Origin: Deltaproteobacteria bacterium
Lineage (GTDB): Bacteria > Myxococcota_A > UBA9160 > UBA4427
Length of the DNA stretch: 64,000 nt
Direction of reading: 5' to 3'
Assembly: GCA_002719955.1 (NCBI GenBank)
Contig: PBFW01000019.1
Location: 1-64,000, forward strand
Of this stretch, positions 1-64,000 are shown piece by piece. A model generated the notes under the pieces. It had not been told where the DNA came from and made no database searches. It saw only the letters and a list, made by a program, of their open reading frames with translations. Position 1 is the first letter of the stretch, and the number at the start of each line of letters is the position of its first letter. The translations under genes were made by a program, and so were the position numbers.

Positions 1-8536: not shown

Positions 8537-9963
8537 GTGTGGAGCACCTCGGGTTCTTTCCCGGTTCGGATCCGGACTAGATCCGGAACGCACGTGTGCC
8601 AGTCACTGACCTGTTGATAGGCGTCTGCGACGCGAAGGACCCCGGCGTCGTCGGAGTGACCGCTGATGATCTGCAGACCCGAGGGCAGCCCGCCTCCGAT
8701 CGGACCCATCGGTACGGACATCGCGGGAACGCCGAGGAGATTCCACGCCGGCGTATAGGTCCAGGGCATCATGGCCCAGAAGTCTTCCGTCAGCCGTGGT
8801 GCTGGCAGTCCGATGGTCGGCGTCACGATCACGTCGCACGCTGCGAGCACGCGACGCAGCGTGGCGAGCCCCCACGCGCGCACGCGCTGTGCCTGCACAT
8901 AGTCAGCGGAGCCATAGAGCGCGCCCATCGCGAGAGAAGCGCGCGCTTCCCGCCCGTAGTCGGAAAAGCGTTCCCTCAGATCCTGGCGGTGGTAGGCGAA
9001 CGATTCGCTCGCACTCGTCACCATCGCAGCGGTGGTCAAGATGGGATAGCCGTCGAAATGGACCTCGACGATCTCCGCACCGGCCTGCTCGAGGCCGCGG
9101 ATAGCCTCCTCGAAGCGATCGCGAACTGCGGCATCGAAACCCTCGACTCGAGTATGGTGGTCGCGCTCGACCCCCACTCGCAGGCCGGTTGCATTTCCCT
9201 CGAGCGCGGCGACGTAGTCGGGGACCGGTCGGTCGAGGGATGACGGGTCGTCCGGTGAGCCGCCGGCGATCGCCTGCAGGAGGAGCGCGCAATCCCGCGC
9301 GCTCCGGGCCATCGGGCCGACCGTGTCGAGGCTGTAGCCGAGGGGGACGACGCCCGACTTCGGGACCAGCCCGAAGCTCGTCTTCAAGCCCGAGAGGCCA
9401 CAAAGGGCTGCCGGGATTCGTACGCTGCCTCCTGTATCGCTGCCGAGTCCGCCGAGTATGAGTCCGGCGGCCACACCTGTCCCGGTCCCTGCGCTCGAAC
9501 CTCCGGGCCAGTGATCGAGATTCCAGGGGTTGCGATGAATCGGGAAGGGGCCGTCGGCATCCGGCGCCCCCATCGCAAATTCCATCGTGGCGGTCTTTCC
9601 CGTGATCACGGCGCCCTGCGCCCGCAAGCGCGTGACGACGGGAGCGTCGATCCCGCGGCCCCAATCCGGCGCGAGGACCTTGCTACACGCGGTCGTCGGG
9701 CCTTCGCGTGCGGCGATGATATCCTTGATGCCAATCGGGATCCCCTGGAGCGGGCCGCGGTCGACGCCCGCCGCGAAATCGGCATCCGCTCGGGCTGCCG
9801 AGGTCAGGGCTTCGTCGTCGAAGCGTGCGACATAGGTGCCGAGGGTGGCGTCGAGTTGGTCCGCGCGAGCAAGAAGCTCGGTCGTCAGCGCAACGCTGGT
9901 CAGGCCGCCCTCCCGCAGTGCGTCGGCGGCGGCACTGATCGTGGACGGAAACCCGGCCTTCAT
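8533..9963 (-). CDS. Amidase (amidase-signature family)
   Basis: 476 aa; 'GIPIGIKDIIAAR', 'GGSSAGTGTGVAAGLILGGLGSDTGGSVRIPAALCGLSGLKTSFG' (Ser-cisSer-Lys region). Confidence 0.93.
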   Translation of the reverse strand: MKAGFPSTISAAADALREGGLTSVALTTELLARADQLDATLGTYVARFDDEALTSAARADADFAAGVDRGPLQGIPIGIKDIIAAREGPTTACSKVLAPDWGRGIDAPVVTRLRAQGAVITGKTATMEFAMGAPDADGPFPIHRNPWNLDHWPGGSSAGTGTGVAAGLILGGLGSDTGGSVRIPAALCGLSGLKTSFGLVPKSGVVPLGYSLDTVGPMARSARDCALLLQAIAGGSPDDPSSLDRPVPDYVAALEGNATGLRVGVERDHHTRVEGFDAAVRDRFEEAIRGLEQAGAEIVEVHFDGYPILTTAAMVTSASESFAYHRQDLRERFSDYGREARASLAMGALYGSADYVQAQRVRAWGLATLRRVLAACDVIVTPTIGLPAPRLTEDFWAMMPWTYTPAWNLLGVPAMSVPMGPIGGGLPSGLQIISGHSDDAGVLRVADAYQQVSDWHTCVPDLVRIRTGKEPEVLHT

Positions 9964-10148
9964 TTCGCTTCCATGTCTGAATCGGTGGGATGGAATGCCG
10001 GGAGGTAGAGCGCCGCCTCCTTGCAGTAGAGCGTGTCCGCCGCGGAGCGGAGTGCCGGGTAGATTCGGATCATCGCCCGGATCTCGCCCTCGGAAGGGTG
10101 GATCCCGGCCGCGCTAAGCAGCGCTCGTATGATATCGCCGTCCATCAT
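9960..10148 (-). CDS. Small GatC/AtzG-like protein (62 aa)
   Basis: 'IRALLSAAGIHPSEGEIRAMIRIYPALRSAADTLYCKEAALYLPAFHPTDS' has the helical layout and C-terminal pattern of GatC/AtzG-like subunits; stop overlaps amidase start. Confidence 0.6.
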   Translation of the reverse strand: MMDGDIIRALLSAAGIHPSEGEIRAMIRIYPALRSAADTLYCKEAALYLPAFHPTDSDMEAK

Positions 10149-10319
10149 GTTCTCCTTCTCATCTCTGAGACCCTCCCTCCTCGATGCCTGGGGAGGGAAG
10201 GGGCCTCCAATCGAGAGAAGCTGCTCGAGTGTGCAGAAAAACTGTTTGAACTTCGCAGCAAATTCGAGAGATCCATGCTCGGTTCATCGAAGACCGCGAC
10301 CGGGCGTGGCGAATAGCAT

Positions 10320-12821
10320 TCAGAGCTCATGCACGAGCGGCTCGGTGCCGAGATAATGCTCGCGCCGCAGGTCCTCGATTTCTGAATCCGAGAGACCCAA
10401 CAAGCGCGAATAGATCTCGTCGTCGTGCTGGCCCAACCCCGGGGGCGGCAGGCGAACGCCCAGTCGCTCTCCGTCGAGGATCCAGGGTGACGTATGGAGC
10501 GGATATTCTCCATAGCCAGCCAGGCGTGTCGACTGGTAGACGCCGCGCTCGATCCAGTGAGGATCCCGGGCGTGGTCCGCGGCATCGTGTATCGCGGCCG
10601 CCGGTATGCTTCGCTTTTGAAGAACGTCCATCAAAGCGATGGGATCTTGTGTGCGCGTCCACGCTTCGAGGTGGCGGTCGATCTCGCCTCGATCTCGTCG
10701 ACGCCCCTCCCGGTCCTGGAAACGATCGTCCCGTGCCCACTCGGGATCACCCATGGCGTCCCGAAGCGCCCTCCATTGGCGGTCCCGATAGACACTGATG
10801 GCGATCCAGCGATCCTCCCCCTGACAGGCAAACACGCCATGAGGTGCCATCTGTGGATGATCGTTACCCGCCGCCCGGCGTACGCGACGATTGATCGAAT
10901 AGTCCATCAGGGCTTCGGGAATGTGGTGCAGGGAGGCTTCTACCCCCGAAACCTCCACCTGCTGGCCCTCTCCGGTTCGCTCGCGATGATGAATGGCTGT
11001 CAGTAGTGCGACGGCGTTGGTCATGCCAGTCACGACATCGGTATGCGTGCTGTAGTTGACGGTATCCGGGGCCTCATCGGGATAGTGGCGCAGGGCGCCG
11101 AAGCCTGCGATTCCATCCATGGCGCCACCCATCGTCACGCGCTTCGCGTAGGGCCCGGTCATTCCGTAGCCGGAGCAGTTCAGCATGATGAGATCGGGCC
11201 GATGTTTGGAGAGCACCCCATAGTCGATCCCCATTTTTTCGGGCACGCCCGTCACCATATTCGTCACGACGACATCCGAAACGGCGACGAGGCGCTTGAA
11301 GAGCTCGACACCCTTCTTGCGAGACAGGTCGAGGGTCATGCCCAACTTATTCCGATTGGCCTGTACGTAACCGGAATTGACGTCGTAGGGTCGAGGGCCT
11401 GCCCGCCCCTCCGGATAGAACATGGAGAGAGAGTCGGGGACGTCGACGGGGCCGCGGGCGTGATCGAAACGTTGAATCGCCTCGACCTTGATGACTTCCG
11501 CCCCAAGATCGCCGAGCCACATCCCCGTCATTGGACCGGCCCAACCCTCGGCGAGTTCGAGCACCCTGATTCCGGAAAGCGGAAGACTCGACGCATCGAT
11601 CGATGGCGATGGGGCCTCACCGTCGCGAAGTTGCACCGATGCCGCATCCCTCGAGCCTTGTTCGTTTGCGAGTTCAGTGAACACCACGTCCTGATGTTGC
11701 CCCAACGTCGGCGCCGGTCGGCTTTTGATCTGACGCGCTCCGTGGAGGCGAAACGGCTTCGCTGGATAGCGGAGCGATCCGGCCTCGGGGTGGTCGATCT
11801 CCTCGAATAGCGTGCGGGCGATGAAGTGCTCATCGAGCTGCATGTCCGCCGCCGAATAGACCGGGGCCATCGGGAAGCGCGCCGCCGCCGCCGCATCGAA
11901 AATCTCTCTGCGGGTGTGCTGCATGAGCCAGGCATCCCAGATCTCATCGAATTCGTCCTTGTGAGCGGCGATGGCCACGCTGTTCGCAAAGCGCGCATCG
12001 TGCGAGAGTTCGGGCATCCCCATCATCCGAAATACCCGCGGCCACCACGAGTCGCCCCGTCCGATTCCTTGAACCGCGACATAGCCGTCCTTGCAGGGGT
12101 ATCCGCCCATCAAGAATTGTGCGCGTAGCGGATCGCCGATCCGGCGCGGAATCTCTCCGTTGTAGAAGTAGGGCAGGGGCTGGCGCCCCCCTCCGGCCAG
12201 GAAGGCTTCGGCGATCGACATTGTGACATGATGCCCTCGCCCACTACGCCGGCTCGCAATGACTGCCCCGAGCGCCGCCGTCGCGAGGCCGAGTCCGGCA
12301 TAACCGAGGGTCGCGTTTTCGGTGGAGGCGAGCGGCTCTCGCCCCGGCAAACCGTTCGGGTACATCGGTCCCGCGAGCGCGAAACTCACGAGTTCGGTCA
12401 GTTCGTGGTCACGGTAGGGTCCCGAATCCCCGAAATTCGACAATGAGACCAGAGAGAGCCGTGGATTCAAGGCTTGTAAGGTCTCGAAGCCGAGGCCGAG
12501 TCGATCGAGCGTGCCCGGCCGATAGCTCTCGACGAGAAGGTCCGAGCGAGCGACCAGGGCATGCATTCGCTCGAGGTCGGCGGTGTCTTTGAGATCGAGG
12601 ACGACCCCGTGTCGATTCGTGTTGAGGTAGAGGAAAAGTCCGCCCTGCTCGGGATGGGCCTCGTCCCCGGGAAAGGGCCCCGCATGGCGCATCGGGTCAC
12701 CGTCCGGGCGTTCCACTTTGAGAACGTCGGCGCCCTGGTCCGCGAGCTGTTTTACACCGAATGGACCTGCAAATCCCTGCGTCAGGTCGAGCACCCTGAG
12801 TCCATTGAGCGAGTCTTGCAT
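10320..12821 (-). CDS. CaiB/BaiF CoA-transferase family, tandem two-domain fusion
   Basis: 833 aa with two repeats: 'LNGLRVLDLTQGFAGPFGVKQLADQGADVLKVERPDGDP' and 'LSGIRVLELAEGWAGPMTGMWLGDLGAEVIKVEAIQRFD'. Confidence 0.92.
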   Translation of the reverse strand: MQDSLNGLRVLDLTQGFAGPFGVKQLADQGADVLKVERPDGDPMRHAGPFPGDEAHPEQGGLFLYLNTNRHGVVLDLKDTADLERMHALVARSDLLVESYRPGTLDRLGLGFETLQALNPRLSLVSLSNFGDSGPYRDHELTELVSFALAGPMYPNGLPGREPLASTENATLGYAGLGLATAALGAVIASRRSGRGHHVTMSIAEAFLAGGGRQPLPYFYNGEIPRRIGDPLRAQFLMGGYPCKDGYVAVQGIGRGDSWWPRVFRMMGMPELSHDARFANSVAIAAHKDEFDEIWDAWLMQHTRREIFDAAAAARFPMAPVYSAADMQLDEHFIARTLFEEIDHPEAGSLRYPAKPFRLHGARQIKSRPAPTLGQHQDVVFTELANEQGSRDAASVQLRDGEAPSPSIDASSLPLSGIRVLELAEGWAGPMTGMWLGDLGAEVIKVEAIQRFDHARGPVDVPDSLSMFYPEGRAGPRPYDVNSGYVQANRNKLGMTLDLSRKKGVELFKRLVAVSDVVVTNMVTGVPEKMGIDYGVLSKHRPDLIMLNCSGYGMTGPYAKRVTMGGAMDGIAGFGALRHYPDEAPDTVNYSTHTDVVTGMTNAVALLTAIHHRERTGEGQQVEVSGVEASLHHIPEALMDYSINRRVRRAAGNDHPQMAPHGVFACQGEDRWIAISVYRDRQWRALRDAMGDPEWARDDRFQDREGRRRDRGEIDRHLEAWTRTQDPIALMDVLQKRSIPAAAIHDAADHARDPHWIERGVYQSTRLAGYGEYPLHTSPWILDGERLGVRLPPPGLGQHDDEIYSRLLGLSDSEIEDLRREHYLGTEPLVHEL

Positions 12822-12927
12822 GGATCCTCGATCAGCGTCGATTCGGTTCGCGGCAGGATGCCGCGCCAGCCTTTGGGCTTGCTGCCTGAGTCGTCTGGGT
12901 CCGTCCAGAGCGGGAGTTTGCCATCCC

Positions 12928-13653
12928 TCAGTCGAGCCTCCGCGCGAAGAGCGCATCGACCTTTTCCCAGACACGTTCGGCGGCCTGCTCGTGGTAGGTG
13001 TCGCCACCGGGCACGCCGAAACCGTGCAGGGCACCGGGATGGTGTTCGATCTCGTGACGCGTGCCCCGTCTTTCGAGCGCCTTTTCCATCAGGTTGAGGT
13101 GCTCGGGACTGCACCACTGGTCCCGATCTGCGATGGCGAAGTAGAACTCCGCCGCGACGCGATCGAGTTCGAGATGAGCCGCTTCCGCCCCGACACCCGT
13201 CAGGCCCGGATGGATCGCTGCAGCCGCCGCGACCCGCTCGCCCAGAGCCTGGGAGAGAATGACGGATAGACGTCCTCCCATGCAGAAGCCCATCAGGCCG
13301 ATCGCGCCCGGGCGGATGGCGGGGTCCGTGTCGATTCGCGTGACCAACGCCTCGATGTCCCGGGTCACCCCTTCATCCGAGAGGCTCTGCACGAGCGATA
13401 TCATCTGATCCCAGTCGTCAGCTCCGCCAACGCCGAGTTCGGAATCCGCACCGGCGCGATAGAAGAGGTCGGGCAGCGTCGCGTAATAGCCCATTCCCGC
13501 CAGCCGTCGCGCGACGTCGCGGAGCGCTTCGCGGATGCCCCGTCCATCCATCAGGATCAGAACGGCGGGAGCGGGCTTCTCTTCTCCGGGATGGGCGATG
13601 AATGTCGGCATGATTCCATCCGGTGTTACGATCTCTGCAAATTCTTCGACCAT
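12928..13653 (-). CDS. Dienelactone hydrolase family protein
   Basis: 'LMGFCMGGRLSVILSQ' nucleophile elbow with Cys, 'HPGALHGFGVPGG'; GGAGG upstream of ATG at 13653. Confidence 0.9.
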   Translation of the reverse strand: MVEEFAEIVTPDGIMPTFIAHPGEEKPAPAVLILMDGRGIREALRDVARRLAGMGYYATLPDLFYRAGADSELGVGGADDWDQMISLVQSLSDEGVTRDIEALVTRIDTDPAIRPGAIGLMGFCMGGRLSVILSQALGERVAAAAAIHPGLTGVGAEAAHLELDRVAAEFYFAIADRDQWCSPEHLNLMEKALERRGTRHEIEHHPGALHGFGVPGGDTYHEQAAERVWEKVDALFARRLD

Positions 13654-13930
13654 CTGATTTCCTCCCTGCGCACTGGGTACGGGGCGCGGCCTCGCCGACT
13701 CGCGCGAACGATGATAAGTCAGAACCTCCCGAGAAAAATGGCTCTGCGGCGCGGGTTCCCGGGGATATTCGCGATCGGTGTGGTTTCTACACGGATTCGT
13801 CATCCGTCGGGTACCCTCAACGGCATGCTGCGGGTGCGCGGCGCGGGCGGCTATCAGGCGGATGGGCGCCGGAGGGCGTTCTTTCGAGTGGGTCGGGCGG
13901 GATCGATCCGCCGGAAGGGATTGTGTCGGG

Positions 13931-16270
13931 ATGGACGGCGACCGAATGGGGAGGCGGCGATTCGCTTGTTGCTGCGCGGTCGCCTTTTCGGGGATCGTCG
14001 TTTTCGGATTGATCAGCTGCGAAGGCGACACGCCGTCTGTCCCGGTCGATTCGACTCCGATGTCTGCGCCGTCCGCCGCCGATACGGGGGCTGATCGCCC
14101 GGCGCTTGCCGCCGGCATTCGATTGGGTCAGAGCGATCGGGAAGATGCGGCGCGCGTCCGCTGCGGATTGGGTCTCCGCCCTTCCGGGAAGGGCGAGCCG
14201 GTCGTGATCGAGAGACGACCGCTGCCAACGCCCAGCCTGCGATTGATCGATCGCACGCCTCGGATCGCAGGTCCAGCGCCCGAATCGATGGCCTCTCTGC
14301 TCGAATTCGGATCCGAGGCCCTGTCGTCGTGGCCGCACAAACAAGGGGTCGTTCTCAGTCCAGAGTTGGGAGATCGCGGGGCCCGCGCGGCACAGCTCTC
14401 GTTAGAGGTGCGTGGCGGTGGGGGCAAGGACGGGGATGGGGTGTTGGTCATCGTGCCCGTGACGAATTCGCATCTCGGCGTCGCAGACGATCGCCGCCAT
14501 CGGTCGATTCGGGTTCGCCTCGCTCCCCTCGAGAATGCGGAGGGCCTCGCGCTCGTTCGGGTCGATCTCGAGCGGGTCTTGAGGCAGACCTGGGGGGGGG
14601 CGCTTCGACGGCTCTCACTTCAGCGACTCGAAATCGGCTTCGAGGGTTCGGAATCCAAGACCGGCCCCCCTCCCGATCTCGTTCGCGTCGCCCTCTTCGA
14701 CTCGGAGGTCCGGCTCGATTCGGTGGCGGGGCGGGTCTCTTCGACACGTTCGGGTGTCATCATGCCGTCGTGGTATGTCCGCGCTGGGGGGGAGCTCTCT
14801 TTCGAGGTCGATCTCCCCGCGAAGGGGAGTTCGCTGGTGTGGTCGGGGGCGGCTGGAGAAGCCGGCGGAGTCGGGGAAGTCAGCGTGCGTTTCGGTGATG
14901 AGGAGCGGGTGATCCATTCCGAGCCCGTTGGCACGGAATGGAAAAATCTACGCCGATCGCTCGAGGATTGGAGGGGTCGGTCGATCACCCTTTCGCTGCG
15001 CAATCGTGGCCCTGGCGTCGTCTTCTTCGGTGATCCACAGATTCACGATCGAGGCCCGTCGAGTTCGCCCGACGTGTTGGTGTACATGATCGACACTCTG
15101 GTCGCTACGCGCCTCGGCGCGTGGCGACATGCGAAGGCGGGGACAGGCGTTTCCCCGACGATCGATCGACTTGCGCGCGAAGGCATCACGTTCGGTCACG
15201 CTTTGAGTCCCGCACCCTGGACCAAGCCATCGGTCGTCTCCTTCTTTACGGGTCTCGAACCGTCGACGCACGGAGTGGGCGCGACGAGTTATACGGAACG
15301 ACTGCCGAGTGATGTCCCGACCCTCCAGAAATATTTCGCGGAGGCTGGATTTCGAACGGGTTCGTTTGCGGCCAACCCGCTGGGGGGGGCGTTGTCAGGT
15401 CTCGAACAGGGATTTTCGTACTCCGTGACGCCGCCGCATTGGTTGGGTCGATTGAGCGCGCTGGCTCATCCAAGCGCCCGGCAGCTACATGCCGCGGCCT
15501 TGGCCTGGCTCGACCAGGCTCCTGAGCGGCCTCATCTCTTCTTCATCCATGCCCTCGAAGTGCACGAGTATGCGAACCCGGTCTTTCGGCCGAGGCATGA
15601 AGGCTGGGATATGTATGACGAAGCCATTCACGCGCTGGATGCCGAGTTGGCTCGATTGCTCGGGGCACTCTCCAAACGCCAGCGAGACGTGATCGTCGTC
15701 CTCCTTTCGGATCATGGCGAGTCCTTTGGCGATCATGGTCAGCGAGGGCACGGATTCTCGTTATTCGAGTCACAACTCCACGTTCCGCTGATCATTTGGG
15801 CGCCCCGATATCTGCCGCCGCGCACCTTCAATCGGCCCGTTTCCACGAATGACGTGGCGCCCACCCTACTCGAATGGTTTGGACTGGAGGCGCTTCCGGA
15901 CTCATTGGGGGAGAGCCTATTTTCCTTTTCGGGAGATCCCGCGAAGGATGGCGCACGTCCCGTCTTGGCGAGTCGGGAGTGGTATCTCTGGGACGAGGGT
16001 GGACCACGCTGGTACGGCGCGGTCGGCACGGAGGGTGAGAAGGCCCTTCGGGTCGGGGAGAAGAGCATCGCGTTTCGCTTGTCGAGAGATCCCTGCGAGA
16101 CGCGGGGGATTCCGGCAGAGGCTGTCGATGTCAACGCCGCTCTCGACGATTGGCTGAGTCAGAAGGACGAGCGAAGAGCGGGTTTCCTCGCTCGCTTCGG
16201 GCGAAGCGACGACGCGCCCATCACGTCTGACGGAATCGAACGGCTCCGAGCGCTCGGCTACGTGGAATAG
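13931..16270 (+). CDS. Sulfatase/alkaline-phosphatase-superfamily lipoprotein
   Basis: Lipobox-like 'FGLISCEGD'; 'PDVLVYMIDTLVATRLGAWRH', 'SPAPWTKPSVVSFFTGLEPSTHG', 'VIVVLLSDHGESFGDHGQRGHG'. Start among nearby ATGs uncertain. Confidence 0.8.
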   Translation: MDGDRMGRRRFACCCAVAFSGIVVFGLISCEGDTPSVPVDSTPMSAPSAADTGADRPALAAGIRLGQSDREDAARVRCGLGLRPSGKGEPVVIERRPLPTPSLRLIDRTPRIAGPAPESMASLLEFGSEALSSWPHKQGVVLSPELGDRGARAAQLSLEVRGGGGKDGDGVLVIVPVTNSHLGVADDRRHRSIRVRLAPLENAEGLALVRVDLERVLRQTWGGALRRLSLQRLEIGFEGSESKTGPPPDLVRVALFDSEVRLDSVAGRVSSTRSGVIMPSWYVRAGGELSFEVDLPAKGSSLVWSGAAGEAGGVGEVSVRFGDEERVIHSEPVGTEWKNLRRSLEDWRGRSITLSLRNRGPGVVFFGDPQIHDRGPSSSPDVLVYMIDTLVATRLGAWRHAKAGTGVSPTIDRLAREGITFGHALSPAPWTKPSVVSFFTGLEPSTHGVGATSYTERLPSDVPTLQKYFAEAGFRTGSFAANPLGGALSGLEQGFSYSVTPPHWLGRLSALAHPSARQLHAAALAWLDQAPERPHLFFIHALEVHEYANPVFRPRHEGWDMYDEAIHALDAELARLLGALSKRQRDVIVVLLSDHGESFGDHGQRGHGFSLFESQLHVPLIIWAPRYLPPRTFNRPVSTNDVAPTLLEWFGLEALPDSLGESLFSFSGDPAKDGARPVLASREWYLWDEGGPRWYGAVGTEGEKALRVGEKSIAFRLSRDPCETRGIPAEAVDVNAALDDWLSQKDERRAGFLARFGRSDDAPITSDGIERLRALGYVE

Positions 16271-16320
16271 CGCCGGTCTTCGCTACGTCTCGGCCTCGCG
16301 CACACAGGGCCCTTCTTTCT

Positions 16321-18081
16321 TCAGTCGTCGCGCTTCGTGAAATCGAAATCTTTTTCGATATCGGCCAATACCCTCTTCGTGTGTGCGACGTATTGTGAGT
16401 AGGAGCCGTTGTAGTTGCCATCCTGACGACGTTGGAACTCGCCCTCGAAGTTGTAGTAACCCGGCGTGCACTCCGCGCTTCGATTGGTCTTGCCGCGATT
16501 CGCGATGACCTCCTGGACCCAATTCTCTTCGGCTTCATGGGTTACGTCCATGGTGTGGTGGCCGTTCCCGCGCGCGTAGTCGATGCAGGCCGCGATATGA
16601 TCGCCCTGCGATTGAAGGACGTCGGTCAGGTTGAACAGGAATGTCGCCTGGTAGCCACCCATGATGAAGAAATTCGGGAAGCCGTGGGTGTGGATTCCGA
16701 GGACCGTGCGGATTCCGTCCTTGTATTTTTCGTTCAGCTCGAGGCCCCCCTTGCCTCGGATCTCATTGTAGATTCCGGTCTTCTGGACCTCGAAGCCGGT
16801 CGCGTAGACGAGAAGATCGAGGGCGTAGGCCTTCCCCTCGAAAACCGGGCCGTCCTCGTTGATCTCGGTGATGCCCATGCCCCGGGTGTCGACGAGTTCG
16901 ACGTTGGGTCGGTTGAAAGCCGGCAGATAATCGTTGTCGAAGCAGGGCCGTTTGCACATGAACATGTACCAGGGTTTGAGCGCTTCGGCGGTGGTCGGAT
17001 CCTCCACGGTCTCATCGATCCGTTTGTGGATTCGCATCATGACGTCGATATTGGCGTTCTCCTGCTTGCGAACCCTCTCTTCGCGAGGCATGGCCTGCCG
17101 TTTCGCCATCTGCTCTGGGCTGAGTTCCTGGAAATCGGCCGCCTTCGCTTTTCGTTCCGCCTGCCAGCCGGGCTTGAGACTCGCGGCCCATTCGGGGTCG
17201 GTGAGCGAATCGTCCTTGACGTCGATCGATGACGCGGTGCGCTGGAAGACGTAGAGCTGCTTGGTGGCTGCGGCCAGTCGGGGAATGGCCTGGACGGCGG
17301 TGGCGCCGGTGCCGATGATGCCCACCCGCTTGTCGGCGAGGCCGGAGAGATCGGGCCGCGTGTATTCGTAGTCCCAGCGTGAGGTGTGGAAGGAGTGGCC
17401 GGCGAAGGACTCCATCCCCTCGACTTTCGGAAGCTTCGGTTTCGAGAGGGTGCCGTTGGCACAGATCACGAACCGGGCTCGCATACGATCGCCGCGATCG
17501 GTCGTGAGGGTCCACATCTCCTCGTCTTCGTTCCAAACCGTGGAGGTGATCGTCGTCTGAAAGACCGCAAGCTTGTAGAGATCGTATTTTCTGGCGATCG
17601 CCTGACAATGGGCGTAGATCTCCTGTCCCCTCGCATAGCGGCGCGTCGGGACGTATTCCATCTCGTCGAGGAGCGGCAGATAGTCGTAGGCCTCGACGTC
17701 ACAGGCCGCGCCGGGATAGCGGTTCCAATACCAGGTTCCGCCCACATCGGCGCCACGTTCGACGATTCGGATGCTTTCGACCCCGATCTCGCGCAGGCGA
17801 ACGGAGGTCAGCAGCGCCGAAAAGCCCCCGCCGATAAAGAGAACCTCGACCGTGTCTTCGAGCGGTTCGCGGGGAGCGGGCTCTGTTGCGTATGGATCGA
17901 TGGCGTATTTCTCGAGGGGCCCAACAAAGTCGGAGGTGAACTGCTCGGTGCCGTCCGGGCGGTAGTCGAGACGAAGGTCGCGCTCGGTCGCGAATCGCTC
18001 CTTGATTTCATCGTAATATTCCTGCGGCTGGCGATCTTCGCGATCGAGAACGAAGGCGAAAGGATTCTCGGGCTTTTCCAT
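16321..18081 (-). CDS. FAD-dependent monooxygenase (Baeyer-Villiger-type)
   Basis: '[59 protein letters not shown]', '[10 protein letters not shown]' (BVMO-like fingerprint). Confidence 0.9.
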
Positions 18082-18276
18082 GGGTCGGTTCCCGTCGTGA
18101 TGAAGTCCTGAGCGCGAGGCCCGGAGTTGGGAAAGAGAGTAACGGAGCCTGTGTTGGGTGCAGCTCGGCTTCGCGGCGGCTGGGAATCACCCAACGGAGC
18201 CCTTCGCATCCGTGATTTGGATGCGGGACCTGTCTATGATCCCGATGGTCATTCGTTTCATCGGGAGGATCGTCCA

Positions 18277-19005
18277 ATGCGGGGTAAGGTCGCGCTCGTC
18301 ACGGGTGCCGCTTCGGGAATCGGTGCCGCGGTGGCGACCCTTCTCAGCGAGGCGGGCGCGCGAGTCGTGCTGGCGGACATCGATTCGGACGCGGGTCAGG
18401 TGCTCGCCGATCGTCTGGGCGAACGCTTCGTCCAGTGCGACGTCGCGAGCCCCGAGAGTTGGGGAAATCTGATCGACCGCTGCCTGGCCGAAGCCGGCGT
18501 GCCCGACTTCGCGCATCTCAATGCGGGCATCATGGCCGTGGAGCCCGAGGCCGACTTTCTCCAGATCGAGGATCTCCCCCTCGAGAACTATCGCCGCATC
18601 ATGGGCGTCAATCTCGATGGTGTCTTCCTCGGTCTGCAGGGGCTGATCCCGCATATGCGCGGGCCGGGCGGGGCCATCACCGTGACCGCGTCGGTCGCCG
18701 GCCTCGTCGGGATCGCGATGGATCCGGTCTATGCCGCGACGAAGCATGCGCTCGTCGGTCTCGTACGGAGCCTCGCCGAATGTCTGGTCGATACGCGGCT
18801 TCGTGTCAACGTGATTTGCCCGGGTGGTGTGGAGACAGCCATCACGCCGGCCGCGCTGAGGGAGAGCGAGATGTCCACCATGCCGGCGCAGGTGATGGCG
18901 CAGGAAGTGCTGGATCTCTTGGCCAAGGGGCTGAACGGCGAGATTCGCGTAAAACTCACGAAGGATGAGCCGGCCTTCACAATGCCTGCGCCCCTTTTGG
19001 AATGA
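18277..19005 (+). CDS. SDR family oxidoreductase
   Basis: 'GKVALVTGAASGIGAAVATLL', 'HLNAGIMA', 'YAATKHALVGLVRSL'. Confidence 0.93.
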   Translation: MRGKVALVTGAASGIGAAVATLLSEAGARVVLADIDSDAGQVLADRLGERFVQCDVASPESWGNLIDRCLAEAGVPDFAHLNAGIMAVEPEADFLQIEDLPLENYRRIMGVNLDGVFLGLQGLIPHMRGPGGAITVTASVAGLVGIAMDPVYAATKHALVGLVRSLAECLVDTRLRVNVICPGGVETAITPAALRESEMSTMPAQVMAQEVLDLLAKGLNGEIRVKLTKDEPAFTMPAPLLE

Positions 19006-19099
19006 GTGCCGGCGGGAACGCTGACCGCGATGGGGAGGGCGAGGCGGGGCTCCTCGCTTTGCGAGGAATCCGGAGAGTCCCACCCTCCAGGAGAACCGA

Positions 19100-20122
19100 A
19101 TGACCCAACTCTCGATGCGTTTCGATCTGCGCGTTCCGCCTTTTGCCCAGACGAGTTTTGCCGAACAGCATGGGGCCATGCTCGAAATGGCGTCGTGGGC
19201 CGAACGAGTGGGCGTCGCAACCATTATGCTCTCCGAGCACCACGGGGATCCAGCAGGATTCACCTCGTCGCCGCTTACGATCGCCGCTGCGGTGCTTGCC
19301 CGCACGAGCCGCCTCAAGGTTTCGATCCAGGCGGCGCTGGTTCCGCTTCACGATCCCGTTCGGCTCGCGGAGCAGATCGCCACGATCGACTGTATGGCTC
19401 CGGGTCGTTTATCGGTCGTGGTGGGCGCCGGCTATCGCCACGCTGAGTTCGAGATGGCGGGGATCGAACGCAGCGATCGCGGACGACTCCTCGAAGAGTG
19501 CGTCGGCGTTCTGCGTTCCGCGTGGAGCGGCGAGCGCTTCGAGTGGCAGGGTCGCGAGATTCTCGCCACGCCCCCTCCGGCCATACCTGGGGGGCCGGAT
19601 CTCTTCGTAGGGGGAAAGACGGTCGCGGGTGCGAAACGGGCCGCACGACTTCGCTGCCGGTTCAGTCCCGCCGTGTCGACGCCGGAGGTCATCGAGGCCT
19701 ATTTCGATGAGAGCGCGCGGCTCGGTTTCGACTCCGCGGACGTGTACGGCTGCGTTTCGATGGATGAGTTTCGAGCGCGGCATTTGCGGGAGGGCCCCGC
19801 CGCGCCGGGTTTCGTCATGGTGTCGAAGGATCCGGACGCGACCTGGAAACGGATCGGCCCCTATGCGGAATACGATGCGGTGACCTATGCGGCCTGGCAG
19901 GAGGATGGCGTGGTCTCCGATTGGGCGGTGCCTGGCGCCGAGACCTGGGAACATCTGCGCGAGAGCGGAAATTACAGCGTCGTTACGCCGCGGGAGTGTG
20001 TCGAATTGGGCGTGCGGGATGGGCATATCATGTTGCATCCCCTGATGGGCGGGATCGAGCCCGAGATCGCCTGGGAGAGCCTGCGACTCTTCGAGTCCGA
20101 GGTTTTGCCTCATCTGGAATGA
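19100..20122 (+). CDS. LLM class flavin-dependent oxidoreductase
   Basis: Luciferase-like 'MTQLSMRFDLRVPPFAQTSFAEQHGAMLEMASWAERVGVATIMLSEHHGD'. Confidence 0.9.
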   Translation: MTQLSMRFDLRVPPFAQTSFAEQHGAMLEMASWAERVGVATIMLSEHHGDPAGFTSSPLTIAAAVLARTSRLKVSIQAALVPLHDPVRLAEQIATIDCMAPGRLSVVVGAGYRHAEFEMAGIERSDRGRLLEECVGVLRSAWSGERFEWQGREILATPPPAIPGGPDLFVGGKTVAGAKRAARLRCRFSPAVSTPEVIEAYFDESARLGFDSADVYGCVSMDEFRARHLREGPAAPGFVMVSKDPDATWKRIGPYAEYDAVTYAAWQEDGVVSDWAVPGAETWEHLRESGNYSVVTPRECVELGVRDGHIMLHPLMGGIEPEIAWESLRLFESEVLPHLE

Positions 20123-20194
20123 GGCGACGTTGATTTCAAGCCACCGAGAGAGGCTTCGAACGCGGCCCGCCTCCCGATCCGACTCGCCAACAGT

Positions 20195-20866
20195 CTATTC
20201 CTTGCGGGCGCAAAAGAAGGGCTCGAAGACGTGGTGCGTGACGCGCCAATGGCTTTCGAGGTCGGGCGGGCAGCTCGCCGCTTCCGCGATGCGGATGGCT
20301 TCCGGACGGGCCAGGACCTCGGCATCGTCCATTTCGTAGATCGCAAGACACGTATAGCGTTCCGGGGGGCTCGTTCGGCCCGCCGGGTCCTCGACCTGCA
20401 AATAGCGTCGAACGCTCAACACACCCGGCGTGGTCAGCACCGCCGGGACGTGCTCCCCGGCATACCAGCGCTCGAATTCCTCTTCGAAGCCCGCCTCGAC
20501 TTCGATCATGACGTGGAAGAGGGCGGCTCCCTCGACCTCTGCCGCGTCGACTCCGAGACACGCGATCTCGCGAAAGACCGCTCGCTCGAAGCGCAGGTGC
20601 CCCTCGAATGCCTCGGGCATCGACTGATCGTGTCGGCGATGGGCCTCCGAAGTGAGCGCGCTCAGGTCTTCGAGGTCGTAGAGCGTCAGGTAGGGCATCG
20701 CGGCGCCCGACCCCGCCCAGTTCTGGTCTCGAAGAAGGCGCCGGGCGCGCCGATATCCCGGCAAGGCCAGGTCGACCCGCAGATGGGCATCGCACCAGCG
20801 ATTGAACGCATCCTCGATCTCGGAGTCGATCTCCGAACTGAGCTGTAGCAAGGCGGGCTCACTCAT
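20195..20866 (-). CDS. EthD/DUF4286-like tandem ferredoxin-fold protein
   Basis: ~224 aa; 'FEEEFERWYAGEHVPAVLTTPGVLSVRRYLQV' pattern of dimeric alpha/beta barrel proteins, and a second N-terminal copy. Confidence 0.65.
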   Translation of the reverse strand: MSEPALLQLSSEIDSEIEDAFNRWCDAHLRVDLALPGYRRARRLLRDQNWAGSGAAMPYLTLYDLEDLSALTSEAHRRHDQSMPEAFEGHLRFERAVFREIACLGVDAAEVEGAALFHVMIEVEAGFEEEFERWYAGEHVPAVLTTPGVLSVRRYLQVEDPAGRTSPPERYTCLAIYEMDDAEVLARPEAIRIAEAASCPPDLESHWRVTHHVFEPFFCARKE

Positions 20867-20958
20867 TCTCTTCTCGCATTGGCCGCGGAAGGATCCATCC
20901 CCGGCCGAGTCCATCAGGCTGGGCGGTATCTCAAACCGCCGCCTCCCCTCGCGGATTG

Positions 20959-22116
20959 CTAGGCCTGGTCCGAGGCCTCCAATTCACGGATCGCCGGGAT
21001 GACCTTCGTGCCCATCAGCTCGATCGAACGCATCAGATCCTGGTGTTCGAGATCCGCCAGCTGCATGACCGAGACCAGCCTATCCGCGCCGGATTTGCGA
21101 TAGAGGTTTACCTTCTCGATGACCTGTTCCGGATCGCCTACACAGAACGCACCCGAATCGATCAGATCGTTCCAGGTATCGGCGTTGTTCTCCTTCAGTT
21201 CGACGCCGGTGGCGGTATTCACGCCGCGCCCCGCCCGCTTCATCTCCGCCTGAAAGCGGTATTCCTTGGGCACTTCCTCGAGCGGTACGCCCCGCCAGTC
21301 GTTCTTGTAGATCTCTGCGATCGTGTTGATATACCAGAGGCCCGCCGAGCCTCCGAGGTAGCGGGCCTTTTCGTCGTCGTCGTGACAGAAGGTGACCGTG
21401 AAGAGTCCGACGTTGTCGTTGATGAAATCACCGACGGGGTTCTTGGGGTGGGCGATCGCGTCTTTGTAGCTCTTGACGTGAGCGCCGAAGGTCTCGGGCG
21501 GAGCGATCGCGGGGCAGAGAAGGCCGATTCCGAAATCCCCGGCGATGGCGCAGGTATCTGGTTGAGTCGAGGCGACCCAGAGCGGCGGGTGCGGTTTCTG
21601 GACGGGCTTGGGGAGGACGGTGACTTTGTCCTTCCAGCTGTAGAAGCGCCCGTCGTAGCTGAAATCCTCGTTGGCCCAGAGCTTGGGAAGTAGGCGCAGG
21701 CTCTCTTCCCAGGTTTCGCGTGTCGTATGCAGGTCGACACCGAAGGCCTCGATCTGGTAGGGGCTCGACGAACGCCCGGTTCCCATCTCGAGGCGTCCGC
21801 CGGACAGGATATCGATCGTCGCCGCTCGTTCAGCCACTCGGATCGGATGGTTGATCTCGCCCAGCATCAGCGTCACGCCGTGTCCCAGGCGGATATTCTC
21901 GGTCTGTACCGCCAGGGCGCCGAGCATCACTTCTGGCGCGGAGGAGTGAGCGAATTCCGTGAGGAAATGGTGTTCCACGATCCAGACGGTGTCGAAGCCC
22001 ATCTTGTCCGCGAGGATGGCCTGTTGCATGGCCTCCTGGAATCGAGCGGCCTCCTTGCCTTCGGTCCACGGGCGCGGCACCTCTACCTCGAAAAGAAGAT
22101 CAAACTTGAACGGCAT
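20959..22116 (-). CDS. LLM class flavin-dependent oxidoreductase
   Basis: 385 aa; 'QAILADKMGFDTVWIVEHHFLTEFAHSSAPEVMLGALAVQTENIRLGHGVTLML'. Confidence 0.93.
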   Translation of the reverse strand: MPFKFDLLFEVEVPRPWTEGKEAARFQEAMQQAILADKMGFDTVWIVEHHFLTEFAHSSAPEVMLGALAVQTENIRLGHGVTLMLGEINHPIRVAERAATIDILSGGRLEMGTGRSSSPYQIEAFGVDLHTTRETWEESLRLLPKLWANEDFSYDGRFYSWKDKVTVLPKPVQKPHPPLWVASTQPDTCAIAGDFGIGLLCPAIAPPETFGAHVKSYKDAIAHPKNPVGDFINDNVGLFTVTFCHDDDEKARYLGGSAGLWYINTIAEIYKNDWRGVPLEEVPKEYRFQAEMKRAGRGVNTATGVELKENNADTWNDLIDSGAFCVGDPEQVIEKVNLYRKSGADRLVSVMQLADLEHQDLMRSIELMGTKVIPAIRELEASDQA

Positions 22117-22223
22117 GCCATTCTCCTCCGATTCGATTCATCGTGACTCGAGAGCATAGGATTCTCGGATGGCTCCGTCGCGTGTCCGGCCCGCTCTCCT
22201 TCAGATGGAGGCTTTTCGTGCCG

Positions 22224-23432
22224 CTATTCTCGAGTCAGCAACATGCATCCGCAGGTGTTGCCCCCACCCGCCGCGGCCAGGGCGACCTGCGGATTGGCTT
22301 TGGCGATCTGGCGCGCGCCGCCTTCCCCCCGCAGCTGTACCACGGCCTCGTGTAGGAAACTGTACCCGTGCAGGCGTCCCCCGGAGAGTTGTCCCCCGTG
22401 CGTATTGAGGGGGAGCTCGCCGTCACGTGCGATGCGTTTCCCGCTCTCGACGAAGGGGCCGGATTCTCCGACCGGACATAACCTCAGGGCCTCGAGCCAG
22501 GAGAGCGTGAGAAAACTGAAGCCGTCGTAGAGTTCCGCGACGTCGACATCAGTAGGTTTCAGATCGGTACGGCGCCAGAGATGCGCCCCGGCGTCGCGCG
22601 TGGCCATGGTGGAGAGATCATCGAATTGATCCCACGAGGGTCGACCGTGCAACGCGGTCCCGACGGCCTCGACGCGGATCGGAGTGTGGCGGAGGTCGCC
22701 AGCCCGTTCGATGCGGGAGACGACGAAGGCGGTGGCTCCGTCGCAGGGCACGTCACAGTCGAAGAGGCCGAAGGGCTCGGAGATCATGCGCGCCCCGAGA
22801 TAATCATCGAGGGTCATCGGCTCGGTGTAGATCGCCTTGGGATTGAGCGCCGCATTGGTGCGGGCGTTGATGGCGATCTGCGCCATCTGCTCTCGGGTGG
22901 TTCCAAAGAGGTGGAAATGGCGCTGGGCGAACATCGACACCCAGATCGCCGCCGAGGGCGCCGAAAAGGGCAGCGTCCATTCCATGAAACCGGAGGATAC
23001 GCGCGTGGGCTTGCTGCTCCCGCCGCCCGGCATCACACCTGAGCGCCCCTTCTTGCCCTGCGCGCTTCCCTCCCAGACGCTGCGGAAACAGAGCACGTGG
23101 GTCGCGAGTCCCGCAGCGACCGCGAGGCAAGCCTTGATGACGGAGCCGAGCTGGCCCGCGGTCTCGATCCCGGAGTCGTACCAATCGAGTTCGAGGCGCA
23201 GGGCATCATGGACATCGATGGCGCCGGCCCCCGAAAACCCGGCTGGACCGCCCATGCCGGGATAGGTCGAGAGGCCGTCGATTTCCTCGACGCGCAGGCC
23301 GGCATCCTCGATCGCTGCCAGGCAGGCGTCGAGGGTGAATTCGAGGGGTGAAGCGTCCAGGCGGCGCGCGATGTCGGATTGGCCGATGCCGCTGATGCAC
23401 GCGCGTCGTTCGATGATCTCGTTCGCATCCAT
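22224..23432 (-). CDS. Thiolase-like protein (Ltp2/SCP-X thiolase-like)
   Basis: 'VAELYDGFSFLTLSWLEALRLCPVGESGPFVESGKRIARDGELPLNTHGGQLSGGRLHGYSFLHEAVVQLRGEGGARQ'. Confidence 0.88.
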   Translation of the reverse strand: MDANEIIERRACISGIGQSDIARRLDASPLEFTLDACLAAIEDAGLRVEEIDGLSTYPGMGGPAGFSGAGAIDVHDALRLELDWYDSGIETAGQLGSVIKACLAVAAGLATHVLCFRSVWEGSAQGKKGRSGVMPGGGSSKPTRVSSGFMEWTLPFSAPSAAIWVSMFAQRHFHLFGTTREQMAQIAINARTNAALNPKAIYTEPMTLDDYLGARMISEPFGLFDCDVPCDGATAFVVSRIERAGDLRHTPIRVEAVGTALHGRPSWDQFDDLSTMATRDAGAHLWRRTDLKPTDVDVAELYDGFSFLTLSWLEALRLCPVGESGPFVESGKRIARDGELPLNTHGGQLSGGRLHGYSFLHEAVVQLRGEGGARQIAKANPQVALAAAGGGNTCGCMLLTRE

Positions 23433-23999
23433 TCAGCGGCGCTCCGGGTCGGGTTCGAAGAGGGGAATCCAGACATCGCCGCCCGCGTCCGCGTGATGCT
23501 CGAAAAGGGCTCGAACGGGCATTCCGATCCGGACCTCGCCGGGATCGACGTTGACGATATTGGTCATCAATCGGACGGAGGGGTCCTCTTCGATCTCGAT
23601 GATGGCAACCACGTAGGGGAGCTCGGGGCCGGGCATCCATGGCTGGTGATTGATCGTGAACGTATGCACCCTCGCGCGTCCGGAGACGACTCTGGGTTCG
23701 AGATCCTTGGAATGATCACGGGGGCAGATCGGTTGCGGGGGGTGGATCAAACCATCGCAGTCCCGGCAATGCAGAAACATCAATTCGCCGCGCTCGCCGG
23801 ACGTCCAGAAGAAATGACTACTTCCATTCAGTTCGGGCAGCATCCTGAATGGGGCATCGATTTCGAGATCGCTCAATCCAGACCTCTTTCCGCTTTTTTC
23901 CGCGTCGCAACCCGTTGGCGCCCGCTCGCTCGCCGCGGCTGGATGATTCGCCACGGATCCATTCCCCATCGTCTCACAGAGTCTAGGGGGCCGGCGCAC
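23433..23999 (-). CDS. DUF35/OB-fold zinc-ribbon protein, thiolase partner
   Basis: 'LMFLHCRDCDGLIHPPQPICPRDHSKDLEPRVVSGRARVHTFTINHQPWMPGPELPYVVAIIEIEEDPSVRLMTNIVNVDPGEVRIGMPV'; immediately upstream of the thiolase; exact start uncertain. Confidence 0.85.
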   Translation of the reverse strand: MRRPPRLCETMGNGSVANHPAAASERAPTGCDAEKSGKRSGLSDLEIDAPFRMLPELNGSSHFFWTSGERGELMFLHCRDCDGLIHPPQPICPRDHSKDLEPRVVSGRARVHTFTINHQPWMPGPELPYVVAIIEIEEDPSVRLMTNIVNVDPGEVRIGMPVRALFEHHADAGGDVWIPLFEPDPERR

Positions 24000-24088
24000 A
24001 AATACCCTCCCCGATTTCGATTCGGGACGGACCCCGCGTGGTACGATTTCCGCGATCCGAAATGCGTTTCTCGGGAGGACGATCAGAC

Positions 24089-24658
24089 ATGGCCAAAGAC
24101 GTTTTCGAGCAGCAGGTTCGCGAAGTCCTGGATCGCCAGGCGATTCACGACTGCATCGTTCGATATTGCCGAGGAGTCGACCGGATGGATCGGGATCTCC
24201 TGCTCTCTGCCTATCACGCCGATGCGATCGACGACCATGGTCTCTTCGTCGGGGGGCCGGAAGAATTCGCGGACTATTTCCTGTCCTTTCACGGGGAGAA
24301 CCAGTCCGCGACGCAGCACATCATGACCAATCACTATTGCGAGATCGATGGCGATACGGCCCATTGCGAGACCTATTGGCTCTTTGCAGCGATGAATCGA
24401 GAGGGTCCGGCGCTCTCGCTCGGGGGTGGAAGATATATCGATCGGATGGAGCGCCGGGAGGGTCGCTGGGCGATCGCCGCGCGCAAATGTCTGATGGATT
24501 GGCAGGGGACACCCGGCGAATACGACCTGACACCGGAGCAATTCCAATCGACCCTCGGTGCGGGCCCGTGCACCCGTGATCCGGATGATCCCTCCTACGA
24601 GCGGCCCCTGACCATCGATCCAAACCGGATCGCGAACCCGCCCCAGAACGCTCCATGA
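24089..24658 (+). CDS. SnoaL/NTF2-like protein
   Basis: 'VREVLDRQAIHDCIVRYCRGVDRMDRDLLLSAYHADAIDDHG' SnoaL-like N-term. Confidence 0.88.
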   Translation: MAKDVFEQQVREVLDRQAIHDCIVRYCRGVDRMDRDLLLSAYHADAIDDHGLFVGGPEEFADYFLSFHGENQSATQHIMTNHYCEIDGDTAHCETYWLFAAMNREGPALSLGGGRYIDRMERREGRWAIAARKCLMDWQGTPGEYDLTPEQFQSTLGAGPCTRDPDDPSYERPLTIDPNRIANPPQNAP

Positions 24659-24692
24659 AAGGTCGGGCTCGTTCGCCGCTCTCGGGTTCGCA

Positions 24693-26678
24693 TCAGCGAT
24701 CCGGCAGGGCGAAGGCGATCAGCGAATCTCCCGAAGCCGACCAGGCGTGGCCGCCCACGGCGACGACGACGAATTGACGCCCGTCGGGTCCCAGCCGGAA
24801 ACTCATCGGCGTGGCATTCGCGGTAAAGGGCAGACGGAATTTCCAGATCTCCTCCCCGCTTTCGGCGTCGAAGGCGCGCATGAAACGGTCCGTCGTCGCC
24901 CCGATGAATACGACCCCGCTCGCGGTGGCGATGGAGCCCCCCATATTGGGCGCGCCGAGAGCATCCCAGCCCGGTACGAGCCAGAGGGGCAGGGGCGCCT
25001 GATCCCGGATGCTGCCGAGCGGGACATCCCAGACGCGTTGGCCCGTTTCGAGATCGACGGCGACGAGGCTGCCCCAGGGCGGCGGTGAGCAGGGCGCGCC
25101 GAAGGGCGACATCAGGGGAAAGAGTCGCGCGGCGTAGGGCGTGCCATGCATGGGCTGAAGCTGATGGGGCCAATGCGAGGTCTTGTCGGGAAGCGCATCG
25201 TATTCGTCGCGGGGAACCAACTGGATCACGGCGGCCATCCGCATCATGTTGGTGAAGAGGAGTTTGCGCTCGGGGTCGATCGTCACGCTGCCCCAATTGA
25301 TGCCCCCCGCATTCTGCGGGTATTGGATGCTGCCGGCCAGGGTGGGTGGCGTGAACATGCCGTCGTAGCGATAACGCGCGATCGCTTCGGCGCATTTTTT
25401 GCGGTCCCAGAAGGTGAAGCCGAAAGCATCTTCGGGTCTGAGCTGCGTCGAGTGCAGAGGCGCGATGAAGGAGGGCACGGGCTGGGTGGGGGAGAGGACT
25501 TCGCCGTCCACCCCATCGGTGCGAACGGAGATCTCGCGGTGTCCGTGGATGGGTTTGCCCGTGCGCCGGTCGAGCAGGAAGACGTGGCCCATCTTGGTGG
25601 CCTGGGCGAGAGCGGGGATGATCTGGCCCTCGACTTCGTGATCGAAGAGCACGGGTTGCGAGGCGGTATCGAAGTCCCAGACGTCCACGCGGACCATCTG
25701 GAAATTCCAGACGAGCTTGCCGGTACTGCCGCGCAGGGCCAGCACTGAACTCGAGTAGTCGTCGAGTCCCTGGCGCGTGGCCGCGAAATAGTCGACCGCC
25801 GCGTTGCCCGTCGGGATGAAGACGAGGTCCAACGCCTCGTCGGAGGAGAGGATCGACCACGCATTGGCCGTACCCGAGACATAGCGTGCCCCTTCGACCG
25901 GTGGCGGACCGGCGTACCCGGGCGGCACAGCGTCGAAACTCCAGCGCTGTTCTCCCGTCCGAACGTCGTAGCCGCGGATCACGCCAGGCGGGGCATCGAT
26001 GCGCCGGTTGTCGTAGACGAGGGCGCCCAACGCGACCACGTCGTTGACCGTCTCTGGCGGTGAGGTGCTGTAATACTCCCAGGGCTCGGCGTCGAGAATT
26101 CCCTCGCGCAGGTCCACGCGGCCGTCACGCCCGAAATCCTGGCAGGCGCGCCCGGTCAGCGCGTCGACCGCGATCAGCTCCGAGTCGAGGGTGGCGGTGA
26201 AGATCCGTCGTCCGCACGTGCGTGCGCGCTCCGCTTTGGATTCGGCTTCCCAATAGGCGACCCCGCGGCAGACGCGGCTATGGGGGTCGGGCAGCTTCGT
26301 CTGCCGCTGGACGGGGTCGTAGACCCAGCGCTCATCACCTGTCTCGGCGTCCACGGCGATCACGCGGTTGAGGGGCGTACAGAAAACGAGCGTGTCATCG
26401 ACCAGCAGTGGTGTGGCATTGAAGGAGGTCTTGCTGGTGCCGTCGCTTCCATCCGAAACATCGCCGCTCTGATAGGTCCAGGCGATCTCGAGATCGTTCA
26501 CGTTTTCCGGCGTGATCTGGGTAGCGGGGGTGTAGCGCATTCCGCCGCGATCCCCGGCGTAATGGGGCCAGGCCGCTTCGGGGCCCGACGGGGCATATCC
26601 GTCCCGGTCCCCTCCGCAACCCGCCAGGCAGAGACTCGCAATCAGGATCGATGCTCCGAGCCTTCCTCGTCTCGTCAT
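24693..26678 (-). CDS. PQQ-dependent dehydrogenase (quinoprotein), lipoprotein
   Basis: 'MTRRGRLGASILIASLCLAGCGGDRD' lipobox; 'EIAWTYQSGDVSDG', repeated beta-propeller W motifs. Confidence 0.9.
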   Translation of the reverse strand: MTRRGRLGASILIASLCLAGCGGDRDGYAPSGPEAAWPHYAGDRGGMRYTPATQITPENVNDLEIAWTYQSGDVSDGSDGTSKTSFNATPLLVDDTLVFCTPLNRVIAVDAETGDERWVYDPVQRQTKLPDPHSRVCRGVAYWEAESKAERARTCGRRIFTATLDSELIAVDALTGRACQDFGRDGRVDLREGILDAEPWEYYSTSPPETVNDVVALGALVYDNRRIDAPPGVIRGYDVRTGEQRWSFDAVPPGYAGPPPVEGARYVSGTANAWSILSSDEALDLVFIPTGNAAVDYFAATRQGLDDYSSSVLALRGSTGKLVWNFQMVRVDVWDFDTASQPVLFDHEVEGQIIPALAQATKMGHVFLLDRRTGKPIHGHREISVRTDGVDGEVLSPTQPVPSFIAPLHSTQLRPEDAFGFTFWDRKKCAEAIARYRYDGMFTPPTLAGSIQYPQNAGGINWGSVTIDPERKLLFTNMMRMAAVIQLVPRDEYDALPDKTSHWPHQLQPMHGTPYAARLFPLMSPFGAPCSPPPWGSLVAVDLETGQRVWDVPLGSIRDQAPLPLWLVPGWDALGAPNMGGSIATASGVVFIGATTDRFMRAFDAESGEEIWKFRLPFTANATPMSFRLGPDGRQFVVVAVGGHAWSASGDSLIAFALPDR

Positions 26679-26754
26679 GCTCGCTCCTCTATATCGCCTT
26701 GCTCTCATGGTCGGCCCTTCCATTCTCGATCGGGCCCGGGGCGGGATCGTCGCA

Positions 26755-28917
26755 TCAATTCGCAGTGGCCGACGATGCCGGTGCGGATTCTGCGCTGCGC
26801 GCCACGCGCAACGCCTGGCGGCGTTCCAACACATAGGCCCGTAGCGCGTCGACGTCCTCTTCTTTCAGCCATTTTTCGAAGGAGGGCATGCCGCGTTCGA
26901 GCAGAGCGCCCTCCATGAGGATTTCCTCGAACTGCGTGTAGCGTGTCGGTGTGAGCATTCGCAGGTCGGGAATCGTCCCTCCGCCGATCGCTGAAGGGCC
27001 GTGGCAGGCGACGCACCAGGTATGGTAGGTCTCGAATCCGGCCTTCACGAGGGCTGCGTCCGCGGTGACGGGAATCGCCTCGGGTGAAAATTTCGGCGCG
27101 GATTCAGTGGGGAGCTTGCGCTCGCCGCCCAATTTGAAGGTGAGCAAGCGCCCGTGATTGCCCGACGCGAGGGTCTCGTCGGGTGGGTCGGCACTCGCGA
27201 GGGCATACCCCCCGCCCCAGCCCGCGAGCAGCGACACATATTGTTCGCCGTCGATCTCGTAGGTGATCGGCGGCGCGACCACACCGGTCCCGGCCGGTGT
27301 GCTGAAGAGTCGCTCACCGGTCGCGGCGCGAAACGCCTCGAAGGTGGCCTGCCCCGTTCCCTGGAAGACGAGTCCGCCGGCGGTCGAGAGCACGCCCCCG
27401 TTCCACGGGCGGCGATGGGGCACCCGCCAGACCTCACGCTGGGCCACGGGATCCCAGGCGAGCAGAAACCCCCCGAAGCCGCCCGCCGCGATCGATGTAC
27501 TCGCGACGATGGTGTCGATCCCCATATTCGACGCGCCGGGGCGGTAGCGAAAATCCGGGTCCAGCGCGAAGGCCATGCCCATCTCCATCGCCGGAATCAT
27601 GACCAGGCCCGTGTCGCGATGAAAGGACATCGGCTGCCAGTTGTGCCCGCCACTGGCGCCGGGCAGGATATCCTGGGTGGCCTCGCCGTAGAGCGCCCCT
27701 TCCGCCAGGACGGGGCGCCCCGTCTCGGGGTCGACCCGTTTGGCCCAGGTCACCGTCACATAGGGTTCGGCCGAGAGCAGCTCACCCGTCTCCCGGTCGA
27801 GCACATAGAAGAAGCCGTTCTTGGGCGCCTGCATCAGGACCCGACGCTGGCGCCCCCCGATCTCGAGTTCGGCCAGGATCATCGGCTGCGTGGCGGTGTA
27901 GTCCCAGCTGTCGCCGGGCGTCGTCTGGTAGTGCCAGACGAGTTCACCCGTGTCGGGTCGCAGAGCGAGAATCGAGGAGAGATAGAGATTGTCGCCACCG
28001 CCGGGGCTGCGGAGTGTCCTGATCCAGGGCGAGCCGTTCCCGGTCCCCACGTAAAGGAGATCGAGGTCGGGATCGAAGACCATCGAGTCCCAGACCGTGC
28101 CGCCTCCGCCGATTTCCCACCAGCGGCCCCCTTTCCAGGTCGCTGCCGCTCGCGCCAGCGCCGGGGATTCAAAGGGCTCTTCCGGATTTCCCGGGACCGT
28201 GTAGAAACGCCAGACGAGTTCGCCGCTCGATGCGTCGTAGGCCGACACATAGCCTCGAACGCCGAGCTCCGCGCCACTGTTGCCGATCAGGACCTTGCCC
28301 TTCACGACGCGCGGCGCCCCCGTGATCGTATAGGGCCGGCTCGGATCGGTGGTCTGTACCTCCCAGACGGGTTCGCCGCTCTTCGCATCGAGGGCGATGA
28401 GCCGCCCGTCGAGGGTGCCGACGTAGACCCGTCCGCGATAGAGCGCGGCTCCGCGGTTGACGACATCGCAGCACACCGAAGCGGCGACGCTGCGGGGAAC
28501 CTGGGGATCGTAGCGCCAGAGCTCGTGTCCTGTCTTCGCGTCGAGAGCGAAAACGATGCTCCATGACCCCGTCCCATACAGGACGCCGTCGTGGACCAGC
28601 GGAGTGGCTTCGAGGCCACGAATCGTTCCCGTTTCGTAGATCCACGCGAGCCCGAGTTCGGCGACGTTGCCCTCGTCGATCTGCGAGAGGGGGCTGTAAC
28701 GCTGCTCGGAGTAGGTCCGCCCGTAGCTGAGCCAATCTCCGGGATGCGTTGTCGCCGCCTCGCGCAGGGCGACGTCATCGGGTTGTGCGCTCATAAAGCC
28801 GGAGGTGGAATCCGGGGCATCGACGGGCGTGGCTGGATCGGAGTCGCCACAGCCGCAGCCGCTGACGAATCCGGCGAAAACAAGAAGTGCAAAGAGAATT
28901 CGAACTCGATTCGCCAT
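26755..28917 (-). CDS. PQQ-dependent quinohaemoprotein dehydrogenase with C-terminal cytochrome c domain
   Basis: '[34 protein letters not shown]', vicinal '[10 protein letters not shown]', C-terminal haem motif 'CVACH'. Confidence 0.92.
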
Positions 28918-28992
28918 GGCGCTCTCATTATGACTTCTCCGGATCTGTAAAATCAAGCGAGCCCGTTCGCGACGCCTTCGCTGCCGACGGGA

Positions 28993-30159
28993 TCAGGAGA
29001 GTCCATATCGTTCGATGTAGGGGTCGAAGGCGTCAAGGATTTCCCTTTCGGTCAATCCGAAATCTTCGGGCCGCTTGCGTCGCTCATCAGGCGCCGGGGC
29101 AGGGTGTTCGACGAGCCAACGTTGCATCTTCGACTCGGTCTCCGGGCGCAGGTCGAGTTCAAAACGCTCGTAAATCTCGTCGATGACGCTCATCGGGTCG
29201 GTCAGCAGCACCTCCTGGTACACGTCGTGAAAGGCATTCGGGTGCGCTTCGCGCACCGCCATCGCATGTTCGGTCGCCTGTTTGTAGACCCGGACCTGGC
29301 GCGGGCCGATCGCGCGGGCCTCCGGGCTTCCGGGTCGAGGATCTCCCCGAAAGGCGCCCAGCATGCCGCACATCGACACGAGGGCGGGGACGAGTTTTCG
29401 ATGGGTGTGGATGATGCGGGCATCGGGAAAGACGGCCAGCAAGGTTTTCATCCGAAGCAGATGGGTCGGATTCTTGAGCAGCCAGGTCTTCCCGCGATCT
29501 CCGTTTCCGATCAGGCGGAGATTGTCTGCGAGCCTGTCGTAGCTCGACGCCTCGTCCTGGGCGAGAAACCACTCGTCGTAGGTCGGCAGGTCGAGGAGTG
29601 ACGGGATCTGATTGGTCACGAAGCTTTGCATCATCAGCGCCAGACACTCATCGACGTCGTCCGCTGCGATCCCGTGGACGGCCATGGCACGGGGGCTGCT
29701 CTCAGCCAGAGCGGCCACCGCCCTCGCCGCCGTCTGGTAGTGGGGGTGCGCGTTCCAGGATTCCCGCGTGGGGCGAACGATCGGATTCGGGATGATCCAA
29801 CGTTCCAGGCCCTGGAATTGCGGATCCATCGCCAGCAGCTGATGCAGAGCGGTTGTTCCCGTACGTGGGATTCCGGTGATGACGAGCGGCCGCACGATCG
29901 GCTGGTCGAGGCATTCCGGCGTTTCCGTCCATCCACGCTGAGAATGGAGTCTCCCCACCAATCCCGGCAGCGTCATTGCGAAACAGGCCGCTCGCGTCGA
30001 GGTGTCCTTCCCGAGATCGGCCTCGTAGGCGGAGATCAGCCGGTGCAGCCCCGGGAGATGGTCTTCTCCGCCAAAATCACTGAATCCGGTCGAGTCGCGT
30101 GCGGCTTCACACAATGCGCCCTCGAAGTCGGCATAACACGGAGGATCCACAAGCTTCAT
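28993..30159 (-). CDS. Sulfotransferase family protein
   Basis: 'PLVITGIPRTGTTALHQLLAMDPQFQGLERW' PAPS-binding P-loop-like motif. Confidence 0.92.
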   Translation of the reverse strand: MKLVDPPCYADFEGALCEAARDSTGFSDFGGEDHLPGLHRLISAYEADLGKDTSTRAACFAMTLPGLVGRLHSQRGWTETPECLDQPIVRPLVITGIPRTGTTALHQLLAMDPQFQGLERWIIPNPIVRPTRESWNAHPHYQTAARAVAALAESSPRAMAVHGIAADDVDECLALMMQSFVTNQIPSLLDLPTYDEWFLAQDEASSYDRLADNLRLIGNGDRGKTWLLKNPTHLLRMKTLLAVFPDARIIHTHRKLVPALVSMCGMLGAFRGDPRPGSPEARAIGPRQVRVYKQATEHAMAVREAHPNAFHDVYQEVLLTDPMSVIDEIYERFELDLRPETESKMQRWLVEHPAPAPDERRKRPEDFGLTEREILDAFDPYIERYGLS

Positions 30160-30272
30160 CCGAGATCTTCTCCGCGTGATCCAAATCCGAGTCGCGCGTT
30201 TGAGGAGTGTAGAGGGTGGTCGAGCAGCAAGGCGATCAGGTTTGTAGGATCTGGGTCGGCTCGTTCGCGGTG

Positions 30273-31166
30273 TCAGGCGCTCGGACGGGCCTGACCCAGG
30301 ATCGAGACCCGCCCGCCGACCCTCGAGTGGGGATAGTAGTCCCAGATGGCGTGGTGCTGGGTGCAGAGGTTGTCCCAGAACGTGAGTGTGTTGGGGGCCC
30401 AATGCACGCGGCAATGGAGCTTGTGGGTCGATGCGATGTGGTGGAAGAGCAGGTCGAGAAGGCCGCGGCTCTCGGCTGCGCTGAGGCCCACGATGTGCGT
30501 CGTGAAGGCGCTATTCACGTAGAGCAGTTTTCGGCCGGTATCCGGGTGGCGCACGACGACGGGGTGCTCGCAGCTCGGGAATTCCTCTCCGGGGGTGGGC
30601 AAGCCGATTCCCATCGCCTGCTGCTCGGAGTAGGGTCCGGCGCCGTCGTGAACCGCGCTCAATCCTTCGAGCAAACCTTTGATCGGATCCGAGAGCAGCT
30701 CGTAGGCCATATACATATTGGCGTAGAGCGTGTCGCCGCCGCCGCAGGTGGGCGTCTCCCGGATGTAGAGCATCGAGCCCCAGAGCGGAATCTCTTCGCA
30801 GGTCACGTCTGCGTGCCAGCCGTCGCCAGGCGTGAAAGGGGAGTCGGCATTCGTATGTACGGGGAGGATCTCGGGATGGGGAATCTTTGCCCCGCGCAGC
30901 TGGGGGTGAACGTGGAGATCGCCGAAACGCCGACCCAGATCTTTATGCTGATCGGCGTTGAGCGCCTGCTCCGGAAAGACCAGGACCATCCAGTCGTGAA
31001 GGGCTCGGCGGAGTTCTTTGTGCTCTTCATCCGAGAGGGGGGTGGAGAGGTCGAGGCCCCGGATTTCCGCCCCGATATGCGGCGTCAGGGTCCTGATCTG
31101 GAAGTGGTCGTATTCGAATCTGCGCTTCGGGACCGGGACGTGATCGGGGTGGTGATCGAGGGGCAT
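30273..31166 (-). CDS. TauD/TfdA family dioxygenase
   Basis: 'IGAEIRGLDLSTPLSDEE', 'GDGWHADVTCEEIPLWGSMLYIRE' (HxD), 'WDNLCTQHHAIWDY'. Confidence 0.93.
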   Translation of the reverse strand: MPLDHHPDHVPVPKRRFEYDHFQIRTLTPHIGAEIRGLDLSTPLSDEEHKELRRALHDWMVLVFPEQALNADQHKDLGRRFGDLHVHPQLRGAKIPHPEILPVHTNADSPFTPGDGWHADVTCEEIPLWGSMLYIRETPTCGGGDTLYANMYMAYELLSDPIKGLLEGLSAVHDGAGPYSEQQAMGIGLPTPGEEFPSCEHPVVVRHPDTGRKLLYVNSAFTTHIVGLSAAESRGLLDLLFHHIASTHKLHCRVHWAPNTLTFWDNLCTQHHAIWDYYPHSRVGGRVSILGQARPSA

Positions 31167-31370
31167 TGCCTGCTCTCCTTGTCTTTCCGAGTGTGCTGCG
31201 CCGGGAGGGAGTCTCTGCGCCCACCAGAATAGATCAGCGTGGCGCCAGCTTCGGGGGTTGGGGGATCACCCGGTGGGGCGACTCGCGGGGGCTCCGAGCG
31301 GGGGGGCCAGATCATACCGGCGGATTGTGCGGGGAGATATGTTTGCCCGAATTTTGTCGAGGAGAGCAGC

Positions 31371-32597
31371 ATGTCCGCAGCCACCGAAGAGTTGGATTTT
31401 TCGTTCGATTCGCCCGAGGTCCGGGAGAACCCGTACCCGCTTCTCGATCGCCTGCGCAAGGAGGATCCCGTCCACTTCGTGACCGAGCTGGATTTCTGGC
31501 TCCTCACCCGGTACGAGGATATCCGAGCGATGTTCACCGACCCGCGCGTGTCGGGGGATCGGCGCAACTGGCAGCACTACGTGCGGCCGCCCGAGGGCTC
31601 GCTCTTTCGCTGGGTCGACGAGCACGGCACGATGGCCGTCACGCGCAAGGAGCATACCCGCGTGCGCCGACTCCTGGGCTCTGGCTTTACGCCGCGCGGG
31701 GTCGCGCGCATGAATCGGCAGATTCGAGAAGTGGTGGACCGCCACGCGAAGCCGCTTCATGGACGCACGGGCGTCATCGATATCATGGCGGAATTCACCA
31801 CGCCGATTCCGATGGCCGTGGTCAGTCGCATCACGGGCGTTTCTGCCCCCGACGGCAGCGAGGAACGCTTCAGCAGAGTCGGCCAGGAAACCATCCGCGG
31901 CTTCTTCGGTTTCGTGAGCGACGAGATCATGGAGCGCGCCGAGACCTCCTACCGCGAGCTTTCGTCCTGGGTTCGCAATACGGTCAGCATGCGCCGGGAA
32001 TCGCCGCGCGAGGATCTGATCTCGGACCTGGTGCAGGCGCGTGATGGTGTCGAGATACTCAGCGATGACGATATCGTGGCCCTGGTGAGCGCGATCCTCG
32101 CGGCGGGAAGCGAAACGACCGCGCTGGGTGGGACGATCGCGGTCACGACACTCCTCGAGCATCCCGAGGCGCTCGAGCGCCTGCGAGCGGACCGCTCCCT
32201 GATCCCTCAGGCCGTGAGCGAGATCCTTCGTTACGGGTTCGGGGGGGCCTCCGGCACCGCTCGTTATGCGACGGAGGATTTCGAGCTTCACGGTCGTCAG
32301 ATCCGCAAGGGACAGATGATCATGCTCAGCGTGGGCAGCGCGAGCCGAGACCCGTCGGTCTATCCCGATCCGGGACGTTTCGACATCGATCGCGATCCCA
32401 AGGATCTTCTCACCTTCGGCTTCGGTCCCCATTATTGCCTGGGAGCGAACCTGGCTCGCGAAGAGCTGGTCTGCATGGTCGACGCTGCGCTCGACTTTCT
32501 GCCCCCCGGCGCACACCTTGTGACGGAGCAGGTCGAGATGCAGTCGGTAGGCCTCTTCGACCGGTCCACGAATTGTCCCATCGACTTCGCTCGCTGA
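31371..32597 (+). CDS. Cytochrome P450
   Basis: I-helix 'AAGSETTA', haem loop 'FGFGPHYCLGANLAREEL'. Confidence 0.95.
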   Translation: MSAATEELDFSFDSPEVRENPYPLLDRLRKEDPVHFVTELDFWLLTRYEDIRAMFTDPRVSGDRRNWQHYVRPPEGSLFRWVDEHGTMAVTRKEHTRVRRLLGSGFTPRGVARMNRQIREVVDRHAKPLHGRTGVIDIMAEFTTPIPMAVVSRITGVSAPDGSEERFSRVGQETIRGFFGFVSDEIMERAETSYRELSSWVRNTVSMRRESPREDLISDLVQARDGVEILSDDDIVALVSAILAAGSETTALGGTIAVTTLLEHPEALERLRADRSLIPQAVSEILRYGFGGASGTARYATEDFELHGRQIRKGQMIMLSVGSASRDPSVYPDPGRFDIDRDPKDLLTFGFGPHYCLGANLAREELVCMVDAALDFLPPGAHLVTEQVEMQSVGLFDRSTNCPIDFAR

Positions 32598-32617
32598 GGG
32601 AGACGATCGGTCGGTTG

Positions 32618-34561
32618 TCAGGAGGCCTTCCGGACAGGGGGCGCGCCACGGTCGGGCGTCCCGCCGGAGCGCGGGGCCGCGTGGGCCGGGCAGCCGAGTT
32701 CGTCCCGGTAGAGGACCTGGCAGTCGAGGCATTCGGTCATGTTGATCTTCCCGTCGGGCTCGATCGCCTGAACCGGGCAGCGCCGCTCGCATAACTGGCA
32801 TGGACGCCCGCATTGAGAATGCCGATCGAGCCAAGCGAGCCTTCGGGCCCGGCCACCGAGCGCCATCACCGCTCCGAGCGGGCAGAGAAATCGGCAGTAG
32901 AACCTTTCGACGACGATCCCCGCCCCGAGCAGACACCCGGCATACACGAGATAGGGCCAGTCGCGAGAGCGCCCGAGTACGATGGCGGTCTCGAAGGGTT
33001 CGATTTCCGAGGCCCCCAGAGCGGCTTCGAACGAGTAGATGGCCAGGCCAACGAGTCCCAGGAGCAGCCCGTATTTGATCGGCCAGAGCCACCGGTGGCT
33101 GGCGTACGAGAGCCTGAGGGGTTGAACGCCGAGGAAGCGGGCGGCGCGGGCGGTCAGCTCCTGAAGAGCGCCGAAAGGGCAGAGCCAGCGGAGGATCGTC
33201 ATCTGCGCACCGGTAGACCAGCCGACCCATCCGAGCGTGGAGAGCAGGAAACCGATCCGAAAAATCTCATGGAGACGGGATCGTTGCACCAGTGATGGGA
33301 TCCTGAGGAGCGCGACGGTCAACGCGATCAGTGCGCCGACGAGAATCGAAATCTCGACGGTCTGGGCGCGCCACGTCGAGCGCCAGACCGGTTTCCAGAG
33401 CTCATCGACCCCCGCCACGTCCGCTCGAGCGAGGAGATAGCGTTTGGGCACCCGATAGCTGATGGCGTCCGCGAAGGGGGCCGGCTCGATGGTCGCGTCC
33501 CGAATCGCCAACTCGAGGGCGAAAGGGGCAGCCGAGTCGAATCCGGACGCCGCGGCGAGTCGCAGCAGTGCGATCTCGTCGAAGCGGGGGCCTCCGCCGC
33601 TCGCAGGAAGGGGATGTGTCGATAGGATTCCCGGTAGAGCGTGAAGACTTCGTCCTTCTGCCGCAGCCGGATGCGATCGAATTCGCCGGACCGGTAGACC
33701 TCGCTTCCGATGAATGATCTCGTCCCGTCCGCCATGATCAGGAGCGCCGTGTCCGCGGCCCCGAGAGCGCCCACGTAGAGCTCATAATTGTCGACGCCCA
33801 GCAGATTGCGGCCCACTCGGGCGGGCGTGACCCGCGCCGCATAGAGGTCGATCAGGAGCTCGGCTTGCGATCGGGTCATCGAGCCGGATCCGTGTGGGGT
33901 GTTCATCTCCGTCGAGTCCGCGTGATTGCGCGACCCGCCGCGCCGACCGCAGGATCGTCTGGTTGAATAACGTCGAGCTGATCGTGGCGGAGCTGATGGC
34001 ATCGATCTCGCCCTCCGCGAGGGCGCCGTCGGGTTCGACCTGCCAGGTGCGTTCGAATTGGATTCCCTCGTATCGCGCGATGAAGGCCGTTACGCGTTGC
34101 TGAACCGCTCCGTCGATGATCGGCTGGTGGTGCCGAACGAGTCTGGCACCCGCGAGATGACCCTTCAGATCGATTCCCGCGATGATGCTGAAGGTCGACG
34201 ACACGAAGCTGAGGCCCCCGACGACATCGCGGGTGGCGAAGAGATAACCCACCGGGACACGCCCCTCGAAGACCAGGGCCGCCGGTGGATCTCCCCCGAT
34301 CGCATCCGAGTGGGCCGATCCCGGGAAGATCTCGGATCGCAGATCATCGGAAAGCCAGACCGGAAGATCGTTTGCGGGGGCTTCAGCCGCTGGAAGGGAA
34401 AAGGCGACGATCAGCACCAGGCGCGCGATGTGGAGGAGCCGCCAGCGAGGGGTGGGCGGATCATCCGCGATCGGCCCACCCCTCGCGTCGCAGAGTTCGC
34501 AAACACGCAGATGTCCGAGGGCGGTTGCGTTTTCGCCCGCCCGCCGCTCATGGGAATCCAT
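32618..34561 (-). pseudogene. NosR/NirI-like FMN-binding/polyferredoxin membrane protein, reading frame broken at least twice
   Basis: Three consecutive minus-frame segments: 'EIDAISSATISSTLFNQTILRSARRV' (FMN-binding), 'AELLIDLYAARVTPARVGRNLLG...', and 'CPFGALQEL...FYCRFLCPLGAVMAL...CGRPCQLCERRCPVQAIEPDGKINMTECLDCQVLY' (4Fe-4S). Confidence 0.75.
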
Positions 34562-34647
34562 CCGCTCGACATCTCCTCGCCGTCGAGTGAAAACGATCGC
34601 GAGATCGGACGGAGCGGCCCGTCCCCCCCGGAGAATCCGTGTCGGAA

Positions 34648-36147
34648 CTAGCCCTTGTGGACGTATCCGTAGGCGTGGTTGCTGCGCTTGATCCCGCTCA
34701 CCTGATACTCGCTGCGAATCGCGTCGATGGAATCGTTCTGGAGGGCGCCGTGGGTGTCTGCGGCGTCGAGCCCGTAGATCTTCGCGGAATTCCCCCAGAA
34801 GATCGCATTTTTCACCGCACTGGAGGCGCCACCGAGGGGTGCGAAGCCGTGGCGCTCTTGCATGTCCTCCGGGACCTCGAGTCGCCGGAGGGCTTCGATC
34901 TGCCACTGGGGGGAGCCATACCAGGTGGAATCGGTGCCCCAGATGACTCGATTGGCCCCGAGTCCCTTGATCAGCGTTCCGAGCATGGCCGCGCACAGTC
35001 GCGGATGGGTCACGACCGTATTCGCGAAGGAGGTGCCGAGTTCGCCGTAGACGTTGTTGACGCCGAATTTCTCCGGAATCTTGGCGAGGTCGCTCACCCA
35101 GCGGATATAGCCCGTCTCTTCGAATTCTGCGGCATCGCGGTCGGGAATCTCGATGAAGGGGCGAAGCGCCGAGTGATAGATGATGAAGTTGATACCGGGC
35201 CAGTCGCGTGCCGCCTTTCCGACATCGTCCACCGTCGCATGCTTCCAGATGCCCGGGATCGCCTTCTCGTAGTCCCGTGCGATCAGGCCCTTGTGGATGC
35301 AGACCGTGTTGATGCCGGCCTTCTGGATCTTCTCGTAGAAGGGGTAGACGAGTTTCTCATCGTCCAGCCTCCAGGGATGCTTCGAGTCGCCGGGCTTGAG
35401 GGGGTCGCCGATCGTATAGCCCTTCCAGGAGTCGGGCTTGTATAGCTCGATCGCTTCGTCGACATGATCCGTCCAGCCGGGGCGCCCCGGCGTGAACCCC
35501 GAGTGGCAGAGCATTCGGCGGGAGCCGGCGATGCCGTTGACCAGCGCTCGCGAGCGGGCCGCCTGCTCGTTGGTGATCAGCCAGGGGCGATCCGCGAAGG
35601 GGACCGTGCTGAGGAGGGCGGCCTTCGTGTCGCTATCGAGATAGACCTCCTTCAGGTAGTACTCGAACTGGAAACGTTTGTGGATGATCCCCATCTCGTC
35701 GAGCATGTCGGGGTTCCAGTGTTTGGCCGCAAATTTCCCGACATCGATCGGCTCCGGGTCATGCAGATCGTCGCGATTGAAATGGGTCTGGGCGTCGAAG
35801 ATCAGCTGCCCCGCCAACCCCGAAGCCCGTTCGCCCGCCGCCCCGAAATCGCTCGCTTCGGCCTCTCCGACATCGAAGAGCCCGCCGTAGACCTCGTTCA
35901 TGGCCAGGAAGGCCGCCGCCATGCCCGAGGCGGTCTTGAGGAAGTCACGCCGGTCGAGCCCGACCTTCTTGCCGTAGCGGTCGCCGAGGTCGTCGATGCG
36001 CGCCTCGACCTTTTTCTGGTTCGGCGTCTGCGGAAGAGGCACATATTCGCCGTTGGAGACGACCCGCGTGGGCACCGGGGAGGGATGCGCGTCCTGCTCC
36101 GCAGGTACGACGTCATTCATTTCACGTTTGGAAAGCCATTCCGTCAT
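34648..36147 (-). CDS. Amidohydrolase family protein with internal Tat-like motif
   Basis: 499 aa; 'LDRRDFLKTASGMAAAFLAMNEVYGGLF', then 'IFDAQTHFNRDD', 'VIWGTDSTWYGSPQWQIEALRRL'. Confidence 0.85.
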   Translation of the reverse strand: MTEWLSKREMNDVVPAEQDAHPSPVPTRVVSNGEYVPLPQTPNQKKVEARIDDLGDRYGKKVGLDRRDFLKTASGMAAAFLAMNEVYGGLFDVGEAEASDFGAAGERASGLAGQLIFDAQTHFNRDDLHDPEPIDVGKFAAKHWNPDMLDEMGIIHKRFQFEYYLKEVYLDSDTKAALLSTVPFADRPWLITNEQAARSRALVNGIAGSRRMLCHSGFTPGRPGWTDHVDEAIELYKPDSWKGYTIGDPLKPGDSKHPWRLDDEKLVYPFYEKIQKAGINTVCIHKGLIARDYEKAIPGIWKHATVDDVGKAARDWPGINFIIYHSALRPFIEIPDRDAAEFEETGYIRWVSDLAKIPEKFGVNNVYGELGTSFANTVVTHPRLCAAMLGTLIKGLGANRVIWGTDSTWYGSPQWQIEALRRLEVPEDMQERHGFAPLGGASSAVKNAIFWGNSAKIYGLDAADTHGALQNDSIDAIRSEYQVSGIKRSNHAYGYVHKG

Positions 36148-36256
36148 GGTCTTCGATTCCTCGACTCACCGGGTCATCGTTGCCCCGCGGACGTTCCGGG
36201 GGAGCAACGCGCGTCTTCTCGAGCGCCCGAATCAAAGCAGATCGACCATAATCAAG

Positions 36257-36266
36257 CAAGCGCTTG
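36257..36266. promoter_or_regulatory. Palindromic operator candidate CAAGCGCTTG
   Basis: Perfect 10-bp palindrome in the divergent promoter region between amidohydrolase and P450 genes. Confidence 0.45.
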
Positions 36267-36353
36267 ACCAAGGTTTCCTTGGGGCTAGTCTGACGGTCGC
36301 ATCTCGCTGCAATCAGCGTGACGGGGGGCCAGAGCGTCCCGAGAGGAAATGCC

Positions 36354-37640
36354 ATGGTCCGTCCCGCTCGTGTCTCCGAACCCTCGCGGGCACAGCCGCT
36401 TCCGGAGCCAGCCTCGCTCACCAGCCCCGCCGAAACCCTCGCCGTGATCCTCGAACCGCGCAGTCGCAGCGAGCTATACCGCTATCTCCATCGCTTGCGC
36501 GAACTCGCGCCGATGCATCGCAGCGAAGCGCTGCACGGACGCCCGGCCTGGGTGATCAGCAATCACGCCCTCGCCTACGAGGTGCTCTCCAATCACTCCC
36601 TCGGCAGCGATTCGCATAACGCCGAGATCTTCAACACCGGGCCGACCGGAGAGCGCTTCTACGAATTGATGAAGCGCACCTTGCTCTATATCGGCCCGGA
36701 GGAGCACGGGCGGCTGCGCCGAATCCTTGCCCGCTTCTTCTCTCCGCGCAGCGTCGGGCAATACGCGCCACGCATTCAAACGGTCGTCGATGGCTTGCTC
36801 GACCAGGCCGAGAAGAGGGCTGAGGTCGATCTCGTGAAGGACCTGGCCTACGCGCTGCCCACCGCCGTGATCTGCGAGATCCTCGGTGTCCCTTCGCAGG
36901 ACGTTTCGTCCTTTCACCATTGGCTGAACGATTTTGCGCGCCGGGGCGACGTTTCGGGCGTCACGCCCGAGGTCGAACGCAAGGGTGAAGAGGCCGTGAT
37001 CGGTTTTACCGAGTATTTCCTCGATCGGATCGGTGAGCGGCGCGCGCAACCCCGTGAAGATCTCATGACCCAGCTGATCGAGGTCGAGGACCAGAACGGA
37101 AAGCGATTGCGCGACGATGAACTCGTGGCGATCTTCATTCTGATGATCCAGGCCGGGCACGAGACGACGGCGGACCAGATCGGGCTCGGGATGCTCGGGC
37201 TCCTGCGCCACCCCGATCAGCTCGAGCTCCTACGCAGGGAGCCCGACCGCATCTCGGCGGCGGTCGAGGAGATCTGCCGCTACGACAGCTCGAATCAGCT
37301 CCTGCAGCGGGTGGGCCGAGAGGATTTCAAACTCGGTGGCGAGACCGTACGCGCCGGGGAGGTCTGCGCGATCTTGAGCGGTGCGGCCAACCGTGATCCG
37401 GCCCAATTTCCCGACCCCGACCGGCTCGACATCGAACGCCCCAGGCCCCATCACTTCGGGTTCGGTGCCGGTAATCACGTCTGCATGGGGGCCCCGCTCG
37501 CCCGCCTCGAGATCAAGGCCATGATCGGGGGGCTGGTCTCCCGCTTCTCGGGACTCGCGCTCGTCGAAGCGGAACCGGAGCTTCGAGTCAGTCTGGTGCT
37601 GCGCGGCCCCACGCGCCTCGATCTGGCACTGCAATCATGA
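36354..37640 (+). CDS. Cytochrome P450
   Basis: 'MIQAGHETTADQIG', 'HFGFGAGNHVCMGAPLARLEIKAM'. Confidence 0.95.
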   Translation: MVRPARVSEPSRAQPLPEPASLTSPAETLAVILEPRSRSELYRYLHRLRELAPMHRSEALHGRPAWVISNHALAYEVLSNHSLGSDSHNAEIFNTGPTGERFYELMKRTLLYIGPEEHGRLRRILARFFSPRSVGQYAPRIQTVVDGLLDQAEKRAEVDLVKDLAYALPTAVICEILGVPSQDVSSFHHWLNDFARRGDVSGVTPEVERKGEEAVIGFTEYFLDRIGERRAQPREDLMTQLIEVEDQNGKRLRDDELVAIFILMIQAGHETTADQIGLGMLGLLRHPDQLELLRREPDRISAAVEEICRYDSSNQLLQRVGREDFKLGGETVRAGEVCAILSGAANRDPAQFPDPDRLDIERPRPHHFGFGAGNHVCMGAPLARLEIKAMIGGLVSRFSGLALVEAEPELRVSLVLRGPTRLDLALQS

Positions 37641-37773
37641 GGCGACGAGGGCTCCCATTCATGAGCGGCCCCACCGGATTCGAAAATCGACAAGGATCTG
37701 CAGGGATCTGGCCAGGTCTGCGAGACGACCCGTCTTGCAGCACAGGGGGATTGCCGTGAGCCGGGAGGGCGAG

Positions 37774-38979
37774 ATGGCCGAGCTCGACTTCGACGTCTTC
37801 GATGCGTCCCAGACCCAGCGGATGTGGGACCTGATGCGTGAATTCAGACGCAGGGCTCCGGTGGCACCGATCAAGGGCGGCTTCGTCTATGTGTCGCGCT
37901 ACCGAGAGGCTCGAGCCGTATTGCGGGATGCCCAGAAATTCTCCAACGCCGGCGGGATGAGACCCACGGGTCTGGTGGTGCCGGTCCACGATTCGAGCAT
38001 CGGCGAGCTCGTTCCGCCGGTGCATGGACCGGTTCGCAAGGCAGCGCTCGCGGCCGCCCAGGGAACGGGGGTCGTGACCAGCGCCCGTGCTTTCTCGCGC
38101 GAGACCTGCGAGACATTGCTCGACGCGATCGTCGCCCGCGGCTCCGGTGACCTGCTCGCTGAATACAGCCTGGCCCTCACGACCCGCACGATCGCGTGGC
38201 TGATCGGTGTGCCCATGGAGGATTGCGATCAGTTGGCGGAGTGGGGTGAGGAGATCATGACGAGCACGCTCACCGTCACCAACCGCACCGAGCGGGGCGT
38301 GGGTTATGCCGAGTCGTTTCCCGAGTTTACGAATTATCTCGAGGAGCTCATCGAAGATCGCATCCGCAACGAGGATCCTTCTGGCAGCGTCGTCACCCGC
38401 ATTCTGCACAGCGGTCTCGAAGAGGGCAAGCTCACGACACCGATGATCCGCATGATTCTTCTGAACCTGCTCCTGGGGGGGACGGGCACGACCCGGGACT
38501 TCATCGGGAATCTGCTGGCGGAGATCCTACGGCGGCCGGAACTGCACGAAGAGCTCCACGCGGATCGCGCGCTCGTACCGGCGGCGCTCGAGGAATCGTT
38601 ACGCCTGTCTCCGCCCGTGCTTTACCTGATCCGGACCTGCACGGAGTCCACCCAACTCGCCGGGTGCGAAATCGGATCGGGCCAGCGCGTCGTCGTGGGT
38701 GTGGCCTCGGCGAACCGTGACGAAGAGGTCTACGAGGATGCCGATCAGTTTCGTCTTGACCGCGTGGACCCACCCGCCCATCTCTCCTTCGGCTTTGGTC
38801 CCCACCTCTGCGTCGGGTCTCCTCTGGCACGGGTCGAAGGGGAAGAGGCGATCAACACATTCCTTGATCGCTTTGCGCCGGGGCAGGTGCGTCTGGCTCC
38901 GGGATTCGAACTCGAGATGATGCCGCTGCCCTATATGCTCGGTCCGGTGCGCCTGGACGTGGAGATCGTGGGCAGCTGA
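37774..38979 (+). CDS. Cytochrome P450 (atypical I-helix)
   Basis: Haem loop 'LSFGFGPHLCVGSPLARVEG', K-helix 'EESLR', I-helix 'LLGGTGTTRDF'; start ATG 37774 or GTG 37756. Confidence 0.93.
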   Translation: MAELDFDVFDASQTQRMWDLMREFRRRAPVAPIKGGFVYVSRYREARAVLRDAQKFSNAGGMRPTGLVVPVHDSSIGELVPPVHGPVRKAALAAAQGTGVVTSARAFSRETCETLLDAIVARGSGDLLAEYSLALTTRTIAWLIGVPMEDCDQLAEWGEEIMTSTLTVTNRTERGVGYAESFPEFTNYLEELIEDRIRNEDPSGSVVTRILHSGLEEGKLTTPMIRMILLNLLLGGTGTTRDFIGNLLAEILRRPELHEELHADRALVPAALEESLRLSPPVLYLIRTCTESTQLAGCEIGSGQRVVVGVASANRDEEVYEDADQFRLDRVDPPAHLSFGFGPHLCVGSPLARVEGEEAINTFLDRFAPGQVRLAPGFELEMMPLPYMLGPVRLDVEIVGS

Positions 38980-39120
38980 GAGGATGCGGGGCCTTTCTCG
39001 GCTTCGGGGCGTCCGGCCCGTGGTTCGAGGGTTGTTGTGTCGCAAAGGCACAAGAGGGGTTCGAGAACGCGGCTCGAATCTGGCGGCGGGCCCGCGGCGG
39101 ATCATGCGGGGGGTGGATCG

Positions 39121-39552
39121 ATGTCGGAAATCGCTGAGCGCCTCGAGCGCAATCTGGAAACGATCGCGCGGGATGAGCCCGCGCTGATCCGCCGCGTCTA
39201 CGAGGATCTCTTCTCGCACCATCCCTCGATCGCAGAACTCTTCACCACACACAGAACCGCGGTGAGAGCGGAGATGCTGCGGGAGATTCTGGTGATCGCG
39301 CTCGCGCAGGCCGAAGGGGCCTCCTGGGTGGAAGAGAACCTCGCCTCGCTCGGCTACAAGCACCACGTGAACGAGGTGACGCACGAGATGTACGGCTGGT
39401 TCACCGACTGTCTGATCCGGATCTTCGCGGAGTTCTCAGGATCGGAATGGTGCGCAGAACTCGAGGCGGACTGGCGAGCCGTCCTCGAACAACTCAGCGA
39501 CCAGATGCGCAGGGCGGGAGAGGACGCGGGGGGAGGCATAGTCGGGGCGTAG
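39121..39552 (+). CDS. Single-domain globin family protein
   Basis: 'LIRRVYEDLFSHHPSIAELF...LASLGYKHHVNEVTHEMYGWFTDCLIRIFAEFSGSEWCAELEADWRAVLEQL' globin pattern. Confidence 0.85.
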   Translation: MSEIAERLERNLETIARDEPALIRRVYEDLFSHHPSIAELFTTHRTAVRAEMLREILVIALAQAEGASWVEENLASLGYKHHVNEVTHEMYGWFTDCLIRIFAEFSGSEWCAELEADWRAVLEQLSDQMRRAGEDAGGGIVGA

Positions 39553-39571
39553 CATCGCGAACCCGGCGAAC

Positions 39572-39979
39572 TCACGCCGACGACCCCGACGAGGGTTCAG
39601 CTACCGCGTTCACGACCTCAGATTTCCGAAGGTAGACCTCGACGCCGGAGATCCTTGCCTCTCCGTCGACCTCGAAGACGAGGGCCTCCTCCGCGTGAAG
39701 TCGCCTGCCCGAATCCTCGGTGAAGGTCTCACTGAGGCGCACCCAGACCGTCCGGTCGATCGCCGCGACGCGCTGGACGCGCAACACGTAGTCTCCCAGC
39801 TTCGAGACGACGTCGCACAGGAAGTCGCGGTAGGCCGTGTCTCCCTCGACGACATCGCCATAGGGCCCCATTCGCACGACCCCTTTCGCCAGGGTCTGCC
39901 CGAGCTTCGGCCAATCCTGTTCGCCCAACGCTTCGAGGTAGTTGTGTACGACGCTCGAGATCTCTTCCGTCCCCGACAT
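39572..39979 (-). CDS. SnoaL/NTF2-like protein
   Basis: 'VHNYLEALGEQDWPKLGQTLAKGVVRMGPYGDVVEGDTAYRDFL'. Confidence 0.75.
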   Translation of the reverse strand: MSGTEEISSVVHNYLEALGEQDWPKLGQTLAKGVVRMGPYGDVVEGDTAYRDFLCDVVSKLGDYVLRVQRVAAIDRTVWVRLSETFTEDSGRRLHAEEALVFEVDGEARISGVEVYLRKSEVVNAVAEPSSGSSA

Positions 39980-40097
39980 TCTCATTCCTCCATCGACGTC
40001 GAGAGCATGGGATGAGATCGCGCTCCCTGCCACGCTCGGGCTACCGTGCTTGCAATGCAGGCCGATCGGCGTGGATCGTGATCCGGGAGGGTAGGGG

Positions 40098-40586
40098 ATG
40101 GGGAACGTGGAGAAGTTGGAGAGTCGGGTGAGCCGACTCGAGTCAGAGGTGCGCGCGCTCCGGGATCAGCGCGAGATCCAGGAACTCCGATTTCGCTATC
40201 ACATCGCCGTCAACGAAAGGCGGATCGACGAGATTCCAGCGCTTTTCTGTGAGGAGGGGGAGGCGCATTTCGGGGAGATCGGATCCGCGCGGGGAAGGGC
40301 CGAGATCGCCACTTTCTACCACGACGTGGTGGGCGGGAGTCCCTTCATCAAACAGTTCATCCACAATCACGTGATCCAGATCTCGGGTGATCGCGCGACG
40401 GGGCTCTCCTACCTGGAGGCCAAGACCGTCGCCGAAGGGGAGAGCCTCCTCGTTGCGGCGCGCTTCGATGATGAATACGTACGGCTCGCCGGAGGCTGGC
40501 ATTTTCGCATGCTGCGACTGACGCCATTCTTTGTCACCCCCCTCCGTGAGGGCTGGTCCGGCGAGAACGAACTCGCCACCCGCTGA
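40098..40586 (+). CDS. SnoaL/NTF2-like protein with N-terminal coiled coil
   Basis: 'VEKLESRVSRLESEVRALRDQREIQELRFRYHIAVNERRIDEIPALFCEEGEAHFG'. Confidence 0.85.
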   Translation: MGNVEKLESRVSRLESEVRALRDQREIQELRFRYHIAVNERRIDEIPALFCEEGEAHFGEIGSARGRAEIATFYHDVVGGSPFIKQFIHNHVIQISGDRATGLSYLEAKTVAEGESLLVAARFDDEYVRLAGGWHFRMLRLTPFFVTPLREGWSGENELATR

Positions 40587-40617
40587 TCCGCGCTGCGGGT
40601 GCTGAATCGGAGATTCC

Positions 40618-41547
40618 ATGGAAATCGGCCTCATCCTGCCCAACTCGGGCGAGCTCGCGAACGCCGCGGCGATCTATCGGATCGCAGAGAGGGCTGAAGC
40701 ACTCGGCTTCGACGCGCTCTGGACCGCGGATCATCTGGTCTTGCCGATCGAATCATCGACCTTTTATCCCTATTTGCCGGGCATGAAGATCCGGCCCGAC
40801 GCGCGTCACGCCTTCATCGATCCGATGATCGCCCTGGCCGGGGTCGCGGCGCGCACGAGCCGTATTCGTCTCGGGGTGAGCGTTTATCTCGCCGCGCTTC
40901 GCCACCCGATCGTCGCTGCGAAACTCGTCGCGTCTCTCGATCAGCTTTCGGGCGGGCGGGTTCTTCTGGGTGTGGGTTCGGGCTGGATTCCAGAGGAGTA
41001 CGAGACGCTCGGGATCTCGTTCGATGAACGGGGTCGCGTCCTCGACGAACACCTCGAAGCCATGCGCGCGCTCTGGTCCGAGGATCATCCCCGCTACGAG
41101 GGCGACTACTACCGCTTCGAGAATATCGGCTTCGACCCGAAGCCCGTGGCTTCACGCATCCCGATCTGGGTCGGCGGCAACAGCCGGCCGGCGCGGCGGA
41201 GAGCCGCGCGCCTGGGTGACGGCTGGCATGTGATCGACGTGCCGCTGCCGGAGCTGCGTCAGGGGATCGATGATCTGTCGGATCTGTGTCGCGAGGCGGG
41301 TCGCTCCGCGTCCGATGTGGTGATCTCGATGCGTGCTCAGATCCAGCTGACCGAAGCGCGGATCCCCCCCGAAGAGCGCATCGCTCCGCTGATGGGTCCG
41401 CTCGACGACGTCCTCGATCGACTCCGAGACTATTCGGCGGCCGGGGTGAGCCATATGGCCCTGTGGCCCCGGGAGTCGGACCTCGACGCCTATTTGGAAA
41501 GGATGGAGCGAATCGCGGCAGAGATCCTTCCCGCCTTTCCTGTGTGA
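40618..41547 (+). CDS. LLM class F420-dependent-type oxidoreductase
   Basis: 'MEIGLILPNSGELANAAAIYRIAERAEALGFDALWTADHLVLP'. Confidence 0.92.
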   Translation: MEIGLILPNSGELANAAAIYRIAERAEALGFDALWTADHLVLPIESSTFYPYLPGMKIRPDARHAFIDPMIALAGVAARTSRIRLGVSVYLAALRHPIVAAKLVASLDQLSGGRVLLGVGSGWIPEEYETLGISFDERGRVLDEHLEAMRALWSEDHPRYEGDYYRFENIGFDPKPVASRIPIWVGGNSRPARRRAARLGDGWHVIDVPLPELRQGIDDLSDLCREAGRSASDVVISMRAQIQLTEARIPPEERIAPLMGPLDDVLDRLRDYSAAGVSHMALWPRESDLDAYLERMERIAAEILPAFPV

Positions 41548-41818
41548 GGCCAATGGTGATCTACGCGCAGGAGGCCGACGAAACGATCGTCGGGTTCGCC
41601 GAAGTTCTCGAAGAGGAGGCTGCGTCCCACGCCACCTGAAGGCGAGTGGCCTCGTCAAGGTGCGGAGGATCGGATGAGATCGACGGCTTGATCGGCGGGA
41701 TCCTCTCTGCGATCGTGAGAATCGCTGGCGACGCCGATCCCAAGAAACCCACGCAGAGGGTGATCATGTCGCGGGGGATCGCGGGGCGATCGCCTCTTCC
41801 CCATGCAGGAGAACGGCC

Positions 41819-42673
41819 ATGCAGGATCTGGCAGGAAAGGTCGCCTTTGTCAGCGGTGGCGGCAGCGGAATCGGGCGAGGGATCGCACTCGGGCTCGCCG
41901 CGGAGTCGATGGTCGTGGCCGTCGCCGATATTCGGCTCGAGGGCGCGCAGGCGGTGGCGGCGGAAATCATCGAGCGAGGGGGCCATGCCCTCGCCATCCG
42001 GGTGGACGTGACTTCACTCGAGTCGCTCGAGTTGGCCGCAAAGCGGGTCGCCGCCGAGGCGGGCGGCTTGAATCTTCTGTGCGCGAATGCCGGGGTGTTG
42101 GCTCGGATGGCCTCGAACGATGATCACACGGTGGAAGATTGGGAGTACACGCTCTCGGTCAACGTCCTGGGCATCATGAAGACGATCAGGGTCTTTCTAC
42201 CTCTGCTCCGGCAGAGCGCGCCAGATGCGCATATCGTCAACACGGCCTCGCTCGGAGGGCTCGTGGCGACGGGCGGGCTCCCGATCAGCGCATATGTCGC
42301 GAGCAAATACGCCTGCGTGGGGTACAGCGAATTTCTGCGAGGAGAGCTTGCGGCCGAAGAGATCGGCGTCTCCGTTCTCTGTCCGGGCGTGGTCGAATCG
42401 GATCTGATGAACACCTCTTCCCGGAATCGTCCGGAAGGCTTCGGCCGATCGGCTGCGTTCGAAGGTGCGGCGACACCGGGCGATGTCGACTCTCCGGCCG
42501 TTGCGGATACGTCCATGCCCGCCGAGGAAGTCGGGCCGATCGTCGTCGAGGCCATTCGCGCGAATCGGCCCTATATCTTCACGCATCCGCATGCACGACA
42601 GGCGGTCGAGAAGCGCTTTCAGCGAATCTTCGACGATTTCGAGTTCGCTGCACAGGCCGTCGGGAAGACCTAG
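41819..42673 (+). CDS. SDR family oxidoreductase
   Basis: 'GKVAFVSGGGSGIGRGIALGLA', 'CANAGVLA', 'YVASKYACVGYSEFL'. Confidence 0.93.
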   Translation: MQDLAGKVAFVSGGGSGIGRGIALGLAAESMVVAVADIRLEGAQAVAAEIIERGGHALAIRVDVTSLESLELAAKRVAAEAGGLNLLCANAGVLARMASNDDHTVEDWEYTLSVNVLGIMKTIRVFLPLLRQSAPDAHIVNTASLGGLVATGGLPISAYVASKYACVGYSEFLRGELAAEEIGVSVLCPGVVESDLMNTSSRNRPEGFGRSAAFEGAATPGDVDSPAVADTSMPAEEVGPIVVEAIRANRPYIFTHPHARQAVEKRFQRIFDDFEFAAQAVGKT

Positions 42674-42770
42674 GACGTCCGGGGAATTCGTGCATCCATC
42701 TCGATCCTTTCCCGTCCGTTCTCTCCGCCTCTTTTTCACCCGTTGGGCGTGAGCGTTCCCGCCGAGCGTT

Positions 42771-44042
42771 CTACTCGATCAGATGGACGACCCCCTCCTT
42801 TTCACCGAGGGGCGGAGCGAAGTCGGTCGCGGCCTCGTAGTCGACGCCGTCCACTTCCCATCCGTATAGCTGCATGAATTCCTTCTTGAACAGTTCGAGA
42901 CCCCGGGCGGTGAGCGGAGCCACGGCCCCCGGTTGGGCGGTCTCCCATAATTCGCGCAGTGGGGTCTGGGTTTCCGGCACGAGTTCATTGGCATCGAGAC
43001 GGAGTCGTCCCTCTTCGTCGAGCATCTCGCGCCAGGCCTCGCCCTGGCCCTTTTCCCCGGCGCCATAGAGCGCGTGGGCGAAGCCGATGCCGACCGCGAG
43101 CGGATCGTCATAGGCACCGATGCCGCTGTCGACCACGGCGAGATAGTCGGCGATATATTTGAGCATGGCGGGAATCGCGACCGAGGCGCCGGTCACGACC
43201 GCCGGGTTCATGCAGGTGAAGGCCGAGCCCCCGAGACGTTTCTGGAGTCGGGCATCGAGACTTCGCGTCGTTGCATCGATGTGTTTCTTGGCTGCGCCCA
43301 GGGCTCCGTCCCAATAGATTCGCCGCAGCGGCTCGAAGTCGGGACCGATATAACTGAGTGATGCGATCTTGAATCCCGGGTGGGCTCGGTCCGCGTAGAG
43401 CAGGGCGTTGGCCCAGAGAGCCAGATCGTCGCCGCCCATCACGCGTCGGGTATGCTCGATTTCGATCTCGCTGGCGGGCTCGAGATGCACCTCTTTGTGT
43501 TCGCCGCTCTTGAAGTCGAGGCCGACGACATCGAGCGGTTCGCCCACGACTTTGAGTGCCGAAGTCCAGGTTTCTTCGAGGTGAGTGCGTCGGGGCGCAG
43601 CGACGCTGTAAACGAGAAGATCGATCCGCTCTCCGGCCGCGTGGAGATCATCGATCACCCGATCTCGGGTCTCGTCGCTGAAGGCGTCCCCGAAATAGGT
43701 CCGCTGTTCGGGGTAGGTCCGATGCAGCGCTTCGGTGAGGTACCAACCGGCTGGGGCGATCGCGACCTTCTGGTCGCGGAAGGCCGGCGGCGTTTCGTAG
43801 CCCACACCGATGATCTTCGTGAACCCCGCCTCCTTGAGTGAGATTGCGATCGAACTTCCGTATCCGAAAGTGGTACTTCCGAGAATCAGCGCCGTCTTTC
43901 CCTCGGCCGCGGCCAGCGGTGCGGGGAACGCAGCGCGGGCCCGCTCGATCTGGCGCTGGGTGAGGACGCGGCAGCCTTCGGGGTGGGCCGTCAGGATCAT
44001 CAGTCCGCGTGCGCGGGGTGTAGCGAGTGAAAGAACCGACAT
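42771..44042 (-). CDS. FabV/Ter-like trans-2-enoyl-CoA (ACP) reductase family
   Basis: 'ALILGSTTFGYGSSIAISL', 'SLSYIGPDFEPLRRIYWDGALGAAKKHID' (Y-x8-K). Confidence 0.8.
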   Translation of the reverse strand: MSVLSLATPRARGLMILTAHPEGCRVLTQRQIERARAAFPAPLAAAEGKTALILGSTTFGYGSSIAISLKEAGFTKIIGVGYETPPAFRDQKVAIAPAGWYLTEALHRTYPEQRTYFGDAFSDETRDRVIDDLHAAGERIDLLVYSVAAPRRTHLEETWTSALKVVGEPLDVVGLDFKSGEHKEVHLEPASEIEIEHTRRVMGGDDLALWANALLYADRAHPGFKIASLSYIGPDFEPLRRIYWDGALGAAKKHIDATTRSLDARLQKRLGGSAFTCMNPAVVTGASVAIPAMLKYIADYLAVVDSGIGAYDDPLAVGIGFAHALYGAGEKGQGEAWREMLDEEGRLRLDANELVPETQTPLRELWETAQPGAVAPLTARGLELFKKEFMQLYGWEVDGVDYEAATDFAPPLGEKEGVVHLIE

Positions 44043-44137
44043 TCGCTCCCTTGAGTGAGACCGGGCTCGTGCCCGAATGGGTTTTCGGAGATTCGCCAAG
44101 ACGCTCGATCGCGGCCCGTGAGTTGGAGCCTACCCGA

Positions 44138-45625
44138 TCAGTGCTTCTTTGCGCTCGAACTCGGGGCGCGGTAATCGAGTGGCGGCGCGCGGTCCCCGAC
44201 CAGCGGGCGATATACGAAGTTCGGGCCGATCCGCTCGCGATGTTCCGCGGTTGCGGCTTCGATCAGTTCCGGTCGGGTGAAGAGATCGACCGCCGTCATC
44301 GCCAGGGTCTTGGCGGCGTTGATCATGCCCTTGTTCCCGATTTCGGTTCCACCCGACGCGACGGCCTGCCATGAATGTGGGGGAACGCCCGGGACCCAGG
44401 TCGCCGTCGACAATCCGACGGTCGGTACCACCTGGGATACATCGCCGACGTCGGTCGAGCCCGGGAACACGCCGTGGATGGCGAAGGTCTCGATTTCGGT
44501 AGAACTGGAGATTGGAGGATGGGCGCCGAGGAGGCTCTCCTGAAGTTTCTTGGCGAAGCGTTTTTCGGACGCGCTGTACTCGACGCCACCAACGTTGTGG
44601 AGATTGGCATCCATCGCACGACCGAGGGCTTCGTTGGGGACCAGCTCATTCGCGCCGTGGATCACTTCGTAGTCGACGCTCGTCCCCGTTCCCCTCGCAG
44701 CCCCTTCGGACGCGGCCACGACCCGCTCGAAAATCGTGTGGAGGGTCTCGGTATCCGGGTGCCGGACATAGTAGAAAACCTCGGCGAAATCCGGCGTGAC
44801 GTTGGGCGCGTGGCCACCCTGGGTGATGACATAATGGATTCGGGTCTCCTGCGGCACGTGTTCGCGCAGCAGATTGGCCATGTGATTCATCGCCTCGACG
44901 CCGTCGAGGGCGGAACGAGCTTGTTCGGGTGCCGCGGCGGCGTGGGCGGACACGCCCCGAAAGCGGAACTTGGCGGATTTATTGGCGAGCATGCCGTAGA
45001 TGCTCGCGCCGTTATACGAGGAGGGATGCCAATGGAGCGCCACGTCGACACCCTCGAAAAGGCCCTCCCGGACGAGATAGGCCTTGCCGGCTCCGCCCTC
45101 CTCGGCGGGCGTTCCGTAGACGCGCAGCGTTCCACCCGAAGGGGAGGCTGAAAGCCAATCGGCTACGGCGATCGCAGCCGCGACCGATCCCGCGCCGAAG
45201 AGATGGTGGCCGCAGGCGTGGCCCGCGGCCACCTCGTCGCGGTGCTGGCGTTCCGGTTCGCGTGTCTGGGAGAGACCCGGCAGCGCATCGAACTCTGCGA
45301 GTACAGCCACTACGGGACTTCCCGACCCATAGGTCGCTACGAAGGCCGTCGGCATTCCCGCGACGTTCGCCTCGACCGAGAAGCCCGCTTTGCGCAATGT
45401 GTTCTGCAGGAGGGCCGACGACTCGACCTCCTGGTAACCGACTTCGGAGAGATCCCAGATTCGTTGGGCGATCTCGCCGTAGCGGGTGCGGCGGGCCTCT
45501 ACGTGGTCGGTGACCCGAGCCTTGGGATCCTCCGGGAGCTTCTCGCCGGAGGCATCGCTGAGGAGCACGCTCGAGAGGATGAGGCAGAACACGAGACTGG
45601 ATGTACGCTGGATTCGCATCCGCAT
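44138..45625 (-). CDS. M20-family amidohydrolase (AbgB-like), signal peptide
   Basis: 'VVAVLAEFDALPGLSQTREPERQHRDEVAAGHACGHHLFGAGSVAAAIAVADWL'. Confidence 0.92.
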   Translation of the reverse strand: MRMRIQRTSSLVFCLILSSVLLSDASGEKLPEDPKARVTDHVEARRTRYGEIAQRIWDLSEVGYQEVESSALLQNTLRKAGFSVEANVAGMPTAFVATYGSGSPVVAVLAEFDALPGLSQTREPERQHRDEVAAGHACGHHLFGAGSVAAAIAVADWLSASPSGGTLRVYGTPAEEGGAGKAYLVREGLFEGVDVALHWHPSSYNGASIYGMLANKSAKFRFRGVSAHAAAAPEQARSALDGVEAMNHMANLLREHVPQETRIHYVITQGGHAPNVTPDFAEVFYYVRHPDTETLHTIFERVVAASEGAARGTGTSVDYEVIHGANELVPNEALGRAMDANLHNVGGVEYSASEKRFAKKLQESLLGAHPPISSSTEIETFAIHGVFPGSTDVGDVSQVVPTVGLSTATWVPGVPPHSWQAVASGGTEIGNKGMINAAKTLAMTAVDLFTRPELIEAATAEHRERIGPNFVYRPLVGDRAPPLDYRAPSSSAKKH

Positions 45626-45694
45626 GAGAATAGGGCGAGTCGCAGCGAGTCGGTATGTCGGATCCGGCGGATGGACGAGGATCGTTTCCGGACG

Positions 45695-46891
45695 TCAGAG
45701 CCCCGGCAATGCGTCCGCCAGGCCGAGCATGACGTTCGCCGAGTCGATGTAGGTCTTCTCGCCGATGAAGGTGTGCTGGGTGCCGGTGTACATGTCGCGG
45801 AAGGCGCGCTCGAGGCGACAGCCCTCGCGAATGGCCGTGGTTCCCGCAGCGAGATGAGCCCAGTGGACGATCTCTCGGCTCGCCTGGGTTGCGTAGGTCG
45901 CGGCCACGCGCATGTCGGCGCGCATCTCGAGTGTCAGCTCTCCGCCCTTTCCGACGCTCTCCCAGACCGATTCGTGTGTGTTCTGAAGGAGGGACCAGGC
46001 TGCGCGCCACATCCCCTCGTGATGCGCGAGCCCCGCCTGAAAGGTCATCTTGTTGGCGAGATTCGAGGCCTCGCCCATGCGCTGTGTCGACTGCGCGAGT
46101 GTCATCACGTCGTCGAGGCAGCTCCTCGCGACACCGACGGCCCAGGCGCCATGACCCGCACCGGTGATCGGCATGATGCCCAGCCGGAAGACGTTGCCGC
46201 CCCGCCTGGGTTCACGCGTGAAGAGGGGATAGGTTCGATGCTCGGGGACGAAGACATCCTCCACTTCGTAGTCGAAGCTCCCGGTGGCCTTCAGTCCGGT
46301 GACGTACCAGCCATCGGTGAAACGGATCTCGTCGCGAGGAAAAATCGCGACGCGCAGATCGGGCAGCCCGTCGTCGCCCATCAGGGGGGCGCCATCGCGA
46401 AAGGGGATGAAGCCGCCTGCGACGTATTCGCTATGGCCGGTCCCACTCCCGAAATTCCATTTCCCCGTGACGGAATACCCGCCCTCGCGGACCTGTCCCT
46501 GACCGTTCGGCGCGAATTGCCCACCCATCGTGATGCGGTGATCGTTGGCCGTGAAGACTTCGGCGAAGCCCTCGTCCGGGAGATAGGCCGCCGCGAACGC
46601 GGCAGAGGGGAGATTTGCGATTCCGATCCAACCCACGGATCCATCCTGCCAAGCGAGTTCTTCCCAGATCTCGAGCATCTCGGGGACCGAGGGCTCGACG
46701 CCTCCGGCTTCGCGTGGGTTCGTGTATTGCAGGAGTCCGGATTGCCAGAGCGCATCGACGGTCTCCTTGTTCAACGTGCGTTCGCGCTCGCTCGCCTCTG
46801 CATTCTCGAGCACGAGTGGGCGAATCGAACGCGCCATCTCGACGCCGGGATTCGAAGTCGGGCCGTCTCGATCGATCTTGATCCTTCGCAT
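45695..46891 (-). CDS. Acyl-CoA dehydrogenase family protein / flavin monooxygenase-like
   Basis: 'ETVDALWQSGLLQYTNPREAGGVEPSVPEMLEIWEELAWQDGSVGWIGIANLPSAAFAAAYLP' (HsaA-type). Confidence 0.88.
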   Translation of the reverse strand: MRRIKIDRDGPTSNPGVEMARSIRPLVLENAEASERERTLNKETVDALWQSGLLQYTNPREAGGVEPSVPEMLEIWEELAWQDGSVGWIGIANLPSAAFAAAYLPDEGFAEVFTANDHRITMGGQFAPNGQGQVREGGYSVTGKWNFGSGTGHSEYVAGGFIPFRDGAPLMGDDGLPDLRVAIFPRDEIRFTDGWYVTGLKATGSFDYEVEDVFVPEHRTYPLFTREPRRGGNVFRLGIMPITGAGHGAWAVGVARSCLDDVMTLAQSTQRMGEASNLANKMTFQAGLAHHEGMWRAAWSLLQNTHESVWESVGKGGELTLEMRADMRVAATYATQASREIVHWAHLAAGTTAIREGCRLERAFRDMYTGTQHTFIGEKTYIDSANVMLGLADALPGL

Positions 46892-46995
46892 GGTCTTCTA
46901 GTTCCTGTCTTCTGCTGGGCGGTTGGAGTGGGCGGGTGTGACGCACGCGTTGCGACGCGCGCGCCCGGGCGGCGGCGAGATTCTCCACGGCCCGC

Positions 46996-48183
46996 TCATG
47001 GGTGTTTTCCGAACTCGACGGGGAGCTCGAGAAAGCCGGAAACGAAGGTCGAGGGCTCGTAGCGGACCTCGAAGCCGGGGCGCACGTGGATGTCGGGCAG
47101 ACGCGCCAGAAGCTCCTCGAAGAGGATGCCGATCTGGATGCGCGCGAGGTTCGCTCCCATGCAGAAATGAGCGCCGATTCCGAAGGCGATATGCGGGTTG
47201 GGATTCCTCTTGACGTTGAAGGTCTCGGCCTCGACGAAGACGGTCTCGTCCCGATTGGCCGAGGGGTAGAGGAGCATCACGCGATCGTCCTGGCGGATGG
47301 TCTTTCCGCGGAGCTCGGTGTCCCGGGTCGCGGTGCGTTTCATGTTGATGACCGGCGACGACCAGCGGATGAACTCCTCGACCGCGGTCTTGAGTCCGCT
47401 CGGATTGCCAACGAGGTAGGCCTGCTGGTCGGGATGACGCGAGAGCATCTCCATGCCGCAGGCCGTGACATTGCGCGAGGTCTCGCTTCCCCCGACGAGG
47501 AGCAGCAGCGACTCGGAGACGATCTCGTTATCGCTGAGCTTCGAACCGTCGACATCGGCGTGCACGAGAATACTGACGAGGTCGTCTCGGGGCTGTGCGC
47601 GGCGATCCTCGATCATCTCCTTCACGTAGGCCGCATAGTCGACAAAGGCGGTGAAGACCGCGCTCTTGTCCTCCGCATCGGAACCGAGGGTCATGATGTC
47701 CGACCAGTGGCGCAGACGATCGAAATCCTCTTCCGGAATTCCGAGGAAGCCGCCGATCGTTGCCATGGGGAGTCGGGCAGCGATGTCCTCGACGAACTCG
47801 CACTCGCCCCGGGCCGCCACCTTGTCGATCAGGCCCCGAGCGATCTCGCGAATCGCTTTTTCCTGCTCCGCGAGTCTGCGCGGTGTGAATCCCTTGTAGA
47901 GAAAGGATCGGATCCAGGTGTGGCGCGGATCGTCCTGATTGATCATCGATGGATCGGGATCATCGACCTGGGGTCTCGTTCCGCGCGCAGAGGAGAAGAT
48001 CTCGGGCTCCTTCGACACCCGAGACACGTCCTCGTGCAGCGAGATCCACCAGAAGCCGTTCTTCTCGTCCCAATGAACCGGCTCGAATTCACGCAGCCAG
48101 GCGTAGACCGGCCAGGGGTCGTCAGCGTAGAAATTGCGGTCCAGGAGGTCGAAATCCGGTCTGGCTGATTTCGTGTGGGGCAT
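46996..48183 (-). CDS. Cytochrome P450
   Basis: 'LLLVGGSETSRNV', 'IAFGIGAHFCMGANLARIQI'. Confidence 0.95.
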   Translation of the reverse strand: MPHTKSARPDFDLLDRNFYADDPWPVYAWLREFEPVHWDEKNGFWWISLHEDVSRVSKEPEIFSSARGTRPQVDDPDPSMINQDDPRHTWIRSFLYKGFTPRRLAEQEKAIREIARGLIDKVAARGECEFVEDIAARLPMATIGGFLGIPEEDFDRLRHWSDIMTLGSDAEDKSAVFTAFVDYAAYVKEMIEDRRAQPRDDLVSILVHADVDGSKLSDNEIVSESLLLLVGGSETSRNVTACGMEMLSRHPDQQAYLVGNPSGLKTAVEEFIRWSSPVINMKRTATRDTELRGKTIRQDDRVMLLYPSANRDETVFVEAETFNVKRNPNPHIAFGIGAHFCMGANLARIQIGILFEELLARLPDIHVRPGFEVRYEPSTFVSGFLELPVEFGKHP

Positions 48184-48267
48184 CGGGCACCTCGCCTTTT
48201 CGATCTTGAATCAAGTGCTCCGCGGTGGGGAGTCCACGCCTCTCCGCCCGCGGAGCGGCATTGATTG

Positions 48268-48279
48268 ATAACATGTTAT
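48268..48279. promoter_or_regulatory. Palindromic operator candidate ATAACATGTTAT
   Basis: Perfect 12-bp AT-rich palindrome in the divergent P450/TetR intergenic region. Confidence 0.5.
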
Positions 48280-48295
48280 TGCATATGTTTCCACG

Positions 48296-48928
48296 ATGTC
48301 CTCACCCGTGAATCTCCCGTCGAACGGCCGCAGCGGGACGACCGTGCGAATCGAGCGCCGCCTCGGGCGCGCTCAGATCGAGCGCCGCGAGCGCCTGCTG
48401 GAGGCGGCCCGAAGCCTGGCCTCCGAGGGGGGCTATCCGGCGGTGACCATTCGCGACGTCGCGGATCGGGCTGAAATGGGTCTGGCGACGGTTTACCGAT
48501 ATTTTTCGTCCAAGGACCATCTGATCGCCGAGGTACACGCCGCTCGTGGCCGGGAAATCGCTCGCGAATTGCAGGAAAACCCGCCGCCCGGCGCATGTGC
48601 CCAGGAGCGGGCGCTGCGGGTCTGCGAGCGGTTGATCACGATCATCGGCCAGGATCTCAACCTCGCCGCCGCCGGCGTGATGGCGCTGACCTCGGGAGAT
48701 CCCGCTGCGAGTTCGGCGGGGCAGTGGCAGGCGATGGTGATCGGGCCCTGCATGGAGGCGGCCTTCGGCGACGAGGACGTGGGCGATCGCCACGAGCTGA
48801 GCGATCTCCTCGGGCATCTCGTGTTCGCGGTGATGGTGGGGCTCACGACTGGACAACACGCCCGCGAGAGTGCGATGGTACTCTTCGAGAGCGCTGTACG
48901 ACGCATGCTTCCAAGGAGGAATTCTTAG
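48296..48928 (+). CDS. TetR/AcrR family regulator
   Basis: 'RERLLEAARSLASEGGYPAVTIRDVADRAEMGLATVYRYFSSKDHLIAEV' HTH. Confidence 0.95.
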   Translation: MSSPVNLPSNGRSGTTVRIERRLGRAQIERRERLLEAARSLASEGGYPAVTIRDVADRAEMGLATVYRYFSSKDHLIAEVHAARGREIARELQENPPPGACAQERALRVCERLITIIGQDLNLAAAGVMALTSGDPAASSAGQWQAMVIGPCMEAAFGDEDVGDRHELSDLLGHLVFAVMVGLTTGQHARESAMVLFESAVRRMLPRRNS

Positions 48929-48930
48929 TC

Positions 48931-50148
48931 ATGGTTGAAGTAGTCAAACTAGGCATCAAACGTCCCGTGAGCGGCCCGCTCCTTCCCGATCCCGAACCCC
49001 GCGATGTGCTCTACACGCTCTTGTCCGTCGATGACCATCTGATGGAGCCGCCTAATACATTCGAGGGGCGGCTGCCGAAGAAATTCGTCGATGTCGGTCC
49101 GAAGGTGATCGAGACGGAGGAGGGGCACGAGGTCTGGACGATGGAGGGCACGCCGTATTTTCAGGTCGGCTTCATGGCCGTCGCCGGGCGCTCGAAAGAG
49201 GATTTTCGCTTCGAGCCCTCCCGCTTCGAGGAAGTGCGTCCGGGCTGCTGGGATATCCATCATCGAATCAAGGATATGGACCTCGGTGGGATCTGGGCGT
49301 CGGTGAACTTCCCGTCGGGTGCAACGGGCTTCGGCGCCACGCTCTTCAGCAACACGAAGGATCCGGAACTCGGACTCGCTTGCGTGCGGGCCTGGAACGA
49401 TTGGCTCTTCGAGGAATGGGTCGGGCCCTATCCCGATCGGATCGTGCCCCTCGGCATCACCTACCTCTCCGATCCCGAAAAGGGGGCCGAGGAGATTCGG
49501 CGCAACGCCAAGCGTGGCTTCAAAGCGGTCACGCTTCCCGAGCAGCCCCACGAAGTCGGCTTCCCGTCTGTTTTTGACGATTATTGGGAACCGATCGTCC
49601 GTGCCTGCGCCGAGACGGAAACCGTTCTCAATCTGCACGTCGGCTCGGCTGGCTTCGCCAAGGTGCCGCCGGACGCACCGGGACTCGAACTCGGCTCGAC
49701 ACTCTTTCAGGCGATGGCCCTGCAGTCCTGCGCGGAATGGCTCTGGAGTGGCTGGCCAGCGCGCTATCCAGATCTGAAGATCGCGATGTCAGAGGGCGGA
49801 ATCGCCTGGGTCGGTGGGCTGATCGACCGCCTCGACAATATCATGGCGCGCTCGGGGTATGGCAGCGGTTGGCAGGATCCAAAAATCTCGCCTTCCGATT
49901 GCCTTCGCCGAAATTTCTGGTTCTGCATGATCGACGATCCGTCGACGGTCCCGACGCGTTATTCGATGGGCGTCGAGAATATCCTCTTCGAATCGGATTA
50001 TCCTCACGGAGACGGAACCTGGCCCGACACCCAGGAGGTGATGAAGAAGCTGATCGGGGATCTGCCCAAGGACGAGATCCGTATGATTTCGCACGAGAAC
50101 GCCTCGAAGCTCTATCGTCACCCGCTGCCGCCGACCTGCCTGCCCTGA
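48931..50148 (+). CDS. Amidohydrolase family protein
   Basis: 'LLSVDDHLMEPPNTFEGRLP', 'ILFESDYPHGDGTWPDTQEV'; GGAGG before ATG 48931. Confidence 0.9.
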   Translation: MVEVVKLGIKRPVSGPLLPDPEPRDVLYTLLSVDDHLMEPPNTFEGRLPKKFVDVGPKVIETEEGHEVWTMEGTPYFQVGFMAVAGRSKEDFRFEPSRFEEVRPGCWDIHHRIKDMDLGGIWASVNFPSGATGFGATLFSNTKDPELGLACVRAWNDWLFEEWVGPYPDRIVPLGITYLSDPEKGAEEIRRNAKRGFKAVTLPEQPHEVGFPSVFDDYWEPIVRACAETETVLNLHVGSAGFAKVPPDAPGLELGSTLFQAMALQSCAEWLWSGWPARYPDLKIAMSEGGIAWVGGLIDRLDNIMARSGYGSGWQDPKISPSDCLRRNFWFCMIDDPSTVPTRYSMGVENILFESDYPHGDGTWPDTQEVMKKLIGDLPKDEIRMISHENASKLYRHPLPPTCLP

Positions 50149-50201
50149 GGCCTTGCGAGCGGCGGGGGTACATCCGCCGCTCGCAGGGCTCCGGCTTGCG
50201 C

Positions 50202-51368
50202 TCACTTCACGTGATAGATCTCGGCCGCCGTACTTTCGAGTACGCTGTGGACGACCTCCTCGGGAAGACCGGCCATGGCGCGATCGATATAATCCCTCGG
50301 ATGATCGGCGGGCGTCTGCGGACCTGGTGACATGCTCGTGGGGTGCGGGTAATCCGTCTCCCACATGATGTTGTTGGGGAAGAGCTTGAGCGCGTCCCGG
50401 AGAGCGGTTTCTTCGAACCAGAAACAGCCGTAGATCTGGCGCTCGAAATACTCGCTGGGCAAGAGCTCGAACTCCGGGTGCTCCCTGCTCACGCCGCTAT
50501 TTCGCCACTGCCAATCCATCGCCTCGAGGGCGCTGCCGATCCAGCCGACGCCGCTCTCGACCGAAACCATCTTGAGCTTCGGAAAACGATGGCAGACGCC
50601 GCCGAAGATCAGGTCGGCCAACTGTTTCGAGTTGTCGATGAAGATCGTCGAGGAGACCCGGGCAAAATTGGCCTTCGTGCCGCAGCCCGCGCGATCCACC
50701 AGAAGGTCCTCGAAGGATCCGCCTCCGATGTGGAAGCTGATCGAGAGGTCGTTGTCCTGTGCGGCCGCGTAGACGGGATCCCAATGGGTGTCGCAGAGCA
50801 GCGGGTGGCCCCAGACCTGCGGTTGATTGCAGGCGAGTACGGCCTTGTGGCCTAACGCAGCGCAGCGTTCGATCTCGCCGACCCAGGCATCGACATCCCA
50901 GAAGGGGCTCGCCATGACCGGAATCAAACGATTCGGATCGGCGCTGCACCAGTCCACCAGGAAATCGTTGTAGGCCTGAACGCATTCGAGCTGGAGCTTG
51001 GGGTCCTTGATCTTCAGGAAGGCCTGGGAACCGAAGCCGCCCGTATTGGGATAGATGACCTGCCCGTAGATGCCCTCTTCATCCATCATCTCGAGACGCG
51101 CCGTCGAATCCCAGGACGCCCGCGGGCATTCGTCGAATGTCTTGCGCGTATCGGGAAGGGTGCCATCGAATCCCGCGGCCGTGACCATCCCGGGTCCACC
51201 CGTCGGCTCGCCCCCGATGATCCAGAGGTCGACCCCGTCGACATGCTCGATATGTGGGATCGCATCGCCCCATTTCGAGGACATGCGAGCTGTCCAGGTG
51301 TCGGGCGGCTCGGTCACGTGCACATCTGTGTCGATTGCGCGGTGGCGGTCGAAGAATGATTGGCTCAC
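50202..51368 (-). CDS. Amidohydrolase family protein
   Basis: 'AIDTDVHVTEPPDTWTARM', 'IMWETDYPHPTSMSP'. Confidence 0.92.
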   Translation of the reverse strand: MSQSFFDRHRAIDTDVHVTEPPDTWTARMSSKWGDAIPHIEHVDGVDLWIIGGEPTGGPGMVTAAGFDGTLPDTRKTFDECPRASWDSTARLEMMDEEGIYGQVIYPNTGGFGSQAFLKIKDPKLQLECVQAYNDFLVDWCSADPNRLIPVMASPFWDVDAWVGEIERCAALGHKAVLACNQPQVWGHPLLCDTHWDPVYAAAQDNDLSISFHIGGGSFEDLLVDRAGCGTKANFARVSSTIFIDNSKQLADLIFGGVCHRFPKLKMVSVESGVGWIGSALEAMDWQWRNSGVSREHPEFELLPSEYFERQIYGCFWFEETALRDALKLFPNNIMWETDYPHPTSMSPGPQTPADHPRDYIDRAMAGLPEEVVHSVLESTAAEIYHVK

Positions 51369-51460
51369 TGGGTTTCCTCCGGGTGGGTTTTGGCTCCCTC
51401 CGACGGTAGGTCGATCGATCAGATCTGCCAGTCACGCGATCCCTGCTCCTGGCGTCCTTC

Positions 51461-51844
51461 TCATTGGGGCGCGTCGCGGTTCACGAGCATCTCCGCCGTG
51501 TGCCCGAAGGCGGTGGACAGGGCTTCGCGGGTCGCCTCTCCGAGTGTTGCGTCGCGCAGCGCATCGACCATGCACTTCTTCCAGGCGTCGCTGGCCTCTC
51601 GATCGATCGGAAAGGGCGCGTGCGCGGTGCGCATGCACAGGGATCCGTAGCGCTCGAAGTGGAGTCGAGGGCCCCCTAGCCAGCCACATAGAAAGAGCGA
51701 GAGCCGTTCTCTCATCTCGCTCAGGTCCTGCTTGTGCATCTTGCGGATCACGGCGGCATCCGGCGCCGTATCCATGCGCTCGTAAAAACGATCGACGAGG
51801 GCGCGAACACCCGCTTCACCGCCGATTTCCTCGAAGGGCTTCAT
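51461..51844 (-). CDS. Group II truncated haemoglobin
   Basis: 'EEIGGEAGVRALVDRFYERMDT...FLCGWLGGPRLHFERYGSLCMRTAHAPFPIDREASDAWKKCMVDAL'. Confidence 0.93.
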   Translation of the reverse strand: MKPFEEIGGEAGVRALVDRFYERMDTAPDAAVIRKMHKQDLSEMRERLSLFLCGWLGGPRLHFERYGSLCMRTAHAPFPIDREASDAWKKCMVDALRDATLGEATREALSTAFGHTAEMLVNRDAPQ

Positions 51845-52207
51845 TGGACTCCGCTCTCAAATGACTCAACGGTCGACAGAAGATTCGCCCTGGAGATTGC
51901 AATAGACGGTGCGGAGGTCCAAGCGTGGGGAGTCGGTTCGTGCATCGAAGAGAGCCCGCAGCCGGGATATCGGAGGGTCCTTCTCGCGGCGTGCGTTGCC
52001 GACTGTGGCGTTACGCCACAATCGCGATGGTGCGACCGCGGACGCGATGCATCCGATCGAATCGATGGTCGCGCGCACCTCGTAGAGCAGCGATTCGGAT
52101 TGCATTCTATTCGCGAGCGCCGGAGAATACGCTGAGCGGTGGGCTCTGTCGCGGATCACCCGCGAAGGGAACCCACGAGATCAATCGGGCGACCGGAGGA
52201 ATACGAG

Positions 52208-52618
52208 ATGAGCATCCCCTTTCCGAGTAATGACTTCTTTTCAGCTCTCCAGGAGGGCTTGAATGGCGATCCGAGCTGCACGGATCATCTGGCGCCCAGC
52301 GAGGCCTATTGTGGTTTCGCCGTCGGCGAACAGCTCTTCGTGCTCGAATTCGACGGACACGAGTGCAGCGCCGTCGTGCCGGGCGGCAACGAACTCGATC
52401 TCGATTTCGTCGTGGCCGGACCGGCGGATGCCTGGAAAAAAGCCATCCAGGGCTCCGAGGCGCTGGACGCTTCGGCGGGGCTGCCGGTCCTGATCGAAAA
52501 GGGTGATCTCGAGGTCCGCTCGGCTGGAGGCGACGGCCTCGAGATGGCTCGCCAATCGCTCCCCTTCCTCCAGGTCTTCCTGGACCAGTCCCGGGGGCTC
52601 GATCTCGAGTTTGCCTGA
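52208..52618 (+). CDS. Hypothetical protein (possible SCP2-like fold)
   Basis: 137 aa; 'LVLEFDGHECSAVVPGGNELDLDFVVAGPADAWKKAIQG' resembles sterol-carrier-type domains. Confidence 0.5.
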   Translation: MSIPFPSNDFFSALQEGLNGDPSCTDHLAPSEAYCGFAVGEQLFVLEFDGHECSAVVPGGNELDLDFVVAGPADAWKKAIQGSEALDASAGLPVLIEKGDLEVRSAGGDGLEMARQSLPFLQVFLDQSRGLDLEFA

Positions 52619-52689
52619 TCGGATGGATCGGCTCGCGGAGATGCGCCCCGGAGGCTCCTGAGAGACTGAAAATCCTTCTTGAAGGGCGT

Positions 52690-53952
52690 ATGGTTTCGAG
52701 CATGCCGATGAACGTTCAAGCGATCGCCAGCCTGCCCGACAAAATCAACCAGATCCGGCTCCTCACCGCGGAGATCATCAACAAAGAGATTCTGCCCAAC
52801 GAGAATACGTTGTGGCGGTGGCGAAGAGATGGAACCGTCAGCGAGAAGGAGAAAGCCTCGGCGCGCAAGCTGCGTGAGGACATCAAGGAGAAGGTGAAGC
52901 AGGCGGGCCTCTGGGCGCCGCATCTGCCCGAAGACTACGGGGGCTGTGGGCTCAACTTCCTCGAGCACGCCTACATGAACGAAGTGCTCGCCTATGCCGT
53001 CGGTGCGGCCTCTCTATTCGGTGTGGTGGCCCCGAACTCGGGCAACCAGAAGATCCTGCTCAAATACGGCACCGAAGAACAGCGCAAGAAATGGCTCGTG
53101 CCCTTGACCGAGGGCACGATGCAGTCGGGCTTCTCGATGACCGAACCCGACAACGCCGGATCCGACCCGCGCTCGATCAAGACGACCGCGCGCCGCGAGG
53201 GTGACGAGTGGGTCATCAATGGTCATAAATGGTTCACTTCGAACGGGATCTCGGCGGATTTCCTGATCGTGATGTGCCGAACGGATGATCCCACCGGACC
53301 CGCGGATCGAAACGGCAAGATGACGCAGATCATCGTCCCGACGGATACGCCGGGGGTGAACGTGATTCGCGGAATCGAGGTCTGGGGGAGAACCAGCGAT
53401 CACGCGGAGATCATCTATGACGATGTGCGCGTGCCGGCCGAGAATCAGCTGGGTCAAACGGGTTCGGGACACCAGGCCGCCCAGGACCGGCTCGGGGCGG
53501 GCCGTGTATACCACTGCATGAACTCGGTGGGACAGATGTGGCGGGCCTTCGATCTGATGGTCGAGCGGGCGGCGACGCGCGAGGTGCATGGAGGACTGCT
53601 GCAGGACAAGCAATTCGTTCAGGGATTCATCGCGGATTCATATATCGATATCCAGACCTCGCGGCTGATGACGATTCATTGCGCGGAGCAGATGGAAAGC
53701 GGCGCGGATGCGCGGACCGAAATTTCGGCACTCAAGATCTACGTTCCGGAGGCGTATTCGCGGGTGGTCGACCGCGCGATCCAGGTCTGGGGCGCCGCGG
53801 GCGTTACGGGTGATCTCCCCTTGGTCGGGATGTATCAGGGGGCGCGAACACTCCGATTGGCCGATGGTCCCGATGAGGTTCACAAGATCCTGATCGCCAA
53901 GAACGTGATGAAACAACATTTTGCCGGCGGATCCTGGGATTTCGGGAATTAG
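52690..53952 (+). CDS. Acyl-CoA dehydrogenase family protein
   Basis: 'AGLWAPHLPEDYGGCGLNFLEHAYMNEVLA', 'SGFSMTEPDNAGSDPRSIKTTARREGDEWVINGHKWFTSNG'. Confidence 0.95.
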   Translation: MVSSMPMNVQAIASLPDKINQIRLLTAEIINKEILPNENTLWRWRRDGTVSEKEKASARKLREDIKEKVKQAGLWAPHLPEDYGGCGLNFLEHAYMNEVLAYAVGAASLFGVVAPNSGNQKILLKYGTEEQRKKWLVPLTEGTMQSGFSMTEPDNAGSDPRSIKTTARREGDEWVINGHKWFTSNGISADFLIVMCRTDDPTGPADRNGKMTQIIVPTDTPGVNVIRGIEVWGRTSDHAEIIYDDVRVPAENQLGQTGSGHQAAQDRLGAGRVYHCMNSVGQMWRAFDLMVERAATREVHGGLLQDKQFVQGFIADSYIDIQTSRLMTIHCAEQMESGADARTEISALKIYVPEAYSRVVDRAIQVWGAAGVTGDLPLVGMYQGARTLRLADGPDEVHKILIAKNVMKQHFAGGSWDFGN

Positions 53953-54458
53953 GGCGCGGGAGGCAGCCCCGCCGCTCGTTTCAGCTCGTCGATCCCGAAA
54001 TAGTCGACCCGGGCTCCCTCGTGAGCGGTCGCGAGCCGGGCTCGCGTGTGCCTTCCGGTCGGGCGCCAGCGCCCATGCAGGAGGTGGGTGGGGCATCCGC
54101 AATCCGATGAACCGAAGCCTTTTCTTGGAATCGTGAACCCACGCAATTCGGAAAAGCGCGCCGCCCAGAGGTGCTCCAGGCTCCGCGGTCCGCTCGCGCA
54201 CCATGTCCCCACCAGTGAAGCCGATCGTCGGAGATAGTCGACGTGCCAACGGGGGCGTCCCAGCGGCCCGACATGGTGTCGCAAACGACCGAGGAGTCCG
54301 CCCGGGCCGAAGGCGCTGCCGATGTAGACGAGATATCCCTTCGCGACAGGAACCTCCCCCAAGGCGCCGACCGATACAAGCGCGTCCTCGCTGCATTCGA
54401 AGACGAGTGCATAGGTTCCCGGCTTCGCGAGCCGGGCGATGGCGCGACGTCGCCTCAT
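53949..54458 (-). CDS. DUF123 / GIY-YIG-type nuclease family protein
   Basis: 'GTYALVFECSEDALVSVGALGEVPVAKGYLVYIGSAFGPGGLLGRLRHHVG'. Confidence 0.85.
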   Translation of the reverse strand: MRRRRAIARLAKPGTYALVFECSEDALVSVGALGEVPVAKGYLVYIGSAFGPGGLLGRLRHHVGPLGRPRWHVDYLRRSASLVGTWCASGPRSLEHLWAARFSELRGFTIPRKGFGSSDCGCPTHLLHGRWRPTGRHTRARLATAHEGARVDYFGIDELKRAAGLPPAP

Positions 54459-54495
54459 GAATCTGTCGCTCGGTCCATTAATTCGGGCTCGTGTC

Positions 54496-54876
54496 TCAAA
54501 TGTCGTAGCCGATGTTGTATTCGATGATCTGCCCCTGGTGAAGTTTCAGCAGGTCGGTGTAGGGGTGATATTGATCGGGCTGGGCTGGGAGCGTGATCTT
54601 GAGAAATCCGCGCACCGCGACGAAAGAGCCCTCGATCTTGATATGGGTTGGAAGATGTTCGGTCCGTTCGTGCCGCTGCTCTCGGAAGCGATTCGATTCT
54701 GTGAGGAAGGCGAGATAGTCCTGGCGATCGGAGGGCTCGTCGACGCCCTCGACACCCGGCAAATTGAGCTCGAGGTCGGCGTGAAGGTATTTGGAGAGTC
54801 TCTCGCCATTCCCTTCGTCCGTTGCGCGAAAAAGATCCTGAAAATCGAGCAGATCCATTCTGTCCTCCCCGGCCAT
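54496..54876 (-). CDS. SnoaL/NTF2-like protein
   Basis: 'FQDLFRATDEGNGERLSKYLHADLELNLPGVEGVDEP...GQIIEYNIGYDI'. Confidence 0.7.
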   Translation of the reverse strand: MAGEDRMDLLDFQDLFRATDEGNGERLSKYLHADLELNLPGVEGVDEPSDRQDYLAFLTESNRFREQRHERTEHLPTHIKIEGSFVAVRGFLKITLPAQPDQYHPYTDLLKLHQGQIIEYNIGYDI

Positions 54877-55075
54877 CAGCGAGCCGCCGCGTTTCGACCC
54901 GTGTCTGCGAGCACACCCGTCAGGATGCAGTCGAGGACTGCCTTCGAGAGTACCCCTTCGAGCGGTGCATCTTCGGTCACGACCCGGTTGGTATAGGCGA
55001 GGTGGACCTCCGCGAGCAGGTCCGCCATATGCCCGATCTCGACGTCGGCGCGAATCTCTCCGGGTCTGGTCATGA
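54876..55075 (-). pseudogene. C-terminal remnant of TetR-type regulator, N-terminus missing
   Basis: 'TRPGEIRADVEIGHMADLLAEVHLAYTNRVVTEDAPLEGVLSKAVLDCILTGVLADTGRNAAAR*'; upstream part replaced by the low-GC segment. Confidence 0.6.
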
Positions 55076-56132
55076 GTTGAGTATGATCGGGGGAGGGAAC
55101 ATCCCCTCTGGAGCCAACCACTTCTTTGTTGATATCCAAGCGCCAGATCTTGCTGATACCAATAACCAGCTTGAGCTTTGGCAGAAGATCATAGACAACA
55201 CAGAGATGGATCTTGGATTCTCACCAGTAGAAGTTAATGGTGTCTCTGCCATGAGAATCTATCTCCCGTTCAGAGATGAACAGGGGAAGCTCATGCCTTG
55301 GGCTAGTTCAAATAGAGCTAAAGCAGAGCAAGTAATGAACTCGATGCTGTTGACTGGCATCAGGAGAGCTGGTGGAGAAACAGACTTCGATATAGATGTT
55401 TCATATGTGCCGGGATCGATTCAAATCGCCAGCAATGATTGGACGGAGAATAAAGATGGGCAAGGTTACCTTCAGCGGTTTGAGAACAGACCCGGCGTCA
55501 TCGAAGGGCTTCGTGATAGTAGGGGGGCCGTCGAGCAGACAATCGAAGCAGCCGTCGCGAGAGGTCTCGAAAGACAAGGAGAAGGAAGAGGGTCTGTCTC
55601 TAGAGCTAAGCTCCCTGTCCGAAGTGAAGGACTTGGTAGAAGAGTCGATGGAGCAGGGCTCGACCCGAGCAATAACCGGGGCCTCCGACTTTTAGGAGAC
55701 GAGGGCAATTCCCTAGAACTCTCTGATATTCATAGAGGTGTCGGGAATACACCAGAATCTCAGAGGGCTGTATACAAAAGTCTTGGATTGGAGACTGTCC
55801 CTGACTCCAATACTTCTGACGAGCTTCGCATCTATCCCCTTGAGCAGGCTTTTGGAAGCACTGTCGAGAGTGTGGATGCAAAGCTCAAGCCTTTGCTCGA
55901 TAGCATTGGCTGGGAGTACAAAGTGTTTGGCCCCAAGTCTGGGCCAAATGGCAAAGCTTTATATCCCGACTTCCAAGATCCGAATACTGAAAGCTATGAT
56001 CAAGGTGTCGCTTGGATCTTTGATCCCTCTGTTGAAGAGGGATCTTTCAGAGACCATGCGTATACCCTTGCCTGGAGAGCTACTCACGAAGTAGCTCATG
56101 GTCTTGTCAACGATAAGATGACAGACCGATAT
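55075..56132 (+). other. Low-GC foreign segment encoding an internal fragment of a large (phage/plasmid-like) protein with HExxH motif
   Basis: Abrupt AT-rich composition; 'IPSGANHFFVDIQAPDLADTNNQLELWQKIIDNTEMDLGFSPVEVNGVSAMRIYLPF...LAWRATHEVAHGLVNDKMTDRYGG'; no start or stop of its own. Confidence 0.8.
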
Positions 56133-56541
56133 GGAGGCAGGGGCGGGTTCCCATCCTTGCAACGTCACGCCGGAGTACACGGCCCGCGCCCGAAAACAGA
56201 TGGGGCCGGAGGCCTGGCTCTGCGTCGAACAGAAGGTCGTTCTCGCAGATTCCCCGAGCCAGGCCCGCGAAATCGCACGCGCCGGGCTCTCGATCTACAT
56301 CGATGTGCCACACCAACAGCGCAACTGGAGCCGCATGGGCTTCACCGACGCGGATTATCGCGACGGGGGTTCGGATCGCCTGATCGATGCGTTGGTGGCC
56401 TGGGGAGACGAAAAAACGATTCGTGATCGGATCGACGCGCATTTCCGCGCCGGGGCGACGCATGTCTGCCTCCAGCCCTTATTGACGGCAGGGGGTCGGG
56501 TTCCCGGCGATGAGCTGCTGGAGTCGCTCGCACCGCGATAG
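56132..56541 (+). pseudogene. C-terminal fragment of LLM class F420-dependent oxidoreductase
   Basis: 'GSHPCNVTPEYTARARKQMGPEAWLCVEQKVVLADSPSQAREIARAGLSIYIDVPHQQRNWSRMGF...'; N-terminal barrel absent. Confidence 0.8.
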
Positions 56542-56584
56542 GCATTCGAGATCCTTGGCCTTCAGCTGCTCGTGAGACGCTCGC

Positions 56585-57469
56585 CTAATGGTCTCTAAGA
56601 AACTGCTTGAGCGGATGGTCGCGCCAGCTCCCTGCGCTGAACTTCTCGTCGAAGGGCGCGTAGCGAGGGGCCGCGGCCGCTTCGGGTTTGTCGCCCATGA
56701 CCGTGACGCGTTGGATGACACGCTCGCCCTCGAAATCATTAAGGACGTGATGTTGCGTGCAGCGGTTGTCCCAGATCGCGATCGTGCCCCGGGTCCAGTG
56801 GTAACGGACCGTGAAGCGCGTGCGCGCGGTATGCCGCGCCAGGTATTCGAGCAGGGAGTCGCTTTCTTCGTTGCTCATCTCGACGATGCGGCGCGTGAAG
56901 TGATAGTTCACGAAGAGCGACTTGCGGCCGGTTACTGGATGTCTGCGTACGACGGGGTGAATCGCTTTTCGCTCGGGTGCGTGATGTGGGCTGGCATCAT
57001 GGAGTGCAGTGAGCCCCTCACAGAGATCCTTCATTGGTTGGGAGAGTTCATCGTAGGCCTTGTACATATTGGCCCAGAGGGTGTCGCCGCCGACATCGGG
57101 GCATTCCTTGACATGCAGGATCGCGAAGGTCGAGGGCTCGGCTTCGCAGGAGAGATCGCTGTGCCATTCGTCGGCCACGGCACCAGCGCCCCCCACCGCT
57201 TTCAGCTCGAAGAACTCGGGTCGTTCCGCGTCGAGGGATAGATTCGGATGTCCTTCGAGCCGGCCGAAGAGCCGGCCGAAGGCCACATGCTCGTCGGGCG
57301 ACACTTCCTGATCGGGAAAGAAGAGCACCAGGTGTTCGTTCATCAATGATTTGATCGTTTCGGCATCGGCTGGGTCCGCGGTCGCGAGGTCGAGGCCGCG
57401 GACCTCCGCGCCGAGGGAGCCGGATAGGCGGGTGATTTCGGGCGCGTCGGTTCGGAGTGCGGTGGCCAT
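56585..57469 (-). CDS. TauD/TfdA family dioxygenase
   Basis: 'LGAEVRGLDLATADPAD', 'EWHSDLSCEAEPSTFAILHVKECPDVGGDTLWANMYKAYDEL', 'IWDNRCTQHHVLNDF'. Confidence 0.95.
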   Translation of the reverse strand: MATALRTDAPEITRLSGSLGAEVRGLDLATADPADAETIKSLMNEHLVLFFPDQEVSPDEHVAFGRLFGRLEGHPNLSLDAERPEFFELKAVGGAGAVADEWHSDLSCEAEPSTFAILHVKECPDVGGDTLWANMYKAYDELSQPMKDLCEGLTALHDASPHHAPERKAIHPVVRRHPVTGRKSLFVNYHFTRRIVEMSNEESDSLLEYLARHTARTRFTVRYHWTRGTIAIWDNRCTQHHVLNDFEGERVIQRVTVMGDKPEAAAAPRYAPFDEKFSAGSWRDHPLKQFLRDH

Positions 57470-57688
57470 GTCGGGGGAACTCCTCGGGGTCCGGTGATTC
57501 GAATTTCGAGCATACCTCGCAGGGAGCAGGGGTGCGGCGCGGACCACCGATTAGGACGAGCGGGCGCTCCCGACGGGTCGCAACCAGGGATTTGGGCCCC
57601 ACCCGCCCCCGTTGAGATCGCGGAGTGAAATATCTGACCACAACCGACTCGCGGTCACCACTCCTTTCCAACTGGAGGTGGGCAGAAT

Positions 57689-58486
57689 ATGGCTAGATCG
57701 CTCAGGCTCGCGCTCGCGTCTCTGTTGGCTCTTTCGGTCCTGATCCTGCTGGCTGTGTCGCCCGCGGCAGCCAGCTCGCATCGGTTCGCTCAGCGATCTG
57801 TCGAGTTGCTCTGTGTGGGCGATTGCAGTCAGCTCCCGCCGGTCCCACAGCCTTTGGAGGGGGACCCCTTCGATTTCGACCGGGGCCTGAAGGCGATCCT
57901 CGACGGGGCCGATCTGACGATCGAAACCAGAGGCAGCGTCTTCGTCCACGGGCCGGTCAACGCGAGCGCGTCGATCGTGCTGTTCGGTTCGCAGATCTCG
58001 ATCTTCGAAGCCGCGATCGCGGCGCCGGAGGTGATTCTCGAAACGATGGATCCATCGCCCCCGGTGGTTCGGCCCATCGTTCCCCCCGGACTGATCACGA
58101 TCGGCGGCGACGGCCGGCTGATTTGCGGCTGTCTCTCGACCGGGGGTGCGATCGCTACTCCGGGAGCCCTGGGCGATGCGACCGATTTGGGCGGGCACAT
58201 CGAACTCGCGGCGGCCGTGCTCGCCAAGATTCCCGACCCTGCGAAGGTTGCCGGGCTCTCGATCGGTCGCGACGGCGATGTCTACGTCGATGTCTCGATG
58301 GTGACACTCGGCCATTTCAAGGTGAAGGCCGGTGGGGCCATCGTCGTGGCCGGGCCCTCCGCGATGCCGGTCCCCGAGCCCGGGACCGCGCTGCTACTGG
58401 GTCTCGGCCTGGCTGGATTGGGCCATCGTCGAACGCGTCGCATCGCCCCGCGCGCTGCCCGAGTTCAGCCGCTCGATCCTCGCTAG
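57689..58486 (+). CDS. PEP-CTERM sorting-domain protein
   Basis: Signal peptide; C-term 'MPVPEPGTALLLGLGLAGLGHRRTRR'. Confidence 0.88.
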   Translation: MARSLRLALASLLALSVLILLAVSPAAASSHRFAQRSVELLCVGDCSQLPPVPQPLEGDPFDFDRGLKAILDGADLTIETRGSVFVHGPVNASASIVLFGSQISIFEAAIAAPEVILETMDPSPPVVRPIVPPGLITIGGDGRLICGCLSTGGAIATPGALGDATDLGGHIELAAAVLAKIPDPAKVAGLSIGRDGDVYVDVSMVTLGHFKVKAGGAIVVAGPSAMPVPEPGTALLLGLGLAGLGHRRTRRIAPRAARVQPLDPR

Positions 58487-58536
58487 GATCTGCGGCTGTG
58501 CGTGCCTTCCGCGCGCCCGCCAATCGGAGACCCGCC

Positions 58537-64000: not shown

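Follow-up and report, generated by a model that had tools for sequence, protein, structure and literature searches.

An internal fragment of a giant phage gene between two truncated host genes in a deltaproteobacterial genome

A low-GC slice between two gene remnants

We analyzed a window of 64,000 nucleotides from contig PBFW01000019.1 of a deltaproteobacterial metagenome-assembled genome (MAG; GCA_002719955.1, GTDB phylum Myxococcota_A). In this window, a slice of foreign DNA lies between the remnants of two host genes that point away from each other (Table 1). On its left is what is left of a TetR-family regulator, whose 63 alignable residues correspond to positions 151-213 of the TetR protein of a genome from the same genus (G001), with 54% identity (tblastn). 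The gene downstream of the regulator is intact. It is 56% identical to the SnoaL-like gene that adjoins the TetR gene in G001, and its match to Pfam DUF4440 (E 3.8e-5) falls just under the family cut-off. On the right of the slice is the remnant of a luciferase-like (LLM) oxidoreductase, whose 128 alignable residues correspond to positions 159-286 of the LLM protein of G001, with 68% identity (tblastn); its match to Pfam Bac_luciferase is weak (profile positions 208-314, E 0.002, below the cut-off). The original prediction held that the regulator lacks its N-terminal helix-turn-helix (HTH) and the oxidoreductase its N-terminal barrel, and these alignments bear it out, since only the equivalents of the residues given above remain. 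A search of the MAG for the missing front halves returned only paralogues with 45-53% identity. We think it unlikely that the slice or either truncated host gene has a function.

Table 1 Features at the locus, with positions in the 64,000-nucleotide window
Feature	Position	Strand	Evidence
SnoaL/DUF4440-like gene, intact, downstream of TetR	54496..54876	-	Pfam DUF4440 and G001 neighbor
TetR-family regulator, C-terminal remnant of ~62 codons, HTH half missing	54876..55061	-	tblastn vs G001 TetR
Left junction, overlap of 3 bp or less	55062..55064		DNA homology to host (G001) ends 55061, phage identity starts 55063
Foreign slice, from the interior of the giant phage gene for an LPD38 polyvalent protein	55063..56143	+	blastn vs L027/L028
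Right junction, microhomology of up to ~12 bp possible	56133..56145		Phage identity ends 56143, host homology starts 56146
LLM oxidoreductase, C-terminal remnant of ~130 codons, N-terminal barrel half missing	56146..56541	+	tblastn vs G001 LLM

The slice is 1081 bp long, with edges set by blastn against two phage contigs that lie about 12 bp outside the limits originally drawn (55075-56132). From ~0.60-0.61, GC content drops to 0.46-0.54 within the slice and returns to 0.63, sharply at both edges. In the 1.67 Mb of the MAG that we examined, no other 800-bp stretch reaches a value as low as the minimum at the slice, 0.494; the mean there is 0.633 and the standard deviation 0.028. The abrupt low-GC segment of the original prediction is therefore the strongest outlier in these 1.67 Mb, with its edges slightly shifted. 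By eye, the other low-GC stretches of the genome are ordinary long open reading frames (ORFs), with dnaA-/dnaN-like genes and glycan-type enzymes among them, rather than truncated foreign fragments. The slice contains a single open frame (55074..56129; 352 residues, 0 stops) with neither a start nor a stop of its own.

Phage origin of the slice

A scan of IMG/VR identified two viral contigs (L027 and L028) that encode the protein of the slice with 89% identity across all residues. At the DNA level, the match to both contigs spans the entire slice without a break in the frame (90.9% identity over 1084 columns; blastn), and the two contigs are identical to each other across the region. Specifically, the slice corresponds to codons ~1697-2057 of a phage gene of 3,369 codons, a 10.1-kb ORF, and homology to the phage ends abruptly at both edges. 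The distinct codon usage proposed for the segment has a source in this gene: the synonymous codons of the slice fit the phage gene better than host genes (log-likelihood of -402 vs -502). Likewise, the segment had been described as one continuous internal gene fragment without start or stop, which is how it sits in the phage ORF. The original prediction pointed to phage, plasmid, and metagenome proteins as places to look for relatives, and the IMG/VR match, at 91% DNA identity, identifies a phage as the foreign source. Between slice and phage gene, substitutions fall 24/14/55 on codon positions 1/2/3, alongside one gap of a whole codon. Because the differences are mostly at third positions and the gap spares the frame, the alignment indicates that the slice evolved as coding sequence in a phage until recently.

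The two contigs (L028:54..10163 and L027) represent an unannotated phage group with a 3,369-residue polyvalent protein. Like the LPD38 polyvalent-protein genes of phages (Pfam PF18857), the parent gene carries an LPD38 domain, in the C-terminal part of its protein; the slice itself holds neither LPD38 nor a complete domain of another known family. Both of its ends break the phage protein at arbitrary positions, the right one just behind an HEVAH motif. This motif, near the slice region, resembles that of zinc proteases, and the region has no match in Pfam, PHROGs, or PDB. Genes near the parent gene encode a Sak-type single-strand annealing protein, exonucleases, a RusA-like resolvase, an SprT-like protein, and a primase zinc finger. 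The phage has a GC content of 50% and the host one of 63.5%, a mismatch that gives no sign that the phage infects this host.

Beyond these two contigs, the slice had no relative among annotated phages (tblastn), in PHROGs or Pfam, or, by sequence, in PDB. It was also absent from GTDB r220 genomes in a pattern scan and from a sample of 378 other genomes of the phylum. Patterns built on the junctions were absent from the viral collection (both joins) and from the genome collection (left join).

Ancestral arrangement and junctions

In G001, the TetR gene, its SnoaL-like neighbor, and the LLM gene are all intact on a single contig (C123), and their order and orientation are those seen in the MAG. 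Since the best G001 matches of both flanks are syntenic on this contig, the flanks were very probably neighbors in the ancestor, as judged from the alignments. By a rough estimate, two unrelated matches would lie so close and so oriented in about one case in a thousand. However, the original prediction had the slice replacing a divergent promoter shared by TetR and LLM, and this did not hold in G001, the only relative found with the gene set. There the points equivalent to the two cuts are 6.9 kb apart, and six genes lie between them, which from our reading of the sequences encode a P450, a 366-residue protein, two LLM oxidoreductases, a sulfotransferase, and a 209-residue protein. An intact divergent pair had been suggested as something to look for in relatives; both genes are intact in G001 and in the corresponding order, but they are separated by this interval. 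A simple divergent TetR-LLM pair is therefore an improbable ancestral state, and, given the spacing in G001, the loss may have extended beyond a promoter and two N-termini. The interval genes were not found beside the flanks in the MAG, which has only paralogues or relocated relatives of them. No second relative with the same gene set was found, and a search of the family for TetR orthologues turned up none close to that of G001.

At the joins, donor and recipient have microhomology at most (3 bp or less on the left and 12 bp or less on the right), as compared through proxies rather than the exact parent strains: a phage 9% away and hosts 28-35% away. On the right, positions 56133..56144 could match both parents, the host sequence before 56146 being one that is not conserved among homologues. 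No exact word longer than 11-12 bp is common to the phage region and the host flanks, and the longest one lies away from the joins. A k-mer assembler needs at least 20 identical bases to jump from one sequence to another. With a shared word so short and off the joins, an assembler jump is disfavored; unless the reads themselves were chimeric, the overlap would be too short for a k-mer or overlap assembler.

Replacement or assembly chimera

What remains of the originally proposed origins is the choice itself: an illegitimate-recombination replacement and an assembly chimera are still the only two serious candidates, without the shared divergent promoter as the ancestral state. We slightly favor a real replacement, in which a deletion was filled with phage DNA. 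On this reading, to which we give a little better than an even chance, a host stretch reaching from inside the TetR gene to inside the LLM gene gave way to 1081 bp of DNA from a lytic-type phage. The host DNA between the break points would have been deleted, amounting to ~6.9 kb if the ancestor resembled G001 and to at least ~1 kb otherwise, and the gap would have been closed by the phage fragment through end joining with little or no homology. The phage type of the donor, the truncation of both host genes, the junction sequences, and the synteny of the flanks with G001 are direct observations, and the form that they suggest is a double illegitimate recombination: a foreign donor, a host deletion, and microhomology at most, with some route of uptake that we infer. 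The captured piece would be a passenger, and it and both truncated genes would be dead. A full-length match inside a phage gene with a coding-type substitution pattern argues for a real replacement, as do two joins that lack overlap and lead back to one host locus. Furthermore, a random chimera with two joins would almost never produce flanks that are syntenic with G001. The failure to find the G001 interval genes beside the flanks and the presence of a ComEC uptake protein also count in its favor; the failure to find a Ku gene and the GC mismatch between phage and host count against it.

Alternatively, metagenome assembly or contig merging could have spliced a phage fragment into the host contig, skipping the true host sequence between what remains of TetR and of LLM. 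We regard this as a real possibility that falls somewhat short of an even chance. The genome is a MAG (94% complete, 8.6% contamination), and the slice occurs once across all collections searched, with its junctions found in no other genome. In addition, 13 interior places in the 1.67 Mb contain N, spanning up to 528 bp, as is left by consensus merging of contigs. However, no N lies near the slice, neither join has an overlap of k-mer length, and two independent faulty joins would be needed that returned to a syntenic locus in the right order and orientation. The locus resembles chimeric contigs of merged metagenome assemblies in having a foreign 1-kb piece with sharp edges in a MAG contig; it differs from them in its syntenic flanks and in joins without assembly-scale overlap. 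Secondary assembly of the Minimus2 type, in which contigs are merged, has been described (PMC5769542), and our guess is that this MAG was made in such a way.

Elsewhere in the genome, the patches of single or scattered N (L055:3429..3600, L060:14693..15220, L066:15848..16295, L108:9870..10204, and others) look as if overlapping contigs of different strains or samples had been merged into a consensus. Several stretches of the bin have a lower GC content (0.58-0.60 vs ~0.635), on L122 (C27), L136 (C41), L063 (the start of C7), and L074 (C18), and they may be part of the 8.6% contamination.

Two other genes in the MAG carry what look like deletion scars. The first is an LLM gene with a tight internal deletion (L053:7187..7846; C24 at ~65.2-65.8 kb, with the scar near 65.3 kb). 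Its front matches one G001 LLM gene and the rest matches that gene's tandem neighbor, so that ~1.1 kb is missing; only ~4 bp of sequence are common at the join. This gene adjoins a sulfotransferase gene that shares 67% identity with the sulfotransferase of the G001 interval. The second is a P450 gene (L055:3813..4500; C2 at ~50 kb) with an internal gap of ~0.53 kb relative to a colinear locus in another genome (G002); a P450 with the full interval is present on C13 at ~87.6-88.7 kb. Scattered N occur in a patch ~0.4 kb from the C2 gap, a point in favor of faulty assembly. These scars could be true end-joining deletions or, equally, assembly faults. They fit a real replacement insofar as such scars would be expected if end-joining deletions were frequent in the lineage.

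Two further accounts fared poorly. A prophage or other mobile element that integrated between the genes and has since decayed to 1.08 kb is a very unlikely source of the slice. The slice does consist of phage DNA, but it was the only match of a 16-kb phage contig piece in the MAG, and the rest of the phage contigs was not found there. No tRNA lies at the site, no tandem repeat at the slice edges, and no integrase was seen by eye on the phage pieces; furthermore, the open frame is not decayed, and a simple insertion would not have removed the front halves of both host genes. The least credible account, a domesticated gene expressed and functional in the host, would draw on the 534-residue frame that stays open from 54822 to 56426, but at both ends this frame passes through host genes that are read in another frame or from the opposite strand, the phage protein is cut arbitrarily on both sides, and, because the LLM gene (56131..56541) and the phage sequence are read in different frames, the long ORF is an accident of frames, as originally supposed.

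For a real replacement, the route into the chromosome can be narrowed somewhat. The MAG encodes a ComEC DNA-uptake protein, of a type that is widespread. A search for the end-joining gene Ku returned no match in the MAG (94% complete), and the same search found Ku of B. subtilis as a control; with no Ku gene found, classical bacterial nonhomologous end joining is unlikely. A more specific scenario, which we hold only as an outside chance, is that a fragment of a lytic phage gene was recently captured to fill a multi-kilobase deletion in an environmental bacterium without Ku, whose lineage has further end-joining deletion scars, perhaps aided by single-strand annealing and exonuclease functions like those of the phage relative.

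Two described processes come close. In natural transformation, double illegitimate recombination (Hulter and Wackernagel 2008, as described in PMC4437187) likewise integrates foreign DNA with no homology at either end; that description concerns Acinetobacter baylyi in the laboratory, whereas the event here is read from the sequence of one MAG. Homology-facilitated illegitimate recombination (de Vries and Wackernagel 2002, as cited in PMC4437187) also brings in foreign DNA with microhomology at one end, but as described there it requires a homologous anchor at the other end, and none is seen here. The event is thus either of an uncommon but known kind or an assembly chimera. If it is an artifact, phage sequence can sit in high-contiguity MAG contigs between truly syntenic flanks, and tools for host assignment and gene calling would take such sequence for host. 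If it is real, it would be a clear natural case in which phage DNA took the place of chromosomal genes without homology, from an identified donor and with both break points located to within a few bases.
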